A DNA stretch of 64,000 bases from an uncultured Glaciecola sp. GTDB lineage: Bacteria; Pseudomonadota; Gammaproteobacteria; Enterobacterales; Alteromonadaceae. Position 1 is the stretch's first letter; each line of letters starts with the position of its first letter. The position numbers and the translations under genes are program-made. Shown piece after piece: positions 1-64,000 of the stretch. The notes under the pieces were generated by a model. That model had not been told where the DNA came from, searched no databases, and saw nothing but the letters and a program-made list of their open reading frames with translations. The stretch covers positions 1-64,000 of the forward strand of contig CANMCE010000009.1 of assembly GCA_947496235.1 (NCBI GenBank), in the 5' to 3' direction.

Positions 1-375
1 GTAAGTTTATTATTGAGTTGATTATTTTTTATCTCAACGGATTCGAGCTTTTCTGTAAACTCATTACAATTTGAAGTCTTTAAAGATACTTCTTCTTCTA
101 GTTCAGAAATTCTATTTTCGCAGGTTACGAGAGTGCCTGACATTTCTGTAAGTTTATTATTGAGTTGATTATTTTTTATCTCAACGGATTCGAGCTTTTC
201 TGTAAACTCATTACAATTTGAAGTTTTTAAAGATACTTCTTCTTCTAGTTCAGAAATTCTACTTTCGCGGGTTACGAGAGTGCCTGACATTTCTGTAAGT
301 TTATTATTGAGTTGATTATTTTTTATCTCAACGGATTCGAGCTTCTCTGTTAACTCATTACAAATTGAAGTTTTT
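1..375 (-). repeat. Tandem 147-bp in-frame repeats (seven heptads each)
   Basis: Units begin at 1, 148 and 295. The first two differ at only three positions over 147 bases. The third matches for roughly its first 80 bases and then diverges. The period of 147 bases is 49 codons, exactly seven coiled-coil heptads, so adding or losing a unit keeps both the reading frame and the heptad phase. The array continues beyond the left edge of the window, so the copy number is unknown. Confidence 0.95.
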
Positions 376-1394
376 AAAGAGATTTCATGTTCAAACTCTG
401 AAATTATTTTTTCTTGGTTACCCTTTGCTTTTGATACTTCAATCAACTCGACATTCAGTTGTTTGTATTGCACTTCAAGAATTTCATATTCAGACTTTAA
501 CTCCTTAAAGTTAGACGAGTTTGATTTTATTTCTTGTTCTAACTTTGAAATTATTTCTTGTTTTTTTTGGTTGAAAGCATTTAGTTCATTAGTCTTTTCG
601 CTTTTGACTTGTAACTCGCCTTCAATCTGTTTCTTAATTGTTAGCAATTCGGTTAATTTTATCTGTAGGTTGTCTCTTTCATCTAACACAGTTTTTAAAA
701 TAGCTTCTATTTTTTCACAGGACCTTTTGATTTCCTCAGTTTCTTGCAGTTGCTTTTCGGCTAGATTTTTAGCTTGTATCAAACAATCGACTCTTTGAAT
801 AATACAGCATTCTATTCCAGTACTAAGATTAGGTAGCACTGTAAAGTTTTCAAGTGCACCTGTCAGAGTTTCTGGAAACCTTTCTGCAAAATGAGTTAAT
901 CCATCAAGTATTACATACTCAAACTTTTCAATTAAATTTTTATCTGCACTTTCTAGCAGAAATCTTTCCCCACCGTTCACTGACAAAATCAGTATGTTCG
1001 CTTGGTCGTTTTCTGATGAAAATTTACTCAACAGGGAATTTATAGAAATACCGGCAACGATTTCTTTTGATATTAACTTTAAATTTGGATGAGAGGATGC
1101 GAGCCTCTCTTGAGACAATAGTGAATTATATCGAGGGTTGTTGTATGTAAAAACGTCACCTTTTTGATTACTTCCTGGGAAAACCCAATTTTTGAAAGAT
1201 ATTATGCCTGAATGTTTCTTAGCTTTTTGTTCCAGCGCTGCGTATAGCTGAGTTGATCCTTCGACAAGCGTTAGGTTTTCTGCTTTAAATTTTTTCAACA
1301 CAGGTATACTTGAGCCAGTCCCTGCTCCTATATAAAGTAAGGAGTTAAGAGGTTTTTGGATATACTGCAATAAATAGTTTATACACTCTTTCAT
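1..1394 (-). CDS. Methyltransferase-like protein with long repetitive coiled coil (3' end outside window)
   Basis: An uninterrupted frame of 464 codons runs from an ATG at 1394 off the left edge, so the C-terminus is missing. Residues about 19-30 read LLYIGAGTGSS, resembling motif I of SAM-dependent methyltransferases, with an acidic LVEGS about 20 residues later. Residues about 130-190 (ILSVNGGERFLLES...FEYVILDG) resemble the end of an FkbM-type methyltransferase fold. From about residue 200 the protein is a Glu/Lys/Asn/Leu-rich coiled coil, and its visible end consists of tandem 49-residue units. It starts 16 bases after the stop of the glycosyltransferase-like gene, so it is probably co-transcribed. 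A role in glycan modification or chain-length control is inference from context; the methyltransferase activity itself is not proven by the motif. Confidence 0.75.
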   Translation of the reverse strand, partial: MKECINYLLQYIQKPLNSLLYIGAGTGSSIPVLKKFKAENLTLVEGSTQLYAALEQKAKKHSGIISFKNWVFPGSNQKGDVFTYNNPRYNSLLSQERLASSHPNLKLISKEIVAGISINSLLSKFSSENDQANILILSVNGGERFLLESADKNLIEKFEYVILDGLTHFAERFPETLTGALENFTVLPNLSTGIECCIIQRVDCLIQAKNLAEKQLQETEEIKRSCEKIEAILKTVLDERDNLQIKLTELLTIKKQIEGELQVKSEKTNELNAFNQKKQEIISKLEQEIKSNSSNFKELKSEYEILEVQYKQLNVELIEVSKAKGNQEKIISEFEHEISLKTSICNELTEKLESVEIKNNQLNNKLTEMSGTLVTRESRISELEEEVSLKTSNCNEFTEKLESVEIKNNQLNNKLTEMSGTLVTCENRISELEEEVSLKTSNCNEFTEKLESVEIKNNQLNNKL

Positions 1395-1410
1395 TTCAGG
1401 TTTCCGAATA

Positions 1411-2577
1411 TCAGTCTAAAAGCCAATCTATCAAATCATTGAATAGAGTTCTAAAATAGTTGTTTCGTTTTGATTTCCTAGCGATTGAAATTGAGAGTTT
1501 CTTGAATGCAGCATTTATATAATAGGTACTTTCAAGTCGATCAAGTTCACGGGTTAACCAGCAATTCCCCTTTACTATTACGGGGATATTAAAATAAGAA
1601 GCCAGCCATACTAGTCCTGAACTTTTGTATTGATAAGCTTGTGGGCAGTGAGTGCAACATAGAAGATCTACGGACTGAATAATAACAGACAATTTAGTTA
1701 CAGACCAGAATTCCCTATATATTTTTAGTTGAGAATATTGATTAGAAATTTTTTTTAATTCTTCTATTGTGTTGTCAATCTCAAGATTCTCCCAAGGTAA
1801 AGTAAATTGAATGATCACTTCCACGGAGAAGTTAAATTGTTTGAGTATAGTAAGAGTAGTTTCAGGTAAGGTTAAAAAACCTTTACTCTTTTTAGCATCG
1901 CCGAGATATAAGAGTATACGAGGTACTGTATTTAGTGTCGTTTCTGACTGCTTTATTTGCTTCCAAGGAAGCAAATAACATGGGTGAATACCAGACATTG
2001 GAATATTTAAGGATGTATAATAGTCCAATGTTTCCTTATCTGAAGCATATAATTCAACATTAGAACAAAGAGATAGATTTTTGAAAGAAATTTGGTATTG
2101 TAGTTTTTCCTTAAGGTTACTTCTGCGATTCTGTGAAAACATACAACATATTTTATGAATTGTTTGTAGTTTTCCAAATTTCACATGTTGCAAGGCTAAA
2201 TTCAACGCGCAAGCATGGTCCCAGTTAAGACTCGGATAAAAGCAAACAATCTTTGTGTTGCTGTCAAAATCACTTAAGTATTGCTTTAACGCTTCAATAT
2301 ATTCGATAGCTAGTTGTCTAATGTATGACTGAATCGATGATAGACTAACATTACTATCATTTGAAAAGTGCTCATAGAAATTCTGATTAAAATGCTTATT
2401 TACGGTAAACCCTCTTTCAATTGCATCATCCAAGAACCGACGATCAATTTCCTGATGTACGAAAAAGTGAATATTGATGTTAGCTTGATCATGTTTTACT
2501 AGAAAATTGTTTAATAGAGCAGCGTGATGCCCGCCTGCCTCCATCATACCAGGATCAATTATGCAAATTTGCTGCAT
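1411..2577 (-). CDS. Glycosyltransferase-like protein
   Basis: A 388-residue protein without membrane segments. The N-terminus (CIIDPGMMEAGGHH) has a GGHH loop like the N-terminal Gly-rich loop of GT-B enzymes. Residues 222-234 (LLYLGDAKKSKGF) look like the start of the C-terminal nucleotide-sugar domain, where GT4 enzymes have a G-x-x-x-x-x-K-G motif. Residues 316-336 (KSSGLVWLASYFNIPVIV) resemble the donor-binding segment that chooses a favoured neighbour. I infer a GT-B, possibly GT4-like, glycosyltransferase; the sugar and acceptor are not visible. It begins two bases after the stop of the upstream 820-residue gene and is followed after 16 bases by the coiled-coil gene, so the three form one leftward operon. 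Confidence 0.65.
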   Translation of the reverse strand: MQQICIIDPGMMEAGGHHAALLNNFLVKHDQANINIHFFVHQEIDRRFLDDAIERGFTVNKHFNQNFYEHFSNDSNVSLSSIQSYIRQLAIEYIEALKQYLSDFDSNTKIVCFYPSLNWDHACALNLALQHVKFGKLQTIHKICCMFSQNRRSNLKEKLQYQISFKNLSLCSNVELYASDKETLDYYTSLNIPMSGIHPCYLLPWKQIKQSETTLNTVPRILLYLGDAKKSKGFLTLPETTLTILKQFNFSVEVIIQFTLPWENLEIDNTIEELKKISNQYSQLKIYREFWSVTKLSVIIQSVDLLCCTHCPQAYQYKSSGLVWLASYFNIPVIVKGNCWLTRELDRLESTYYINAAFKKLSISIARKSKRNNYFRTLFNDLIDWLLD

Positions 2578-2579
2578 AG

Positions 2580-5042
2580 CTATTTAGTATTCTTTTTTTT
2601 GTTTTTTATTAGATTCTGCCACATCAATCGAATAAGGTCATCCAAATCCTCTATTTGATTTACATCGTTTTCAATTTGGTTATATAAACATATTAACCAC
2701 GCGAAATCTCCACCATCGTTAGTTTTAGCAAAAGATTTAATAGAATCAAATGGTATCAAAACTCGTGGGCCGTATTCGTCTTCTCCAAAATATTCTGTCT
2801 CACAAAACTGAACATCATTTGTACCATTTCTCAATTCAAAAAATAACTCGGATTCAAATGTGTCTGAATTAATATTTTCTGCTTTCAGCTTTATTTGAAG
2901 CTTTTCTTCTGAATCGGTAAAGACTATATGCTGATAACTACCTAAACTCACTATTTCCAAAAAAGTTAACTCAATCGGATTGCTATCCTTAGTAGAATTC
3001 GGCTCTTTGGTTATAGATGGTCCTATTGAAGCAGAAGATTCAATTGGAGATAAAACTTTCTCGGAAATTGCAGATATCCATTCGTATTTACTTCTATTGG
3101 TTTCTTTGTTCTCAAAGCTGAGCTTTTGTAAAATACTAGGAAGGTTACTTCGTAAGTGTTTTATTAATATTCTGTCTTGTAGCGCCAGATCCAATTGAGC
3201 GACATCTGCATCTAGAGAAACGAGATATTTGGGACCAAACTCGTCTGATTCGTTTGGAGGCCAAGAAAACAGCTGAGCACTACCATCTTCTAGTTCTCTA
3301 AATTCGAGGTATAGGGAATCACTAAAATGCTCGGTATCAGCTGAACCTATATTTAACGCGAGAATTTTACATTCTAGGGCGTCACGCCAAACATTCCCCA
3401 CAAGCAAGTGATCAAACTTAATCCAAAGATGCTCATATCCCTCACTATGATATTCTTCTTTCAACACTACTGAATCTAAACTAAGCCAGACTGGCAAAGT
3501 GTCTACATGTTCTGCTAAAGTGCGGGACGCTTTGCGCCAATTTAGCCATTCTTGAGCCTCAAGTTCAGCGTCACATTCTACCTTAATATTGTTGGATTGA
3601 AGCAATTCAGCTATGGCATTAATCGTGCTCATTATTAAAATCCGTTCGCTTGCATTAAAACGATTAATACTTTTTTGCAATGCTTCTTTTTGGCTTTCAG
3701 GGGCAGTCGCGAAGTATCTCAGATATGGACCAAATTCGTCTTGAGAATCGTCAAAAGATCTAAATAAAGATTCATTCGAATGTCTGAATTCAATACCGTA
3801 GTGGTTTGCAATATTTAGAAGTTTGGCATCTAAATTGTCTATAACTCTTCCGTCTGCAAGTTCTACATTACTTAATCTCAAATGAATGTCTTCATAACCA
3901 TCGGTTTTATACCTCTGAGTAATTGTAACTCTTTCAGCTTTAACTCTGTCAAAAACCTTGTTCATTATGATTGGCATAAAATTCCTTCTTTTTCGCTTAT
4001 TATAGGTTTCATGAAATGCTAAATAATAATACTCTAATTCTTCTTGTAACTGATTAATTTGTAAACTTGCTAATTCGAGTTCAATGTTTAACTGTTCAGT
4101 TGAGTTTTTCTCGTCATCTAAAAGTGATTTCTCAATCTTACTATCTAACTCTTCTACAAGTTTTGCATTTTCTTTTTCAAATTCATTCGATCGAAGTTTT
4201 TGAAGATCTAATTCCTGTCGTGTTTCTTCTAAAATCGAAGCAATGTTTAACTTCTCATTTTCTAGGTATTGATTTTGCTTTTCCACTGAAGCAAGGGAGA
4301 CTAACTTTTTCTTTAGATGTTTAAATTCTTTCTCAATGTCTCCATAGTAGGTTTGTTTATTTTTTAAATCAGTAAGCTGCGATAATATTGAGTTCAAAGT
4401 TGCTACATTATTTTTTAAATCAGAGCTATTTGGCGAAAGGTGGGGCGAAAATTGTCCAAGAAGCCTAGCAGAAGATAATGCTTCATCAAAGAGTTCAAAC
4501 GGCTCCTCTTCTTCAATTAGTGACAAGTAACTAATATGTTGTGATAGCAACTCTTCTAAAAAAGGGGAGGAACAGGGCGCAGGTTGCTTTTTAACTATGC
4601 CGAACATCTCGCTAATAAAATCTAAATCGTGTTTTCTTATATCTTCTAGATTCATTAATGAAGCTGCCGGTAGATTTTTCAAGGATACTAATGCCTCATT
4701 GAGCGTTTTCCCCCATATTTCTATATCATCTTCTATCCCTGATTGACCGTTTGACTGATAAAGTCTTTGCTCCAAATAAATCAAAGGAGAGCTAAATAAC
4801 AGCACAATATTGACGCTGCTATATTCTGCAAAGAATTCATAATTTTCGTCGAATGATTCTATTATTAGAGCTTTGAGGTTTGGATTTTCAATCTTTTCTT
4901 TCAAAAGCGACGCAAAAGATGTTTCTTTTGTTGCGTCTTTTGATTTGTCTATCAATGAATATTCGATTTCATGATATAGGAATAATTCTCGCAAAGAAGA
5001 AAGTCGCAGTTCTCCAACAGCAACAAATATGGTTAATGGCAT
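2580..5042 (-). CDS. Protein of unknown function with coiled coil and three DE[FY]GP domains
   Basis: I do not recognise this family. I chose the ATG at 5042 (820 residues) because GGGGA lies five bases upstream, while an ATG seven codons earlier has no ribosome binding site. Residues 1-200 are globular, with a segment (NIVLLFSSPLIYLEQRL) reminiscent of sulfotransferase-like P-loop proteins but without a convincing P-loop. Residues about 233-343 form a coiled coil. The rest holds three divergent copies of a roughly 110-residue domain, each with a GY[EQ][DH] start and a DE[FY]GP signature at 435-439, 600-604 and 755-759. A linker rich in Ser, Pro and Thr precedes the third copy. It is the first gene of the leftward operon with the glycosyltransferase-like and coiled-coil genes; a role in surface polysaccharide work is inference. 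Confidence 0.7.
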   Translation of the reverse strand: MPLTIFVAVGELRLSSLRELFLYHEIEYSLIDKSKDATKETSFASLLKEKIENPNLKALIIESFDENYEFFAEYSSVNIVLLFSSPLIYLEQRLYQSNGQSGIEDDIEIWGKTLNEALVSLKNLPAASLMNLEDIRKHDLDFISEMFGIVKKQPAPCSSPFLEELLSQHISYLSLIEEEEPFELFDEALSSARLLGQFSPHLSPNSSDLKNNVATLNSILSQLTDLKNKQTYYGDIEKEFKHLKKKLVSLASVEKQNQYLENEKLNIASILEETRQELDLQKLRSNEFEKENAKLVEELDSKIEKSLLDDEKNSTEQLNIELELASLQINQLQEELEYYYLAFHETYNKRKRRNFMPIIMNKVFDRVKAERVTITQRYKTDGYEDIHLRLSNVELADGRVIDNLDAKLLNIANHYGIEFRHSNESLFRSFDDSQDEFGPYLRYFATAPESQKEALQKSINRFNASERILIMSTINAIAELLQSNNIKVECDAELEAQEWLNWRKASRTLAEHVDTLPVWLSLDSVVLKEEYHSEGYEHLWIKFDHLLVGNVWRDALECKILALNIGSADTEHFSDSLYLEFRELEDGSAQLFSWPPNESDEFGPKYLVSLDADVAQLDLALQDRILIKHLRSNLPSILQKLSFENKETNRSKYEWISAISEKVLSPIESSASIGPSITKEPNSTKDSNPIELTFLEIVSLGSYQHIVFTDSEEKLQIKLKAENINSDTFESELFFELRNGTNDVQFCETEYFGEDEYGPRVLIPFDSIKSFAKTNDGGDFAWLICLYNQIENDVNQIEDLDDLIRLMWQNLIKNKKKNTK

Positions 5043-5434
5043 GGTGTCCCCAAGATTAATCATGTTTTTATGTTTTTATTATTTACGATTTAATTGTAAC
5101 GTTTAATACGTATTTATTACACTAAAATCGAATATTTGACTAATAATATAGAATAAAAATATTGATTTCATTCTTAGAAGAGGTGGTTCTGTTGTTATTT
5201 GGCTAATTTCTATGAAAGCCTGTTAGCTTTCATTTTATCTCTAATTCTCAATCTTGGTATCCCCTAAATTGGTGTATCATCAAATGCTGAATAAAACAGT
5301 GCTCCACACCTCGTTTTTAAAATTACTTGGGGATAATAAATAATTAACCTTCTTAATGTTGAAGTACATATTGTAAGAGCCCTAAGATAACTATCAAAGG
5401 GCAAGCCTGAACGGCAATCGCTTGAAGATGCAGC
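5043..5434. other. Intergenic stretch upstream of the leftward operon
   Basis: No convincing gene is seen in these 392 bases. They are strongly AT-rich and presumably hold the promoter of the leftward three-gene operon. A hairpin with an 8-bp stem (ATGAAAGC / GCTTTCAT, 5212-5233, six-base loop) lies in the middle; it lacks a clear T-run on either strand. Confidence 0.5.
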
Positions 5435-5743
5435 TTAGTTACCTATGGTCACTTTATCTATCATCTTAGCCAACATTTTCTCACCAATCCCCTTAACATT
5501 AACCAACTCTTCAACACTGGTGAAATTGCCATTGCGGTCACGGTAAGCCACTATAGCTTCGGCTTTTTTAACGCCAACACCAGGTAGGGTACTTAAGGTT
5601 TTAATGTCGGCGGTATTAATGTTAATCCGCTCAGACTGTTCGCTTTGGGTCTCTTTATCTGTCATGGCAAAAGCTTGCTGTTGAGAGTAAATGCTGACCC
5701 CCATTAACAAAAATAGTAGTGTAATCCATGTAGTAAGTTTCAT
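5435..5743 (-). CDS. comEA: ComEA-family helix-hairpin-helix protein
   Basis: A 102-residue exported protein. Residues 1-26 form a signal peptide ending in AFA. Residues about 40-100 are two helix-hairpin-helix motifs, ININTADIKTLSTLPGVG and VEELVNVKGIGEKMLAKM, the arrangement of the ComEA family that binds double-stranded DNA non-specifically in the periplasm. In naturally competent gammaproteobacteria such short ComEA proteins ratchet incoming DNA through the outer membrane. A strong AAGGAG site precedes the ATG. It is monocistronic and no other competence gene is nearby, so uptake is a family-level inference. The length matches the short, anchor-free ComEA of Vibrio rather than the longer Bacillus form. 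Confidence 0.85.
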   Translation of the reverse strand: MKLTTWITLLFLLMGVSIYSQQQAFAMTDKETQSEQSERININTADIKTLSTLPGVGVKKAEAIVAYRDRNGNFTSVEELVNVKGIGEKMLAKMIDKVTIGN

Positions 5744-5860
5744 ATCTTTCTCCTTGGTAAATAATAATTGTGATGAATAAATTCACCATCTCTATGCTAA
5801 TCAAGGAAACATAAAAAAATAACTGTACGAGGGGATAGATTATTGTGAAAGGGGCATAAA

Positions 5861-5892
5861 AAAACCTGAAATAGATATCTATTTCAGGTTTT
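5861..5892 (-). terminator. Perfect 32-base palindromic terminator
   Basis: Sixteen bases are followed by their exact reverse complement, centred on GATATC. On the minus strand the stem runs into seven T residues, so it should terminate the isocitrate dehydrogenase gene; on the plus strand it is followed by only five T residues. Confidence 0.85.
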
Positions 5893-5912
5893 TAAAGATA
5901 ATTGAAAACTAT

Positions 5913-6920
5913 TTATAGTCTGTCTAAAACAGCTTGCGTAAAGTCAGTTGTACCGTGCTCGCCACCTAGATCACGAGTTGTGCGGTCACCTGATTCAATA
6001 ACATCTTTAAGCGCAGAGCGAATTTTTTCTGCTTTATCTGCCATACCTAAATATTCAAGCATTTGTACAGAGGCTAAGATCACTGATGTAGGATTTGCAA
6101 GGTTTTTACCCGCGATATCAGGCGCTGAGCCGTGAACCGCTTCGAATATCGCACAATCTGTTCCGATATTAGCACCCGGTGCCATACCTAAGCCGCCGAC
6201 AAGGCCTGCACAAAGATCTGATAGAATGTCACCGAACAGGTTGGTGGTCACTATTACGTCAAATTGATGAGGGTTCATTACAAGCTGCATACAGCAGTTG
6301 TCTACGATCATCTCAGTTGATTCGATATCTGGATATCTTGCACCCACTTCACGGGCAACTTTTAAGAATAAACCAGAAGTAGATTTTAAGATGTTTGCTT
6401 TATGGACAGCAGTGACTTTCTTACGACCTTCACGACGCGCTAATTGATATGCAAACTCAACAATTTTTTCAGCGCCATCTCGTGTGATTTTACTCATGGC
6501 TTCAGCTTCTTGACCATCATCAGACACTTTTTGGCCTAAGCCTGAGTACATACCTTGGGTGTTTTCACGTACAGTGATGATGTCGATATCTTCATATCGC
6601 GCTTTTGTTCCCTTGAATGAAAGTACCGGGCGCAAGTTTGCGTATAAATTAAACTGTTTGCGAAGACTCACATTAATCGAAGTAAATCCCTCTCCTACTG
6701 GAGTAGTGAGCGGGCCTTTTAACGCAATTTTATTTTTTGCAATTAACTCTTTGGTTTCTTCAGGTAAAAGATCACCGTGATTCTCTAATGCTACCAGGCC
6801 GGCATCGGCATAATCATATGCGAAATCGCAACCTACTTTGTCTAAAATTTGTATGGCTGCATCAATTATATCGGGACCTATACCGTCACCACGTATAACA
6901 GTTATTCGTTGTTGGGACAT
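5913..6920 (-). CDS. Isocitrate dehydrogenase, NAD-type
   Basis: A 335-residue member of the isocitrate/isopropylmalate dehydrogenase family, catalysing oxidative decarboxylation of isocitrate to 2-oxoglutarate in the TCA cycle. Visible motifs are RGDGIGP near the N-terminus, the substrate loop S81-x-N83-x-x-x-R87 (FTSINVSLR), TVRENTQGMYSG, the catalytic-lysine segment VHKANILK, and the metal-binding segment TNLFGDILSD. Where E. coli Icd has the NADP-selecting Lys-Tyr pair after HGTAP, this protein has Asp-Ile (HGSAPDIAG), which predicts NAD. It is much shorter than E. coli Icd (416 residues). Homoisocitrate or isopropylmalate specificity is less likely given the Ser-Ile-Asn loop. It is monocistronic and ends at a strong palindromic terminator. 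Confidence 0.88.
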   Translation of the reverse strand: MSQQRITVIRGDGIGPDIIDAAIQILDKVGCDFAYDYADAGLVALENHGDLLPEETKELIAKNKIALKGPLTTPVGEGFTSINVSLRKQFNLYANLRPVLSFKGTKARYEDIDIITVRENTQGMYSGLGQKVSDDGQEAEAMSKITRDGAEKIVEFAYQLARREGRKKVTAVHKANILKSTSGLFLKVAREVGARYPDIESTEMIVDNCCMQLVMNPHQFDVIVTTNLFGDILSDLCAGLVGGLGMAPGANIGTDCAIFEAVHGSAPDIAGKNLANPTSVILASVQMLEYLGMADKAEKIRSALKDVIESGDRTTRDLGGEHGTTDFTQAVLDRL

Positions 6921-7013
6921 TCTTCTACTTTCCTAAATTAAATCGCAGGTATTCTACATTACATAAAAAGCTGATCAAAGGGCTATTCATCAGTTCTTGC
7001 ACAGATACAGCAC

Positions 7014-8375
7014 TTATACTTCGACTCGGTAGCAGGGATGATATTCACTACCTGGAAGTTTCATTCTACCTTGCTCAACAAAAGATGTAAGTAACTTATC
7101 CATATGTGCCATCAAAGTCTTATCTCCTTTCAGCACAAAAGGTCCTTTAGCGTGAATCTGTTTAACCCCTTCAGCTTTTACATTACCCGCTACAATACCT
7201 GAAAAACACTTTCTGAGATTGGCAGCTAAGTCCCCTGCAGATTGATCTAAACTTAAATCCAAAGCCGCCATGGACTCATGAGTCGGTTCAAAGGGATGTT
7301 GGAAATCATCGGGTATTTGTAAGCGCCAATTAAAATTAAATGAGTCTCCATGTTGTTTTCTAAACACTAAAACATCGTGTTGAATTTCATCTAACCTAGC
7401 GGCTACTTTTTGTGCGTCGCCGACTACAATTTCATATTTCGATTGCGCTTCTTCGCCTAACGTATCAGCGATAAAGTTGTCGATAGCATTAAAGTAGTCT
7501 GCTTTATTTTCAGGGCCCGTTAAGATCACAGGCAATACTTGATCAGCATTTTCAGCCTGCAATAATAAGCCCAATAAATACAATAATTCTTCAGCTGTAC
7601 CTACGCCGCCAGGAAATATAACAATACCATGGGAAGCGCGGACAAAGGCTTCAAGGCGCTTTTCAATATCAGGCATGATAATAAGTTCATTTACGATGGC
7701 ATTTGGTGGCTCTGCGGCAATAATGCTAGGTTCAGTGATGCCAACGTATCGACCGTTCTTTATTCGCTGTTTAGCGTGTCCAATAGCAGCTCCTTTCATG
7801 GGGCCTTTCATCGCACCTGGTCCACAACCAGTACAAATATTAAACCCGCGTAAACCCAGTTGATATCCGACTTCTTTGGTAAATTTATATTCTTCTTTGT
7901 TAATTGAATGACCTCCCCAACAGACGATTAATTTGGAAGGCTCAGAAGCGCTGAGTGCATTCGCGTGACGTAACATATCAAATACCATGTGGGTGGTAAT
8001 GTGGTTCTCGTCAGCTTGGTTCTCAAAGCTATACTGATGTTTTGCGCTCATGTAGAGCATATCTCTCAATACAGCGAACAAATGCTCATGCACACCTAAA
8101 ATAAGCTTTCCATCTACGAAAGCTACTTCAGGTGGATTTATCAATTCTATTTTGACACCACGCTCTTTGCGAACTAAGCGCACATCAAAATCTTTGAATT
8201 CATCAAACAAGGCTTCTGAATCATCTTGTTCTACACCTGAATTCAAAACGGCTAAACAGCAGTTTCTAAACGTGCGGTAAAGTTCTGTAGAGGTGGAAGT
8301 GGCTAGTTGGTTGACTTCAAGTTGTGACAGTTGACTCATCCAACCAACAGGGTTTAGTTGTACGGTTTTAGTCAT
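7014..8375 (-). CDS. ppnN: Nucleotide 5'-monophosphate nucleosidase PpnN
   Basis: A 453-residue protein matching the length of E. coli PpnN (YgdH). Its central LOG/lysine-decarboxylase-like domain carries GCGPGAMKGPMKG and the nucleotide-binding PGGVGTAEELLYLLG signature. Flanking N- and C-terminal domains are the PpnN-specific parts; in E. coli the enzyme binds (p)ppGpp. It hydrolyses nucleoside monophosphates to base and ribose 5-phosphate, helping adjust purine pools during starvation. It lies next to queF on the same strand, with syd divergent, the same local set as in E. coli. About 100 bases separate it from queF, so it may have its own promoter. Confidence 0.93.
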   Translation of the reverse strand: MTKTVQLNPVGWMSQLSQLEVNQLATSTSTELYRTFRNCCLAVLNSGVEQDDSEALFDEFKDFDVRLVRKERGVKIELINPPEVAFVDGKLILGVHEHLFAVLRDMLYMSAKHQYSFENQADENHITTHMVFDMLRHANALSASEPSKLIVCWGGHSINKEEYKFTKEVGYQLGLRGFNICTGCGPGAMKGPMKGAAIGHAKQRIKNGRYVGITEPSIIAAEPPNAIVNELIIMPDIEKRLEAFVRASHGIVIFPGGVGTAEELLYLLGLLLQAENADQVLPVILTGPENKADYFNAIDNFIADTLGEEAQSKYEIVVGDAQKVAARLDEIQHDVLVFRKQHGDSFNFNWRLQIPDDFQHPFEPTHESMAALDLSLDQSAGDLAANLRKCFSGIVAGNVKAEGVKQIHAKGPFVLKGDKTLMAHMDKLLTSFVEQGRMKLPGSEYHPCYRVEV

Positions 8376-8473
8376 TCATCTTCCTTTAATATAATATTGT
8401 GTGTTTTTTTATTCATTTTGTTGTATCGGCGCTTGCTTGTTCTTCATCAATAACTGATACAAGTGTAAAAGTG

Positions 8474-9289
8474 TTATTGTCGAGCTAAACGCACATTAGG
8501 ATAAGTAGATTCAAAATTTGAACGGAAGGGGTTAATATCGAGTCCGCCACGTCTTGTATATCTAGCATATACAGTTAAATGCGTTGGTCGACAATGATCT
8601 AACAGATCTTTAAAAATCCGTTCAACACATTGTTCATGAAATTCATTGTGTTGGCGGAATGAGATGACATACTTCAGTAGTGATGCTTGATCAATTTTAG
8701 GACCCTGATAGCGAATACAAAGGCTGCCCCAATCGGGTTGATTGGTAATTAAACAGTTTGATTTTAATAAATGACTCACCAAGGTTTCATTTACTATTGT
8801 ATTTTCGTCACTCTTAAGTTGCTCGTTTAAAATATCACTACCAGATATTTCCACATCAAGGTCATCAATGACATGACCTGGAAGATCGCCAATATATTGT
8901 TGGGTAAATTCGGCTACGGGGACTAAAACCAATCTTACTTGAGCTCCCGCACACTTGGAGAGATCTGTTTGCATAAGGTCTAAAACATCTTGATACGTTG
9001 CAAAAGACTCTTGATTAAAGCTATTCAAATACAGCTTAAATGATTTAGATTCAATTAAATTTGGTGAATCATAAGGAACATGACATTCAAGTATGGCGAC
9101 CTGTGGCTTACCCTTAAGATTTAACCAAGAAATCTCATAGGCATTCCAAACATCTTCACCTGTGAAAGGCAGTGCATTATCAGATAATCCAATATTGTCT
9201 CTGCTAAGTTGACGAGGTACCGCCTGCAATAAATCAGGCGAGTAGGCGTCAGGGTAATCAACTGCTTTACCTAAAGTTAAGTCTTTCAA
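8474..9289 (-). CDS. queF: 7-cyano-7-deazaguanine reductase QueF
   Basis: A 271-residue, long two-domain (YqcD-type) QueF that reduces preQ0 to preQ1 with NADPH in queuosine biosynthesis. The diagnostic [14 protein letters not shown] motif lies near residue 80. The catalytic-cysteine segment [14 protein letters not shown] lies near residue 180, where the cysteine forms a thioimide with the nitrile. The C-terminus has the conserved [15 protein letters not shown] segment. The protein is cytoplasmic and slightly shorter than E. coli QueF (282). It is divergent from syd with about 150 bases between, a placement conserved with E. coli. Confidence 0.95.
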
Positions 9290-9442
9290 ATGTAAAATCT
9301 ACCACTGTGTTTTCATGTTATACAGGGTATTATAGTGAAAAATAATGATATAAGCTCAATTCTTACCGCTTTTATTCTCTGGTCACGTGAAAATTAGCAT
9401 TTATAATTTATTCGAAACACATACGAGAAACAGATTTAATCC

Positions 9443-10012
9443 ATGGATACAGCCTTCATTAAAGCATTTGACACTTTTATTAACGCCTACAAATCCCAAT
9501 CAGATTCTGAAAATCAAGGGTTGATGACAGAATACGATAGTGATTGGCAATCTCCTTGTTTTGAATTGGATAATCAACTAGAGGACGGAGATCTCGTCAA
9601 ATGGACACCAGCATTGAGAGACCCTTCGGCAAATCTTGGCAATATTGCATCAGCCTTAGATTTAGAAATTCCAGCCGCTTTTCATCATCTATTTGGCAGG
9701 TACTACAGTTTCGATTTAAATGCGCAGACGCAACGTGGAAAGCTTACGATCTTACAGGCTATCAATGATGAAGACTTTGAGCGGCTACAAAAGAACTTGA
9801 TAGCCCATGTTCTTATGAAGCGGAAACTTAAACAGCCTGAAACCTTATTTTTCGCTGTCACTGATGAAGAAGACTTTGTGATTTCGTTATTACCTAACTC
9901 CGGAGAAGTGGTGCTCGAATTTGTGGGTAAACCACATCAAGAAGTTTTGGCCGAGAATTTAACCGCATTTTTTACATCATTAGACCCAGTGCCAACAAAA
10001 GTGAGCTTATGA
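9443..10012 (+). CDS. syd: SecY-interacting protein Syd
   Basis: A 189-residue, acidic cytoplasmic protein of the Syd family, which binds SecY and monitors SecY-SecE complex formation. Family features are the N-terminal segment ending in PCF and the central W-x-P-x-x-R (WTPALRD) segment. The conserved FHHLFGRYYSFDL and the C-terminal segment ending GEVVLEFVGKPHQEVLAENL also fit. Divergent from queF; its place beside a CsrB-type RNA also matches E. coli, where csrB lies next to syd. The gene ends six bases before a convergent gene, with no obvious terminator between. Confidence 0.92.
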   Translation: MDTAFIKAFDTFINAYKSQSDSENQGLMTEYDSDWQSPCFELDNQLEDGDLVKWTPALRDPSANLGNIASALDLEIPAAFHHLFGRYYSFDLNAQTQRGKLTILQAINDEDFERLQKNLIAHVLMKRKLKQPETLFFAVTDEEDFVISLLPNSGEVVLEFVGKPHQEVLAENLTAFFTSLDPVPTKVSL

Positions 10013-10017
10013 AACGG

Positions 10018-10314
10018 CTACTTGGTTGTTAAAAGTGTAGATAATTGATGTTCAAGTTCGCTCACTCTGCGCGTCAAATCATCAATTTGTTGTTGCAAGT
10101 TTTTGTTTTCTGGTTCGGTCTTAATTTCTTTAGGTGCCAGGTCTACTCGCTGAGGATTTTCTTGCCACCGATTAATGCCTCTAATCAAAATAGGCAGCTT
10201 ATAATCAGGGCCTAACTTTGCTTTTAATAGGCCAACGGAAGGTTTTTTATTATTTTCTGATAGTTCAACGCAAGCATTAATTACTCGACCTATCTGGTAT
10301 TCAGTATTCTTCAT
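10018..10314 (-). CDS. Small KfrA-like coiled-coil protein of unknown function
   Basis: A 98-residue protein. Residues 1-50 are predicted helical and basic (RVINACVELSENNKKPSVG, LIRGINRW), resembling the N-terminal DNA-binding segment of KfrA-type proteins. Residues 68-95 form a leucine-heptad coiled coil (LQQQIDDLTRRVSELEHQL) suitable for dimerisation. DNA binding is therefore plausible but is inference. It is convergent with syd, ending six bases away, and divergent from the DUF3192 lipoprotein gene. I do not know a characterised homologue. Confidence 0.7.
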   Translation of the reverse strand: MKNTEYQIGRVINACVELSENNKKPSVGLLKAKLGPDYKLPILIRGINRWQENPQRVDLAPKEIKTEPENKNLQQQIDDLTRRVSELEHQLSTLLTTK

Positions 10315-10481
10315 GTTTTGTTTAAAGTCAATTTTTAGTGAAAGATGCCAAGTCTTAGTGAAAATAACAAAGTAAAAAACGGTAATATCTTTTAACTATC
10401 TGAATTTTAAAGTAATTTAATATTGGTCTAAAATTTGTTTAAGAATCGATAACGAAATATCAAATCACTTAGGAAAACATA

Positions 10482-10850
10482 ATGAAATTAAAAACGTTAG
10501 CTATAGTTGGGGTTGCTGTATTCGCTTTACAAGGTTGTGTAATCGCAGTAGGCGATGATGATTATAGTGGTGAAAGAAGTTATCACAGTGAATCAAGTCG
10601 GGAAGATGATAATAGAGAATACATTGCAAAATTAGATGCTGGCGCAAATTTAAAAGAAATTAAAAGTGATTTAGGAACACCTGACTTCAGTGAGTTGTTA
10701 GTTAAAGGTGACACTGAATACAGAGTACTTTTTTATCGTACTCAACGTCGACATGGTGATGGTATGACTACGAAAGATGAATGTACGGCAGTCGTATTTA
10801 AAAATAATGCGCTCATTGGCATCGGTGAGACCGCATTAGAAAAGCTGTAA
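10482..10850 (+). CDS. DUF3192 lipoprotein
   Basis: A 122-residue protein with a lipoprotein signal peptide: a hydrophobic stretch ends in LQGC, giving an acylated Cys at about residue 19. The mature part has an acidic Asp/Ser/Glu-rich linker and then the DUF3192 domain (GANLKEIKSDLGTPDFSE ... AVVFKNNALIGIGE). This resembles the BamE/SmpA-like fold in its 'G-x-x-x-x-x-V-x-x-x-L-G-x-P' opening. Function is unknown; the topology suggests a periplasm-facing outer-membrane lipoprotein. It is a single gene with its own strong terminator directly after the stop. Confidence 0.85.
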   Translation: MKLKTLAIVGVAVFALQGCVIAVGDDDYSGERSYHSESSREDDNREYIAKLDAGANLKEIKSDLGTPDFSELLVKGDTEYRVLFYRTQRRHGDGMTTKDECTAVVFKNNALIGIGETALEKL

Positions 10851-10865
10851 ACAAAGAATATGAAG

Positions 10866-10894
10866 AATAAGCCGGCTCTCCGGCTTATTTTTTA
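10866..10894 (+). terminator. Rho-independent terminator of the DUF3192 gene
   Basis: A 10-bp stem AATAAGCCGG / CCGGCTTATT with loop CTCT is followed by a run of T residues, 15 bases after the stop codon. Confidence 0.92.
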
Positions 10895-10977
10895 TCCTAG
10901 TATGTAAAAAATATGTTACAAAAATAAAGATTCTGTTTTACAATAAGTTGGTCAAAGTTTAAGAGGGAAATTGTTAA

Positions 10978-11625
10978 ATGACCACGTCAGTGTATCAACC
11001 AGATCTAAAACAAGTGACTTCCGCTTATTTGTCAGCTGAAGATCTCAATGTCGCTGCTTCTATTTTATATAACGCTTACTTTGATGATCCCCTATTCACT
11101 GAAATTTTCCAAGCCAACCGTGAAGGTTATGAAGCGAGATTGCGCTCGGCAATTCGTGAAGAAATCACGACTTTTTGGGATTCTGATCAACCCTTGATAG
11201 GGCTATACGAAGACAAGCGGTTGTTAGCTGTGAGTTGTTTAATTAGTCCTGATGCTGCTTTTGGTGCGGGGCGCTTTTGGCACTGGCGTTTAAAAATGTT
11301 GCTCACAGCTGGTTATTTTGGCACCAAGCAAATGATTGCCAAAGAAGAAAAAGTAAGAGAGCATATTCCTGCTAAGAATTTTCATATGCTATCGTTAATT
11401 GGCGTTCATCCAGATTATCAGGATTTAGGATTGGGCCACATCTTATTAAGTGCCATTCTTGGGGTCATGTTAGAGGATCCTTCTAGCGAAGGTATTGGGG
11501 TATTAGTTACCCTACCAAAATGCCTGTCATTTTTCCAAGATGGGCAATTTCAAGACATTACCGATGTGCATGCGGGAAGTATTCAAGGGAAAGTAATGTT
11601 TAGACCTAGAACTATTACTTCCTAA
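10978..11625 (+). CDS. GNAT-family N-acetyltransferase
   Basis: A 215-residue cytoplasmic protein of the GNAT superfamily. The acetyl-CoA binding motif A is visible around residues 140-160, as LIGVHPDYQDLGLGHILLS (beta strand, Q-x-x-G-x-G loop, helix). The N-terminal part (AASILYNAYFDDPLFTEIF) resembles the acceptor domain of other 'DDP'-type GNAT proteins. The acceptor substrate cannot be told from sequence. It stands alone between two hairpins and just upstream of the CsrB-type RNA. Confidence 0.8.
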   Translation: MTTSVYQPDLKQVTSAYLSAEDLNVAASILYNAYFDDPLFTEIFQANREGYEARLRSAIREEITTFWDSDQPLIGLYEDKRLLAVSCLISPDAAFGAGRFWHWRLKMLLTAGYFGTKQMIAKEEKVREHIPAKNFHMLSLIGVHPDYQDLGLGHILLSAILGVMLEDPSSEGIGVLVTLPKCLSFFQDGQFQDITDVHAGSIQGKVMFRPRTITS

Positions 11626-11633
11626 ATGTCTAT

Positions 11634-11663
11634 AGCTTTTGTAGGACATATCCTACAAAAGCT
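11634..11663. terminator. Perfect 13-bp hairpin after the GNAT gene
   Basis: AGCTTTTGTAGGA and its exact complement are separated by CATA, nine bases after the GNAT stop codon. No T-run follows directly, although T-rich DNA comes about 25 bases later. It may be a weak terminator or an mRNA 3'-end stabiliser. Confidence 0.6.
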
Positions 11664-11824
11664 GTCTAATATATCCGTTAATTTTAACTGTTTTTTTCTG
11701 CAAAAAAATCACTAAATCTATATAATTCATGTAGTTGCCGAATTATTTAGACTTAAGTTTAAAGTTAATTTATCCTAAACATTAATTTTTCTTAACCGAT
11801 AGGGTTAATAGTCCGTTATTCTAA

Positions 11825-12114
11825 ACCTGTCTTTAGGGAATTTCTTCGGAAATAAAGACAGAGGCAAACAGGACGTTTGCAGAATGGAAGCATATGGACC
11901 ACTCCATGATGGAGAATAGTGTTTTAGGGATGAAATACTTTTTTTAGGATTAACGGAAAAGGGACCTTCACACTGGATGTGTTGCCTGCTTAGGATGAGT
12001 GGGATAATAAGGAAAGGGGCGTAATGGACTTTTATCTGGATGATGTTTCAGCGACGGAACGCCGAGAGGGATACTCAAAATTCTCGGAAAAGCAGACTTA
12101 GGTCTGCTTTTTTG
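11825..12114 (+). ncRNA. csrB: CsrB-type regulatory RNA (CsrA sponge)
   Basis: About 290 bases without a coding frame carry 19 GGA triplets on the plus strand, many as AGGA, AGGGA or TGGA. Several lie in hairpin loops: GCAAAC-AGGAC-GTTTGC near 11864-11880, ACAC-TGGAT-GTGT near 11972, ATC-TGGAT-GAT near 12037. The 5' end can fold around GTCTTTAGGGA...TAAAGAC. The transcript would end at AAGCAGAC-TTAG-GTCTGCTT plus a T-run (12090-12114). This architecture is that of CsrB/RsmZ RNAs, which titrate the translational repressor CsrA and are switched on by BarA/UvrY (GacS/GacA). The location close to syd matches E. coli csrB. The exact 5' end is uncertain by some 20 bases and I could not identify a UvrY/GacA box upstream. 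Confidence 0.9.
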
Positions 12115-12135
12115 CGTTTAGGCTTATGTTAAGTA

Positions 12136-12444
12136 TCAGTTTGCGATTCGAAAAGCCGGTAAATCTACTGATACCACCCGGCTGCCTACAGTACTTATAG
12201 TGCCCGTATAAAGATTCTCACCATCGCTACTGAAGCTCAACTCGTATTTATTTAGCCAGTCGACTTTACCTTTAAAAATACCGATTTTGGTAGATACTCT
12301 TGCCAAAGAAACATATTGCAAACCTTCTCTTTCACAATATTGCTTAGCGAAACGGATGGTGTATTCGCCGATGCCGCGTAGTCGCCAAAATTGAAATGCA
12401 ATGGCGATAATAATAACGAGAATTAAAATGTTTACAGAGGTCAT
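12136..12444 (-). CDS. DUF3301 membrane-anchored protein
   Basis: A 102-residue protein with an N-terminal membrane segment (residues about 4-22, NILILVIIIAIAFQFWRLR) followed by a small soluble domain. The soluble part (AKQYCEREGLQYVSLARVS ... GSRVVSVDLPAFRI) matches what I recall of DUF3301. Function is unknown. It is translated from the same leftward unit as the DUF3549 gene, starting six bases after that gene stops; the pairing of these two families next to truC is conserved in Vibrio and Alteromonas relatives. It is convergent with the CsrB-type RNA. Confidence 0.82.
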   Translation of the reverse strand: MTSVNILILVIIIAIAFQFWRLRGIGEYTIRFAKQYCEREGLQYVSLARVSTKIGIFKGKVDWLNKYELSFSSDGENLYTGTISTVGSRVVSVDLPAFRIAN

Positions 12445-12450
12445 TATTCA

Positions 12451-13479
12451 CTAGCTTATTTTAATTAATTCTTGGATGGCTCTTTTAGTAAGAGGCGTTT
12501 GCTGTTCATTTTTAAGGAACCTTAACAGATAAGCTCTTACTTCAGGTAGCATTACTAAATCTGCGAATACACCTTTAAACAAAGTAAAATCAGGACTGGC
12601 TTCAGCGACTTTATGAAAGTAATTTAGTACTCGATCATCATGATTAAAGTAATGCCAATGACGGCCTGCAATAACCACTAATAACTCAACATCTAACACT
12701 TCTTCAGACCTTACAATATCATCAATTAATGCCTTTAAGGTTTCTAAATCGCCATGTGCTAGTGCTCTTAGCGCCAATGCTTTTGTATTACCTTCTTGGG
12801 TGTTAAAAAAAGTAATCAAAGCGTTAGTTTGCTGGGTATTCAATTTGATCGATTCAAGGGAACTCAACAAGCAATTTAGTACAGGTGAGGGGAGCGTTTG
12901 TAAATCAGAGTCAAGCAAATTCGATAGCTCGATTTCTGAAAGCATAACCACTGCATCAGAAATATTTTGTACGCTTAAGGATTCCCAATTAGAGCCGTTT
13001 GGCTTTGTCAGATAATCTTTGGCTTTAATCGCTTCATCAGATAAATCAAAGGCTAAGCGTTTTTTTAATAGAGCGTTACAATCGGCCAAAAGTTGCTGAT
13101 TAGGCGTGAAAATGTAGGGATTTTCTGGCAAACCTTTGTCAGTTTCTTGTGTCTTTTCTAACGATTGTCCGAGAGCATCTACTACAATCTGTAGAAACTG
13201 ATCTCTAGCAGCGCTTTGTAATAAGCTGCGCTCATCTAAAGGTAATGACAAATACCAGATATAATGTTCATTATTCAGTTTTCGATTCCAAAACATGATA
13301 CATAACCAAGCTTTTCCTTGTCTTGCGCGAGGAAAGGGTGCTTTATGATTTTCGATATCGAAAAAATCTTGTGGATCAAAGACGTGTTTGCCTCGACTAA
13401 CATCAATTATGATGTATTCTGTGCCGGCATGGAGTAAAAATTCACTGATTGTACTGATTGAGGGAGTAACGTCTGTCAT
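12451..13479 (-). CDS. DUF3549 family protein
   Basis: A 342-residue soluble protein. The N-terminal third contains the conserved ISEFLLHAGTEYIIIDVSRG and an aromatic-rich strand segment (AWLCIMFWNRKLNNEHYIWYL). The C-terminal half is all helical and leucine-rich, resembling HEAT-like repeats. This matches the DUF3549 family, a conserved gammaproteobacterial family of unknown role. It is first in a two-gene leftward unit with the DUF3301 gene and divergent from truC, with about 60 bases between them for both promoters. Confidence 0.82.
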   Translation of the reverse strand: MTDVTPSISTISEFLLHAGTEYIIIDVSRGKHVFDPQDFFDIENHKAPFPRARQGKAWLCIMFWNRKLNNEHYIWYLSLPLDERSLLQSAARDQFLQIVVDALGQSLEKTQETDKGLPENPYIFTPNQQLLADCNALLKKRLAFDLSDEAIKAKDYLTKPNGSNWESLSVQNISDAVVMLSEIELSNLLDSDLQTLPSPVLNCLLSSLESIKLNTQQTNALITFFNTQEGNTKALALRALAHGDLETLKALIDDIVRSEEVLDVELLVVIAGRHWHYFNHDDRVLNYFHKVAEASPDFTLFKGVFADLVMLPEVRAYLLRFLKNEQQTPLTKRAIQELIKIS

Positions 13480-13540
13480 CTTGTACTGAATTAAAAAATC
13501 TATCCTAATAGTCTAGCATTAAACTGGGGATTCTAACCAC

Positions 13541-14308
13541 ATGATAAACATTGAATTTGAAGACGAATGTCTAGTGGTTGTAAATAAACCTGCTAACATG
13601 TTGGTGCATAGAAGTGCCATAGACAGAAGAGAAACTGTGTTTCTGATGCAGACGTTGCGTGATCAGTTAAATTGTCACGTTTACCCTTTACATCGATTAG
13701 ACAAACCTACGTCAGGTTTGGTGCTCTTCGCAAAATCATCGGAAATAGCTAGTCAATTACAGCCTCAATTTGAACAACAACTCATCGAAAAACACTATAT
13801 TGCTGTAGTGAGGGGATTTGTTCATGAGGCCAAAGAAATTGATTATCCTTTGGTCGAAAAGTTAGACAAGATGACTGATAACTTGGATAAACAAAATTTG
13901 GCAAAAGCTGCAATAACCAACTTATTGCCGTTAGCAACCTTAGAAATCGATAAGCCAGTGTCAAGATACCCAAAGGCAAGATTTAGCTTAGTTAATTTGA
14001 AACCAATTACCGGTAGAAAACATCAACTTAGACGGCACATGGCGCATATTCGCCATCCAATCATAGGCGATACAACCCATGGAGATGGTAAACAAAACCG
14101 ATTTGCGAGAGAAGAGTTGAATTTTCACCGTTTAGCCCTTCATGCATATTCAATGATGTTTACTCACCCTGTCACTCTTCAGAAAATCGCCGTCATGGCA
14201 AAAATTGATGGTGAGTTAAAAGCCTTGGTGAAGACTTTTTCAGAACTAGGAATTAACCTGACAAACAATCAAGATAATAGTTTGTTGTATAGCACCTTGA
14301 TTAATTAA
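13541..14308 (+). CDS. truC: tRNA pseudouridine(65) synthase TruC
   Basis: A 255-residue RluA-family pseudouridine synthase. The catalytic motif HRLDKPTSGLVLF places the nucleophilic Asp at residue 54, the same number as in E. coli TruC. The N-terminus has VVNKPANMLVHRS and an RDQ segment typical of TruC rather than RluA/RluC/RluD, and there is no S4 domain. Later blocks YIAVVRGFV, LKPITGRKHQLRRHMAHI and HPIIGDTTHGDG are the other family motifs. It isomerises U65 in the T-stem of tRNA-Ile and tRNA-Asp. It is followed after 70 bases by yqcA, the same pairing as in E. coli. Confidence 0.93.
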   Translation: MINIEFEDECLVVVNKPANMLVHRSAIDRRETVFLMQTLRDQLNCHVYPLHRLDKPTSGLVLFAKSSEIASQLQPQFEQQLIEKHYIAVVRGFVHEAKEIDYPLVEKLDKMTDNLDKQNLAKAAITNLLPLATLEIDKPVSRYPKARFSLVNLKPITGRKHQLRRHMAHIRHPIIGDTTHGDGKQNRFAREELNFHRLALHAYSMMFTHPVTLQKIAVMAKIDGELKALVKTFSELGINLTNNQDNSLLYSTLIN

Positions 14309-14378
14309 CCTTGATAAATACAATACCGCCCTTATCAAATAAACAGTTTAAAACGACTTAGAATAGAAGAGAGTTTAC

Positions 14379-14828
14379 ATGCGCAGTGTTAGCATATTTG
14401 CAGGATCAGTCTACGGCAACGCCCAACATGTCGCCGAAGCAGTGGTTGCTATGTTGGAAAAAGAAGGCGTAGACGCGCAAGTATTTCATGATCCGGATAT
14501 CTCAGATTTTGTTGAAGCTGAATCTGTGGTGATAATCACTTCTACAACAGGTCAGGGAGATGTTCCGCCTAACATTGAATTATTCTTTCAAGAGTTAAAG
14601 GACCAGTTTCCACTAATGAATAATAAGCCTTTTGTTGTTGCAGGGCTCGGGGATAGTTCATACGGCGACAGTTACTGTGGAGCAGGGCGTCAATTCTTTG
14701 AATTACTACAAGAACTGCAAGGTAATCCTATTGCAGACATGCTCGAAGTGGACGCCATCGAAACCCTATCACCTGAAGATGAAGTAGTACCTTTTATCAA
14801 AGCTAATATTGAAAGATTAACTCAATAG
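14379..14828 (+). CDS. yqcA: Flavodoxin YqcA
   Basis: A 149-residue short-chain flavodoxin of the MioC/YqcA type. The FMN phosphate loop is GSVYGNAQHVAE at residues 9-20. The isoalloxazine-contact loops are TSTTGQGDVPPN near residue 55 and LGDSSYGDSYCGAGRQF near residue 90. It is predicted to be a cytoplasmic one-electron carrier; the partner is not known even in E. coli. Linkage to truC, csrB and syd supports the YqcA assignment over MioC. Confidence 0.9.
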   Translation: MRSVSIFAGSVYGNAQHVAEAVVAMLEKEGVDAQVFHDPDISDFVEAESVVIITSTTGQGDVPPNIELFFQELKDQFPLMNNKPFVVAGLGDSSYGDSYCGAGRQFFELLQELQGNPIADMLEVDAIETLSPEDEVVPFIKANIERLTQ

Positions 14829-14865
14829 TTAATTTCTCTCTCAGGCTTTTGAATATATGGATTAA

Positions 14866-14967
14866 CGGGGTATGGCGACATTTGAAAGCTTCGAAATCAT
14901 GGATGATTTCGTAGAGCGCCCATGGATGGGTTCACAGCGTCTTTCAAATATCGCCATTCCCCGTTAA
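14866..14967. repeat. Large imperfect palindrome with two AUGGAU hairpin loops
   Basis: The outer arms, about 25 bases each (AACGGGGTATGGCGAC... and ...TATCGCCATTCCCCGTT), pair at 23 positions. Between them lie CGAAATC-ATGGAT-GATTTCG (7-bp stem) and CCC-ATGGAT-GGG inside GCGCCC...CAGCG. A transcript would form a three-way junction with two identical AUGGAU loops. It looks like a mobile or repetitive intergenic element in the gap between yqcA and dapD, where it could also act as a bidirectional transcript end. I saw no second copy in this window. Confidence 0.75.
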
Positions 14968-15033
14968 TACTGAATTTTCTACCACCAGAGTAGAAAAGCA
15001 CTTGATAGGCAGATCAAGTGCTTAGTCTTGAAA

Positions 15034-15858
15034 TTACTCAGCGTTACGAAGGATGTCGTTGATGCCGGTTTTAGATAGGGTTTTAGCGTCCACTTTTTTC
15101 ACTATAATGGCTGCATATAAAGAGTATTTGCCGCATTTGCTTGGTAAGTTACCCGGTACTACTACTGAGCCAGCTGGAACGCGACCAAAATGAACTTCAC
15201 CGGTTTCTCTATCATAGATTTTAGTGCTTTGACCTATGTAAACGCCCATAGAAATCACTGAACCTTCTTCTACAATGACACCTTCTACTATTTCAGAACG
15301 CGCACCGATGAAGCAGTTATCTTCAATTATTGTTGGGCTTGCTTGAAGTGGTTCTAAAACACCACCAATACCAACACCACCAGATAAATGTACGTTTTTA
15401 CCAATTTGTGCACAAGAACCCACGGTTGCCCAAGTATCTACCATGGTACCTTCATCAACATAGGCCCCAATATTTACATAAGAAGGCATAACCACTACAT
15501 TTTTGCCAATGAAAGAGCCCGTTCTAACAGCCGCCGGCGGCACAATCCGCATTCCTTCAGCTTTAAATCGTGCAGCGTCGTAATCAGTGAATTTTAAAGG
15601 TACTTTGTCATAAAAGGTTGATTCAGCGCCTTGAATAAGATCGTTGTCATTGAGTTTAAAAAACAACAGAACGGCTTTCTTTAGCCATTCATTAACTTGC
15701 CAATCAGTTCCCACTTTTTCCGCTACTCGAGCTTCACCGCTATTTAATAAAGCGATGGCTTGGTTTACAGCTTCTCTTACTTGCTCGCTGGCAGTTTCAG
15801 CTGTGAAGGTATCTCTAGTTTCAAATGCTTGTTCAATCAGGGTCGCTAATTCTTTCAT
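15034..15858 (-). CDS. dapD: Tetrahydrodipicolinate N-succinyltransferase DapD
   Basis: A 274-residue left-handed beta-helix acyltransferase that succinylates tetrahydrodipicolinate using succinyl-CoA in the lysine/diaminopimelate pathway. Its length equals that of E. coli DapD. Hexapeptide repeats run through [40 protein letters not shown] and [20 protein letters not shown]. The N-terminal helical domain ([12 protein letters not shown]) and C-terminal [15 protein letters not shown] are typical. Its ATG overlaps the glnD stop codon by four bases, indicating translational coupling. It is the last gene of the map-glnD-dapD operon. Confidence 0.96.
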
Positions 15859-18488
15859 ATCGCGGTATTCACTTCTGGTTTATCTAATTTAAGTTTTAGT
15901 TGTTTACGTAAAATGATTTTTTGATCTTGTGTCAGGCTCTTGCCATCTTCGTTACAAATAATGAATATGTCTTCTGCTCGCTCGCCTATAGTTGTTATTT
16001 TAGCCATTTTTAGAGTCATATTAAGATCAACAAATAAGTGACCTACACGGGCGAGTAAACCAGGAGCATCTAGCGCTTCTAATTCTATCAGAGTTACATC
16101 ATCAGCAATATCAAAAAAGCGCACTTTAGTGGGTACATCTAAGTGACGCATTTGTCTCGACATTTTTCGTTGATTGCTATGGGAGCGGCCGGGTTTGATT
16201 AATTGTTGATGAATAGCTTGGGCTAAAACATTGGCATGATCGTCCGAACTGATGCGTTTTGCATTGTGATCCAGCACTATCATGCTATCGAATACATAAC
16301 CATCATGAGTCACCACGATTTGGGCATCATGTACCGAACAATTTCTACTATCTAGTACTGACGCTATTTGAGCAAACAAAGCGGAGCGGTCGTGGCAATA
16401 AATAAAAATTTCGGTGCCCGCACGAGTAGTTTCGTTGCTGGCTGCGACTATGATTTCATCTTTTGCTAGTTCACCGTGCTCAACGATTTTTTGAGAATGC
16501 CAAGCGATCTGTTTAGGCTTAAAGCGCGCAAAGTAATCGGGAGTCATTCGATTCCAGTAATCGGCATAACTATCTGGTGACATATTGGCTTGGCTTAACA
16601 ACTCTGCGGCCTGATGCTTATGCTCGATAATGCGCTCTTCTAGGGTTTTTCGACATTCAAACCCATTGTCCAAGGCTTGTTGAGTAAGCAAATATAGCTC
16701 TCTTAACAAACTTGCTTTCCAATCGTTCCACAAATTGCTATTAGTGGCGCGAATGTCCGCCAAGGTAAGTGTATACAAGAGATCTAGGTGCAGATGACTC
16801 TTTACTTGGGTCGCAAATTCGTTGATAACTTCGGGATCGTATATGTCTCTGCGTTGTGCAATTACAGACATTAACAGGTGATTTTCTACTAACCAAGCGA
16901 TCATGGCAGAGTTTTTGGCCGAGACTCCATGTCTGGAACAAAACGAATCTACATCTTTGGCGCCCAATTTAGAATGATCGCCACCACGACCTTTGGCTAT
17001 ATCATGGAATATGGCAGCTAAGAGCAATACTTCGGGTTCATCCAAGTGATTAACAATACGACTGCAACGAGGAAACTCTTGTGGCTCAGTAAAATAACGT
17101 CTTACATATTTGACTAATCTATGGGTGTGTTCATCAACAGTGTAAGCGTGAAACAGGTCAAACTGCATCATGCCAACAATTTTATCCCACTCGGGTAAAT
17201 ACGCCTGCAAAATCCCATTCTTGTGCATGATATCCCAACCTAAATCAAAAAAGTCAGGATCAGAAACGAGTTGCATAAAGGTTTCGCGGCATTCAGGGTA
17301 TTCGATAAAGTATTTCGATTGGAACTGTCGTCGGGCATTTCGAAGTTGACGGATACAGTTTCCGTCTAAGCCTTTTATATCCGGGTACTTAGCTAATAAA
17401 CCAAGGAAGCTCAGCATAGAAACAGGGGTTGGAAAACAATTATCGTGTCTAGGCTTTAAAAGACCTTCTTGATAACAAAAGTCATCACTAATGATCTGTA
17501 TTTTCTTTTTACTTCTGCCTAGGATATCTTCGCTAAAACGCTGTAACAACATGGAGTTCAATTCAGAAACACGACGGACAATGCGAAACATATGCTTCAT
17601 CATTTTTTCGACGCCTGATTTTCCTTCTCCAAAGCCTAATAACTTTGCTACCTGAGGTTGATAATCAAATAATAAACGGTTTTCAGAGCGATCCGCTACT
17701 AAATGCAGGGCATAGCGAATTCGCCACAGGTTCGACCGACATTCTATTAACTCAGCATGTTCTAATTCAGTAAAATAGCCATGACCAATAAGGGTTAGTC
17801 CATCATACTCTCGAAAATGCTTCTTGGCGACCCATCCTATGGATTGAATATCTCGCAAACACCCTGGATTTTCTTTTATGTTAGGTTCTAAATTATACGA
17901 CGTATCATTAAATTTATGATGACGGGTCTGTTGTTCTTTTATTTTGGCTTGGAAAAATGCCTTGCTGCTCCAAGTTTTAGGGCTATTTACCTTGGTTTGT
18001 AGGCTCTTAAAAGTAGATTTACAACCGATTAAAAGCCGTGCTTCTACCAAATTTGTGGCGATTGAAATATCGTTCTTAGCGAGCTGAAAAGTTTCGCTGA
18101 TGGTCCGGACTGATTGACCGATTTCTAATTTCACATCCCAAAGAAAGGTAATAAATTGACTGACTTTTTCTTGTAACTCCTGAGTCAGAGGTTTTTCGCT
18201 CAGAATTAATAAGTCAATGTCAGAATAGGGTTGTAATTGACCTCTGCCATAGCCGCCAACAGCACAAAGCGCCAATTGAGGTGTTTTGTCTAGCTCCAAT
18301 AGACGCCAAGCATGGCATAGCAGCTCATCGGTAAATTCTGCACGTGCCACAACTAATTCATCTACATGTATGGTATTAAAATTGTCTCTTAACCATTTAT
18401 AGTTTTCAGTGACTAACTTTTTGAATGCGGCTACTTTATTGATGTTATCAATATTTTTAATTTCTTGAATCAGTAGGCTGAGAGTCAT
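15855..18488 (-). CDS. glnD: [Protein-PII] uridylyltransferase/uridylyl-removing enzyme GlnD
   Basis: An 877-residue bifunctional nitrogen sensor. Domains in order are: the nucleotidyltransferase domain ([20 protein letters not shown], with the G-G and D-x-D metal residues near residue 80-95); the GlnD uridylyltransferase helical domain ([16 protein letters not shown]); the HD hydrolase domain ([19 protein letters not shown] near residue 490); and two C-terminal ACT domains that bind glutamine. It uridylylates PII (GlnB/GlnK) when glutamine is low and removes UMP when it is high. It lies between map and dapD, as in E. coli, with a four-base overlap with dapD. Confidence 0.96.
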
Positions 18489-18511
18489 ACAACAAAAGTT
18501 CCTTCAGCTAA

Positions 18512-19303
18512 TTAATGATTGAAAACGTTAGGAATGCTTTCTTCTTCTCTGTGGGTCAGTATCTCTACGCCTGTTTCGGTAACTAACAAAGTGTGCTCCC
18601 ATTGGGCACTTAAACTTCGGTCTTTTGTCACCACTGTCCACTGATCAGGTAGTATTTTAGAATATCGTTTACCAGCATTTATCATCGGCTCAATAGTCAA
18701 GCACATACCTGGCACCAGTTCTTCACCAGTATTGGGGCGACCATAATGGACTACTTGAGGGTCCTCGTGAAAACCTGCGCCTATACCGTGACCACAATAT
18801 TCTCGTACAACACTGTAATGGTGGCCTTCAGCATGCTGTTGAATAATATGCCCTATATCTCCAAGCTTAACGCCAGGTTTAACAATTTCGATAGCCTTAT
18901 ACAGACATTCCTGGGTAACGCGAATTAAGCGTTCAGCCATAATAGAAGGTTTTCCAACCACAAACATCTTAGATGTATCGCCGTGATAACCGTCTTTTTT
19001 AACCGTAACGTCGATATTCACAATATCGCCGTCTTTAAGTTTCTTATCGCCTGGAATACCGTGACAAATCACATGATTTACCGAGGTGCAAATGGATTTT
19101 GGAAATGGAGGATGGCCGTAATTTAGCGGTGCTGGAATGCCTCCTTGCACATCAACGATATAGTCATGGCACAGTTGATTGAGATGCTCTGTAGTGACCC
19201 CTTTTTTAACGTGCTCACCAATCATTACTAATACGTCTGACGCAAGTTTGCCAGCAATGCGCATTTTTTCGATTTCTTCAGGTGTTTTAATATTGATACC
19301 CAA
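18512..19303 (-). CDS. map: Type I methionine aminopeptidase Map
   Basis: A 263-residue cytoplasmic metallopeptidase that removes the initiator methionine. Metal-binding residues are visible in YGHPPFPKSICTSVNHVICH, GDIVNIDVTVKKDGYHGDTS (two Asp), YCGHGIGAGFHEDPQV (His), TIEPMIN (Glu) and SAQWEHTLLV (Glu). The length matches E. coli Map (264). It is the first gene of a leftward operon with glnD (23-base gap) and dapD, divergent from rpsB, the conserved gammaproteobacterial arrangement. The roughly 370-base gap to rpsB holds both promoters and the rpsB leader. Confidence 0.96.
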   Translation of the reverse strand: MGINIKTPEEIEKMRIAGKLASDVLVMIGEHVKKGVTTEHLNQLCHDYIVDVQGGIPAPLNYGHPPFPKSICTSVNHVICHGIPGDKKLKDGDIVNIDVTVKKDGYHGDTSKMFVVGKPSIMAERLIRVTQECLYKAIEIVKPGVKLGDIGHIIQQHAEGHHYSVVREYCGHGIGAGFHEDPQVVHYGRPNTGEELVPGMCLTIEPMINAGKRYSKILPDQWTVVTKDRSLSAQWEHTLLVTETGVEILTHREEESIPNVFNH

Positions 19304-19476
19304 GATTCAACTCCATTCATTAATTAAATTAAGGCTTTATAGCATTAGGCAACTTAAAATCGCGGCATTATAACATAAACACGAAAAACCGATATTACTC
19401 ATTCACAGGGAATATAACCAAATGAAGTAGAGTTATACGAAGATGTCAAAAAATAGCGGCTAAAAGGGGATTTTAC

Positions 19477-19505
19477 TTGCCAAATAAACATTGAGGTGGT
19501 ATAAA
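19477..19505 (+). promoter_or_regulatory. Sigma-70 promoter of rpsB-tsf
   Basis: TTGCCA (19477-19482) and TATAAA (19500-19505) are separated by exactly 17 bases. GCGCGCGC follows the -10 directly, a GC-rich discriminator of the kind found at stringently (ppGpp/DksA) repressed ribosomal promoters. Transcription would start near 19512. Confidence 0.82.
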
Positions 19506-19511
19506 GCGCGC

Positions 19512-19672
19512 GCTATTTTCGTTTAAACGATGAAAATAGCATAACTTAATTTAAATACACACACATATCATCACTTGGTTTCGGGGTGTCTTTGACGATT
19601 ATGCGAATAGTCGGTAAGGATCGGAATTAAGGATATGTGGAGGCCTAACCCCTACAATAGGAAAATATTATC
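19512..19672 (+). promoter_or_regulatory. rpsB mRNA leader, possible S2 autoregulatory element
   Basis: About 160 transcribed bases precede the rpsB ATG without coding content. They contain local complementarity (CGCTATTTTCG / CGATGAAAATAGC) and a second complementary pair, GGGGT near 19582 against ACCCC just before the start. In E. coli and relatives the rpsB leader is structured and mediates repression by free S2. That the same holds here is inferred from length and position; I could not fold it reliably. Confidence 0.45.
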
Positions 19673-20401
19673 ATGGCAAACGTATCTATGCGTGACATGC
19701 TCCAAGCTGGCGTGCACTTTGGTCACCAAACACGTTACTGGAACCCTAAAATGGCACCTTTCATTTTTGGTGCTCGCAACAAGGTTCATATTATCAACCT
19801 TGAAAAAACAGTCCCTCTTTTCAACGAAGCTTTAAGTTTCTTAACAAGTGTTGCAAACCGTAAAGGTAAAGTACTTTTTGTTGGTACTAAGCGTGCAGCA
19901 TCGGAAGCAGTAAAAGAAGCAGCGCAAAAATGTGGTCAATACTACGTAAACAAGCGTTGGTTAGGTGGAATGTTGACTAACTGGAAAACAGTTCGTCAAT
20001 CAATCAACCGTTTAAAAGAACTTGAGTCTCAAAGCAAAGATGGCACTTTTGACAAGTTAACTAAAAAAGAAGTGTTATTGCTTGAGCGTGAAATGTTTAA
20101 GCTAGAAAGCAGCTTAGGCGGAATCAAGGACATGGGCGGCTTACCAGACGTTATCTTTGTTGTTGATGCTGATCACGAGCACATCGCTATCACTGAAGCA
20201 CGTAATTTGGGTATCCCTGTAGTATCTGTTGTTGATACTAACTCTAACCCTGACGGTGTTGATTACATCATTCCTGGTAATGATGACGCTATCCGTGCAA
20301 TTCAGCTTTATACTAACGCTGCTGCTGACGCTGTTTTACAAGGTAAAAATGGCGGAACTGAAGCTGTAGCTGAAGACGAGTTTGTAGTAGAAGGCGAATA
20401 A
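19673..20401 (+). CDS. rpsB: 30S ribosomal protein S2
   Basis: A 242-residue ribosomal protein S2 (E. coli 241). Characteristic blocks are [20 protein letters not shown] at the N-terminus, [16 protein letters not shown], the [13 protein letters not shown] signature, [17 protein letters not shown] and [19 protein letters not shown]. It binds the back of the 30S neck and is needed for S1 attachment. It is the first gene of the rpsB-tsf unit, with a strong promoter and a long leader. An attenuating hairpin between it and tsf may lower tsf expression. Confidence 0.98.
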
Positions 20402-20422
20402 TTCGCTTCTATCAAGTTTATC

Positions 20423-20446
20423 AAGGAGACCGAGGTCTCCTTTTTT
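20423..20446 (+). terminator. Intercistronic terminator/attenuator between rpsB and tsf
   Basis: AAGGAGACC and GGTCTCCTT flank a two-base centre (GA) and run into TTTT. It sits between rpsB and tsf, where partial termination would set the S2 to EF-Ts ratio. Confidence 0.85.
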
Positions 20447-20473
20447 AAAAATTAAATATTGAGGAATAGAACC

Positions 20474-21346
20474 ATGGCAGTGACTGCAGCACTGGTAAAA
20501 GAACTACGCGAGCGCACTGGCGCTGGTATGCTAGATTGTAAAAAAGCATTGGTTGAAACCGATGGCGATATCGAGCAAGCCATTGAAAATATGCGTAAGT
20601 CTGGTCAGGCGAAAGCAGCCAAAAAGGCCGGCCGAATTGCCGCTGAAGGTGTAATTTTAACCAAAGTAGATGGCAACAAAGCCACTATGTTGGAATTAAA
20701 CTGTGAAACTGATTTCGTAGCAAGAGATGAAGGCTTCTTAGCGTTCGGTGAAAAACTTGTTGAAATTGCAGCAGCAAACGAAATTAATGACATCGACACA
20801 TTGAATGCAGCTGAGTTAGACGGTACTACCGTAGCTGACGCGCGTGACACGCTTGTTGCGAAAATCGGTGAAAATATCTCTCCACGTCGCGTAATTAGCA
20901 TTTCTGGTGATAACCTAGGTGCTTATGTACACGGTGGTCGCATAGGTGTACTTGCCATTCTAACTGGTGGTGACGAAGAGCTAGCGAAAGATATCGCTAT
21001 GCACGTAGCTGCGGCAACGCCACAATACGTGAAGCCTGAAGATGTGCCTGCTGAAGTTGTTGAAAAAGAAAAAGCTATTCAGGTAGAAATTGCAGTTCAA
21101 TCTGGTAAGCCTGCTGACATCGCTGAAAAAATGGTTGTTGGTCGTATGAAGAAATTCACTGGCGAAATCAGCTTAACTGGTCAACCTTTTATCAAAGATC
21201 CTAGCACTAACGTTGGCGCGCTACTTAAATCTAAAGGTGCAGACGTTATCAACTTCGTTCGTTTTGAAGTTGGTGAAGGTATTGAGAAGAAGACTGAAGA
21301 TTTCGCAGCTGAAGTTGCAGCGCAAATGGAAGCAGCAAAGAAATAA
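20474..21346 (+). CDS. tsf: Elongation factor Ts
   Basis: A 290-residue EF-Ts that exchanges GDP on EF-Tu. I start it at the ATG at 20474 because GAGGAA lies about eight bases upstream and the N-terminus [20 protein letters not shown] then aligns with the family; an upstream in-frame ATG at 20459 is in the spacer. The UBA-like N-terminal domain carries the TDFV motif ([14 protein letters not shown]) that contacts EF-Tu Mg-binding site. The two core subdomains and the coiled-coil insertion follow. It lies between an attenuator and a strong terminator. Confidence 0.97.
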
Positions 21347-21390
21347 TTGCATTGCCGACTTTTGCTTAGCGAAATGTTAATATACACTTA

Positions 21391-21418
21391 GAGCACCTCA
21401 AATGGGGTGCTTTTTTTT
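21391..21418 (+). terminator. Rho-independent terminator of rpsB-tsf
   Basis: GAGCACCTCAAATGGGGTGC forms a GCACC(T)C / GGGGTGC hairpin followed by eight T residues, about 45 bases after the tsf stop. Confidence 0.92.
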
Positions 21419-21456
21419 AACTAAAATAGACCGACGCAGGAAAGGACAATAATAAC

Positions 21457-22194
21457 ATGAGTGTTTCACCAAAACCGGCATATAGAAGAATTCTACTAAA
21501 ACTTTCTGGCGAAGCTTTAATGGGTGAAGAAAATTTTGGTATTGATGCTAAAGTTCTCGATCGCATGGCGCAAGAAATCAAAGAACTGGTTGAGTTAGGC
21601 GTCGAAGTTGGATTAGTTATCGGCGGTGGTAACTTATTTAGAGGTCAGGGTTTAGCTAAAGCTGGCATGAACAGAGTTGTGGGTGACCACATGGGTATGT
21701 TAGCCACTGTAATGAACGGTTTAGCTATGCGAGATGCTTTACATCGCGCTTACGTGAACGCACGTTTAATGTCTGCAATTCCTTTAAATGGAGTCTGCGA
21801 CCCCTACAATTGGACCGATGCCATTAGTTTATTAAAGTCTGGTAAAGTAGTAATATTCGCTGCCGGTACTGGGAATCCATTTTTTACTACAGATTCAGCC
21901 GCTTGTTTACGCGGTATAGAAATCGAAGCTGATGCGGTATTTAAGGCAACCAAAGTCGACGGCGTTTATGATTCTGATCCGGTGAGCAATCCTGATGCAG
22001 TATTGTTAGAGACCTTGAGTTATCAAGAAGTACTAGAAAAAGAATTAAAAGTAATGGATTTATCTGCGTTTACGTTAGCAAGAGATCACAATATGCCTAT
22101 TCGGGTGTTTAACATGAATCAACCCGGATGTTTGAAGCGTGTTGTTCTTGGTGACGCCGAAGGCACACTAATATGTCATCCTGAAGAAAAATAA
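21457..22194 (+). CDS. pyrH: Uridylate kinase PyrH
   Basis: A 245-residue UMP kinase of the amino-acid-kinase fold (E. coli 241). Visible motifs are [13 protein letters not shown] at the N-terminus, [49 protein letters not shown] and [13 protein letters not shown]. It phosphorylates UMP to UDP as a hexamer, activated by GTP and inhibited by UTP. A clear AGGAAAGGA site precedes it. It opens the pyrH-frr-uppS-cdsA-dxr-rseP-bamA-skp series, with only 13 bases to frr. Confidence 0.98.
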
Positions 22195-22207
22195 AATAGG
22201 GTATAAA

Positions 22208-22765
22208 ATGATTGATGAAATTGAATTAGATGCAAGCGATCGAATGGAAAAGAGTATTGCTGCATTAAAAGGACAGTTTAGTAAAATTAGAACAGGAAGA
22301 GCTCACCCTAGTTTGCTTGATACCATAATGGTGAATTATTATGGGGCAGATACGCCGCTAAAACAATTAGCAAATATAGTGGCTGAAGATTCCAGAACCC
22401 TAGCGCTTTCAGTTTTTGATAAAAGTTCAATTCAAGCGGTCGAAAAGGCCATAATGCAATCTGACTTGGGATTAAATCCAATGTCAGCAGGTTCCACCAT
22501 TCGCATTCCTATGCCTCCGTTAACTGAAGAGCGTCGTAAAGACTTGATTAAAGTGGTAAGAGCTGAGGCTGAACAAGGTCGAATTGCGATTCGTAACGTT
22601 CGCAGAGACGCTAATAGCGATATCAAAGAATTGCTAAAAGAAAAAGAAATCAGTGAAGATGAAAGTCGCGCTGGTGAAGAAAATATCCAAACAATCACCA
22701 ATCAATTTATCAAAAAAGTAGATGAGTTACTTGCTGATAAAGAAAAAGAATTGATGGAAGTGTAA
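22208..22765 (+). CDS. frr: Ribosome recycling factor
   Basis: A 185-residue RRF, the same length as in E. coli. The tRNA-mimic L-shape is made of a helical bundle ([24 protein letters not shown] and the C-terminal helices) and a small beta domain ([16 protein letters not shown]). Conserved [16 protein letters not shown] and IRNVRRDAN are present. With EF-G it splits post-termination ribosomes. It sits tightly between pyrH and uppS. Confidence 0.98.
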
Positions 22766-22775
22766 CGTCAGTCTT

Positions 22776-23558
22776 ATGAGTAATAATAGGACTGAAAAAA
22801 TGTCTAATGAGGCGGCGACTATACTAAAAGCGCCGCGTCATGTGGGCATCATCATGGATGGAAATGGTCGTTGGGCGCAGGTGAGAGGTAAACGCCGCAC
22901 TTTTGGACACAAGGCTGGTGTAGAAGCAGTGCGCGCCTCAGTACGGTATGCAAGAGCGACTGATATTGAATCTTTAACATTATTTGCATTTTCCAGTGAA
23001 AACTGGAAACGTCCAGAAGAAGAAGTCGGTGTGCTCATGGACTTATTCGGATTAGTGTTAAAGAGTGAAGTGAAACGCCTGCATAAAAACGACATACGAC
23101 TCAAAGTGATTGGTGACTTATCTGCGTTTTCAGATAAGCTTCAGAGTAAAATTCGTCAGGCTGAAGAACTCACAGAAAAAAATGCCTCGCTAACCTTAAA
23201 TATAGCAGCAAACTATGGTGGACGATGGGACATTGTAAATGCAGCTAGGCAGATTTCTGAGCAAGTGAAAAATAGCCAGATCGATATTCAGAATATTGAC
23301 GAAGACGTATTTTCTACATTTTTAAGTACCCAAGGTTTACCTGAATTAGATTTATTGATCAGAACAGGCGGAGACCATCGCATCAGCAACTTCTTATTGT
23401 GGCAATGTGCTTACGCAGAATTTTATTTTACGGATACGCTTTGGCCCGATTTTAATGAAGATGCTTTTAGAGCCGCAGTTGAAGACTTTTCTTCAAGACA
23501 ACGTCGATTTGGTCTCACAGGTGAGCAAATTATGACAGAAGACCCTGAGCGAAAATAA
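22776..23558 (+). CDS. uppS: Undecaprenyl diphosphate synthase (cis-prenyltransferase)
   Basis: Up to 260 residues. The P-loop-like IMDGNGRWA carries the catalytic Asp. GHKAGVEAVR, TLFAFSSENWKRP (Phe-Ser hinge), LIRTGGDHRISNFLLWQCAY and TLWPDF are the other four conserved regions. It condenses isopentenyl diphosphate units into C55-PP, the lipid carrier for peptidoglycan and O-antigen. An alternative ATG at 22800, eight codons in, has AGGA upstream and gives an N-terminus closer in length to E. coli UppS, so the true start is uncertain. Its stop codon overlaps the cdsA ATG. Confidence 0.95.
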   Translation: MSNNRTEKMSNEAATILKAPRHVGIIMDGNGRWAQVRGKRRTFGHKAGVEAVRASVRYARATDIESLTLFAFSSENWKRPEEEVGVLMDLFGLVLKSEVKRLHKNDIRLKVIGDLSAFSDKLQSKIRQAEELTEKNASLTLNIAANYGGRWDIVNAARQISEQVKNSQIDIQNIDEDVFSTFLSTQGLPELDLLIRTGGDHRISNFLLWQCAYAEFYFTDTLWPDFNEDAFRAAVEDFSSRQRRFGLTGEQIMTEDPERK

Positions 23559-24421
23559 TGTTAAAGCAGCGTGTGATTACAGCCTTGGTACTGGCGCCTT
23601 TAGCGTTATTTGCCATTCTATTTTTATCCATTGAGCATTTTAAAATAGCGGTGGCAGCTGTTGTTTGTTTGGGCGCCTACGAGTGGGCCAATATGTCTGG
23701 CATTACCATTCGCATATTCAAAGGCTGGTTTATGCTGTTTATTGGTTGCCTTTGTGGTCTACTGATTTACTTCATAGATGCAGAATCTATTTGGGTTCAA
23801 GGACAATTAACACCTGTTTTTACTAGCATTTTAACTATTGCAGTGATTTGGTGGGCACTTAGTCTATTTATGATAATTGCCTATCCTAAATACAGTCAGT
23901 TCTGGAAAAACAGTATTCCAATTCGTGCTGCATTTGGGGTGCTCACTTTGATTCCTACTTGGGTCGCTATCGTAAGTCTGCGCACCAGTTTGTATGACGT
24001 TGATCCCTTTTATGGCGCTTCTCTTTTATTCTATGTATTGGGTATAGTGTGGGCTGCGGATATCGGGGCATTTTTCGTTGGCGTAAAATTTGGTAAGCAT
24101 AAACTGCGTCCGAATGTATCTCCAGGGAAAACCCTTGAAGGACTATTAGGTGGCGTAATGGCATCTTTAGCCATCATCGCGTTTGCTGCAATGCATTATC
24201 AAGTAGACCCTTCGATTATATGGCTTCATGTCGTGATAGGCGGAATTACAGTTGGCGTATCAGCTTTAGGTGATTTGAATGAGTCTATGTTTAAGCGCTG
24301 CGCAGGCATAAAAGACAGTGGTAAATTGTTACCCGGTCATGGTGGGGTTATGGATCGCATTGATAGCTTAACTGCAGCATTCCCTGTTTTTGCCTTTTGT
24401 TACGTGGTTTGGATGGCGTAA
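23558..24421 (+). CDS. cdsA: Phosphatidate cytidylyltransferase
   Basis: A 287-residue integral membrane enzyme with about eight hydrophobic segments. The CDP-diacylglycerol synthase signature lies at the C-terminus as SALGDLNESMFKRCAGIKDSG...LPGHGGVMDRIDS, preceded by the conserved WAADIGAFFVGVKFGKHKL and SPGKTLEG. It makes CDP-diacylglycerol from phosphatidate and CTP, the branch point to all phospholipids. The gene starts within the stop of uppS (TAATG). Confidence 0.96.
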   Translation: MLKQRVITALVLAPLALFAILFLSIEHFKIAVAAVVCLGAYEWANMSGITIRIFKGWFMLFIGCLCGLLIYFIDAESIWVQGQLTPVFTSILTIAVIWWALSLFMIIAYPKYSQFWKNSIPIRAAFGVLTLIPTWVAIVSLRTSLYDVDPFYGASLLFYVLGIVWAADIGAFFVGVKFGKHKLRPNVSPGKTLEGLLGGVMASLAIIAFAAMHYQVDPSIIWLHVVIGGITVGVSALGDLNESMFKRCAGIKDSGKLLPGHGGVMDRIDSLTAAFPVFAFCYVVWMA

Positions 24422-24465
24422 CTTTTTATGCTTAATGTTGATACTATAGTGGTTGCTAGGAAGTA

Positions 24466-25665
24466 ATGATGTCCGCTATTAAAAACGTCACTGTGTTAGG
24501 TGCTACAGGCTCTATTGGCTTGAATACTTTAGATGTTATTCAGCGCAATCAGGCTGCATTTAAAGTGTTTGCCGTATCAGGTCATTCACAGCTTCAAAAG
24601 CTATTAGAAATTACCCTATCGTTTTCACCTAAATATGTAGTGGTAACAACATCCGAAAAAGCAAACCAGCTTGCAGATTTATTCAGCCAAGCCAACATCA
24701 AAGAAACTCAAATTTTATTTGGTGAACAGGCGCTTTGTGATATTTCTTCGGATTCTGACGTCGATATTGTTATGTCTGCCATTGTAGGAGCGGCAGGACT
24801 AGTACCAACCATGGCGGCAATTAAGGCTGGAAAACAAGTTTTGTTGGCGAACAAAGAATCGCTAGTGATGTCGGGTGAGTTGTTTATTCAAGCGGTAGAA
24901 CAACATCAAGCAACTTTGATTCCAGTAGATAGCGAACATAATGCTATTTTTCAATGTCTGCCAAAAGACTATCAATATGGCAATCCTCAATCATCAGGTA
25001 TTTCCCATTTATTGTTAACAGCCTCAGGTGGCCCTTTTCGAGAGCTCCCGTTAAATGAACTTCACAAGGTAACACCGGATCAAGCTTGCAATCATCCCAA
25101 TTGGGATATGGGCAGAAAAATATCCGTTGACTCAGCTTCTATGATGAACAAAGGACTTGAGTTTATTGAAGCGAAATGGCTTTTCGGTATTGCCGAAGAT
25201 AACATCAAGGTGGTGATTCATCCTCAAAGTACCATACATTCCATGGTGCAATATGTTGATGGCAGTGTGCTTGCACAAATGGGGAACCCAGATATGAGAA
25301 CGCCTATTGCTCATGCTTTGGCTTTTCCTGAGCGGATAGTATCTGGCGTAAAAGCGTTGGACTTTTTTAGTTTACAGGATTTTTCGTTTCAAGCGCCTTG
25401 TGAATCTAGATTTCCCAACCTTTACTTGGCTATGCATGCTTGTAAGTTAGGTCAATCTGCCACAACTGCGCTTAATGCTGGTAATGAAGTGGCCGTAGAC
25501 GCATTTTTAAATGAACGAATTGGTTTTATGGACATCTATAATGTAAATGACAAGGTGGTAAATAAGTTTGACTCGGTTGCATTAGCGTCAATAGAAGATA
25601 TTATTGCCCACGATAAAGAATGTCGTAACTATGCAAATGATCTAGTGAGGAAGCTTTCGCTCTAA
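24466..25665 (+). CDS. dxr: 1-deoxy-D-xylulose 5-phosphate reductoisomerase
   Basis: A 399-residue enzyme of the non-mevalonate isoprenoid pathway, converting DXP to MEP with NADPH. The Rossmann loop is VLGATGSIGLNTLDV. Metal and substrate residues lie in LLANKESLVMSG, IPVDSEHNAIFQCL, LTASGGPF, HPNWDMGRKISVDSASMMNKGLE and IHPQSTIHSMVQY. Two adjacent ATG codons open the gene; the second, at 24469, has better spacing from AGGA. The stop overlaps the rseP start by one base. Confidence 0.97.
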   Translation: MMSAIKNVTVLGATGSIGLNTLDVIQRNQAAFKVFAVSGHSQLQKLLEITLSFSPKYVVVTTSEKANQLADLFSQANIKETQILFGEQALCDISSDSDVDIVMSAIVGAAGLVPTMAAIKAGKQVLLANKESLVMSGELFIQAVEQHQATLIPVDSEHNAIFQCLPKDYQYGNPQSSGISHLLLTASGGPFRELPLNELHKVTPDQACNHPNWDMGRKISVDSASMMNKGLEFIEAKWLFGIAEDNIKVVIHPQSTIHSMVQYVDGSVLAQMGNPDMRTPIAHALAFPERIVSGVKALDFFSLQDFSFQAPCESRFPNLYLAMHACKLGQSATTALNAGNEVAVDAFLNERIGFMDIYNVNDKVVNKFDSVALASIEDIIAHDKECRNYANDLVRKLSL

Positions 25666-27011
25666 TGTCTATTATCCAGAATATTTTCTTTTTCATATTA
25701 GCTCTCAGTATTTTGGTAGCTGTCCATGAATGGGGGCATTATTACGTTGCAAAATTGTGCAAGGTGAAAATCATTCGTTATTCCATCGGTTTTGGTAAGC
25801 CCTTGTATAAGCGCATAACCTCTAGCGGAATGGAGTTCGTGATTGCCGCAATTCCATTAGGCGGTTACGTGCGAATGTTAGACGGAAGGGTAGATGAACT
25901 CGAAGAGCAAGATAAGGCTGTCGCATTTAATTTTAAACCTGTTTGGCAGAGGTTCGCCATAGTAGCGGCAGGTCCAATAGTGAACTTTATTTTCGCAATA
26001 TTTGCCGCCATGGTAATTGGTCTGATTGGTTACCAAGCTCAGAAACCTGTGGTCGCCGAAGTCGCTCAAGGTTCTTATTTTTACAATGCTGGCGTTCAAC
26101 CTCTAGATGAAATAGTCCAAATTGGAGACACCCAAACGCAAACTTGGCGCAGTGTTAGTATGCAAATGGTGACCTTTAGTGGGGAAGATGTTATGCCCAT
26201 TAAAGTAAAAGATGATAATGGCGTAGAAAGAGATTTAACTGTTGCCATAAATGGCTGGAAAATTGATCCTGATGGTCAGAACATTTTTGATGCGTTTGGT
26301 ATTACCGCATATCGACCACAGACTTCTACAACCCTATATCAAGTGCAAGAAAACAGTCCTGCTGGTGTTGCTGGTCTTAAAGCGGGTGATAAAATTATCG
26401 CAATCGATGGAACTAGTTTAGAAAACTGGAGCCAAATAGTCGGTTTGATTGAGCCAAGATTAAATCAAAATGGCGTTATACAGGTTGAAAGGGATAATCG
26501 CACCTTAGAATTTGATATCAAATTCGCGGAGCATCCAGATTTTCCCGGAAGAGGATATTTAGGTGTTATTCCTTACTCTGAACCCTGGCCAGAAAAATAT
26601 GTACACACCGTGGAATACGGCTTTTGGGGTGCATTCAAATATGGCGTAGAGGAAACGGGAAGATTAGTTTCAGTTACTTTTACAATGCTGGGCAAGTTAT
26701 TTACTGGTGATTTATCAGTAAAGAGTTTGAGCGGACCTATTTCGATTGCTGAAGGTGCAGGTACCAGTGCTAGTTATGGGTTAACGGAATTTTTAACATT
26801 TTTAGCGCTAATTAGTGTAAATCTTGGTATCATCAACCTTTTGCCGCTTCCCGTATTGGACGGTGGTCATTTAATGTACTTTATTGTCGAATGGATAACT
26901 GGAAAGCCTGTGTCAGAGGCGGTTCAGGAATTAGGATTTAGAATAGGGAGTGTCGTGTTATTCGCAGTGATGGCGACCGCAATATTCAACGATATCCTGA
27001 GATACATATAA
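25665..27011 (+). CDS. rseP: Site-2 intramembrane protease RseP
   Basis: A 448-residue inner-membrane zinc metalloprotease. The HExxH motif HEWGH is at residues 21-25 in the first membrane helix, and the second zinc-ligand motif LPVLDGGH lies near the C-terminus. Two periplasmic PDZ domains lie between; the second contains SPAGVAGLKAGDKIIAIDG. It cleaves RseA after DegS to free sigma-E and clears signal-peptide remnants. The length equals E. coli RseP (450). It precedes bamA by 43 bases, a functional link between envelope-stress sensing and outer-membrane assembly. Confidence 0.96.
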   Translation: MSIIQNIFFFILALSILVAVHEWGHYYVAKLCKVKIIRYSIGFGKPLYKRITSSGMEFVIAAIPLGGYVRMLDGRVDELEEQDKAVAFNFKPVWQRFAIVAAGPIVNFIFAIFAAMVIGLIGYQAQKPVVAEVAQGSYFYNAGVQPLDEIVQIGDTQTQTWRSVSMQMVTFSGEDVMPIKVKDDNGVERDLTVAINGWKIDPDGQNIFDAFGITAYRPQTSTTLYQVQENSPAGVAGLKAGDKIIAIDGTSLENWSQIVGLIEPRLNQNGVIQVERDNRTLEFDIKFAEHPDFPGRGYLGVIPYSEPWPEKYVHTVEYGFWGAFKYGVEETGRLVSVTFTMLGKLFTGDLSVKSLSGPISIAEGAGTSASYGLTEFLTFLALISVNLGIINLLPLPVLDGGHLMYFIVEWITGKPVSEAVQELGFRIGSVVLFAVMATAIFNDILRYI

Positions 27012-27054
27012 CGAAAATAATAGCTGACACAAGATATTGGATTTTTGATAGTAA

Positions 27055-29535
27055 ATGAAGTGTAATAAACTTATTCTTGCTGCATTACTTGCCGCTTCAT
27101 CATCGTCATTTGCGCAATCGCGTTATGATTTTGTTGTAGAAGATATTCGTGTTGAAGGTCTTCAACGTGTTGCTTTGGGCGCAGCCTTAACATATCTCCC
27201 AGTGCAAAGAGGAGATACACTCAATCAATTTCGTATAACGCAATTAATTCGCTCGCTATATTCATCGACTCACTTTGAAAGAGTTGAGGTGTTTCGCGAT
27301 GGAAACACCCTAATAATTGAGGTTGAAGAGCGTCCTACAATTGCCAGTATTGCCTTTGATGGTAACGACGATATAAAGGATGAACAGTTACAGGAAAGTT
27401 TGGATAACTCCAATATTCGTGTAGGTGAGCCTTTAGACCGCACGGTAATTACTTCGATAGAAAACGGATTAAAAGACTTTTTCTATAGTATTGGTAAATA
27501 CAACGCTGATGTTGAAGCCATAGTGACACCGCTTCCTAGAAACCGAGTAGATCTTAAACTCTTATTTGAAGAGGGTGACGCAGCAAAAATTAAACAAATT
27601 AATGTGGTTGGAAACGAAGTTTTCGACGACACTGAACTTCTAAAACAGATTGAACTGCAGTTTGACACACCATGGTGGGACTTTATGTCCGAAACTCGGT
27701 ATCAGCAACAGACCTTATCTGGTGATATGGAAACTATTACCAGTTATTACAAAGACCAAGGTTATTTGCAGTTTGCGATCACCTCTACTCAGGTTTCAAT
27801 GTCACCTGAAAAAGATGGTATCTACATCACTTTGAACGTTTCTGAAGGTGAGACTTACACAATTTCAGACATAGAGTTATCAGGTGATTTATTAGGTTTT
27901 GAAAACTTTCTTTCACAAGTGATACCTATACGCTCTGGCACTTTATACAATCAGTCAGATGTTACTTATGCAGAAGAGTTTGTTGCTAACTATCTTGGAC
28001 GCTTCGGTTACGCTTATCCAACAGTGACAACTATTCCTGAAATTAACGAGGAAGATAAGACGGTAAAGCTAACTTTATCGGTTGATCCTGGTAAACGCAT
28101 CTACGTTCGTCGAATTAACTTTAAAGGTAATTCAGTCACCTCTGATGCGGTATTGCGTCAGAACACAGTTCAGCTTGAAGGTACGTATTTATCTGACCAA
28201 TTGTTAGAAACTTCAAAAGCACAACTGTCTCGTTTAACTTACATGGAAGAAGTTGAGTACGAAACCCATAGGTTGCCGACGGAAGACGATAAAGTCGATG
28301 TTGACTTTACTGTAAAAGAGCAGCCATCCGGTTCCTTTACTGCTGGTATAGGTTATGGTGATGCTACCAAATTAAGCTTACAAGCCGGTATTCAACAAGA
28401 TAACTTCTTAGGTACGGGTAAAAGAGTAGGGATTAACTTGTCTACGGTTTCATACCAGAAAACTGCCCAGCTAACCTATTTAGATCCTTATTTCACCATT
28501 GATGGCATCAGCCTAGGTGGCTCAATTGCTTACAGTGAATTTGATGGAAGCGATTTTAATACGGTTAGATATAACACCAAGCGTTGGTCTTTAGGTGGCA
28601 ACATTGGTTATCCGATTAATGAAGTTAATCGCATCAGTTTTGGATTGACCTATTCAGATGTTGAATTAACGTCTGATAACACAAGTTTTGAACAAACTAG
28701 ACAGTTCTATCAGCAATTTGAAGATCCCAACGATCCTGAAGCACCAATTGAATACGATAGTTTCTTAGCCTCTGCTACTTGGACCAGAAATACGCTTAAC
28801 CGAGGTTTGTTCCCGACAGCAGGTTCTTCTCAAAGGGCTTCATTTAGTATTACTACGCCAAATTCTGATGTGAATTATTTTAAATTTGTTGCTGATACCA
28901 AGTGGTACTTCCCACTTACCCGAAATCAGAGATGGTCGGTATTAGCACGTGCTCGATTGGGTTATGGTAATGGTTATGGTGAAAAGGACGGTATAGAACA
29001 AATATTGCCGTTCACTGAGAACTTTACCGCTGGTGGTTCAGACACCTTACGTGGTTTCGAAAACAACACCGTTGGTCCGCGTGGTGTATATCGCCGCCGA
29101 AATGTCATCGGTACTACTCCAAATGGAACGCCTATTATTGGTGATCCTAGTTTAGATACCTTGCAATTATCCCGACGCAGTTTAGGTGGTAACGCAATGG
29201 CAATAGGTGGAGTGGAGTTAATTGTTCCTACACCTTTTGTTGAAGCAGAATTTGATAATTCAGTCAGAACCAGTATTTTCTTCGATATTGGTAACGTTTG
29301 GGACACTGAGTTCAATTACGACGAATATCGGAATTTGAATGTTGATCTTGCCGGCGAAAGTGAAAATGCTTTCGCTGATTATAGTGACTGGAAATATTAT
29401 CGTAGTTCAGCGGGTATATCAGTGCAGTGGATTTCGCCAATGGGACCCATGGTCTTCAGTTTCTCTAATGCATTAAAAGAAAGACCCGGCGATGACGCAA
29501 AATTCTTTACTTTCAACATTGGATCGACCTTCTAG
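27055..29535 (+). CDS. bamA: Outer-membrane protein assembly factor BamA
   Basis: An 826-residue outer-membrane protein. Residues 1-20 are a signal peptide ending SSFAQS. Five POTRA domains follow (first: YDFVVEDIRVEGLQRVALGA), then a 16-strand barrel with conserved AGGSDTLRGFENNTVGPRG (the loop-6 RGF motif) and a C-terminal Phe (FNIGSTF) as the beta signal. BamA inserts barrel proteins into the outer membrane with BamB-E. It sits between rseP and skp as in E. coli. Confidence 0.97.
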   Translation: MKCNKLILAALLAASSSSFAQSRYDFVVEDIRVEGLQRVALGAALTYLPVQRGDTLNQFRITQLIRSLYSSTHFERVEVFRDGNTLIIEVEERPTIASIAFDGNDDIKDEQLQESLDNSNIRVGEPLDRTVITSIENGLKDFFYSIGKYNADVEAIVTPLPRNRVDLKLLFEEGDAAKIKQINVVGNEVFDDTELLKQIELQFDTPWWDFMSETRYQQQTLSGDMETITSYYKDQGYLQFAITSTQVSMSPEKDGIYITLNVSEGETYTISDIELSGDLLGFENFLSQVIPIRSGTLYNQSDVTYAEEFVANYLGRFGYAYPTVTTIPEINEEDKTVKLTLSVDPGKRIYVRRINFKGNSVTSDAVLRQNTVQLEGTYLSDQLLETSKAQLSRLTYMEEVEYETHRLPTEDDKVDVDFTVKEQPSGSFTAGIGYGDATKLSLQAGIQQDNFLGTGKRVGINLSTVSYQKTAQLTYLDPYFTIDGISLGGSIAYSEFDGSDFNTVRYNTKRWSLGGNIGYPINEVNRISFGLTYSDVELTSDNTSFEQTRQFYQQFEDPNDPEAPIEYDSFLASATWTRNTLNRGLFPTAGSSQRASFSITTPNSDVNYFKFVADTKWYFPLTRNQRWSVLARARLGYGNGYGEKDGIEQILPFTENFTAGGSDTLRGFENNTVGPRGVYRRRNVIGTTPNGTPIIGDPSLDTLQLSRRSLGGNAMAIGGVELIVPTPFVEAEFDNSVRTSIFFDIGNVWDTEFNYDEYRNLNVDLAGESENAFADYSDWKYYRSSAGISVQWISPMGPMVFSFSNALKERPGDDAKFFTFNIGSTF

Positions 29536-29601
29536 AAAGGGTATAATCCAGTACGTTTTACGTTAACATTTATAACAATAACAAACCCGAGGAGTGTTAT
29601 T

Positions 29602-30117
29602 TTGAAAATTTTGAAAAAAGGGCTGGCTGTAGTTTTATTAGCAGGCTTTAGTATGATGTCTATGGCTGCCAATGCAGCGGATAAAATCGGGGTGGTTGAT
29701 GTACAAATGATTCTTCAATCTCTACCGCAAATTGCCACCATTGAACAGAACATCAATGAAGAGTTTAGAGATCAACGTCAAGAAATCCAAAAACTTCAGT
29801 CTGATGGTAACTTCATGGTACAAAAACTTCAGCGTGAGTCTGCTACTATGAGTGAAGAAGAAAAGGTTAAATTACAAGAGCAAATTCAGGCGCTTAGCCA
29901 AGATTTGCAAGCTAAAGCTCAGCCGTTACAGCAAAACATCCAACGTCGCACAAACGAAGAACGCCAAAAGTTATTTGGTTTAATCCAACAGGCGATTGAT
30001 GGCATTGCAGCTAAAGAAGGCTATGACCTTGTCTTAAACAGAACTGCAGTCCCTTATGTAAAACAAGAATTTGATATCTCTCAAAAAGTTCTTGATCAGG
30101 TAAGTAAAGCTAACTAA
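29602..30117 (+). CDS. skp: Periplasmic chaperone Skp (OmpH)
   Basis: A 171-residue exported protein. The start is a TTG at 29602, with GAGGAG seven to eight bases upstream. The signal peptide runs to about residue 25 (SMAANAADK). The mature protein has a small beta core (KIGVVDVQMILQSLP) and two long helices (residues about 45-115) forming the trimeric jellyfish that holds unfolded outer-membrane proteins. A strong terminator follows. Unusually, the next gene is fabZ, not lpxD. Confidence 0.94.
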   Translation: MKILKKGLAVVLLAGFSMMSMAANAADKIGVVDVQMILQSLPQIATIEQNINEEFRDQRQEIQKLQSDGNFMVQKLQRESATMSEEEKVKLQEQIQALSQDLQAKAQPLQQNIQRRTNEERQKLFGLIQQAIDGIAAKEGYDLVLNRTAVPYVKQEFDISQKVLDQVSKAN

Positions 30118-30125
30118 TCTGAAAA

Positions 30126-30161
30126 AATCAGGCCAACGTCCGTTGGTCTGATTTGTTTTTT
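30126..30161 (+). terminator. Rho-independent terminator after skp
   Basis: AATCAGGCCAACG and CGTTGGTCTGATT pair (one G-T wobble) around TC and are followed by a T-rich run. It separates the bamA-skp unit from fabZ-lpxA-lpxB, exactly where lpxD is normally found. Confidence 0.92.
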
Positions 30162-30235
30162 CCCTTTCAGGCCTTATCTTATGCGCCTCAACGTTCTTTT
30201 GAACACAATTAAAGCCAAATAATTAGGAGATATAC

Positions 30236-30682
30236 TTGGCAAATTCTCTCAATATTATAGAAATCAAAGAAATTATGGAGTTGTTACCTCACAGATATCC
30301 ATTTCTATTGATTGATCGGGTGACAGATTACACTCTTGGCGAATCTATTACTGCGTATAAGAATATTTCAATTAATGAACAGATTTTTAATGGCCACTTT
30401 CCAGACCATCCAATCTTTCCAGGCGTTTTGATTCTAGAAGCTTTGGCTCAAGCAGCCGGTGTTTTAGGATTTAAAACGGTTGGTAGAAGCGATAAGTTAT
30501 ATCTTTACGCAGGTATTGATAAAGCTCGCTTTAAGCAACCAGTAGTGCCAGGCGACCGAATGGATATGAAGGTCACTCTGATTAAGGAAAAACGTGGTAT
30601 TTGGAAATTCGCTGGTGTTGCAAGTGTAGATGGCAAGGAAGTATGTAGCGCCGAATTTATGTGTGCAATGCGAGACTTTTAA
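30236..30682 (+). CDS. fabZ: 3-hydroxyacyl-[ACP] dehydratase FabZ
   Basis: A 148-residue hot-dog-fold enzyme (E. coli 151). The catalytic His and Glu lie in [21 protein letters not shown], and the N-terminal [13 protein letters not shown] is typical. It dehydrates 3-hydroxyacyl-ACP in fatty-acid elongation and competes with lipid A synthesis for 3-hydroxymyristoyl-ACP. The start is TTG at 30236, with AGGAGA seven bases upstream; the second codon GCA matches the family. It is the first gene after the skp terminator, one base upstream of lpxA. Confidence 0.95.
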
Positions 30683-30683
30683 C

Positions 30684-31454
30684 ATGATTCATCCATCATC
30701 TGTTATTTCCCCTTCAGCAAAAATTGCTGAAGACGTCAGTATAGGTCCCTTTTGCTACATTGGTGATAATGTAGAAATTGAACAAGGTTGTGTTCTCCGC
30801 AGCCACGTAGTGGTAAAAGGTCACACAAAAATTGGTAAGCGAAATGAATTTTTCCAATTTTGTTCCATTGGTGAAGATTGCCAAGACAAGAAATATGCAG
30901 GTGAACAAACCTACTTAGAAATAGGTGATGATAATGTGTTTAGAGAGTCTTGTACCATTCATCGTGGTACGGTCCAAGACAACAGTATTACTAAAATAGG
31001 TTCGCGTAATTTATTTATGGTAAATGCCCATTTGGCCCATGATTGTATTATCGGTAGTGATAATATTTTGGCTAACAACGTGGCTGTAGCCGGTCATGTG
31101 CATATGGGAGACTTTGTTATTCTGGGTGGCATGACAGCTGTTCATCAATTTTGCCATCTAGGATCTCATGCTTTTACTGGTGGTGGCTCTATTGTACTGC
31201 GCGATATTGCTCCCTATGTGATGTATTCGGGCGTTAAACAAATGCCTCAAGGGATAAATTCTGAAGGTCTCAAGCGAAGAGGGTTTTCAGCAGAACAAAT
31301 ACTGAATATCAAACGCGCTTATAAAATTATCTACAGACAAGGTAATACGGTTGAAGAAGCGCTAACTAAGCTAGATGAATTAACCCAAGAAAATGCAGAA
31401 CTTGCTATTTTAACCGACTTTTTACGCTCCAATAACCGCGGTCTAGCGCGCTAA
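30684..31454 (+). CDS. lpxA: UDP-N-acetylglucosamine acyltransferase LpxA
   Basis: A 256-residue left-handed beta-helix acyltransferase catalysing the first step of lipid A synthesis. The ATG at 30684 lies one base after the fabZ stop and gives the family N-terminus MIHPSSVISPSAKIAEDVSI; a longer in-frame extension lies inside fabZ and is rejected. Hexapeptide repeats include GSDNILANNVAVAGHVHMGD, with the catalytic-His segment NAHLAHDC before them. The C-terminal helical domain begins at GLKRRGFSAEQI. Confidence 0.96.
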   Translation: MIHPSSVISPSAKIAEDVSIGPFCYIGDNVEIEQGCVLRSHVVVKGHTKIGKRNEFFQFCSIGEDCQDKKYAGEQTYLEIGDDNVFRESCTIHRGTVQDNSITKIGSRNLFMVNAHLAHDCIIGSDNILANNVAVAGHVHMGDFVILGGMTAVHQFCHLGSHAFTGGGSIVLRDIAPYVMYSGVKQMPQGINSEGLKRRGFSAEQILNIKRAYKIIYRQGNTVEEALTKLDELTQENAELAILTDFLRSNNRGLAR

Positions 31455-31467
31455 AGGCAAATAAACT

Positions 31468-32607
31468 ATGGCTAAGCCTTTGCATATTGGCGTTATTGCC
31501 GGAGAAGCGTCAGGTGACGTTCTTGCAGCAGGTCTTATTCGTGAGTTAAAACAGCTTTACCCAGATGCTGTCATTGACGGGATCGGCGGTCAGCATATGA
31601 TAGCTGCCGGATTAAAAAGTCATGAAGATATAAACGCTCTTTCGGTAATGGGTTTGGTCGAGGTAGTAAAACATCTACCAAGCCTTTTAGGTATTCGCAA
31701 AAGAATTCTTCAGCACTTTCTATCTAATCCACCAGATGTTTTTATTGGCGTAGATGCCCCAGACTTTAATTTGCCTGTTGAAGCAAAGTTAAAGCAAGCC
31801 GGTATTAAGACCGTGCATTACGTTAGCCCTACTGTTTGGGCTTGGCGAGAAAAGCGAATTCATAAAATTGCTAAAGCAACTAATTTGGTGCTGGGTATTT
31901 TTCCTTTTGAAAAAACGACCTATGATAAATATGGCTATCATTATCAATATGTTGGACACACATTGGCTGATGAGATACCTATTAAAGTTGATCAAGAAGC
32001 TGTGCGGAAGAAGCTAGCTATAGAGACTAATAAACAGGTATTAGCTTTGTTGCCAGGTTCTAGAGCAAAAGAAATTGAAAATCTGTTAGATGTTTTTCTC
32101 GACACTGCGCAACTTTACAATAAGCACCAAGAAATTCTAGTGATTATCCCTGCTGCAAACCAAGCGAGAAAGCAACAGATTGAAACAGCTTTAAAGCAAA
32201 AAGCGCTTTCTATAGAAGTTCAAGTTACACAGGCCGCGGCCCGAGATGTAATGATGGCGTCTGACCTAATTTTACTAGCATCTGGCACAGCGAGTCTGGA
32301 AGCAATGTTATGTAAACGCCCTATGGTTGTGGCGTATAAGATGTCATATATCACCTACAAAATGATGGAACGTTTATATATTCCCAAATATTTCGCCTTG
32401 CCGAATATTTTAGCCAATGAGCTATTGGTGCCGGAATTTTTGCAACAAGATGTCAATCCTGAAAATCTTTGTAAGCACCTAATTTTGCAATCACAAAATG
32501 CCCAAGAGGGGCTAATTGAAAAATTTGAGCAAATACATCGCCAATTAAAGTGCGATGCAGACAAGCAAGCGGCATTAGCTATCAAAGATTTAATGGAGTC
32601 CGAATAA
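31468..32607 (+). CDS. lpxB: Lipid-A-disaccharide synthase LpxB
   Basis: A 379-residue GT19 glycosyltransferase that joins UDP-2,3-diacylglucosamine and lipid X. Family motifs are [53 protein letters not shown] and the donor site [20 protein letters not shown]. It is a peripheral inner-membrane enzyme of normal length (E. coli 382). It lies in the fabZ-lpxA-lpxB-rnhB-dnaE run, one base before rnhB. Confidence 0.96.
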
Positions 32608-32608
32608 G

Positions 32609-33178
32609 ATGTTAGTTGCTGGCGTGGACGAGGTTGGTCGGGGACCTCTTGTAGGAGATGTAGTAGCTGCTGCTGTCATCTTAGATCCAAGTCAGCCCAT
32701 TGAAGGCTTGCGTGATTCAAAAAAACTATCTGAGAAAAAGCGTAATATCTTAGATCAAGAAATCCGCCAAAAGGCACTGGCTTGGGCTATTGGTAGAGCT
32801 TCGCCAATAGAAATAGATAAAATCAATATATTGCATGCCTCAATGTTAGCCATGCAAAGAGCTGTTGATGCCTTGAGCATTTCACCTGAGCATATTTTAG
32901 TAGATGGGAATCGTTTGCCAGTGTGGGGATATTCAGCACAAGCAATCGTCAAAGGGGACGATAAGCATCCTGAAATTGCTGCGGCCTCGATAATCGCTAA
33001 GGTCGCCAGGGATCATGATATGATGTTGTTGGATCAAGCTTTCCCCAATTATGACTTCGCCAAGCATAAAGGTTATCCTACCAAGGTGCATTTGGCTAAA
33101 TTAGCCGAATATGGGCCTCTTGACATACATCGAAAATCATTTAAACCTGTACAACAGCTTATTACCAAAAAAGGTTAA
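32609..33178 (+). CDS. rnhB: Ribonuclease HII
   Basis: A 189-residue enzyme that cuts RNA in RNA-DNA hybrids and excises single ribonucleotides. The catalytic Asp-Glu pair is in [19 protein letters not shown]. Other motifs are [43 protein letters not shown] and [17 protein letters not shown]. Length is close to E. coli RnhB (198). It lies between lpxB and dnaE in the conserved order. Confidence 0.96.
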
Positions 33179-33195
33179 CCGGAGATTTAAACAAG

Positions 33196-36100
33196 GTGCA
33201 TACAGATTTTGTTCATTTGCGAGTCCACAGTGACTTTTCCATGATTGATGGCTTGAATAAGGTAAACCCTATTCTGGATAAAGTGGTCGATCTTAATATG
33301 CCTGCAATTGCAGTGACTGATCAAATGAATATGTGTGGTCTGGTAAGATTTTATTCTGGCGCTATGTCTCGAGGCATAAAGCCCATAGTTGGATGTGACG
33401 TTAACTTTTTAAGTCAACACATTGAAGATCAAATTGGTTGTATGACCCTATTGGCGATGAATCAGCAAGGGTATAAAAACATTACTTGTTTGATTTCTGA
33501 CGCCTATTTACAAGGCCATATTCAACATAAAGTGGTAGCCCAGACCCAATGGCTTCAAAAATACTCCGACGGTGTTATTTTACTTTCAGGTGGCCAAGAC
33601 AGTGATTTAGGCATGCTGCTTAGTAAAGAAAAGTACCAACAAGCCAAAGAAGTTGCTGAATATTATCTTTCCATTTTTGGGGATCGGTTTTATTTGGAAC
33701 TTTGCAGAGTAGGTAAGCCAGAAGAAAATATCTATATTGAACAGGCGGTAAAGTTAGCAGAGGAACTAGGAATCCCTGTAGTAGCAACTAACAATGTACG
33801 ATTTATGAAATCGGCAGATTTTGAAGCTCACGAAATTCGTGTATGTATTGCTGAGGGATATACCCTAGAAGACAACCGCAGACCAAAAAATTACACGCAA
33901 TATCAATATTTGCGTAGTGCGCAAGAAATGATTGAGCTGTTTGATGACATTCCGGAGGCCATTGCAAATTCAGTGGAAATAGCTAAGCGCTGTAGTGTGG
34001 AATTAACCTTAGGCAAATATTTCTTGCCAAATTTCCCTACCGGCGATCTTTCTACTGAAGAGTTTTTAGTGAAAGTGTCTGAAGAGGGATTAGAACGTCG
34101 ACTGCTTACCTTATTTCCCGACGAACAAGAAAGGCAAGTAAAACGCGTTGAATATGACGAGCGTTTAAGGATTGAGTTAGACGTAATCAATCAAATGGGT
34201 TTCCCTGGATATTTCTTGATCGTAATGGAATTTATTCAATGGAGTAAAGATAACAATATTCCCGTTGGTCCTGGACGTGGTTCAGGTGCAGGTTCCTTGG
34301 TTGCTTATGCATTAGATATTACCGATTTGGACCCATTAGAGTTTGATTTGCTATTTGAGCGATTCTTGAATCCCGAACGTGTTTCAATGCCTGATTTTGA
34401 TATCGATTTTTGTATGGATCGACGAGACGAAGTTATCGATCATGTGGCAGAAATGTACGGACGAGATGCGGTATCCCAGATAATTACCTTTGGTACTATG
34501 GCGGCGAAAGCCGTAATTCGTGATGTCGGCAGGGTACTGGGGCATCCTTATGGTTTTGTCGATCGCATTTCAAAACTAGTGCCAGGGGATCCTGGTATGA
34601 CGCTGAAAAAAGCCTTTGAAGTCGAACCTAGATTAAACGAAGCCTATTCGTCTGATGATGAAGTTAAAGAACTCATCGATATGGCGCGAATTCTTGAAGG
34701 TGTCACAAGAAATGCGGGTAAACACGCCGGTGGTGTTGTTATTTCACCTACAACCATTACAGATTTCTCTCCGCTTTATTGTGATGATACGGGGGCAAAT
34801 CCTGTTACCCAATACGACAAAAATGATGTAGAAACTGCTGGATTGGTTAAATTTGACTTCTTGGGACTGCGAACCCTGACCATTATTCAATGGGCTATCG
34901 ACATGATCAAAGAAGTGCAAAACAAAGATGTCGATATTACTCAAATCCCATTAAACGATCCTAAATCGTTTAAATACCTTCAAAATGCTGAAACTACGGC
35001 GGTGTTTCAGCTGGAATCACGCGGAATGAAAGATCTGATAAAACGTCTTTCTCCGGACTGTTTTGAAGATATTATCGCCTTGGTGGCACTATTTAGACCC
35101 GGACCTTTGCAATCGGGCATGGTTGATAACTTTATTGATAGAAAGCATGGAAGAGAAGATATTTCATATCCAGATGCCACCTATCAGCATGAATGCTTAA
35201 AAGAGATCCTGCAACCGACTTACGGGATTATTTTATATCAAGAACAAGTTATGCAAATTGCGCAAGAAATGTCGGGGTATTCCCTCGGCGGAGCGGATTT
35301 GTTGCGACGCGCCATGGGTAAGAAAAAACCTGAAGAAATGGCAAAACAACGCTCTACCTTTGAAGAAGGTGCAAAAAATAACAACATTGATCCAGAATTG
35401 GCAATGAAGATTTTTGACTTGGTAGAGAAGTTTGCTGGATATGGATTTAACAAATCTCACTCGGCAGCCTATGCATTAGTTTCGTATCAAACGTTGTGGT
35501 TAAAAGTCCATTATCCTGCTGAATTTATGGCCGCTGTATTATCAGCAGATATGGATAATACAGACAAAGTAGTGACCCTCATCGATGAATGTAATCGCAT
35601 GGGCTTAGAGGTGCTACCTCCAGATTTGAATTCAGGGCAATATAAATTCTCGGTCAATCAAGATGGTCAAATTGTGTATGGCATTGGGGCCATCAAAGGC
35701 GTAGGAGAAGGCCCTGTTGAAGCTATTATTGAAGCCCGACAAAGTCAAGGTGAGTTTACCGACCTGTTTGATTTTTGTGCTAAAGTAAATTTGAAAAAAA
35801 TAAACAAACGCGTTATCGAAAAGCTGATCTTAGCAGGATCTATGGATAAATTTGGTGGTTCACATAGAGCCTCTCTAATGGCTACGCTAAAAGATGCATT
35901 AGACATGGCTGTGCAAACGGCAAACGCGGCTTTATCAGGTCAGGGCGACTTGTTTGGTACAGAAATGACCTGTGAAAAAGAAGTCGCCAATGCGTTTAAG
36001 AAAGTGCCTAAATGGTCAGACAAGGTATGGCTAGACGGTGAAAAAGAAACCCTTGGACTTTATTTAACGGGTCATCCAATTAATCAATACATAAAAGAAA

Positions 36101-36663
36101 TACAAAATTACACAGATTGCAAATTAGTCGATGTAAAGCCTACGTCCAAAGATAACCCAATAAGTGTGGTTGGTTTGGTGCTTGGCGTTCGAGTAATGAT
36201 GAACAAAAAAGGTCGGCGTTGGGCCTTGGTGACATTGGATGATAAAAGTGCACGCTTTGAAGTTAGGTTTTTTCCAGATCTGTATGAGCAATACGAAGAT
36301 TTGCTAGTAAGTGACAATTTACTCTGGGTTCGTGGACAGGTCAGCTTTGATCAGTACTCAGGGAGCAATACAATGTCGGCCACGGAAGTTATGACGTTAG
36401 CGGATGCCAGAACGCGCTATACTTCACATTTAGCCATTTCGTTAACGTCTTCGTCCTGTAGTTTGTCGTCAGTGGCAAAAATTCAGGATATACTACACAA
36501 TTATAAGGGTGGCAGTTGCCCCTTACATCTGTACATTGAACATCCAGATGTAGCGGTTGGATTAGCTGCAGCCAATAATTGGTATATTAGACCAGATGAT
36601 GAATTGTTAACCAGTCTGCGCTATGAATTAGGCGAAGACAACGTAAGGTTAGTTTTTCAATAA
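33196..36663 (+). CDS. dnaE: DNA polymerase III alpha subunit
   Basis: An 1155-residue replicative polymerase (E. coli 1160), starting at GTG 33196. The N-terminal PHP domain begins [16 protein letters not shown]. The polymerase active-site Asp residues lie in [16 protein letters not shown] and the palm contains [14 protein letters not shown]. Later blocks are [20 protein letters not shown], a tandem HhH and an OB domain. QGDLF near residue 920 is the beta-clamp-binding motif. The gene sits between rnhB and accA as in E. coli. Confidence 0.98.
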
Positions 36664-36691
36664 ATAATAATGATATAAATTGGGATAAGAA

Positions 36692-37648
36692 ATGGGTCTA
36701 CACTTTTTAGATTTTGAGCAACCCATAGCTGAATTAGAAGCTAAAATTGAAGAACTTCGCCTCGTCAATCAAGGCGGTGAGTTCGATGTTGGTATAGAAG
36801 AAGAAATTACCAAACTACGTGAGAAAAGCGGTGAACTAACACGGAAAATATTTTCTAATTTAGGTGCATGGCAAATTTCTCAAGTTGCGCGTCATCCTAT
36901 GCGACCGTACACGCATGACTATATCAAGCACATGTTACAAGAATTTGACGAACTCGCGGGTGACAGAGCTTTTGCTGATGATAAAGCCATAGTAGGTGGT
37001 TTAGCGCGGTTAGATGGCATTCCGGTGATGGTAATTGGGCATCAAAAAGGCCGAGATACCCAAGAAAAAATTAAACGTAATTTTGGTATGCCTAAACCTG
37101 AAGGCTATCGTAAAGCTCTGCGCTTAATGCGCATGGCAGAAAGATTTAATTTGCCGATTATTACCTTCATTGACACTCCAGGTGCATATCCTGGTGTTGG
37201 CGCTGAAGAGCGCGGTCAAAGTGAAGCTATTGCTACCAACTTAAAAGTCATGGCTGAATTGAAGGTTCCCATTATCTGTACTGTTATTGGTGAAGGTGGC
37301 TCTGGTGGTGCCTTGGCAATTGGAGTGGGTGACAGAGTGAACATGTTGCAATATTCAACTTATTCGGTTATCTCACCTGAAGGCTGTGCGTCGATACTGT
37401 GGAAAAGTGCTGAAAAAGCGCCTGTCGCGGCCGAAGCTATGGGGGTTACCGCGCCACAGATTAAAGAGTTAGGCTTAATTAATACTATTGTGGATGAACC
37501 TCTAGGAGGAGCACACCGTGACCATGCGGCTATGGCTGCGAATTTAAAAGCCACAATAAAACAACAGTTGGCGCAACTATCTTCGTTGAGCACTGATGCC
37601 CTGATGCAAGAAAGATATGAACGCTTAATGTCGTTCGGATATTGTTAA
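36692..37648 (+). CDS. accA: Acetyl-CoA carboxylase carboxyltransferase subunit alpha
   Basis: A 318-residue crotonase-fold subunit, the same size as E. coli AccA (319). Motifs are [18 protein letters not shown] at the N-terminus, [67 protein letters not shown] and [15 protein letters not shown]. With AccD it transfers the carboxyl group from biotin to acetyl-CoA, the first committed step of fatty-acid synthesis. It follows dnaE by 28 bases and precedes tilS by 9. Confidence 0.98.
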
Positions 37649-37657
37649 CATTGCCCC

Positions 37658-38980
37658 TTGTTAGACATTCAATCGCATTTTGACGAAGTCCTATCAAAAT
37701 ATAGCAACAATCAAGAGGATTTGGTTGTTGCTTATAGTGGCGGCGTCGATTCCACTGTCATTTTACATCTAGCGCTTCAGTACGCGCAAAAAGAAAGCAA
37801 AACTTTAAAAGCCATTCACATTAATCACCAAATTAGCTCTAATGCTGATGCATGGCAGCAGCACTGTGAGCATCAATGCGAATTACTTGGTATTAAGTGT
37901 TATTCAGTTAAAGTCGATGTAGCAAAGGATGCAAAAAAAGGCCTCGAAGCAGCGGCTAGGGATGCTAGATATGAGGCAATTGCTCAAAGATTAGATAATC
38001 AAAGTATAGTTCTACTTGGTCAGCATCAAGATGATCAAGGGGAAACATTGCTACTTCAATTGATGCGAGGAGCAGGCCCCAAAGGTTTAAGCTCAATGCC
38101 TGAGTACAAGTTGCAAAATAATTTACACTATTTGCGACCTTTGCTAGGGGTTACTCGCGCTCAAATTCTTGATTTTGCGAAAAATGAAAATTTGCAATGG
38201 ATAGAAGATGAGTCTAACCAAAGTACAAAATTCGACCGCAACTTCTTGCGTCACCAAATAGTGCCAGTTTTACAGCAACGCTGGCCAGAGGCTAATAAAG
38301 TACTCGCAAAAAGTGCGTTAAGGTGTGCAGACGAATCTCAAGTATTACAAGAATACATGGCCTTATTGGCGAATGACATTTTAGGCGAGGATAAATCTAT
38401 TTTTGTAGATAAGTTCGCGTTACTGTCAGATGTGACCAAAACAGCATTTGTTCGCTATTGGTGTGAATTATTGAATCTACCCTTGCCGAATGCGACCCAG
38501 CTAGATCAAATTGTTGCTTTTCCTGACGCCAAATCCGATAAGCAGCCTCAGGTCAATTTGGGTGAAAACGTTATTTCGAAATTTAATGACAAGATTTATG
38601 TTTATAAGACACCATCGCCACAGCCCCAAAGTCAATTAATTTCCGAATTTCCTTTTACTATCTCCTCAGCCAATGTTCGGTTATCTTTGGCTCAAACGCC
38701 AGAATCGGCGAATTTTCACTTGCCAAATAACAGTCAACTACGAGTGGAATATGGCGTTCTCACCGCAACAATAAAACCCTTTTCTAACCGTCCGACAAAA
38801 GCGTTAAAAGATTGGTGTAAAGAATGGAATATCCCACCTTGGGAAAGGCAGAATATACCGCTATTAATGCTTGGTGATAAATTATTAGCGGTTATTGCTG
38901 AGCAACTTTATGTTGATTGCGCCTATGCAAAACCCCTAATCGATAGTAAAGGGGTGAGCTTAGAGAGAGTTACACCCTAA
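37658..38980 (+). CDS. tilS: tRNA(Ile)-lysidine synthetase TilS
   Basis: A 440-residue enzyme that converts C34 of tRNA-Ile(CAU) to lysidine. The PP-loop ATP-binding motif is YSGGVDSTVILHLAL at residues about 27-41, with the GQHQDDQGETLLLQLMRGAG and IEDESN blocks following. C-terminal TilS substrate-binding domains are present (RPTKALKDWCKEWNIPPWER). The start is a TTG at 37658 without a strong ribosome binding site; the last four codons' region overlaps the convergent diguanylate cyclase gene by four bases. It follows accA as in many gammaproteobacteria. Confidence 0.94.
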   Translation: MLDIQSHFDEVLSKYSNNQEDLVVAYSGGVDSTVILHLALQYAQKESKTLKAIHINHQISSNADAWQQHCEHQCELLGIKCYSVKVDVAKDAKKGLEAAARDARYEAIAQRLDNQSIVLLGQHQDDQGETLLLQLMRGAGPKGLSSMPEYKLQNNLHYLRPLLGVTRAQILDFAKNENLQWIEDESNQSTKFDRNFLRHQIVPVLQQRWPEANKVLAKSALRCADESQVLQEYMALLANDILGEDKSIFVDKFALLSDVTKTAFVRYWCELLNLPLPNATQLDQIVAFPDAKSDKQPQVNLGENVISKFNDKIYVYKTPSPQPQSQLISEFPFTISSANVRLSLAQTPESANFHLPNNSQLRVEYGVLTATIKPFSNRPTKALKDWCKEWNIPPWERQNIPLLMLGDKLLAVIAEQLYVDCAYAKPLIDSKGVSLERVTP

Positions 38981-39879
38981 GCTGCAATAATGTGATTTTT
39001 ACCAGCTTGTTTCGCTTTGTACAGTGCATTATCTGCGCGTTCAAATATTGTAACCGCAGTATCTGTGGGGATGAATGCGGTAGTACCAACACTGCTTGAA
39101 ACACCGTATTGACTAAACAATGGATGCTTATTTACAGCGTTTGTAATGCGTTGGGCAATCATTGCATTTGTTTTCGGTGTACTATCGATCATCAAACAAC
39201 AAAACTCATCTCCACCAAATCGAAACGCGTAATCACTATCGCGCATACAATTTTTAAGTATTTGTGCAAAGACGATAAGCACTTGATCACCTTCTTGATG
39301 CCCAAAGCGGTCGTTAACAGATTTAAAATTGTCTAAATCAAAGACTAGTAAGCCGAAAGTGTCATTATTTCGTTTGCAAATACTAATTAGCTTATTCACC
39401 GATTCGATATAATTGGTACGATTACCTAACCCCGTTAGTACATCTTTGGTGGCTAATTGGCTAATGCGATAATACTCCAAAGCATGCTTTAAACTCATAG
39501 CAAATATACTATGAATTTCGGATAGAAGTTTGCGCTGAACGGGCGTTAAAACTTTGCTAAACGAATAAGCTAATTGTGCATGCTGAGGAGTACCAAAAGG
39601 TTGACCATAATAAATTGATATTTTCATAATACGTGCTCTAACCTTAGCGTTTCCGGTTCTAAGAACCTGATCAGCAAAAGTCAGTTTAAGCGACGTACAG
39701 GGTAATTTTTCTGCTAAAATGAGAAAATAATCGTTGGTAAGTTCTTCTAGGTCAATAGAAGACAACATAGCGCGCATAATATTGGCCGACTCAGCCATGG
39801 TAAGCACTGTTAAGTCACTTTCATCAGTAAAAAGTGATGCGTTTTGCGTTGTTTCCTGAGACATTAGTCCGATTTCCAT
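38977..39879 (-). CDS. GGDEF diguanylate cyclase
   Basis: A 300-residue soluble protein. The N-terminal half (residues about 20-140) is a helix/strand sensor-like region with no recognised motif. The C-terminal GGDEF domain begins at ATKDVLTGLGNR and contains RFGGDEFCC, an intact GGDEF signature. RDSD five residues upstream is the RxxD inhibitory site, so product feedback by c-di-GMP is expected. It lacks membrane segments and an EAL domain. GAGG six bases before the ATG supports the start. It ends in a four-base overlap with tilS, so the two transcripts converge. Confidence 0.92.
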   Translation of the reverse strand: MEIGLMSQETTQNASLFTDESDLTVLTMAESANIMRAMLSSIDLEELTNDYFLILAEKLPCTSLKLTFADQVLRTGNAKVRARIMKISIYYGQPFGTPQHAQLAYSFSKVLTPVQRKLLSEIHSIFAMSLKHALEYYRISQLATKDVLTGLGNRTNYIESVNKLISICKRNNDTFGLLVFDLDNFKSVNDRFGHQEGDQVLIVFAQILKNCMRDSDYAFRFGGDEFCCLMIDSTPKTNAMIAQRITNAVNKHPLFSQYGVSSSVGTTAFIPTDTAVTIFERADNALYKAKQAGKNHIIAA

Positions 39880-40043
39880 AGTCTACCTCGATTATTACTG
39901 CCAAAAAATCGACGATTTTGGTAATTACTCACGTTTTACTTTAGTATTCAATCATTAACGCAAGGTTAATAAACTGAATGCTTCGTCGTTAAATCGAACT
40001 TTGCATTATTCATGCCTATTTTTAAAATGGATGACCAACCAAT

Positions 40044-42005
40044 ATGACGCATAGCTTTTTAAGCATCCTTTCATTAATGGTTATATCGGTAGCCTTTATT
40101 TGGCTGTTTAAACGTGCTCACCTCCCGCCAATTCTGGCCTACCTAGTCGCTGGGGTAGTCGTCGGCCCCGAGTTGTTAGACCTTTTTGCAGAATCAGAAT
40201 CCATGCATTTGGCGGCCGAAGTCGGCATTGTTTTGTTGCTTTTTACCCTGGGTTTGGAGTTTTCTCTGGCCAAATTAATGGCGATGAGGCGGCTGGTTTT
40301 TGGCGTAGGCGGCGGGCAGATGTTTGCCACTACGGCATTATTTGCCATTATCGCCTTGCTTTGGGGGCAAGATCTTTCCACTTCTATTATTCTTGGCGCA
40401 CTTTTAGGCTTGTCATCCACTGCTATCGTCATTAAAACCATTGATGACAAAGGACGACTTAACACCAGACGTTCTCAAATTGCGATAAGTGTACTGTTAT
40501 TTCAAGATTTAGCAGTTGTCCCTTTATTGATCATTATTCCCTTGTTGGCGCAGCCTGACGGACAGTCCATCACCACAGCTGTACTTTTGGCGTTACTCAA
40601 GGGCGTCATCGCCGTGACCGCCTTATTATCCTTTGGTAAATGGCTATTACCGAGAATTTACAATGAAATTGCTCGTACCCAGACGGAAGAACTTTTTGTA
40701 CTGACGACCTTAGTAATCACCTTGTTAGCCGCAGGTGCTACTTATGCCTTTGGTCTTTCTATGGCATTAGGTGCTTTCTTAGCAGGTATGATGTTGAGTG
40801 AATCCCAATATCGTCATCAACTGGAAGCGGATATTAGACCCTTTAGAGATATTTTGATGGGGCTGTTTTTTATTACGGTTGGCATGCAATTAAAGTTAGA
40901 TGTTGTGTTCAGCGAATGGTATTGGATTTTGCTCGGCGTTGGCATATTAGTTGTGGCCAAGGCTGCCGTGATTAAATTTATCGGCCAACTTTATCAGATT
41001 CAAAGTAGTGATGCCTGGGCGGCTGGATTTAAACTTGCGCAAATAGGTGAGTTTAGTTTTGTGCTTGCCGCCCTTGCGGCTGATAATAATGTTATTTCAA
41101 CCTACCAATCTAATTTAATCATCAGTGTAGGTTTGGTTAGTATGGCAATTACACCTAGTTTGATCGACAAGAGCGATTGGCTTTCTGAAAAACTGTCCTT
41201 TCAAAAATTGCCGAGTGTAAGTCCAGAAAACAGGATACAGGAGCGAAAAATTGATGCCGTAATCCTTGGGTTTGGTCGTGTTGGGCAAACTGTCGCCCGA
41301 ATGATGAAACTTGAGGGGCTACAATATGTTGTTATAGACAGTGATCCTATTCGCGTCCAGGAAGCCAGAACGGCCGGAGAAGATATCTATTATGGTGATG
41401 CCACAAAAAAAGATATATTGAAAAAAGCCATTGGTCGTCATGCGCAGTTATCAATAGTTACTTTTGATAATCATGCAAGAGCCAAAACCCTTATCCATGT
41501 ATTGCGAGATCTTTTTCCAGATATCAAAATTATTGTACGTACCCGCAAAGATTATCATGCGGATGAGCTATACAAAGAAGGCGCTCTTCAAGTGGTCCCT
41601 GAAATTCAAGAAGGTAGCTTAATGCTGATATCTCAGGTCTTGCACTATGCCGGTATTCCGATGTCTCGTATTTTAAAACGCATCCGCAATGAACGACAAA
41701 AAGGTTATGTTCATATGCATGGATTTTTTCCTGGAGAGACTACAGAAATCAGTTTCGAAACCCGTGATAAACTGGAATTTATGCATGCTGTGGTGATCAC
41801 TGAAAATGCCTTTGCAGATGGAAAAACCTTGGATGAATTAGGTTTAAGTAATAAACGCGTTCAGGTGGTTGCCCTTAGAAGAGACTTGCAAGAGGTGGAA
41901 AATCCTCCGCTGCATACTAAATTGCGAGCGAAGGATGTATTGGTGATTTCCGGAAAACCCAGAAGGGTTGAACGGATAGAGAAATATATTCTAGGTGGTG
42001 GTTAA
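40044..42005 (+). CDS. Kef-type CPA2 cation:proton antiporter with TrkA-N domain
   Basis: A 653-residue membrane protein. Residues 1-385 form about 12-13 hydrophobic segments of a Na/H-exchanger-type domain, with the conserved LLLFTLGLEFS and LLFQDLAVVPLLII. A TrkA-N Rossmann domain starts near residue 403 (DAVILGFGRVGQTVARMM, then VIDSDP). A C-terminal TrkA-C domain starts near residue 565. The layout is that of KefB/KefC/YbaL, K+ or Na+ efflux in exchange for protons. I cannot say whether glutathione adducts gate it; no KefF/KefG partner is adjacent. Confidence 0.9.
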   Translation: MTHSFLSILSLMVISVAFIWLFKRAHLPPILAYLVAGVVVGPELLDLFAESESMHLAAEVGIVLLLFTLGLEFSLAKLMAMRRLVFGVGGGQMFATTALFAIIALLWGQDLSTSIILGALLGLSSTAIVIKTIDDKGRLNTRRSQIAISVLLFQDLAVVPLLIIIPLLAQPDGQSITTAVLLALLKGVIAVTALLSFGKWLLPRIYNEIARTQTEELFVLTTLVITLLAAGATYAFGLSMALGAFLAGMMLSESQYRHQLEADIRPFRDILMGLFFITVGMQLKLDVVFSEWYWILLGVGILVVAKAAVIKFIGQLYQIQSSDAWAAGFKLAQIGEFSFVLAALAADNNVISTYQSNLIISVGLVSMAITPSLIDKSDWLSEKLSFQKLPSVSPENRIQERKIDAVILGFGRVGQTVARMMKLEGLQYVVIDSDPIRVQEARTAGEDIYYGDATKKDILKKAIGRHAQLSIVTFDNHARAKTLIHVLRDLFPDIKIIVRTRKDYHADELYKEGALQVVPEIQEGSLMLISQVLHYAGIPMSRILKRIRNERQKGYVHMHGFFPGETTEISFETRDKLEFMHAVVITENAFADGKTLDELGLSNKRVQVVALRRDLQEVENPPLHTKLRAKDVLVISGKPRRVERIEKYILGGG

Positions 42006-42215
42006 TTAGTAGGTTCGATACTTGGAATGACTGGTTTTTAACGGCGCCAAAAGTAGATAAAAAATCCAAGCAAACCAGAAAACAAATATTGTAAGCAATA
42101 ACCAAGCGACCTTTTCACCACCAGACGTTCTGTTGGACGCCGCAATTCGAATGATTGGATAAATCCAAATTAAAAAACAAAAAACTGCACCAATTATCAT
42201 TGCGAGAAATTCCAT
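42006..42215 (-). CDS. Small PLDc_N-like membrane protein
   Basis: A 69-residue protein with two membrane segments (residues about 3-24 and 36-58) joined by a charged loop, RIAASNRTSGGEKVAWLLL. This pattern resembles the PLDc_N (phospholipase D N-terminal-like) family of tiny two-helix proteins. I start at the ATG at 42215 because AGGAG lies seven bases upstream; a GTG two codons earlier is too close to it. It directly abuts the antiporter stop from the opposite strand and is followed in the leftward direction by no gene. It may be co-transcribed with the PspB-like gene about 90 bases upstream. Function unknown. Confidence 0.7.
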   Translation of the reverse strand: MEFLAMIIGAVFCFLIWIYPIIRIAASNRTSGGEKVAWLLLTIFVFWFAWIFYLLLAPLKTSHSKYRTY

Positions 42216-42308
42216 ACTCACTCTCCTTACATTGTTTTTTCTTTATTTATCGAAACTATTAGCGCCGAGGAAATGATTCCCTGCGGCGCGATTTGCCTTG
42301 GGAGAGGC

Positions 42309-42545
42309 TTATAACTTTTCAAATTCCTTGTTCAACTGATACTTTTCATCCGTTACAATCTTTTCAAGGGTTGCAATTCGTTCGCTCATTTCTTCAAGAC
42401 GTTTTTCAATTTCTTTTGTGTAGTCCTGCAAATCTTTGTGTTCAGCGTTATCTTTTTTACGGTGTTCCTTTGCTTGCACAGTTTTCACTATGTTAACTAC
42501 CATCAAACAAATTAGTGCAATAATAGCGACAGCGGTCATATTCAT
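42309..42545 (-). CDS. PspB-like small membrane protein
   Basis: A 78-residue protein with one N-terminal membrane helix (residues about 4-22) and a charged cytoplasmic coiled coil, ending IEKRLEEMSERIATLEKIV. The topology and the 'RI-x-x-LE-x-I-(L/V)' ending resemble PspB of the phage-shock system, which acts with PspC on the PspA/PspF switch. No pspA, pspC or pspF is adjacent, so an orphan PspB-like role is inference. A good AAGGAG site precedes the ATG. Confidence 0.72.
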   Translation of the reverse strand: MNMTAVAIIALICLMVVNIVKTVQAKEHRKKDNAEHKDLQDYTKEIEKRLEEMSERIATLEKIVTDEKYQLNKEFEKL

Positions 42546-42837
42546 GACAATTTCTCCTTGAAAATGTAATACAACAATTTAATCAAGCTGCGAATTAAAG
42601 GTCATGTGTAAAAGGTCATAATCGAATTGTTTTATTATGTTTGACCTTACGAATCTTTTGACGCTTCCAATTTACTTGCTCAGTGATAAAGTCAGATATT
42701 GCAAGCCGCTTGCCACTATGTAACTACATGATAAATATAGATATATTATTTCCTTCATAAATTGGGGGAAATCTTTAATAGCTACTTTGACTAATATTTG
42801 GTTAAATCAACCAATTAAAAGCTGAGTTGATACTTGT

Positions 42838-43317
42838 ATGATAGAACATCAAAATTTTATGCGTTTAGCGTTGGAGCAAGCGAGACTTGCAGAACAAATA
42901 AATGAAGTGCCTGTGGGCGCTGTTTTGGTACATGAAGGAAAGGTTATTGGTACTGGCTTTAACCGATCGATTATTGACCACGATCCTTCCGCTCATGCGG
43001 AAATTGGCGCAATTCGGGCTGCAGGCAAGCAGCTTAAAAACTACCGTTTTCCAGGTACCACCTTATATGTCACCCTTGAACCTTGCAGCATGTGTGCGGG
43101 TTTTTTAGTGCACAGTCGTATTGAGCATTTAGTTTTTGGAGCTGAGGATTTAAAAACGGGTGCATGTGGCAGCATTATGGATCTAAGCCAACATATGCAG
43201 CTAAACCATCAATTCAAAGTGACTGGGGGAATATTAAAGGAGGAATGTGGAAGTTTACTATCAGCATTTTTCGCCCGTCGAAGGGCGGAGAAAAAAGCCT
43301 TGAAGCGTATAGATTAG
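42838..43317 (+). CDS. tadA: tRNA-specific adenosine deaminase TadA
   Basis: A 159-residue zinc deaminase that converts A34 to inosine in tRNA-Arg(ACG). The zinc and catalytic residues are in SAHAEIGAIRAAG (His, Glu) and TLEPCSMCAGFLVHSRI (two Cys). The N-terminus FMRLALEQARLAEQINEVPVG and the C-terminal FFARRRAEKK are typical of TadA rather than free-base deaminases. It heads the tadA/mltF/purL neighbourhood known from E. coli. A small basic gene on the other strand overlaps its stop codon by four bases. Confidence 0.96.
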   Translation: MIEHQNFMRLALEQARLAEQINEVPVGAVLVHEGKVIGTGFNRSIIDHDPSAHAEIGAIRAAGKQLKNYRFPGTTLYVTLEPCSMCAGFLVHSRIEHLVFGAEDLKTGACGSIMDLSQHMQLNHQFKVTGGILKEECGSLLSAFFARRRAEKKALKRID

Positions 43318-43451
43318 CAGGCTTCTTGGAATTCTCCGTCTAATTCAAAAGCGGTAAACTGTTTACGTCTTAATAATACCTTGTTGTGTACTTTCTTCAC
43401 TAATGCGCGTCTGCGGTTTGTATTTTTAAATGTTCTTGGTTTTCTCATCAT
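43314..43451 (-). CDS. Small, highly basic 45-residue protein
   Basis: An open frame of 45 codons on the minus strand, starting with two ATG codons (43451, 43448) and preceded by a GAGA-type site. The first 30 residues are strongly basic (MMRKPRTFKNTNRRRALVKK, then LLRRK) and the end is acidic (FELDGEFQEAC). The charge pattern resembles small ribosome- or RNA-associated proteins, but I do not recognise a family. It ends inside the tadA stop. Support is limited to length, codon sense and composition, so a chance frame is possible. Confidence 0.5.
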   Translation of the reverse strand: MMRKPRTFKNTNRRRALVKKVHNKVLLRRKQFTAFELDGEFQEAC

Positions 43452-43697
43452 AATCTCATTCTGTTTTGTTTGTATCTTGTTATCGGCACATATTTCAATT
43501 TGGTTTAACCCGAAAATTTGCCTAGCTAACTCTTTTGAATAGACCGCTTCATTTTAAAAAATCGTTCATTCAGATTTGTGCTAGTGTAAATGTAAGCAAT
43601 ATATGCACCATTTTTATTACAGATATCTTGTGGTTTTATGACAATTTACAAGGGGAAAGTTCAAAATAATTGCACTTAAGTTGTGCATATGTGTATT

Positions 43698-45149
43698 TTA
43701 ACTTGAAGATTCAGCAGGATTTTCAGCGACTTCCTGTAAAATTGGTAGCTCAGAGGTATCATCCATAGGAGACTCATCTTCTTCTGTCGGTAAGCTTTCT
43801 TGAGATTCTAACCATATTAAACTGTCATAATAACGTCTTATATTTTCAACGTAATTGACCGCCTCATCCCCGCGAGCATAACCGAAACGGGTATGTTTGT
43901 AGTATTTTTTTTGCCGTAGTAGCGGCAAATGTTGTTTCACATCGATCCAAAGATCTGGGTTAAAGCCCAGGGCTTCGGTGATTTTTCTAGCATCTTCTAA
44001 ATGACCTAGACCTACGTTATAAGCAGCCATTGCCATCCATAATCGGTCAGGTTCTTGGATTCTAGCCGGGATTCGTCGCAACAAACTGGCAAAGTACCGC
44101 GCCCCTCCGCTTATACTCTGCTCAGCGTCTATTCTGGAGGATACGCCCATGTCCCTCGCGGTTCCCTGAGTTAACATCATCATGCCTCGAACCCCGGTGG
44201 GCGAAATTGCTTTGGGGTTCCAATGGCTCTCTTGATACGAAATTGCAGCTAACAAACGCCAATCAAACTCGCCAGCATGGGCTTCAAACATTTCTCTATA
44301 TTTAGGCAATTTGCTTTGCACAGCACGCATAAAGGCGCGAGTGTCAACAAAGTCGAATGATCGCACGTGGCCAAAATATCGATCTTCCAAAGCTGACAAT
44401 TTTCCGTCTTTTTGCATGGCGCCGAAATATTCCAACAAAGCGGCTCTTAAGGAGTCATCGGTTTTTTTGTTCAATACCCAACCGATTTGTAAAGTTTCAG
44501 TTAGGGAAAATCCTATGCCTAAATTGGGGAAACGGCGACGAGCAATATTTAAAATATTTGAATCAGACACCGTATACTCAAGTTCACCATTGGCGACCAT
44601 TTCGAGTAATTCTTCTATATCTTTTTCGTTGGTTTCTTGCCAATTAATGTTGGTAGATTGCGTAGCCTTAGATAAGACTTCTCGATAAAGCCCATTTTTC
44701 GGGATGGTAATGTCACCCTCTAATTGTTCGATATTTCGAGGCCGGTTTTCACCTTTTTGATAAACCAGTTCAAATATTGTGTTTTGGTAAGAGGGACCAA
44801 ATTTGTAGGACTCTTTACGCCTTTCTGTCATAGTAACGTTTGCAGCAATTATGTCGATACGGCCAGCGTCTAACTGTTGCTCCAGTTCATCAAAACTGTG
44901 AAAGGGATAAACTTCAAGTTTCACACCTATGTATTCTGCAAAACCTTTTGCTAACTCGTACTCAAAGCCTTCAGGAGAAGTGGCACCATTATAATAAGAG
45001 GTGCTGCCATACAGACTCCCTACCTTGATGACACCTTCGTCTAAAATTTTACCTAAAGTAGACTCATAGCTATATTTAGCACAGCTCACCAGAACCATTG
45101 AACTGGCTAAAATCAGTGCTAAACCGCGTTTTCGTAATGGCATTTTCAT
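43698..45149 (-). CDS. mltF: Membrane-bound lytic murein transglycosylase F
   Basis: About 483 residues from the ATG at 45149; an upstream in-frame start would add 30 residues that hide the signal sequence. The N-terminus MKMPLRKRGLALILASSMVL ends in a VSC lipobox-like site. Residues about 40-270 are a solute-binding-protein family 3 regulatory domain. Residues about 280-440 are an SLT catalytic domain, with the catalytic Glu in AISYQESHWNPKA and GVRGMMMLTQGTA following. It cleaves peptidoglycan to anhydromuropeptides. Divergent from purL, as in E. coli. Confidence 0.93.
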   Translation of the reverse strand: MKMPLRKRGLALILASSMVLVSCAKYSYESTLGKILDEGVIKVGSLYGSTSYYNGATSPEGFEYELAKGFAEYIGVKLEVYPFHSFDELEQQLDAGRIDIIAANVTMTERRKESYKFGPSYQNTIFELVYQKGENRPRNIEQLEGDITIPKNGLYREVLSKATQSTNINWQETNEKDIEELLEMVANGELEYTVSDSNILNIARRRFPNLGIGFSLTETLQIGWVLNKKTDDSLRAALLEYFGAMQKDGKLSALEDRYFGHVRSFDFVDTRAFMRAVQSKLPKYREMFEAHAGEFDWRLLAAISYQESHWNPKAISPTGVRGMMMLTQGTARDMGVSSRIDAEQSISGGARYFASLLRRIPARIQEPDRLWMAMAAYNVGLGHLEDARKITEALGFNPDLWIDVKQHLPLLRQKKYYKHTRFGYARGDEAVNYVENIRRYYDSLIWLESQESLPTEEDESPMDDTSELPILQEVAENPAESSS

Positions 45150-45322
45150 CAACGTCACGACAAACAGAATCTCAGTGTTACATAAGTCACTATCAGATAT
45201 TGTCAAAAAACAAATAAATACGCAATCTTGGCTTATCAATTAAGCTGACTTCCACTATAATTGCCAACCAAAATTTTGCCATGCTTTCTAATGGCTCCCC
45301 CTTTTGTGAATGGAAAAAAAAC

Positions 45323-48300
45323 ATGCTTGTATTGTTTGGCTCAACCGCACTCTCGCCTTTCGCTAAATCCAAACTTCTGGATCAACTATCACAACAGAAT
45401 ATTCAATTTGAGGATATTGCAGCGCGCTATGTTCATATTGTGGACCTTAGTGATGACCTAAATGATGAAGAAGCTGAAGTGCTTGCGAACCTGTTAACTT
45501 ATGGTCCAATTTCTAGCCATGAGAAAGAGTTTTCACAGAGTTTTCTGGTGGTTCCTAGAACGGGCACCATTTCACCGTGGTCGAGTAAGGCAACCAATAT
45601 TGCAAAGAACTGTGGTTTGAGCAAAGTGCGTCGAATTGAAAGGGGCATAATGTATTATTTTGAGTCTAGCTCACAAAATGCAAATAGTGTGCTTGCAGAC
45701 TTGGTACATGACCGAATGACTCAAGATGTCATTGAAGATATCAATAAAACCTCGGCGTTGTTTGAAGAACATTCACCTAAATCTGTCACTTCGGTAGATA
45801 TTCTAAATGGTGGCAGAGAAGCTTTAGCCTCAGCAAATATCAAGCTAGGATTAGCCCTAGCAGAAGATGAAATAGATTATTTAGTCGAAAACTTTAAAAA
45901 ACTAAATCGCAATCCTAACGACATTGAACTCTACATGTTTGCTCAAGCAAACTCAGAGCATTGTCGACACAAAATATTCAATGCTGACTGGACTATTGAT
46001 GGTGTTGAACAGCCAAAGTCTCTGTTTAAGATGATCAAAAACACTTTTGAGGTAACGCCTGATTTTGTGTTTTCAGCCTATAAAGATAACGCTGCGGTTA
46101 TGCTTGGATGGGAAGCCGGACGCTTTTTCCCGAATGCGCAAAGCAATATCTATGACTATCATCACGAAGCCATCGATATATTAATGAAAGTTGAAACTCA
46201 CAACCACCCTACGGCAATTTCCCCATTTCCTGGTGCTGCTACAGGTTCCGGAGGTGAAATTCGTGACGAAGGGGCAACTGGAATAGGTTCAAAACCCAAA
46301 GCCGGATTAGTTGGATTTAGCGTTTCTAATCTTAAATTGCCCAATCAGCAACATCCTTGGGAAAAAGATTATGGAAAACCCGATCGAATAGTCAGTGCGT
46401 TAGACATTATGATTGATGGGCCTTTGGGGGGCGCTGCTTTTAACAACGAATTTGGTCGACCTAATATTCTTGGATATTTTCGAACCTACGAACAGCAAGT
46501 AGATAGTTTTAATGGTGTTGAAGTACGTGGCTACCACAAGCCTATTATGCTTGCTGGTGGGTTGGGTAATATTCGCCGGGAGCATATTGAAAAAGGGACC
46601 ATTACCGAGGGCGCAAATCTAATTGCGCTTGGTGGCCCAGCAATGAATATAGGTTTAGGTGGCGGTGCGGCGTCTTCGGTCACTTCAGGCCAAGGTAACC
46701 AAGACCTTGATTTTGCGTCAGTGCAACGAGATAACCCAGAGATGGAAAGACGTTGCCAAGAAGTTATCGACAAATGTTGGCAATTGGGCGAACAAAATCC
46801 CATACAATTTATTCACGATGTAGGTGCAGGTGGTTTATCCAACGCATTTCCTGAATTAGTGAATGATGGCGAGCGTGGCGGTATCTTTGAACTTAGAAAT
46901 ATCCATTGTGATGAAGGTGGTATGTCACCTTTGGAAATTTGGTGTAATGAATCACAAGAACGCTATGTACTTTCCGTTGCACCAGAAAACATGGCACTTT
47001 TCACTGAACTTTGCGAACGCGAGCGAGCGCCATTTGCGATTGTTGGTAAAGCAACTCGAGAACAACACCTAACGGTTAGCGATAAATTATTTGGCAATAA
47101 GCCGGTTGATCTACCATTAGAAGTCTTGCTAGGCAAACCACCCAAGATGCACCGAGACGTTGTTTCCACGCAATCAAAGGGTGATCAGATAAACCTAGAT
47201 ACATTAGACATTGCAGATGCTGCACAGCGTTTAATGCAATTGCCGACTATCGCAGAGAAAACATTTTTGGTTACCATAGGGGATCGCACAGTCACAGGCA
47301 TGGTCTCTAGAGATCAAATGGTCGGTCCTTGGCAAGTGCCTGTGGCAGACGTGGCCGTGACCACATCTGCATTTGATACCTATTGCGGTGAGGCTATGGC
47401 ATTAGGTGAACGAACACCTATCGCCTTGCTTGACCATGCAGCCTCAGCGAAAATGGCGGTGGCTGAATCCTTAACTAACCTAGCTGCTGCCAATATTGGT
47501 GATATCAAACGTGTAAAGCTGTCTGCAAACTGGATGGCTGCTGCAGGACACCCTGGCGAAGATGCAGGTTTGTATGCTGCCGTGAAAGCGGTAGGAGAAG
47601 AATTGTGTCCAGCATTAGGGCTTACGATTCCTGTTGGTAAAGACAGTATGTCAATGAAAACTGCTTGGCAGCAAGAAGATGAAAATAAATCGGTTACTGC
47701 GCCATTATCCTTGGTGATTACCAGCTTCGCGGCAGTTAAAGATGTACGTAAAACCTTAACGCCAGAATTACGCACCAATAAGGGAGATACACGTTTACTC
47801 TTTATTGATGGTGCAAATGGAAAGCAACGTCTAGGCGGAAGTTGTTTAGCTCAAGTGTATAGTGCGCTTGGGCAAGAAACGCCAAATGTAGATTCGGCAC
47901 AGGAACTGTTAAACCTATTTAATGCTTTGCAAGAAATTAACCAAAAATCTTTAGCATTGGCTTACCATGACAGATCAGATGGTGGTCTTTTGACCACATG
48001 TTTTGAGATGGCATTTGCTGGTAAAACCGGTATTTCATTAGATATTTCTGGTTTAGGCAATTCTGCAGCGAGTATCTTGTTTAACGAAGAAATTGGTGTA
48101 GTAATACAAGTAAAAGCCTCGGATGTAGAGGTTATTGCAGGTATTTTATCAAATCATCAACTAGGCAATGCTTGGCACGACATCGGTACCTTAAATACAA
48201 CTGATAATCTTGAAATTAAGTACCAGGGTGCAGAAATTTTCAATGATTCACGCACTGCTATGCGCATGTTATGGGCTAATACTACCTTTGCTATGCAGTC

Positions 48301-49207
48301 TTTACGGGATAACCCTGTTTGCGCTGAACAAGAAAATCAGGCCAAAATGGATTCAGCAGATCCAGGTTTGCACGCCAATTTAACCTACGATATTAATGCT
48401 GATGTTGCAGCGCCTTTTATACTGAAAGGTGCAAGACCTAAGATAGCAATTTTACGCGAACAAGGTGTTAACTCTCATGTTGAAATGGCGGCTGCATTCC
48501 ATCGAGCTGGGTTTGAACCTGTTGATGTTCATATGAGCGATTTAGATCGTGGCAAACAAGAATTGTCTAGCTTTGACGCCTTGGTTGCTTGCGGCGGCTT
48601 TTCATATGGAGATGTACTCGGGGCAGGGGAAGGCTGGGCCAAATCTATTTTGTTTAATGACAAGGTAAAACATCAATTTGCGGAATTTTTTGCCAATAAA
48701 AACACCATCAGTTTAGGTGTGTGTAATGGTTGTCAAATGATGTCAAACTTAAAATCTCTAATTCCGGGTGCAGAACATTGGCCGCATTTTGTGACCAATA
48801 TGTCTGAGCGCTTCGAGGCCAGATTTGCCATGGTTGAGGTCACAGATTCTCCTTCTGTCTTTTTGCAGGGAATGCAAGGCTCTAGAATGCCCATCGCAGT
48901 TTCACATGGCGAAGGCAGAGCAGAGTTTGCAAAACCTGATCAATTAGCGGCCATTACGCAAAATAATCAGGTTGCACTAAGGTACGTTGATAACTATGGC
49001 AAAGTGACTGAACAATACCCGGCCAACCCTAACGGATCCGTAGATGGTATTACCGGTTTGACGTCGTTAGACGGTCGTTCAACTATCATGATGCCGCATC
49101 CAGAGCGTGTATTTAGAGCTGTTACTAATTCATGGCGTGCAGACGATTGGCAGGAAGATAGTCCTTGGATGCGAATCTTTAGAAACGCAAGAAAAACGCT
49201 AGGCTAG
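45323..49207 (+). CDS. purL: Phosphoribosylformylglycinamidine synthase
   Basis: A 1294-residue single-chain FGAM synthetase (E. coli 1295). I choose the ATG at 45323 ([18 protein letters not shown]), matching the E. coli N-terminus; an earlier ATG adds 14 unrelated residues. The N-terminal domain, two AIRS-type ATP-binding halves ([39 protein letters not shown]) and the C-terminal glutaminase follow. The glutaminase catalytic Cys is in [13 protein letters not shown] and its His-Glu in [10 protein letters not shown]. It performs step four of purine synthesis. No PurR box was recognised upstream. Confidence 0.97.
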
Positions 49208-49222
49208 TAGCTTAGCGTTTTT
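49192..49222. terminator. Bidirectional terminator between purL and smrA
   Basis: AAAAACGCTAGGC and GCTTAGCGTTTTT pair with one G-T wobble around TAGTA. The stem overlaps the purL stop codon and ends in T-runs on both strands, serving the two convergent genes. Confidence 0.88.
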
Positions 49223-49793
49223 GATGACGCTCTCTATTCGTTAGCTTTTGTGTGGGGTGCTTTTTCAGCAAAACATAGACAGCACCTAAGCCTCCATGAT
49301 GTTTTAAAGCTGTGTGATATGCAATCACGGGCTCAATCTCCTTGAGCCATTGATTTACATAACTCTTCATAAATCCTGGGAAGGGTTTTGACTGTTTGCC
49401 CATGCCATGATCAATTAGTAGGGTACGCACCCCTCGCGCATAGCATTCTTGAATATTTTGGTAGATGGTTAATCGTGCGTCTTCAAAGTTTAGATGCTTT
49501 ATTACTAAACGAGCATCTATTTGATATTTCCCCAACCTCAGGTTTTTATATACGCCTTCTTGCACACCATCTTTTTTATAGGCGATAAAATCCAATGGAT
49601 CTACTGGTTGCACGTACTCGATACTAAGTCCATTGTCATCTAATGCTATTTGTTTTTCTATGGCTTGTTTTTTTAGCGTCTGTGCAAGACTAGGCTTACT
49701 CGGGCTATTTGTATAGCGAGTGTTGACAGGCTTTAATGGAGTGACATCTGACATTTCTTCGAAAAAGGACAAATCCGATGCTGTTTTACTCAT
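49212..49793 (-). CDS. smrA: Smr-domain endonuclease (SmrA-like)
   Basis: A 193-residue soluble protein. The C-terminal Smr domain (residues about 95-180) shows LRLGKYQIDARLVIKHLNFE...LLIDHGMGKQSKPFPGFMKSYVNQWL and the HHGGLGAVYVLL ending. The usual LDLHG of Smr domains is here IDARL, and the typical G-x-G turn is H-G-M-G-K. The variant and the length fit the SmrA (YdaL) branch rather than SmrB. SmrA is reported to have nicking endonuclease activity in vitro; the cellular role is not settled. Convergent with purL. Confidence 0.85.
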   Translation of the reverse strand: MSKTASDLSFFEEMSDVTPLKPVNTRYTNSPSKPSLAQTLKKQAIEKQIALDDNGLSIEYVQPVDPLDFIAYKKDGVQEGVYKNLRLGKYQIDARLVIKHLNFEDARLTIYQNIQECYARGVRTLLIDHGMGKQSKPFPGFMKSYVNQWLKEIEPVIAYHTALKHHGGLGAVYVLLKKHPTQKLTNRERHQKR

Positions 49794-49955
49794 AATTTCC
49801 TCCTGTCTTGAGTGTTTACTGCGTATGAATATACAAAGCTACAATACTTATATGTTGATTCGCAATCTTTGGCTTAAAATTTATTTCGAGCCGTAAAGAT
49901 AAACAGGGTCTAGTTTGCTATCATTTAATTTTTATCTGAGCTAAATTTTGTTTTT

Positions 49956-50405
49956 ATGGCTAAACGAAATCCTGTAATTGAATTAGTGAGCTATGGTATT
50001 TATACCCAATGGGATTCACAAGATAAAGCGCTTCCGAAAATACGCCAATTCACCACGCTAATTCCTGCACAAATCGACATTGAGTTTGGTATGGTGATAA
50101 ATGTGAAGCGCGCTAAAAATAAAAAGATTAAGTATTGCATTTATCATCCTAATATTCCGGACAAAAAAGGTATCCCAATGCCACCATTCGATGGTGAAGA
50201 ATACATAAAAAGTAATGACTGGCATTTTTATTTAGGCGATACCCTGTGGGAGCCTATTGATGATAAATTGGGTGAATGGCGCATGACAATTGAGTTGGAT
50301 GGTGAAATCATCGCAGATAAAACCTTTACCGTAGAAGAGGAAATTCTACATGACGAACAAGCAAAATTTTGGATGCGCAATAGAGCAAAACCAAGGTTAA
50401 AATAA
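49956..50405 (+). CDS. DUF3859 domain protein
   Basis: A 149-residue cytoplasmic protein. The segments VIELVSYGIYTQWDSQ, TTLIPAQIDIEFGMVINVKR and the late NDWHFYLGDTLWEP followed by GEWRMTIELDGEIIADKTF describe a single beta-rich domain matching DUF3859 as I recall it. The C-terminal tail is basic. No function is known. It stands alone, divergent from smrA, with no recognised terminator. Confidence 0.8.
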   Translation: MAKRNPVIELVSYGIYTQWDSQDKALPKIRQFTTLIPAQIDIEFGMVINVKRAKNKKIKYCIYHPNIPDKKGIPMPPFDGEEYIKSNDWHFYLGDTLWEPIDDKLGEWRMTIELDGEIIADKTFTVEEEILHDEQAKFWMRNRAKPRLK

Positions 50406-50614
50406 CTTCTTCATTTACTGTCCAAATAGTCGAATCCACGATTTTATAAGCAAATTTACCACTTTTTAAACTTTCATCAAAACGCAACAAACAAAAAAAG
50501 TATAAAAAACAAATAGATAGAATTTGGCATATTTTCTGTATTAGAGATTGCATAGATTGGCACATATGCCACTCAACAACACATTCGATTAGATTTTAAA
50601 AGCGAGGATCTATT

Positions 50615-50773
50615 ATGAAACGGAAGTTATCAGGTATCTTTTATGCAATTTTAGCTGTTACTTTGTATATCTTTGCATTAGCTCAACCACATGCGAATAC
50701 GCAGGAACAACCACAGGTGGTTTCAAGTGTAGAGCAGACACAAGAACATGCTACATTTGTGGTGAAAAACTAG
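50615..50773 (+). CDS. Small exported or single-pass protein (52 residues)
   Basis: An ATG at 50615 preceded by GAGGA opens a 52-codon frame. Residues 1-26 are a basic start plus a hydrophobic stretch (LSGIFYAILAVTLYIFALAQ), either a signal peptide or a membrane anchor. The rest is a short Gln/Glu-rich tail (ANTQEQPQVVSSVEQTQEHA). A strong terminator follows 33 bases after the stop, so it is a monocistronic small gene. I do not recognise it. Confidence 0.7.
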   Translation: MKRKLSGIFYAILAVTLYIFALAQPHANTQEQPQVVSSVEQTQEHATFVVKN

Positions 50774-50805
50774 CCGTCATGTTTTAACTGTTTATTTGCA
50801 TGCTT

Positions 50806-50831
50806 AAAGCCACCTCTCTGGTGGCTTTTTT
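50806..50831 (+). terminator. Rho-independent terminator of the 52-residue gene
   Basis: AAAGCCACC and GGTGGCTTT form a 9-bp stem around TCTCT and are followed by T residues. Confidence 0.93.
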
Positions 50832-50888
50832 ATTTTGAACCACTGAAATAAGAACAATACCTCATCCCCAAACAGGACAATAAAGCCT

Positions 50889-50917
50889 TTGACAAAGCAA
50901 AATCCATGAATTAATCT
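50889..50917 (+). promoter_or_regulatory. Promoter of the Fur-controlled pair
   Basis: TTGACA (50889-50894) is a perfect -35; 17 bases later TAATCT (50912-50917) is a modest -10. The Fur site overlaps the -10 and the expected start point, a repressing position. Confidence 0.65.
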
Positions 50918-50934
50918 AAATAAAAATCATTATC
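50916..50934 (+). promoter_or_regulatory. Fur box inside a 31-base palindrome
   Basis: These 19 bases match the classical Fur consensus GATAATGATAATCATTATC at 14 positions, including the whole right half AATCATTATC. They lie within a 9-bp perfect inverted repeat AATCTAAAT / ATTTAGATT (50913-50921 and 50935-50943). Iron-dependent repression of the two genes that follow is predicted. Confidence 0.72.
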
Positions 50935-50956
50935 ATTTAGATTGTAAGAGGGTGAG

Positions 50957-51376
50957 ATGTATTCTTTTGAATTAGACTGTTACGAACGGGCAATTAGAAA
51001 CCAAGATCCTGAACGAGATATTTTGACCATTAATAAATACGTTCATTTAGGGTTATGGTTAGCTGGGCGGTGTGACTCTATTGAAAGCACTAAAAAGATA
51101 TATTTGCGTGTTGCGTTAAATCTCGAAGAAGTCATATGTGACACGTTACTTAGTAAAGATTGGCGATCTTATGCATTTGTGCAACTTCGTAAACTAAAAC
51201 CTTTGTTATTTGAAATATTATCGGAAAAACAATACCTAGAATTTAATCATAGGCTTGGTGTATTGGCAGATTTTTTTCTGGATGGTTTTAGCAATAGTCG
51301 CTTCCCCCATAGATCCAGTATTAAAAATGGAAATCCCTCAAACACAGTATCAAGAAAAGACATTGGTGGTAAATAA
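50957..51376 (+). CDS. Protein of unknown function, first gene of the Fur-controlled pair
   Basis: A 139-residue, mostly helical, soluble protein that I do not recognise. It starts 23 bases after the Fur box, with GAGG upstream of the ATG. Features are an N-terminal SFELDCYERAIRNQDPERDI, a Trp-containing helix LHLGLWLAGRCDS-like region near residue 30-40, and a C-terminal Ser/Asn/Arg-rich tail that looks disordered. There are two Cys residues near the start and middle but no CxxC metal site. The next gene, a 48-residue membrane protein, begins two bases after its stop. Iron-limited expression is inferred from the operator. Confidence 0.75.
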   Translation: MYSFELDCYERAIRNQDPERDILTINKYVHLGLWLAGRCDSIESTKKIYLRVALNLEEVICDTLLSKDWRSYAFVQLRKLKPLLFEILSEKQYLEFNHRLGVLADFFLDGFSNSRFPHRSSIKNGNPSNTVSRKDIGGK

Positions 51377-51378
51377 TA

Positions 51379-51525
51379 ATGGACTATGAACCTCTTTTTT
51401 ATTATTTACTAATGGATATTAGTGTGGTGTTGTTCATTGTAATATCGTATTTTATTAGTCGTATTTTTTTGAGCCGGTGGCACAAAAAGAATAAGAGTAA
51501 AACAAATACAGCATTTTTTAGTTAG
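51379..51525 (+). CDS. 48-residue single-pass membrane protein, second gene of the Fur-controlled pair
   Basis: An ATG two bases after the previous stop opens 48 codons. Residues about 8-32 are a hydrophobic helix (YYLLMDISVVLFIVISYFIS), followed by a basic cytoplasmic-type tail (SRWHKKNKSKTN). The tight spacing makes co-translation with the upstream gene likely. Small membrane partners of this kind often modulate a larger transporter, but nothing here identifies one. No family recognised. Confidence 0.62.
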   Translation: MDYEPLFYYLLMDISVVLFIVISYFISRIFLSRWHKKNKSKTNTAFFS

Positions 51526-51598
51526 GGCGAATTAATCTTTGTTTTTGTACACATAGGAAACATTGTTGCTTGACACTATTGATCTTAGGATTTAGACA

Positions 51599-51820
51599 TT
51601 GACGGATTCACAGCAGGCCCAATTACTTGAAGCTATCAACCAAACTATGCCGTTTGGAAAATATGCAGGGCGTAAACTTTTACTCCTTCCTGAGCCTTAT
51701 TTGGTTTGGTTTCACAATCAGGGTTTTCCAGCTGGCAAACTAGGAGAACAACTAGCCCTTATTCATGAAGTAAAAGTGAACGGCCTCGAAAATATGCTAA
51801 AACCCTTACTAAAAGATTGA
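51599..51820 (+). CDS. DUF3820 protein
   Basis: A 73-residue protein with the family core MPFGKYAGRKLLLLPEPYLV followed by WFHNQGFPAGKLGEQLALIHE. This matches DUF3820, a small domain also described as a putative quorum-sensing-regulated factor; its function is not established. The start is a TTG at 51599 with AGGA about ten bases upstream; a start further in would cut the N-terminal helix only. It converges with the sulfotransferase-like gene with a one-base gap. Confidence 0.85.
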   Translation: MTDSQQAQLLEAINQTMPFGKYAGRKLLLLPEPYLVWFHNQGFPAGKLGEQLALIHEVKVNGLENMLKPLLKD

Positions 51821-51821
51821 G

Positions 51822-52550
51822 CTAGTCCGCTTTAATAGCTCGTTTCGCTAAGGTTTCGTAAGCTGGCATTACTTCATCCACAATGCGTTGTTGCCAATCA
51901 TTCAATCTTAGTTCTTTTTCAATAGCAGGACCAAAACCTGTGGACTTTTCAACATTTGCATACCAGTGGGGGGCCCATACGCCGTCAGTATAACGTTTGC
52001 CCGCTGGCCATTCGAGCATTTCGTTTGCAAAAGGGACTTCTAGGGCATGACAAAGCTGTTGTAATACTGATCTTGGATTTTTCAACACTTCTTCAGATGA
52101 TATAACCGGTATAAGGGTTTCACTTTGTTCACTTAAAAGCGTATAGAGTTCAGCCTGCCTCAAAATTCCAATATCTTCCGTACTGACGTTCGTCATACTT
52201 TTACTGAAAGAAGACACTATTGCAGCAGGATCTCGGATTAAAAAACAATGGCGTAATTGTTTGGTCCAGGATAAGTCAACATCAGCAAGCATATGTTGAG
52301 TCATATGTTTTTGATATTGAATAGGTTGACTGACGTCACCTTCAGTGAGCATTTTTACTAGGTTATCAAAATTACTGTCTTGAGACGCCAGTACTTCTTC
52401 TTGCATAGGGTGGCGTTTACCAGAATGTGTTAGGTAAAAAGCATAAAAAGGTTCATCTACCACAGTGCAGTCAGGTCTATTTTCCCAACTGCGCATCATG
52501 GCTGTAGAAATATTACGTGGTCCAGACCACATGGCTATTCTGATGGTCAT
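51822..52550 (-). CDS. Sulfotransferase-like P-loop protein
   Basis: A 242-residue cytoplasmic protein. The N-terminal strand-loop-helix MWSGPRNISTAMMRSWENRP matches the 5'-phosphosulfate-binding loop of PAPS-dependent sulfotransferases. HCFLIRDPAAIVSSFSKSM matches the 3'-phosphate-binding segment (R-D-P...S). The rest is helical. Its ATG overlaps the stop of the upstream class IV aminotransferase by four bases, so the two are translationally coupled and probably act in one pathway. The sulfated substrate is unknown, and some family members may bind other nucleotides. Confidence 0.82.
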   Translation of the reverse strand: MTIRIAMWSGPRNISTAMMRSWENRPDCTVVDEPFYAFYLTHSGKRHPMQEEVLASQDSNFDNLVKMLTEGDVSQPIQYQKHMTQHMLADVDLSWTKQLRHCFLIRDPAAIVSSFSKSMTNVSTEDIGILRQAELYTLLSEQSETLIPVISSEEVLKNPRSVLQQLCHALEVPFANEMLEWPAGKRYTDGVWAPHWYANVEKSTGFGPAIEKELRLNDWQQRIVDEVMPAYETLAKRAIKAD

Positions 52551-53455
52551 ATTAACTGACCCGTTTCAGATTTGACCAATGCCACATATGCCTGTTGTAA
52601 TTGTTTCATAATAGGTGATTCACCGCTGCCGATGGTTCGTCCATCCACTTCAGCCACAGGTGTAAGTCCGGCAAAAGTCCCTGTTATGAAAGCTTCGTCA
52701 GCTGAATAAACATCCGATAAAGTAAAGTTTTTACAAAACACAGGAATAGAGGTTTGTTTTGCAACTTGAATCACCTTACTGCGGGTAATACCGTCTAAAC
52801 AATAATCGCCTGTGGATGTCCAGAGTTCACCTTTATTCACGATAAAAAAATGGGTTGAGTTACAGGTAGCAACAAAGCCATGAGGATCCAACATCAATGC
52901 TTCATCTACGCCAGCTTTAGATGCTTGAATGCAAGCAAAAATACAATTTAATTTGGAATGTGTATTGAGCTTTGGATCTTGTACGTCAGAATATCCTCGC
53001 CTCACATGAGTTGTGAATAAACGAACACCTTTAGAAGAAGGAGCAATAGGTTCTTTGTATTCAGCAATGATGACTATGGTGGGCGGAGAGATTGTCACCC
53101 TTGGGTCTTGATAAGGCGTAGATTTCTCACCTCGGGTTATCATTAAACGAATATGCACTTGGTCAGACATTTGATTGGCATCACAGGTATCATAAATGCG
53201 TTTCACCAATTGTTGTTTACTCAGTCCTATATCCATATCTAAAGCCGTGGCACCTTTATATAGCCGCTCCATGTGCTCATTGATGAAGGCCAATTTTCCC
53301 TCATGCATGCGAATGCCTTCCCATACGCCATCACCCAATATAAAACCGCTATCAAACACGGATATCTTAGCGTCTGCTCTAGGAAATAATTGGCCATTAA
53401 TGTTTATGAGAATGTCTTGATTGCGAGGATCCGCATGAAAATTGTGAGTGCCCAC
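52547..53455 (-). CDS. Class IV aminotransferase (branched-chain/D-amino-acid type)
   Basis: A 302-residue PLP fold-type IV enzyme. The N-terminal VFDSGFILGDGVWEGIR and the EHMERLYKGATALDMDI segment are typical. The PLP lysine is expected in LNTHSKLNCIFACIQASKAG. EALMLDPHGFVATCNSTHFFIV, LDGITRSKVIQVA and EAFITGTFAGLTPVAEVDG are the remaining conserved blocks. The substrate could be branched-chain amino acids, D-amino acids or aminodeoxychorismate; sequence alone does not decide. It is first in a two-gene leftward unit with the sulfotransferase-like gene. Confidence 0.87.
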   Translation of the reverse strand: MGTHNFHADPRNQDILININGQLFPRADAKISVFDSGFILGDGVWEGIRMHEGKLAFINEHMERLYKGATALDMDIGLSKQQLVKRIYDTCDANQMSDQVHIRLMITRGEKSTPYQDPRVTISPPTIVIIAEYKEPIAPSSKGVRLFTTHVRRGYSDVQDPKLNTHSKLNCIFACIQASKAGVDEALMLDPHGFVATCNSTHFFIVNKGELWTSTGDYCLDGITRSKVIQVAKQTSIPVFCKNFTLSDVYSADEAFITGTFAGLTPVAEVDGRTIGSGESPIMKQLQQAYVALVKSETGQLI

Positions 53456-53755
53456 AGTTGCCTTGGATGGTTATTTATATATTTGATGTTCAATGTATCA
53501 TGAATTTCAACAAAAACGGAAATGTTCTTGGGGCAAATGAAGCAGTTATTTTGATGGGTTTCACAGGGGAAAGTTTGATAAATTCAGTGATAGGGTTACA
53601 ATGCAGTTGTCGCAATAAAACGGTTAGGAGAATGCAAATGATAGTAGCAAGCCTGACCGAGCATAAGAGATAAATTTACTTACATTTTGCTCGGTTTATA
53701 ACCGGGGCTAATGCCCCCTTACCATTATTATTAACTTATGTGTTAAGGGTTTGCG
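53456..53755. other. Intergenic stretch upstream of rsgA
   Basis: These 300 bases hold no convincing long gene. An 8-bp hairpin, ACCGAGCA / TGCTCGGT, spans 53656-53695 with a 24-base loop. A short GC stem, GGGGC-TAAT-GCCCC, lies at 53704-53717. A 13-codon frame with an adjacent Shine-Dalgarno-like AGGAG starts at 53634 and ends inside the first hairpin. Promoters for rsgA and for the divergent aminotransferase must lie here. Confidence 0.45.
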
Positions 53756-54799
53756 ATGACAAATTTTCAATCATTAACTTCACTTGGTTGGTCACCATTT
53801 TTTCAACAACAACTTACCCTTGAAGAATGGGAACAAACCATTCCTGCTCGTATATTTGAGCAACAAAAATCAATTTTAACAGCTACAACAGATACTTCTA
53901 ATATTAGTATTCCCGTCCACCATTCGATGCCAGAGATGACGGTAGGAGACTGGGTATTATTGGATAAAGAACAGAACTTTTTGCGGCTGTTGGACAGGAA
54001 GTCATGCTTTAAACGCAAGGCTGCTGGCATTCAGCAGCGCTTTCAACTTATCGCTTCTAATGTAGATACCGCTTTTATTTTGATGTCGATGAATCTCGAT
54101 TTTAATCTTAATCGATTAGAGCGATATTTATCCTTGGTCAATGAAGCAGGCGTTGAGCCAGTAGTTATTTTAACTAAAAGTGACTTGGTTACTTCTACTG
54201 AAGAGTGGCAACAGCAAATTTTAGCTATGGACAACACCTTAGCCGTAATTCCGGTGAATGCGTTTGAAAGATCTTGTTTAGACACACTTTCTCCTTGGCT
54301 TAGCCTGGGTAAAACTTGTGTGTTACTTGGTTCATCGGGAGTAGGTAAGTCAACGTTAACCAATACGCTTATTGGAAAACCTCAGCAGTTAACCAATGAA
54401 ATTCGATTGCAGGATGCCAAAGGCAGGCATACCACCACCAGTCGTTCTCTTTTAAAACTTGAGAATGGTGGTTTAGTTCTAGATACGCCGGGTATGCGTG
54501 AGTTGCAACTTGCCGATTGTGAGACAGGGATCTCGGCGACTTTTGCCGACATCGAAGGCTTATCGTCGGAATGCAGGTTTAAAGACTGCCAACATATCAA
54601 CGAACCGGGGTGCGCGGTAATAACCGCGGTAGAAAGCGGACAAATTACCCAACGTCGATTAAGCAGCTACCACAAACTTATAAGAGAGGAAGCGAATAAC
54701 TCTGCATCTATTGCTGAAAAACGCGCGAAAGAAAAATCTTTCGGCAAGTTTGTAAAACACACTATGAAGCAAGCATACAAACTAAAAGGCCGTGATTAA
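53756..54799 (+). CDS. rsgA: Ribosome small subunit-dependent GTPase A
   Basis: A 347-residue circularly permuted GTPase assisting late 30S maturation. An N-terminal OB-fold is followed by the G domain in permuted order: G4 LTKSD, then G1 LLGSSGVGKSTLTN, then G3 LDTPGMREL. The C-terminal zinc knuckle is CRFKDCQHINEPGCAV (Cys-x5-Cys-His pattern). Length is as in E. coli (350). A GC-rich hairpin overlaps the stop codon. It is monocistronic. Confidence 0.94.
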   Translation: MTNFQSLTSLGWSPFFQQQLTLEEWEQTIPARIFEQQKSILTATTDTSNISIPVHHSMPEMTVGDWVLLDKEQNFLRLLDRKSCFKRKAAGIQQRFQLIASNVDTAFILMSMNLDFNLNRLERYLSLVNEAGVEPVVILTKSDLVTSTEEWQQQILAMDNTLAVIPVNAFERSCLDTLSPWLSLGKTCVLLGSSGVGKSTLTNTLIGKPQQLTNEIRLQDAKGRHTTTSRSLLKLENGGLVLDTPGMRELQLADCETGISATFADIEGLSSECRFKDCQHINEPGCAVITAVESGQITQRRLSSYHKLIREEANNSASIAEKRAKEKSFGKFVKHTMKQAYKLKGRD

Positions 54800-54807
54800 A
54801 CGGCCTT
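54786..54807 (+). terminator. Hairpin at the rsgA stop codon
   Basis: AAGGCCG and CGGCCTT pair around an 8-base loop that contains the rsgA stop. There is no T-run, so it may be a weak or 3'-stabilising hairpin. Confidence 0.5.
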
Positions 54808-54897
54808 AGCTCGCTTATTTCCAGCCAATTCCTAGGTGATTTTTCTCATATAGCCTAAGCTTTGCCATCTCAGTGACAAGTTTAACTGACTGCCAAT

Positions 54898-55263
54898 TTA
54901 ATTAGACTCCTTGGCATACTGGATTGCAGCTTGGTGATCAGGCTTTAAAGGTAGAGGTTTGAAAGGGCTTATGTTTGTGCCCCCTGTATTTCCAATGGGA
55001 ACCAATCCTATGGCTGTTTTAGTGGCTGCACCTACTATCCGCACAATTTGACCAAGCATTTCTTTTATATCTTTACGATTAAATGCCCATTTGAACATCA
55101 ACACATGGACTTTTACATGCCACCATGTTGATTCTTGTCCTAAAACATGCGCATTTTCCAAATGCTGGAAAGCTCTTTCATAATCCTTATTTTCAAAATG
55201 AATTTGGGATAACTGAATCTCAGATTCTACAAAGGGGGTTATCTTTCGGGAAAACTGACTCAT
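54898..55263 (-). CDS. DUF3703 protein
   Basis: A 121-residue soluble protein. The helical, TPR-like segment FENKDYERAFQHLENAHVLG, the WWHVKVHVLMFKWAFNRKD block and the C-terminal GNTGGTNISPFKPLPL with DHQAAI match DUF3703 as I recall it. In other bacteria members of this family often sit near metal-efflux or regulator genes, but nothing of that kind is adjacent here. Function unknown; monocistronic and convergent with rsgA. Confidence 0.83.
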   Translation of the reverse strand: MSQFSRKITPFVESEIQLSQIHFENKDYERAFQHLENAHVLGQESTWWHVKVHVLMFKWAFNRKDIKEMLGQIVRIVGAATKTAIGLVPIGNTGGTNISPFKPLPLKPDHQAAIQYAKESN

Positions 55264-55471
55264 TATAAAAATCCTTTTGCAATGGAAGATGTTAAAGCTG
55301 AATATTAATACATAACCCTTGTGTTATAAAATCACCTAAATACACAGATATATGTCAACATTTGAATTACAAAAATGTCAGCGTATGATGAGAAACTAGC
55401 GTTAGCGGCTTATACTCAATGATTAATAGTTAAACTCCTAAATTAAAAAGAGTCAAAGGAGAGAAAATTCA

Positions 55472-55861
55472 ATGATGGACAATAAAGAAATTGTTTTAGA
55501 ATTTTATGCGGCAGGCGGTCGTGGTGATATGGATACCTGTTTGAGTTTAATTTCAGATGAAATTATTTGGACAAATATAGGTTCGACAAAATTTTCCGGT
55601 ACCTTCAAGGGCAAACAAGCGTTATTAAATGATTTATTAGGTCCTTTGTTTGGGCAACTGAAAGCAGGGATTACATCAACCATCGAGAATGTAATATGCG
55701 AAGGTAATACTGTGGTTATACAAACCAAGGGCCAAGCGGAAACCCACGAAGGAAAAGCATATAACAATACCTATTGCCAAGTAATGACCGTTGAAAATGG
55801 CAAAATTATTCAGGTTACCGAATATTTTGATACTGCGTTGGTAGATGCCGTTTTAGACTAG
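55472..55861 (+). CDS. SnoaL-like (NTF2-fold) protein
   Basis: A 129-residue protein of the SnoaL/ketosteroid-isomerase-like fold. Indicators are VLEFYAAGGRGDMDTCLSLI at the N-terminus, IIWTNIGSTKFSGTFKGKQA, and the closing strand pair KIIQVTEYFDTALV. Members act as small-molecule isomerases, cyclases or ligand binders; the substrate cannot be inferred. AAAGGAGA precedes two successive ATG codons. It is a single gene, convergent with the DUF3237 gene. Confidence 0.85.
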   Translation: MMDNKEIVLEFYAAGGRGDMDTCLSLISDEIIWTNIGSTKFSGTFKGKQALLNDLLGPLFGQLKAGITSTIENVICEGNTVVIQTKGQAETHEGKAYNNTYCQVMTVENGKIIQVTEYFDTALVDAVLD

Positions 55862-55903
55862 TAACGCAATTTTTAAAGCGGAAAACTATTGTCTAAAATT
55901 TAG

Positions 55904-56425
55904 CTACTTAACCATATAAAAATCCAATTCAACGCTATCGGCATTGCGACGACCAGTAGAAATAAAAACCGCTTTGTTTAGCCAGGCATAAGGACTGTCC
56001 TCTGCAACTTCTAAGGTTGCTATTGTACGCATGTAATAGTCTGTAGCTGCAACGGGTTCACCTTTGGCAAGTTTAGCCAATATCTCAGGCGAAGCGGTGC
56101 GAATCCCACTATCTTGCACGTAAATAATGTGGCCATCTTCAGTTTGAATACTATATTTGGCAACTAAATCAGCAGTACCATCGTTTCTCACCGTTTGCCA
56201 ATCTGCTCCGCCCGAGAGCACTTTGCCTTTTAATTTTGGACCCGAAAAGGAACCTCCATTAATGCCTATAATTCGCCGCTTGCCATACTTGGTCATTCCT
56301 AACTCTTGTGGTGGGTCCAAAGTGACGAAAGCTTTAAAAACAAATTCCAATGAGGGGGATGGAAGATCATTTGATTGGGCTGGAAACACAAAAAGCATGC
56401 ACAAAAAGGGTATTATGGTTCGCAT
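55904..56425 (-). CDS. Exported DUF3237 protein
   Basis: About 173 residues from the ATG at 56425, chosen because AGGAG lies seven bases upstream and the signal peptide (MRTIIPFLCMLFVFPAQS) then begins correctly. The mature part LEFVFKAFVTLDPPQELGMT, GINGGSFSGPKLKGKVLSGGADWQ, YSIQTEDGHIIYVQDSG and the YMRTIATLEVAE...WLNKAVFI blocks match DUF3237, a beta-barrel domain of unknown function. Periplasmic location is predicted. Convergent with the SnoaL-like gene. Confidence 0.85.
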   Translation of the reverse strand: MRTIIPFLCMLFVFPAQSNDLPSPSLEFVFKAFVTLDPPQELGMTKYGKRRIIGINGGSFSGPKLKGKVLSGGADWQTVRNDGTADLVAKYSIQTEDGHIIYVQDSGIRTASPEILAKLAKGEPVAATDYYMRTIATLEVAEDSPYAWLNKAVFISTGRRNADSVELDFYMVK

Positions 56426-56713
56426 ACAATCACTCCTAGTGGTTAAAGTTAGAAACATAAGCTAATTTAGAAACGACACTTAAGTTTGCATTAAGTATTT
56501 TAAAAAACGATGCAGTTCTTATTCCATGGCATAAATATTGTTTGTGGTCTGAGTCAGCTATCTCAAAATAAACAGAACTTTCTTGAGCCAGTTTGATTTT
56601 AAAAACATATAACAATATATCAGTCTGCAATCTTGTCATTGAGTAAATTTAGATTCAGTCTAATTAAAGCGCAGAAACCGTACAGGTTGTAACTCAACGG
56701 AAATCAAAATTCT

Positions 56714-58336
56714 ATGTATCATTGTAAACTCTTTATCTCTATCATCTTTCTTTGTGTAGGTTTGGCGGCTTGTGACACTCAAAAACATCCAGCGTCTTCG
56801 ACAGACCAACAACAGACTACAGATCCAAACACCCCTATGATTGTGAAGATTGAATCCGGAAAAATACAGGGTAGCGAGGCCAATAATGGCGTTTTGTCGT
56901 TTAAAGGCGTTCCTTTTGCGAAAGCACCTGTAGGTGATTTGCGTTGGGCTGCTCCTCAATCCCCTACACCTTGGCAGGATACTTTAGATGCAGCAAGTTA
57001 TGGGGCTGATTGTATGCAAAAGCCCTTTCCAAGTGATGCAGCGCCTTTGGGAACTGAACCTGCAGAAGATTGTTTATTTGTAAATGTTTGGACCAAGGCT
57101 GAAAATCTCGACAAAAAATTACCTGTGGTAATTTGGATTTATGGTGGTGGTTTTGTTAATGGTGGCTCTTCACCAGAGGTCTATAGTGGTGATTATTTTG
57201 CCCAACAAGATATCGTTTTTGTTAGTTTTAACTATCGTTTAGGGCGTTTTGGTTTCTTCGCACATCCTGCGTTAACTGCGTCAGAAGGCGGTTCGGGTAA
57301 TTACGGATATATGGATCAGGTTTTTGCGCTAGGTTGGGTCCAACGCAATATCTCTGCTTTCGGAGGCAACCCAGAACAAGTGACAATTATGGGAGAATCT
57401 GCCGGTGGAGGTTCGGTAATCAACCTTTTAACGTCCAAAGAAGCCGGAGGCAAGTTTCACCAAGCAATCGTAATGTCAGGAGGTGGTCGTGGACCCTTAA
57501 TGGGGCCTAGGAAAGTGTCTGAGGCTATTGGTGACCGTAAGTCTGCTGAATGGTATGGGGTTAATTTTGCCGAGCAATACGGTATTCAAGGTAAGGGCCC
57601 TGAAGCGCTAGAAGCACTTAGAGCTTTATCTGCTGAACAAGTCACTGATGGCTTAAATATGTCTTCTATGGGTAACCAGCAAACCTATGCCGGTGGTCCA
57701 TTGGTCGATGGTGAAACGTCTGTAGAAGACCCTGAAAGCGCATTCTCGCAAGGAAATTTTAGTAAAGTTCCACTTATTATCGGTACCACAAGTATGGATA
57801 TAGGTTTTGGGTTCGCGCCTTCAAAAGCCGCATTTTTCGAACAGTTCGGTGCTCAAGCTGAGATGGCAAAAATGCTATATGATCCAAAAGGAAACACCGA
57901 TGTTACTATGCTAAATATGTATCACGGTGCAGATAAGATGATGCATGAACCTGCTCATTATTTGGCAACCCAGTTTAGACAACATGATTTGCCAGCTTGG
58001 GTCTATAGATTTTCTTATGTCGCAGAATCTATGCGAAATCAGTGGCCTGGCGCTCCGCACGCTACTGAAATTCCGTACTTTTTAAATACAGTAGAGGCAA
58101 AATATCAACAAGCTCTGACTGCACTTGATAAACAAGCAAGTGAGCTGTCAGCGAGTTACTTTATTAACTTTGTGAAAACCGGTAATCCAAATTCAGAGAG
58201 TCTAGAATTTTGGCCTAAATTTGACCTTTATGAACCGCAAATTTTAAATATTCAAAATGACGCTAAAGCTTCTATAGGCGCAGATCCTTTTCAAGATCGT
58301 GTTGAGCTTGTTAAAGGATTGCGTGAAAGCAATTAA
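56714..58336 (+). CDS. Type B carboxylesterase, lipoprotein
   Basis: A 540-residue alpha/beta hydrolase. The N-terminus has a lipoprotein signal ending LAAC (Cys about residue 20) and a Ser/Thr/Gln linker. EDCLFVNVW (about 118-126) and the oxyanion YGGGF (about 144-148) precede the nucleophile elbow GESAGGG with Ser at residue 229. The triad Glu/Asp is expected in the middle and the His in PHATEIPYF. Substrate is unknown; para-nitrobenzyl- or carbamate-type esterases share this layout. It starts a rightward series with the amidase and the S41 peptidase, all exported, each with its own spacing of 70-175 bases. Confidence 0.88.
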   Translation: MYHCKLFISIIFLCVGLAACDTQKHPASSTDQQQTTDPNTPMIVKIESGKIQGSEANNGVLSFKGVPFAKAPVGDLRWAAPQSPTPWQDTLDAASYGADCMQKPFPSDAAPLGTEPAEDCLFVNVWTKAENLDKKLPVVIWIYGGGFVNGGSSPEVYSGDYFAQQDIVFVSFNYRLGRFGFFAHPALTASEGGSGNYGYMDQVFALGWVQRNISAFGGNPEQVTIMGESAGGGSVINLLTSKEAGGKFHQAIVMSGGGRGPLMGPRKVSEAIGDRKSAEWYGVNFAEQYGIQGKGPEALEALRALSAEQVTDGLNMSSMGNQQTYAGGPLVDGETSVEDPESAFSQGNFSKVPLIIGTTSMDIGFGFAPSKAAFFEQFGAQAEMAKMLYDPKGNTDVTMLNMYHGADKMMHEPAHYLATQFRQHDLPAWVYRFSYVAESMRNQWPGAPHATEIPYFLNTVEAKYQQALTALDKQASELSASYFINFVKTGNPNSESLEFWPKFDLYEPQILNIQNDAKASIGADPFQDRVELVKGLRESN

Positions 58337-58406
58337 AACACTTTGGTATAATTGTGAAAAAGCAGGCTTAGTGGCATATTACTGAGACTAAAATTTTAGG
58401 ATATAA

Positions 58407-59939
58407 ATGATGCATCGTTTTATCGCACTAATAGCCACGGTTTGTTTTTCTTTTTCTGCAGTAGCAAAAATCACTTTGTCGGAACTCAATTGGTCTCAAG
58501 CCAACGCTAAGTTGCAAGCGGGTGAAATTACCAGTGAACAATTGGTGCGCTACTATTTACAGCGCATTGAATTGGTAGATAATAGAGAAAATAGCACTAA
58601 TGCCGTTTCACAAATTAGTCCTACAGCACTCAAAGTGGCGATGGAACTGGATAAAGAAAGAGCCGAAAAGGGGCCTAGAAGTCCAATTCACGGTATGCCT
58701 GTTTTATTGAAAGATAATATTGATACTGGCGACGGAATGAGCAACAGTGCTGGTTCATTGGCTCTTAAAAATAACTTTCCTAATGAAGATGCATTTTTAG
58801 TGCAAAGACTCAAAGATGCGGGGGCGATTATCTTAGGCAAAACTAACTTAAGTGAATGGGCAAACTTTCGATCATCTCGTAGCAGTAGCGGTTGGTCTGG
58901 CATGTATGGTCAAACCCGCAATCCTTATGATTTAACTCGCAGCCCTTGTGGATCTAGTTCAGGTTCTGGGGTGGCTGTCGCTGCAGATTTTACCTTATTG
59001 GCGGTAGGCACAGAAACCGATGGTTCGGTGACTTGTCCATCTTCGGTAAATGGCATAGTGGGCATAAAACCCACTTTGGGTTTAGTTAGTCGAAATGGTA
59101 TTATTCCTATTTCTCATAGCCAAGATACAGCTGGACCTATGGCGCGCTCTGTCGCTGGCGCTGTTGCTTTACTGCAAGCCATGGTGAGTTTTGATGATAA
59201 TGACAAGCAAGCGATTAAGGCGGATGTTGATTATCTATCTCATTTAAAAGCGGATGGTTTAAAAGGCAAGCGCATTGGTGTTGTGCGAGAGCTCAGTGGT
59301 TATCATGCAGACGTAGATGCAGTATTTGAAAAGCAAATTGAATTACTGAAAAGTGCTGGTGCTGAAATCATCGATAAGGTGGAATTACCAGACCGCAGAA
59401 AATGGGGATCACTGGAATATCAAATTCTAATTTATGAATTCAAACCAGACCTTGAACAATACCTAGCCAGCACTGCCGAAGGCGTGCCCAAAACCCTTGA
59501 ACAGCTCATTGAATTTAATAAACAACATGCTGACGATGAAATGCCATATTTTGGTCAAGAAATATTTTTGCAAGCCCTTAAACCCAGTTTGTCTGAACAA
59601 GAATATGTTGAAAAACAAGCCCAGTTGAAAAAAATGTCAGGTCCTGATGGGATTGACGCAGCGTTAAAACAACATGATTTAGACATGTTAATTGCGCCTA
59701 GTAATCAAGGTGCTTGGAAAATTGATCATTTAACTGGAGACCACTTTTTAGGGGCTGCCAGTGGACCAGCGGCCATTTCAGGATATCCACATATCACAGT
59801 GCCTATGGGATATGTTCAAGGCATGCCGGTGGGACTTTCGTTCTTTGGCACCAAGTTATCTGAACCCGTGTTAATTGAAGCCGCCTATCATTTTGAGCAG
59901 ATTAGCAAAGCACGTAAAGCACCTTCACTTTCAAACTAA
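58407..59939 (+). CDS. Exported amidase-signature enzyme
   Basis: A 510-residue protein with a signal peptide (about residues 1-20, ending AVAK). The amidase-signature Ser-cisSer-Lys triad is visible: Lys102 in MPVLLKDNIDTG, the cis-Ser in PCGSSSGSG (about 180-188) and the nucleophile Ser207 in ETDGSVTCPSS. It hydrolyses linear amides, probably in the periplasm; the substrate is unknown. AGGATA lies before the first of two ATG codons. It is followed by a terminator. Confidence 0.9.
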   Translation: MMHRFIALIATVCFSFSAVAKITLSELNWSQANAKLQAGEITSEQLVRYYLQRIELVDNRENSTNAVSQISPTALKVAMELDKERAEKGPRSPIHGMPVLLKDNIDTGDGMSNSAGSLALKNNFPNEDAFLVQRLKDAGAIILGKTNLSEWANFRSSRSSSGWSGMYGQTRNPYDLTRSPCGSSSGSGVAVAADFTLLAVGTETDGSVTCPSSVNGIVGIKPTLGLVSRNGIIPISHSQDTAGPMARSVAGAVALLQAMVSFDDNDKQAIKADVDYLSHLKADGLKGKRIGVVRELSGYHADVDAVFEKQIELLKSAGAEIIDKVELPDRRKWGSLEYQILIYEFKPDLEQYLASTAEGVPKTLEQLIEFNKQHADDEMPYFGQEIFLQALKPSLSEQEYVEKQAQLKKMSGPDGIDAALKQHDLDMLIAPSNQGAWKIDHLTGDHFLGAASGPAAISGYPHITVPMGYVQGMPVGLSFFGTKLSEPVLIEAAYHFEQISKARKAPSLSN

Positions 59940-59962
59940 TTTATTGTTAGTTTTAAATTTAA

Positions 59963-59988
59963 TGGTCAGCATAATGCTGGCCATTTTT
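59963..59988 (+). terminator. Rho-independent terminator of the amidase gene
   Basis: TGGTCAGCAT and ATGCTGGCCA pair (one G-T wobble) around A and are followed by TTTTTA, 24 bases after the stop. Confidence 0.85.
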
Positions 59989-60113
59989 ATTGCCCTAAAA
60001 TAAATCCTAACTGCTTCACCTTTATTTTACCCATCGCCTAGTAATCTAGCTCCCAAGTCAAAACGATTAGCAAAAGATATCGTTGAATAATTGCTAAATA
60101 AAAGGAATAGGGT

Positions 60114-61643
60114 ATGAAACTTTCGTTAGTAACACTTGCAACAGCGGTGATATTGGGAACTTCAGTGTTAACCGGTTGTGGTTCTGGCAGTGGTGATTCT
60201 TCCAATAATTCACCCATTAACAATTTGCCGGCGCAAAACATAGCAGTTGAATATCAAGGGGTTTGGGCATCGCCTGCTAATGGTAAAGTATGGCAAATTA
60301 CGTCCAATAATGTCTCAGGATTTAGCTACACCAGTGATTTTTGTATTAAAACCGACGAATTGGAAGGTATTTCCAACGCCGAACTAAGCACATATTTACG
60401 ATTAAGTGCAGATGGCAATTCCCTTGAAGAATATACGCTAAGTTCTCAGTCTGGATTTAATCAGCTATTGCAAACATTTGAAAAAGCCACAGCACTACCC
60501 AATGCCTGCATTAATAATCTAGTTGCCCTGAAAGGGCAACAAGGCTATCAGTATAATGCCGAGCGAGATTTCGATATGTTTTATCAATTATTTGCTGAGC
60601 ATTATGTTGATTTCGGTTTGAAGGATGTCGACTGGCCTGGCTTATACGCCCAGATCGCACCATTGTTAAATACTGCTTCAAATGAACAAGAACTATTTGA
60701 AGCTATCGCTGAAATGCTTACGCCATTAGCCGATTCTCACAACAGTATCATTTTTGAAAATGGCACTAGCTTTAACGTCAATAATAAGCCGCTGATGTAT
60801 CAGGTATTGATTCAAGAATATGCACAAAATAATGGCTTGCCGTTTCCTTTGGAGGAAGATGATTTGACACCTGCCATCGCGGCTCAGATTAATCAATATA
60901 TCGACCAGCAGATTCAAGCATTTTATGGGGTTGTTGATGGTTATGCAGAAAACCAAAATCAAATTAAAACTGCAGCCAATGGCCAGTTTGTGTGGTTTGA
61001 AACCAATGGTGTAGGCTATTTAAGAATCAATAATATGGCTTATTTTACAGAACAAAACGATGCGGATATTCCTCAATATTTGTTTGATGCTTGGTATGAG
61101 GCGTTGAATGAGGCCTTGGACCAAGTCATTGATGATTTTGCCAATACGCAAGGATTGATTATTGATATACGTACCAATGGTGGTGGTCAAGAAACGCTAA
61201 GTTTAGCCATTGCAGGGCGATTTGCTGACCAAACAAGACATGCCTATAGCAAACAAACGAGGTTAGGTAGCGATAAAACTGCTTTAAACCAAGTATTTGT
61301 TGAGCCTTTAGGGGATTCACAGTACACAGGTAATATTGTGGTATTAACCAGTGCTACCACTACGTCAGCAGGGGAGTATTTTGCTCAAACTATGTCGGTA
61401 ATGCCTCATGTCACCTTAGTAGGGGAGGCAACACAAGGCGCATTGTCGACCACATTAGACTGGATTCTTCCTGTAGGTTTTGAGCTAAAATTATCCAATC
61501 AGTTTTTCTATAATCCGCAAGGACAATGGCTGGAAGGTAGTGGTATCTCAGTGGATGTTGAAGTGCCGTTTTTAGAACTGGAAGATAGAGAAAATGATAT
61601 AGACACAGCAATAGAAACTGCAGCGCAACTTTTATTGCAATAG
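60114..61643 (+). CDS. S41-family peptidase, lipoprotein
   Basis: A 509-residue exported protein. The signal peptide ends LTGC (Cys about residue 22), followed by a Gly/Ser/Asn-rich linker, so it should be lipid-anchored. Residues about 150-230 are a helical tricorn-like N-domain (FDMFYQLFAEHYVDFGLKDV). The S41 catalytic domain includes GLIIDIRTNGGGQETLSLA and the serine loop TSATTTSAGEYFAQTM. No PDZ domain is clear. It likely degrades peptides or processes proteins outside the inner membrane. A strong terminator follows. Confidence 0.87.
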   Translation: MKLSLVTLATAVILGTSVLTGCGSGSGDSSNNSPINNLPAQNIAVEYQGVWASPANGKVWQITSNNVSGFSYTSDFCIKTDELEGISNAELSTYLRLSADGNSLEEYTLSSQSGFNQLLQTFEKATALPNACINNLVALKGQQGYQYNAERDFDMFYQLFAEHYVDFGLKDVDWPGLYAQIAPLLNTASNEQELFEAIAEMLTPLADSHNSIIFENGTSFNVNNKPLMYQVLIQEYAQNNGLPFPLEEDDLTPAIAAQINQYIDQQIQAFYGVVDGYAENQNQIKTAANGQFVWFETNGVGYLRINNMAYFTEQNDADIPQYLFDAWYEALNEALDQVIDDFANTQGLIIDIRTNGGGQETLSLAIAGRFADQTRHAYSKQTRLGSDKTALNQVFVEPLGDSQYTGNIVVLTSATTTSAGEYFAQTMSVMPHVTLVGEATQGALSTTLDWILPVGFELKLSNQFFYNPQGQWLEGSGISVDVEVPFLELEDRENDIDTAIETAAQLLLQ

Positions 61644-61664
61644 TGCTAAATTCCATTTACGTCT

Positions 61665-61694
61665 AAACAGCCTTCTTTGCGAGGCTGTTTTTTT
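61665..61694 (+). terminator. Rho-independent terminator of the S41 peptidase gene
   Basis: AAACAGCC and GGCTGTTT form an 8-bp stem with a 10-base loop and a T-run, 21 bases after the stop. Confidence 0.92.
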
Positions 61695-61789
61695 ATCCGT
61701 TAAATTTAAACTTGAAGTTTAGTCAACGATGGGACTAAACCAAGGTTGTGTTAGTGTGCGTTTTGACACAAAATATCGCTTCTCACAGT

Positions 61790-61865
61790 CACCCCTTAGT
61801 TTAACTGGATAAAACGGAGACCTCCTAAGTCTTTGATACAGGTTCAAGTCCTGTAGGGGTGGCCA
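61790..61865 (+). tRNA. tRNA-Arg(CCU)
   Basis: A 76-base cloverleaf with encoded CCA. The acceptor CACCCCT pairs with AGGGGTG, the D-stem is GTTT/AAAC, and the anticodon stem GAGAC/GTCTT holds loop CTCCTAA. The anticodon CCT is at 61824-61826. The T-arm is ACAGG-TTCAAGT-CCTGT. It reads the rare AGG codon. In E. coli the equivalent gene (argW) is a well-known integration site. Coding density and gene quality drop immediately downstream. Confidence 0.96.
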
Positions 61866-61898
61866 AATATTGGTCGATTTTGACCCGAAACCAATAGT

Positions 61899-62009
61899 GT
61901 GAATGTTAAAACGCAACTGGCCAACGAATATAAGAAGATGCAGTTACAAGGAGTAGAATCTTATTTTAGGGAAGCATTCGGTTTACCAAACTCAGGATTT
62001 AATAGATGA
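61899..62009 (+). CDS. Possible 36-residue gene or gene remnant
   Basis: A GTG at 61899 opens 36 codons ending in QLANEYKKMQLQGVESYFREA then FGLPNSGFNR. Its TGA overlaps the ATG of the next gene by four bases (ATGA), as in translationally coupled genes. It starts only 34 bases after the tRNA end. It could be a genuine small gene of an integrated element or the surviving tail of a larger one; I do not recognise it. Confidence 0.35.
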   Translation: MNVKTQLANEYKKMQLQGVESYFREAFGLPNSGFNR

Positions 62010-62374
62010 TAAATTATTATAGAGGAGCCGTTGCGGACTTCGTCAAAAAGGGATGTGATAAAAAAGATGTCATATTTAGCGCAGTACATCACTTAAGTAT
62101 AATGCAGGCGATGAATATATTACCTTTTGTTATCTTATTTTTATATTGGCTCGATAGATTGAATGAGAAATGGATTATTATATCAGTGATTGTTCTGGTC
62201 GTTGCATTGCATATTATTAATATAAGAATAGCGCGAAGAATAGATGTAAACATTGCTTTTGAAAAAAAATGGCATCACCTTATAAAGTTCACTCGAAGGA
62301 TAGTTTTAGCACAAATGGTTGTATCATTTTTGAGTACAGCCCTTGTGACGTATCTCATCACTCCAGCAGCTTGA
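62006..62374 (+). CDS. Small integral membrane protein of unknown function
   Basis: A 122-residue protein with three hydrophobic segments (about residues 35-50, 56-75 and 97-118), charged N-terminus (RGAVADFVKKGCDKKD) and basic loop (RRIDVNIAFEKKWHHLIKFTRR). AGGATTT lies eight bases before the ATG. No family recognised. It overlaps the preceding 36-codon frame by four bases. Located in the low-density region after the tRNA, it is probably part of the accessory element. Confidence 0.62.
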   Translation: MINYYRGAVADFVKKGCDKKDVIFSAVHHLSIMQAMNILPFVILFLYWLDRLNEKWIIISVIVLVVALHIINIRIARRIDVNIAFEKKWHHLIKFTRRIVLAQMVVSFLSTALVTYLITPAA

Positions 62375-62460
62375 ATTATTGATTTTATCTAATGTTTATT
62401 GTTTATTTCATATGAAAATGGACCTATGCTCGAAGTACCGATAGCAATGCCGACACCAAA

Positions 62461-63193
62461 ATGGTTAAATCAATGATAAGTCAATTTAAGATATTAGTCC
62501 CGTTGACTTTGGCAATCATAAATTGCTTATGCAGTTCATCATATGCAAAACACTCTTATGATAATTCTATTGAAACTTTTCTTGAGAAAAGAATTTTTGT
62601 TTCGGAACAAGAGTTTCAAAATTCCGGTCTGAAAATAAATGATCTTCAGAACTATGAATACATTCAAATTGCCAGCCCTTTAACTGGTGTTATCTCTGCT
62701 GAAAAACAAAAAAAATCTTCCATTAGATCAATATATTAATATTCTAAATAGAATAATTAATAACTCATATGAGTATGAAATATTAAAGGATGAAGGAGTT
62801 CAAATTCAGGCAATTTATCACTATATACTAGTAACATCGAACTGTGGTTTAACAAAACCGGACGTTGAGGAATATCGGCAGCTTAGTAAACATTTAATAG
62901 GTAAAAAATCTCGTTTTTCTCAAACTGCTACTAGTCTTTTAGGTCAATTAGGCAGCAAGGAAGACCTTGAGTATTTATCGAAAATAGCATTAAAGTACCA
63001 ATTTGAAGATAGACCTTTTGCTGAAATGGCTATAGAGAGTATTGTTTCTGCAAACAACAAACCACACTACAAGCAAGTGCTCGAAACGCTTCTAAACAGG
63101 CTTACGGCTGAAGAAGTAAAAAGCTATTTGGTTGAGATGGACAATATGTTCAAAGGTTACAAAGCCGATACTTCTAGGTGCAATGAATTATAA
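62461..63193 (+). pseudogene. Exported helical-repeat protein split by a frameshift at an A8 tract
   Basis: Two overlapping frames, 62461-62739 and 62687-63193, belong together. The first encodes a signal peptide (CLCSSSYAKHS) and then LQNYEYIQIASPLTGVISAE. The second continues KNLPLDQYINILNRIINNS and a helical, HEAT-like region (FSQTATSLLGQLGSKEDLEY). The switch falls at eight A residues (62708-62715); removing one A joins them into a single protein of about 243 residues. It may be a real pseudogene, a sequencing error, or a slippage-controlled gene. The original function is not recognised. Confidence 0.6.
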
Positions 63194-64000
63194 CAGATCA
63201 AGGGAGCAGTTTCGTTGAAAGCAAGTTAAAGGGGCGCAGTCAATTTTATCTAAATTGAAACTAGTCCCTAGCCTGCAGCGTTTATGCGGCTGTTTTTAAA
63301 TACCTATGAATGACACTAGACTCGTCGATGGCAGGCGTACAGGCCAAAAATATCTTGAAGCGTAATACGAAGAGTTCGCGCGGGCTTGGCTCATACTTCA
63401 GAACAAATACGGAATAACAATGGAAATAAAACCGTTTTGATCTGCGAGGCCAATACACTAGAGTAAGACCAGCAGGGAAACGATACAAGGCACTAGTATT
63501 TGTCAAACCGAAAAAAAAATTTCTAAATATCTAGAAGGGTAGCTTGAGGAAGCCGTAGCACTCGCGTTTAATGCTCCATGGGGAGAAGGCTTTAAGAAAA
63601 CAAACTATCAGTTCTTAGATATTGACTTGTAAAAATCAAGACTGGAAACTGACAGAAGTCCATATTATCAATTTGAAAAATTTATATTAAGGGCTACCCA
63701 AGGCACAGAGAATGCATCTTGGGTTAAAATCAACTATTAGTGATTCAGTAATTATTGTTGTTTCGACCAGCGATATAAAAATCAGGTTCATGTTCAAATC
63801 CATTGGAAAAATAAAATGTATTACTCAATGAAGGAAAAGGGCTATATTGATCTACGTGTGCACTATTCGAATTAAGGGCTGTCGTTACGTTACAGGCTCG
63901 GTGGATCACTTTTAACTGCAAATTAACAGAAGCTATCACAGAGGGTAGTAAATACCTTTAAACCGCCTTATACTCACGGTCAAAGAATATCCATCGTGGC
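63194..64000. other. Non-coding or decayed DNA at the right edge
   Basis: About 800 bases with no intact convincing gene. A broken AP2-like frame occupies about 63317-63631. A 64-codon minus-strand frame (GTG at 63939 to 63745) is present but shows no family signal. I see no inverted-repeat ends, integrase gene or copy of the tRNA 3' end in the visible part. Confidence 0.55.
63317..63631 (+). pseudogene. Degenerate AP2-like domain gene
   Basis: Three frames read in order give MNDTRLVDGRRTGQKYLEA, YEEFARAWLILQNKYGITM, then GQYTRVRPAGKRYKALVFVK and LEEAVALAFNAPWGEGF. The last two parts resemble the strand region and the 'EEA-x-x-A-(F/Y)-(N/D)' helix of AP2/ERF-type DNA-binding domains, which occur in phage and integron-borne proteins of bacteria. 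Stops and frame changes separate the pieces, so it is a remnant at best. The similarity is from memory and weak. Confidence 0.35.

Follow-up and report, generated by a model that had tools for sequence, protein, structure and literature searches.

The tandem repeats at the left end of the window (the whole stretch of DNA analysed, 64 kb, taken from contig C9 from its first base) lie within the coiled-coil rod of a protein whose head is predicted to be methyltransferase-like. In the family to which this protein belongs, coil length has changed recurrently, with heptad multiples in excess in a small set of partly related cases. By analogy with known systems, and with about even confidence, we read the head-coil protein as a coiled-coil spacer or ruler, akin to WbdD, for an ABC-exported polysaccharide.

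A single TRF array with a score of at least 50 was found in the window, with a period of 147 bp, 2.6 copies, 97% matches, no indels and a score of 718. Two units differing by three bases and a partly identical third had been described in an earlier note on this DNA, and the comparison of units bears this out. Three of 147 bases distinguish unit 1-147 from unit 148-294. The third unit begins at 295; it is identical over the first 50 bases, but across the whole unit 30-31 of 147 positions differ. The gene that carries the array is divided between C9 and a second contig, C26. Features are collected in Table 1.

Table 1 Features of the head-coil locus in the window and on contig C26.
Feature	Position	Strand	Basis or remark
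In-frame 147-bp tandem repeats	1..380	-	49 aa = 7 heptads per unit; TRF, unit comparison, C26 overlap, genome match
Coiled-coil rod, one dominant heptad register	3..767	-	Register scan with shuffles; weak SMC-type coil matches
Head-coil gene, 5' part	3..1394	-	ORF, 464 codons, open at contig end
Head, predicted class I SAM-methyltransferase-like domain	768..1394	-	Residues 1-209
Probable glycosyltransferase (GT3 cluster)	1411..2577	-	Immediately upstream of the head-coil gene in transcription order
Second coiled-coil protein CC17, 827 aa	2580..5063	-	Gene order; arrays in several relatives
Head-coil gene, 3' part	C26 12409-13161		250 codons including the stretch shared with C9

The coil was assessed by a register scan, in which the best fixed-phase hydrophobic contrast at the a and d positions was compared with that of 2000 shuffles. 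The C9 coil (255 aa) gave a contrast of 3.60 against a shuffle mean of 0.64 and maximum of 1.70, and the C26 coil (200 aa) one of 3.37 against a shuffle maximum of 2.09; neither value was reached by any of the 2000 shuffles. Even for a single 49-aa unit, the contrast of 3.90 was reached by only 1 of 2000. From residue 191 of the C9 part, 32 of 36 scan segments of 28 aa share a common best phase, the exceptions being the first two, at the boundary between head and coil, and two isolated ones. On C26 the common phase holds in 28 of 32 segments, with four neighbouring exceptions starting at 162-183, corresponding to a stretch of about residues 162-210 of the C26 part. The head-coil protein thus contains an extended coiled coil by the register scan, and the repeat unit takes the same heptad position on both contigs. 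Because the units hold one heptad position and phase, gain or loss of a unit preserves both the reading frame and the heptad phase. The earlier proposal that 147 bp, as 49 codons or seven heptads, keep frame and phase therefore holds for the in-frame ORF and for the scanned register. At a rise of 0.1485 nm per residue in a coiled coil, a 49-aa unit spans about 7.3 nm.

Residues 1-209 are confidently predicted, by an AlphaFold2 model and fold comparison, to form an N-terminal class I SAM methyltransferase fold of Rossmann type, in line with the methyltransferase-like head previously proposed. Coiled-coil and structure prediction, suggested in the same note as a check, returned one heptad register on C9 and C26 and a methyltransferase fold for the head. 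Foldseek with the head retrieved WbdD (4azs) at 2.0e-4, at rank 36 among many methyltransferases. At E≤0.01, the head profile matched seven PDB sequences, all of the rRNA adenine dimethylase/Erm type, and the WbdD chain was not among them. Since the heptad coil begins within about 20 residues of the head, and no kinase-domain family appeared among Pfam or NCBIfam matches up to an E value of 1, the methyltransferase is not followed by a kinase of the O9a type. The best weak family signal of the window head, 24.7 bits to TIGR01444, resembles FkbM-type methyltransferases (TIGR01444/PF05050), but this score lies under the curated cut-off of 37.7. Among 11 aligned heads, one matches PF05050 and two match RrnaAD instead. 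In addition, the first acidic residue aligned with D.EG.E, which we take to be the FkbM motif, is absent in 5 of the 11, including the window's. The head is described here as a putative methyltransferase whose acidic motif is partly lost.

On its own, the window head had matches in 11 of 395 genomes from the taxonomic family (E≤1e-6), whereas patterns back-translated from the head retrieved no relative from genome contigs. With a profile of 11 heads (E≤1e-8), the order gave matches in 16 of 394 genomes and the class in 11 of 369, and the profile also matched 12 of 23 genomes in another genus; the family, order, class and genus sets overlap. Among 13 genomes of the window's genus, only the window's own (G000) has a head match. 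Used as a query, the C-terminal coil found matches in 5 of 98 genomes, of which two (G052 and G055) were dropped as, by eye, unrelated coil-containing proteins. The 26 loci counted below are 30 head-profile ORFs minus four, with C26 joined to C9 as one locus. The head-profile matches in G1081, G796 and G807 were dropped as other multi-domain proteins, and that in G020 as a 242-aa protein without a coil. The profile-matched genomes G1004, G937, G946 and G810 stand outside the 26-locus counts. G1001 (E 1.8e-10) fell under the ORF-level filter; it is a member by eye, stands outside both the 26 loci and the 28 coil lengths given below, and is counted among the 14 of 643 other ORFs with arrays.

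Members have in common the methyltransferase-like head and a coiled coil, which is followed by one of three tails. Tail A is a conserved helical segment with its end near 'HPEL', tail B a short 'EAQIELIKD'-like segment, and tail C a second domain, methyltransferase-like by eye, for which a Pfam scan of one member gave nothing at 0.01. The C-terminal domain of tail C members (e.g., L072 8146-10146) is about 255 aa long and has a GSGTST motif. Coil length in 28 members ranges from 59 to 433 aa with a median of 198.5, or about 9-64 nm if fully helical, the coil ends being set roughly by profile matches (the tail of G335 is unscored and the head match of G617 is short). These 28 take in L089-L091, which are outside the 26 loci, and leave aside the window's own broken-up protein. 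Among the papers listed for intragenic coil repeats, sulfated capsule loci and tandem-repeat terminators, we recognised none that describes the family.

Using our own profiles (E<1e-10), KpsM/T/E/D-like genes were detected in the fetched stretch of 20 of the 26 loci. Six of these loci seeded the profiles and match by construction, and another three are counted among the 20 through a single gene each (KpsT in G349 and G1115, KpsE in G710). No KpsM/T/E/D-like gene was found in the fetched stretches of G176, G231, G488, G689, G1039 and the window. Head-coil genes are thus encoded with an ABC exporter in 20 of 26 loci, and in the window's genome a kps-like set (Pfam ABC2_membrane, ABC_tran and Poly_export) lies on another contig, C3, with linkage unproven; the left ends of C26 and C3 gave no overlap link. 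A 395-aa protein on C3, without a Pfam match, we take to be KpsE from its position. The export gene set on C3 (L088, 8512-14399) stands beside a gene that we presume to be WecA-like. PF05159 (Capsule_synth), which we take to be the KpsC/KpsS family, is present in 17 of the 26 genomes of the family-gene set, with 2 of 14 genomes matched in a control (E. coli and Bacillus subtilis). In six genomes of genus g71 (G749, G617, G475, G643, G490 and G702), the family gene is flanked on either side by PF05159 genes within a single contig. No PF05159 match was obtained in the window's own genome, so the C3 polymer may be undecaprenol-linked rather than Kdo-linked.

Known terminators offer the closest comparison. 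In the portions available of PMC5082667 and PMC3482155, WbdD is a terminator and ruler with a methyltransferase and a coil in an ABC-exporter setting; the latter excerpt also describes O8 WbdD as a simple methyltransferase without kinase. According to the available sections of PMC11231755, coiled coils are 'a characteristic marker' of ABC-dependent assembly, orthologues of the O7 terminator are methyltransferase-plus-coil proteins, and ruler function is called established for O9/O3 and O12. The head-coil protein shares with WbdD of O9a and O8 a predicted N-terminal class I methyltransferase fold, a long coiled coil, a C-terminal region and the setting of ABC-dependent glycans. Unlike O9a WbdD, it has no kinase, and no sequence relation was detected. 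The family further differs from WbdD in its sulfotransferase-like partner, its three tail types, its recent tandem DNA repeats and the PF05159 genes held by some of its loci. Its coils measure up to 433 aa, whereas the whole C-terminal domain of O9a WbdD comprises residues 460-708 in the excerpted text of PMC3482155. Klebsiella O7 ORF6 and its orthologues likewise combine a methyltransferase and a coil, sometimes with further modules, in polysaccharide clusters, but ORF6 proteins have a kinase-like domain and a carbohydrate-binding module and are set apart by their description, as far as the same part of PMC11231755 goes. Coiled-coil length also varies by heptad units in chicken BG genes; there, by the portion at hand of PMC5938342, heptads sit on 21-nt exons, with eukaryotic receptor tails and without an enzyme or glycan link.

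The terminator likeness supports the statement that the protein works like these systems, not that it is a member of them, given the missing O9a kinase and the lack of any detected relation in sequence. The WbdD analogy drawn in the earlier note thus survives in the layout of head and coil and in the exporter genes, and fails for the kinase, with no sequence kinship detected. Likewise, of the methyltransferase/kinase or glycan link whose absence from the complete protein the note would have counted against its hypothesis, the predicted methyltransferase fold and the export genes remain, and the kinase does not.

On the spacer or ruler reading, the repeats would mark a recent expansion within a long coiled-coil rod that bears the methyltransferase-like head at its N-terminal end. 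The protein would act like the ABC-dependent terminators and rulers, i.e., WbdD of O9a and O8, WbbB and the terminators of Klebsiella O4 and O7. The conserved C-terminal tail would serve to dock other enzymes, in this locus probably the sulfotransferase-like product of the next gene, and gain or loss of units would change the length of the rod by whole heptads, by that 7.3 nm for each 49-aa unit, with the phase at its ends kept. The repeats, their register, the predicted fold of the head, the architecture of the family, the gene context and the recurrent length changes with their surplus of heptad multiples are observations, whereas the oligomeric state, docking, capping and ruler function are all four inferred. 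The seven-fold variation in coil length also suits a loosely constrained spacer.

A broader proposal, which we make tentatively and regard as unlikely, is that the family as a whole determines chain length in ABC-exported capsules and is retuned by recombination of in-frame repeats, mostly heptad multiples; this would take in, at similarly doubtful standing, the loci with PF05159/KpsC-KpsS genes.

In the part seen of PMC12220298, chain length of ABC-dependent capsules is set by 'a yet-to-be identified factor'. Against the terminator or ruler reading stands the Hib capsule, which is ABC-exported without a chain-terminating residue in the available text of PMC11231755. By analogy, the family is a concrete candidate for chain-length control in ABC-dependent capsules, and its natural repeat variants would provide a ready-made length series for the ruler idea.

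The surrounding genes bear on a different explanation, in which the protein is a scaffold without length control. In 10 of 26 loci, the head-coil gene is immediately preceded by a GT3 gene. Its alignment of 8 members contains invariant GDAK..KG F..LP-type and SSG motifs, and one of the 8 matches an LPS GlcNAc-transferase model at 0.0031. From the motif pattern and this one weak family match the gene probably encodes a glycosyltransferase, as had been suggested, although there was no Pfam match at 0.01 and no PDB sequence match at 0.1. Downstream of the head-coil gene on C26 come a sulfotransferase-like gene (Pfam E of 5.3e-4, short of the cut-off) and genes resembling those of GDP-sugar synthesis and glycosyl transfer; the names gmd and fcl are our assumption. 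The sulfotransferase-like gene directly follows tail A in 7/7 loci and tails B or C in 0/18 (Fisher p 2.1e-6, nominal). G335 was outside this test, as a sulfotransferase-like gene adjoins but the tail is below threshold. Genus g24 holds both arrangements (tail A in G231 and G349, tail B in G176), so the pairing is not one of simple descent there; other loci are related. That tail type and downstream gene go together suggests that the tail is an exchangeable docking module.

This pairing is explained equally well by a scaffold whose rod tethers enzymes, perhaps a glycosyltransferase-like one at the head, a sulfotransferase-like one at tail A and a second methyltransferase-like domain as tail C, and whose length drifts by repeat recombination with only the heptad phase selected. 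The seven-fold range in coil length, the arrays in neighbouring coil proteins and the partial loss of the head motif fit as well. The association with ABC export in 20 of 26 loci and the head-coil layout fit known terminators instead, and it is not obvious why a pure tether should require rods of 50-60 nm. We consider a scaffold alone possible, if rather on the unlikely side; scaffold and ruler can both be true.

Recurrence of the repeats was assessed by an array census (TRF, period of at least 40 bp, score of at least 100). Arrays were present in 9/26 family genes versus 14/643 other ORFs in the same stretches (Fisher p 2.6e-8), an enrichment that may reflect only that coils tolerate repeats. 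Six of the 14 are neighbouring coil proteins (labelled CC17 in G231, G297, G488, G617 and G702, unlabelled in G121). Near-identical tandem arrays in CC17-labelled neighbours have units of 52, 21, 57, 67 and 77 aa (e.g., G231 C20:44878-47919 and G488 C1:3234559-3236433), and the coil protein of G121 has an array of 71-aa units. In G231, G617, G702 and G121 the neighbour has the array and the head-coil gene does not.

In 5 of 9 members the leading unit of the family array consists of whole heptads (49, 56, 21, 119 (=42+77) and 21 aa; p 0.0045 versus a chance of 1/7). The others measure 64, 60, 39 and 74 aa; they leave a remainder of 4 or 1 modulo 7, as 11-residue steps would produce, a regularity noticed post hoc. 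Six coil-length comparisons were hand-picked as non-redundant from 11 pairs with more than 50% identity, and in four the net difference is a multiple of 7 (28, 21, 133 and 35 aa; p 0.0049 versus a chance of 1/7). The remaining two are 240 aa, made up of two 74-aa and two 46-aa units of G643, and 3 aa, a case that includes a gap at the boundary between head and coil. The pair G626 and G710 shows no coil difference. In these array and heptad tests the cases are few, related genes are treated as independent and the p values are nominal.

The same data speak to the idea that the in-frame repeats are neutral noise from slippage or recombination, tolerated in any coiled coil, with function independent of rod length. 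Non-heptad leading units in 4/9 members, non-heptad length differences in 2/6 comparisons, and arrays in unrelated ORFs (among the 14/643) and in neighbouring coil proteins would be expected from it. Nevertheless, arrays are much commoner in the family, and the sizes of units and of length differences favour multiples of 7; we therefore judge neutrality quite improbable.

The array of the window spans an assembly break. The assembly comprises 55 contigs (4.42 Mb), and C9 ends at window position 1, inside the array. Within the genome, the only other match to window positions 1-400 is the end of C26 (12911-13161 of 13163), whose final 58 bases are exactly those with which C9 begins. C26 contains one additional full unit (12959-13105) with 5 differences to unit 1 and 6 to unit 2, and beyond it part of another unit, unique coil, the conserved tail and a stop. 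Should the two contigs truly meet at the 58-bp overlap, the shortest join gives a head-coil gene of 2091 bp (696 aa), and units beyond this length may be missing. A simple duplicated contig end was rejected as the origin of the array, because the C26 unit carries its own differences and its own flank. That C9 ends inside the array and shares exactly 58 bp with C26 could suggest an artefactual array and a different gene in the cell, but these private differences, and a frame that is open to the break on both contigs and leads into a tail and a downstream gene found in relatives, make such a mis-assembly highly improbable.

Outside the genus, G1001, which belongs to a different family within the class, carries a 42-aa (6-heptad) unit repeated 5.8 times at 94% match, together with tail B (C1:4287146-4289005). 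Elsewhere in the window, 19540-19649 corresponds to the Rfam t44 RNA and 61790-61862 to a tRNA, both ordinary.
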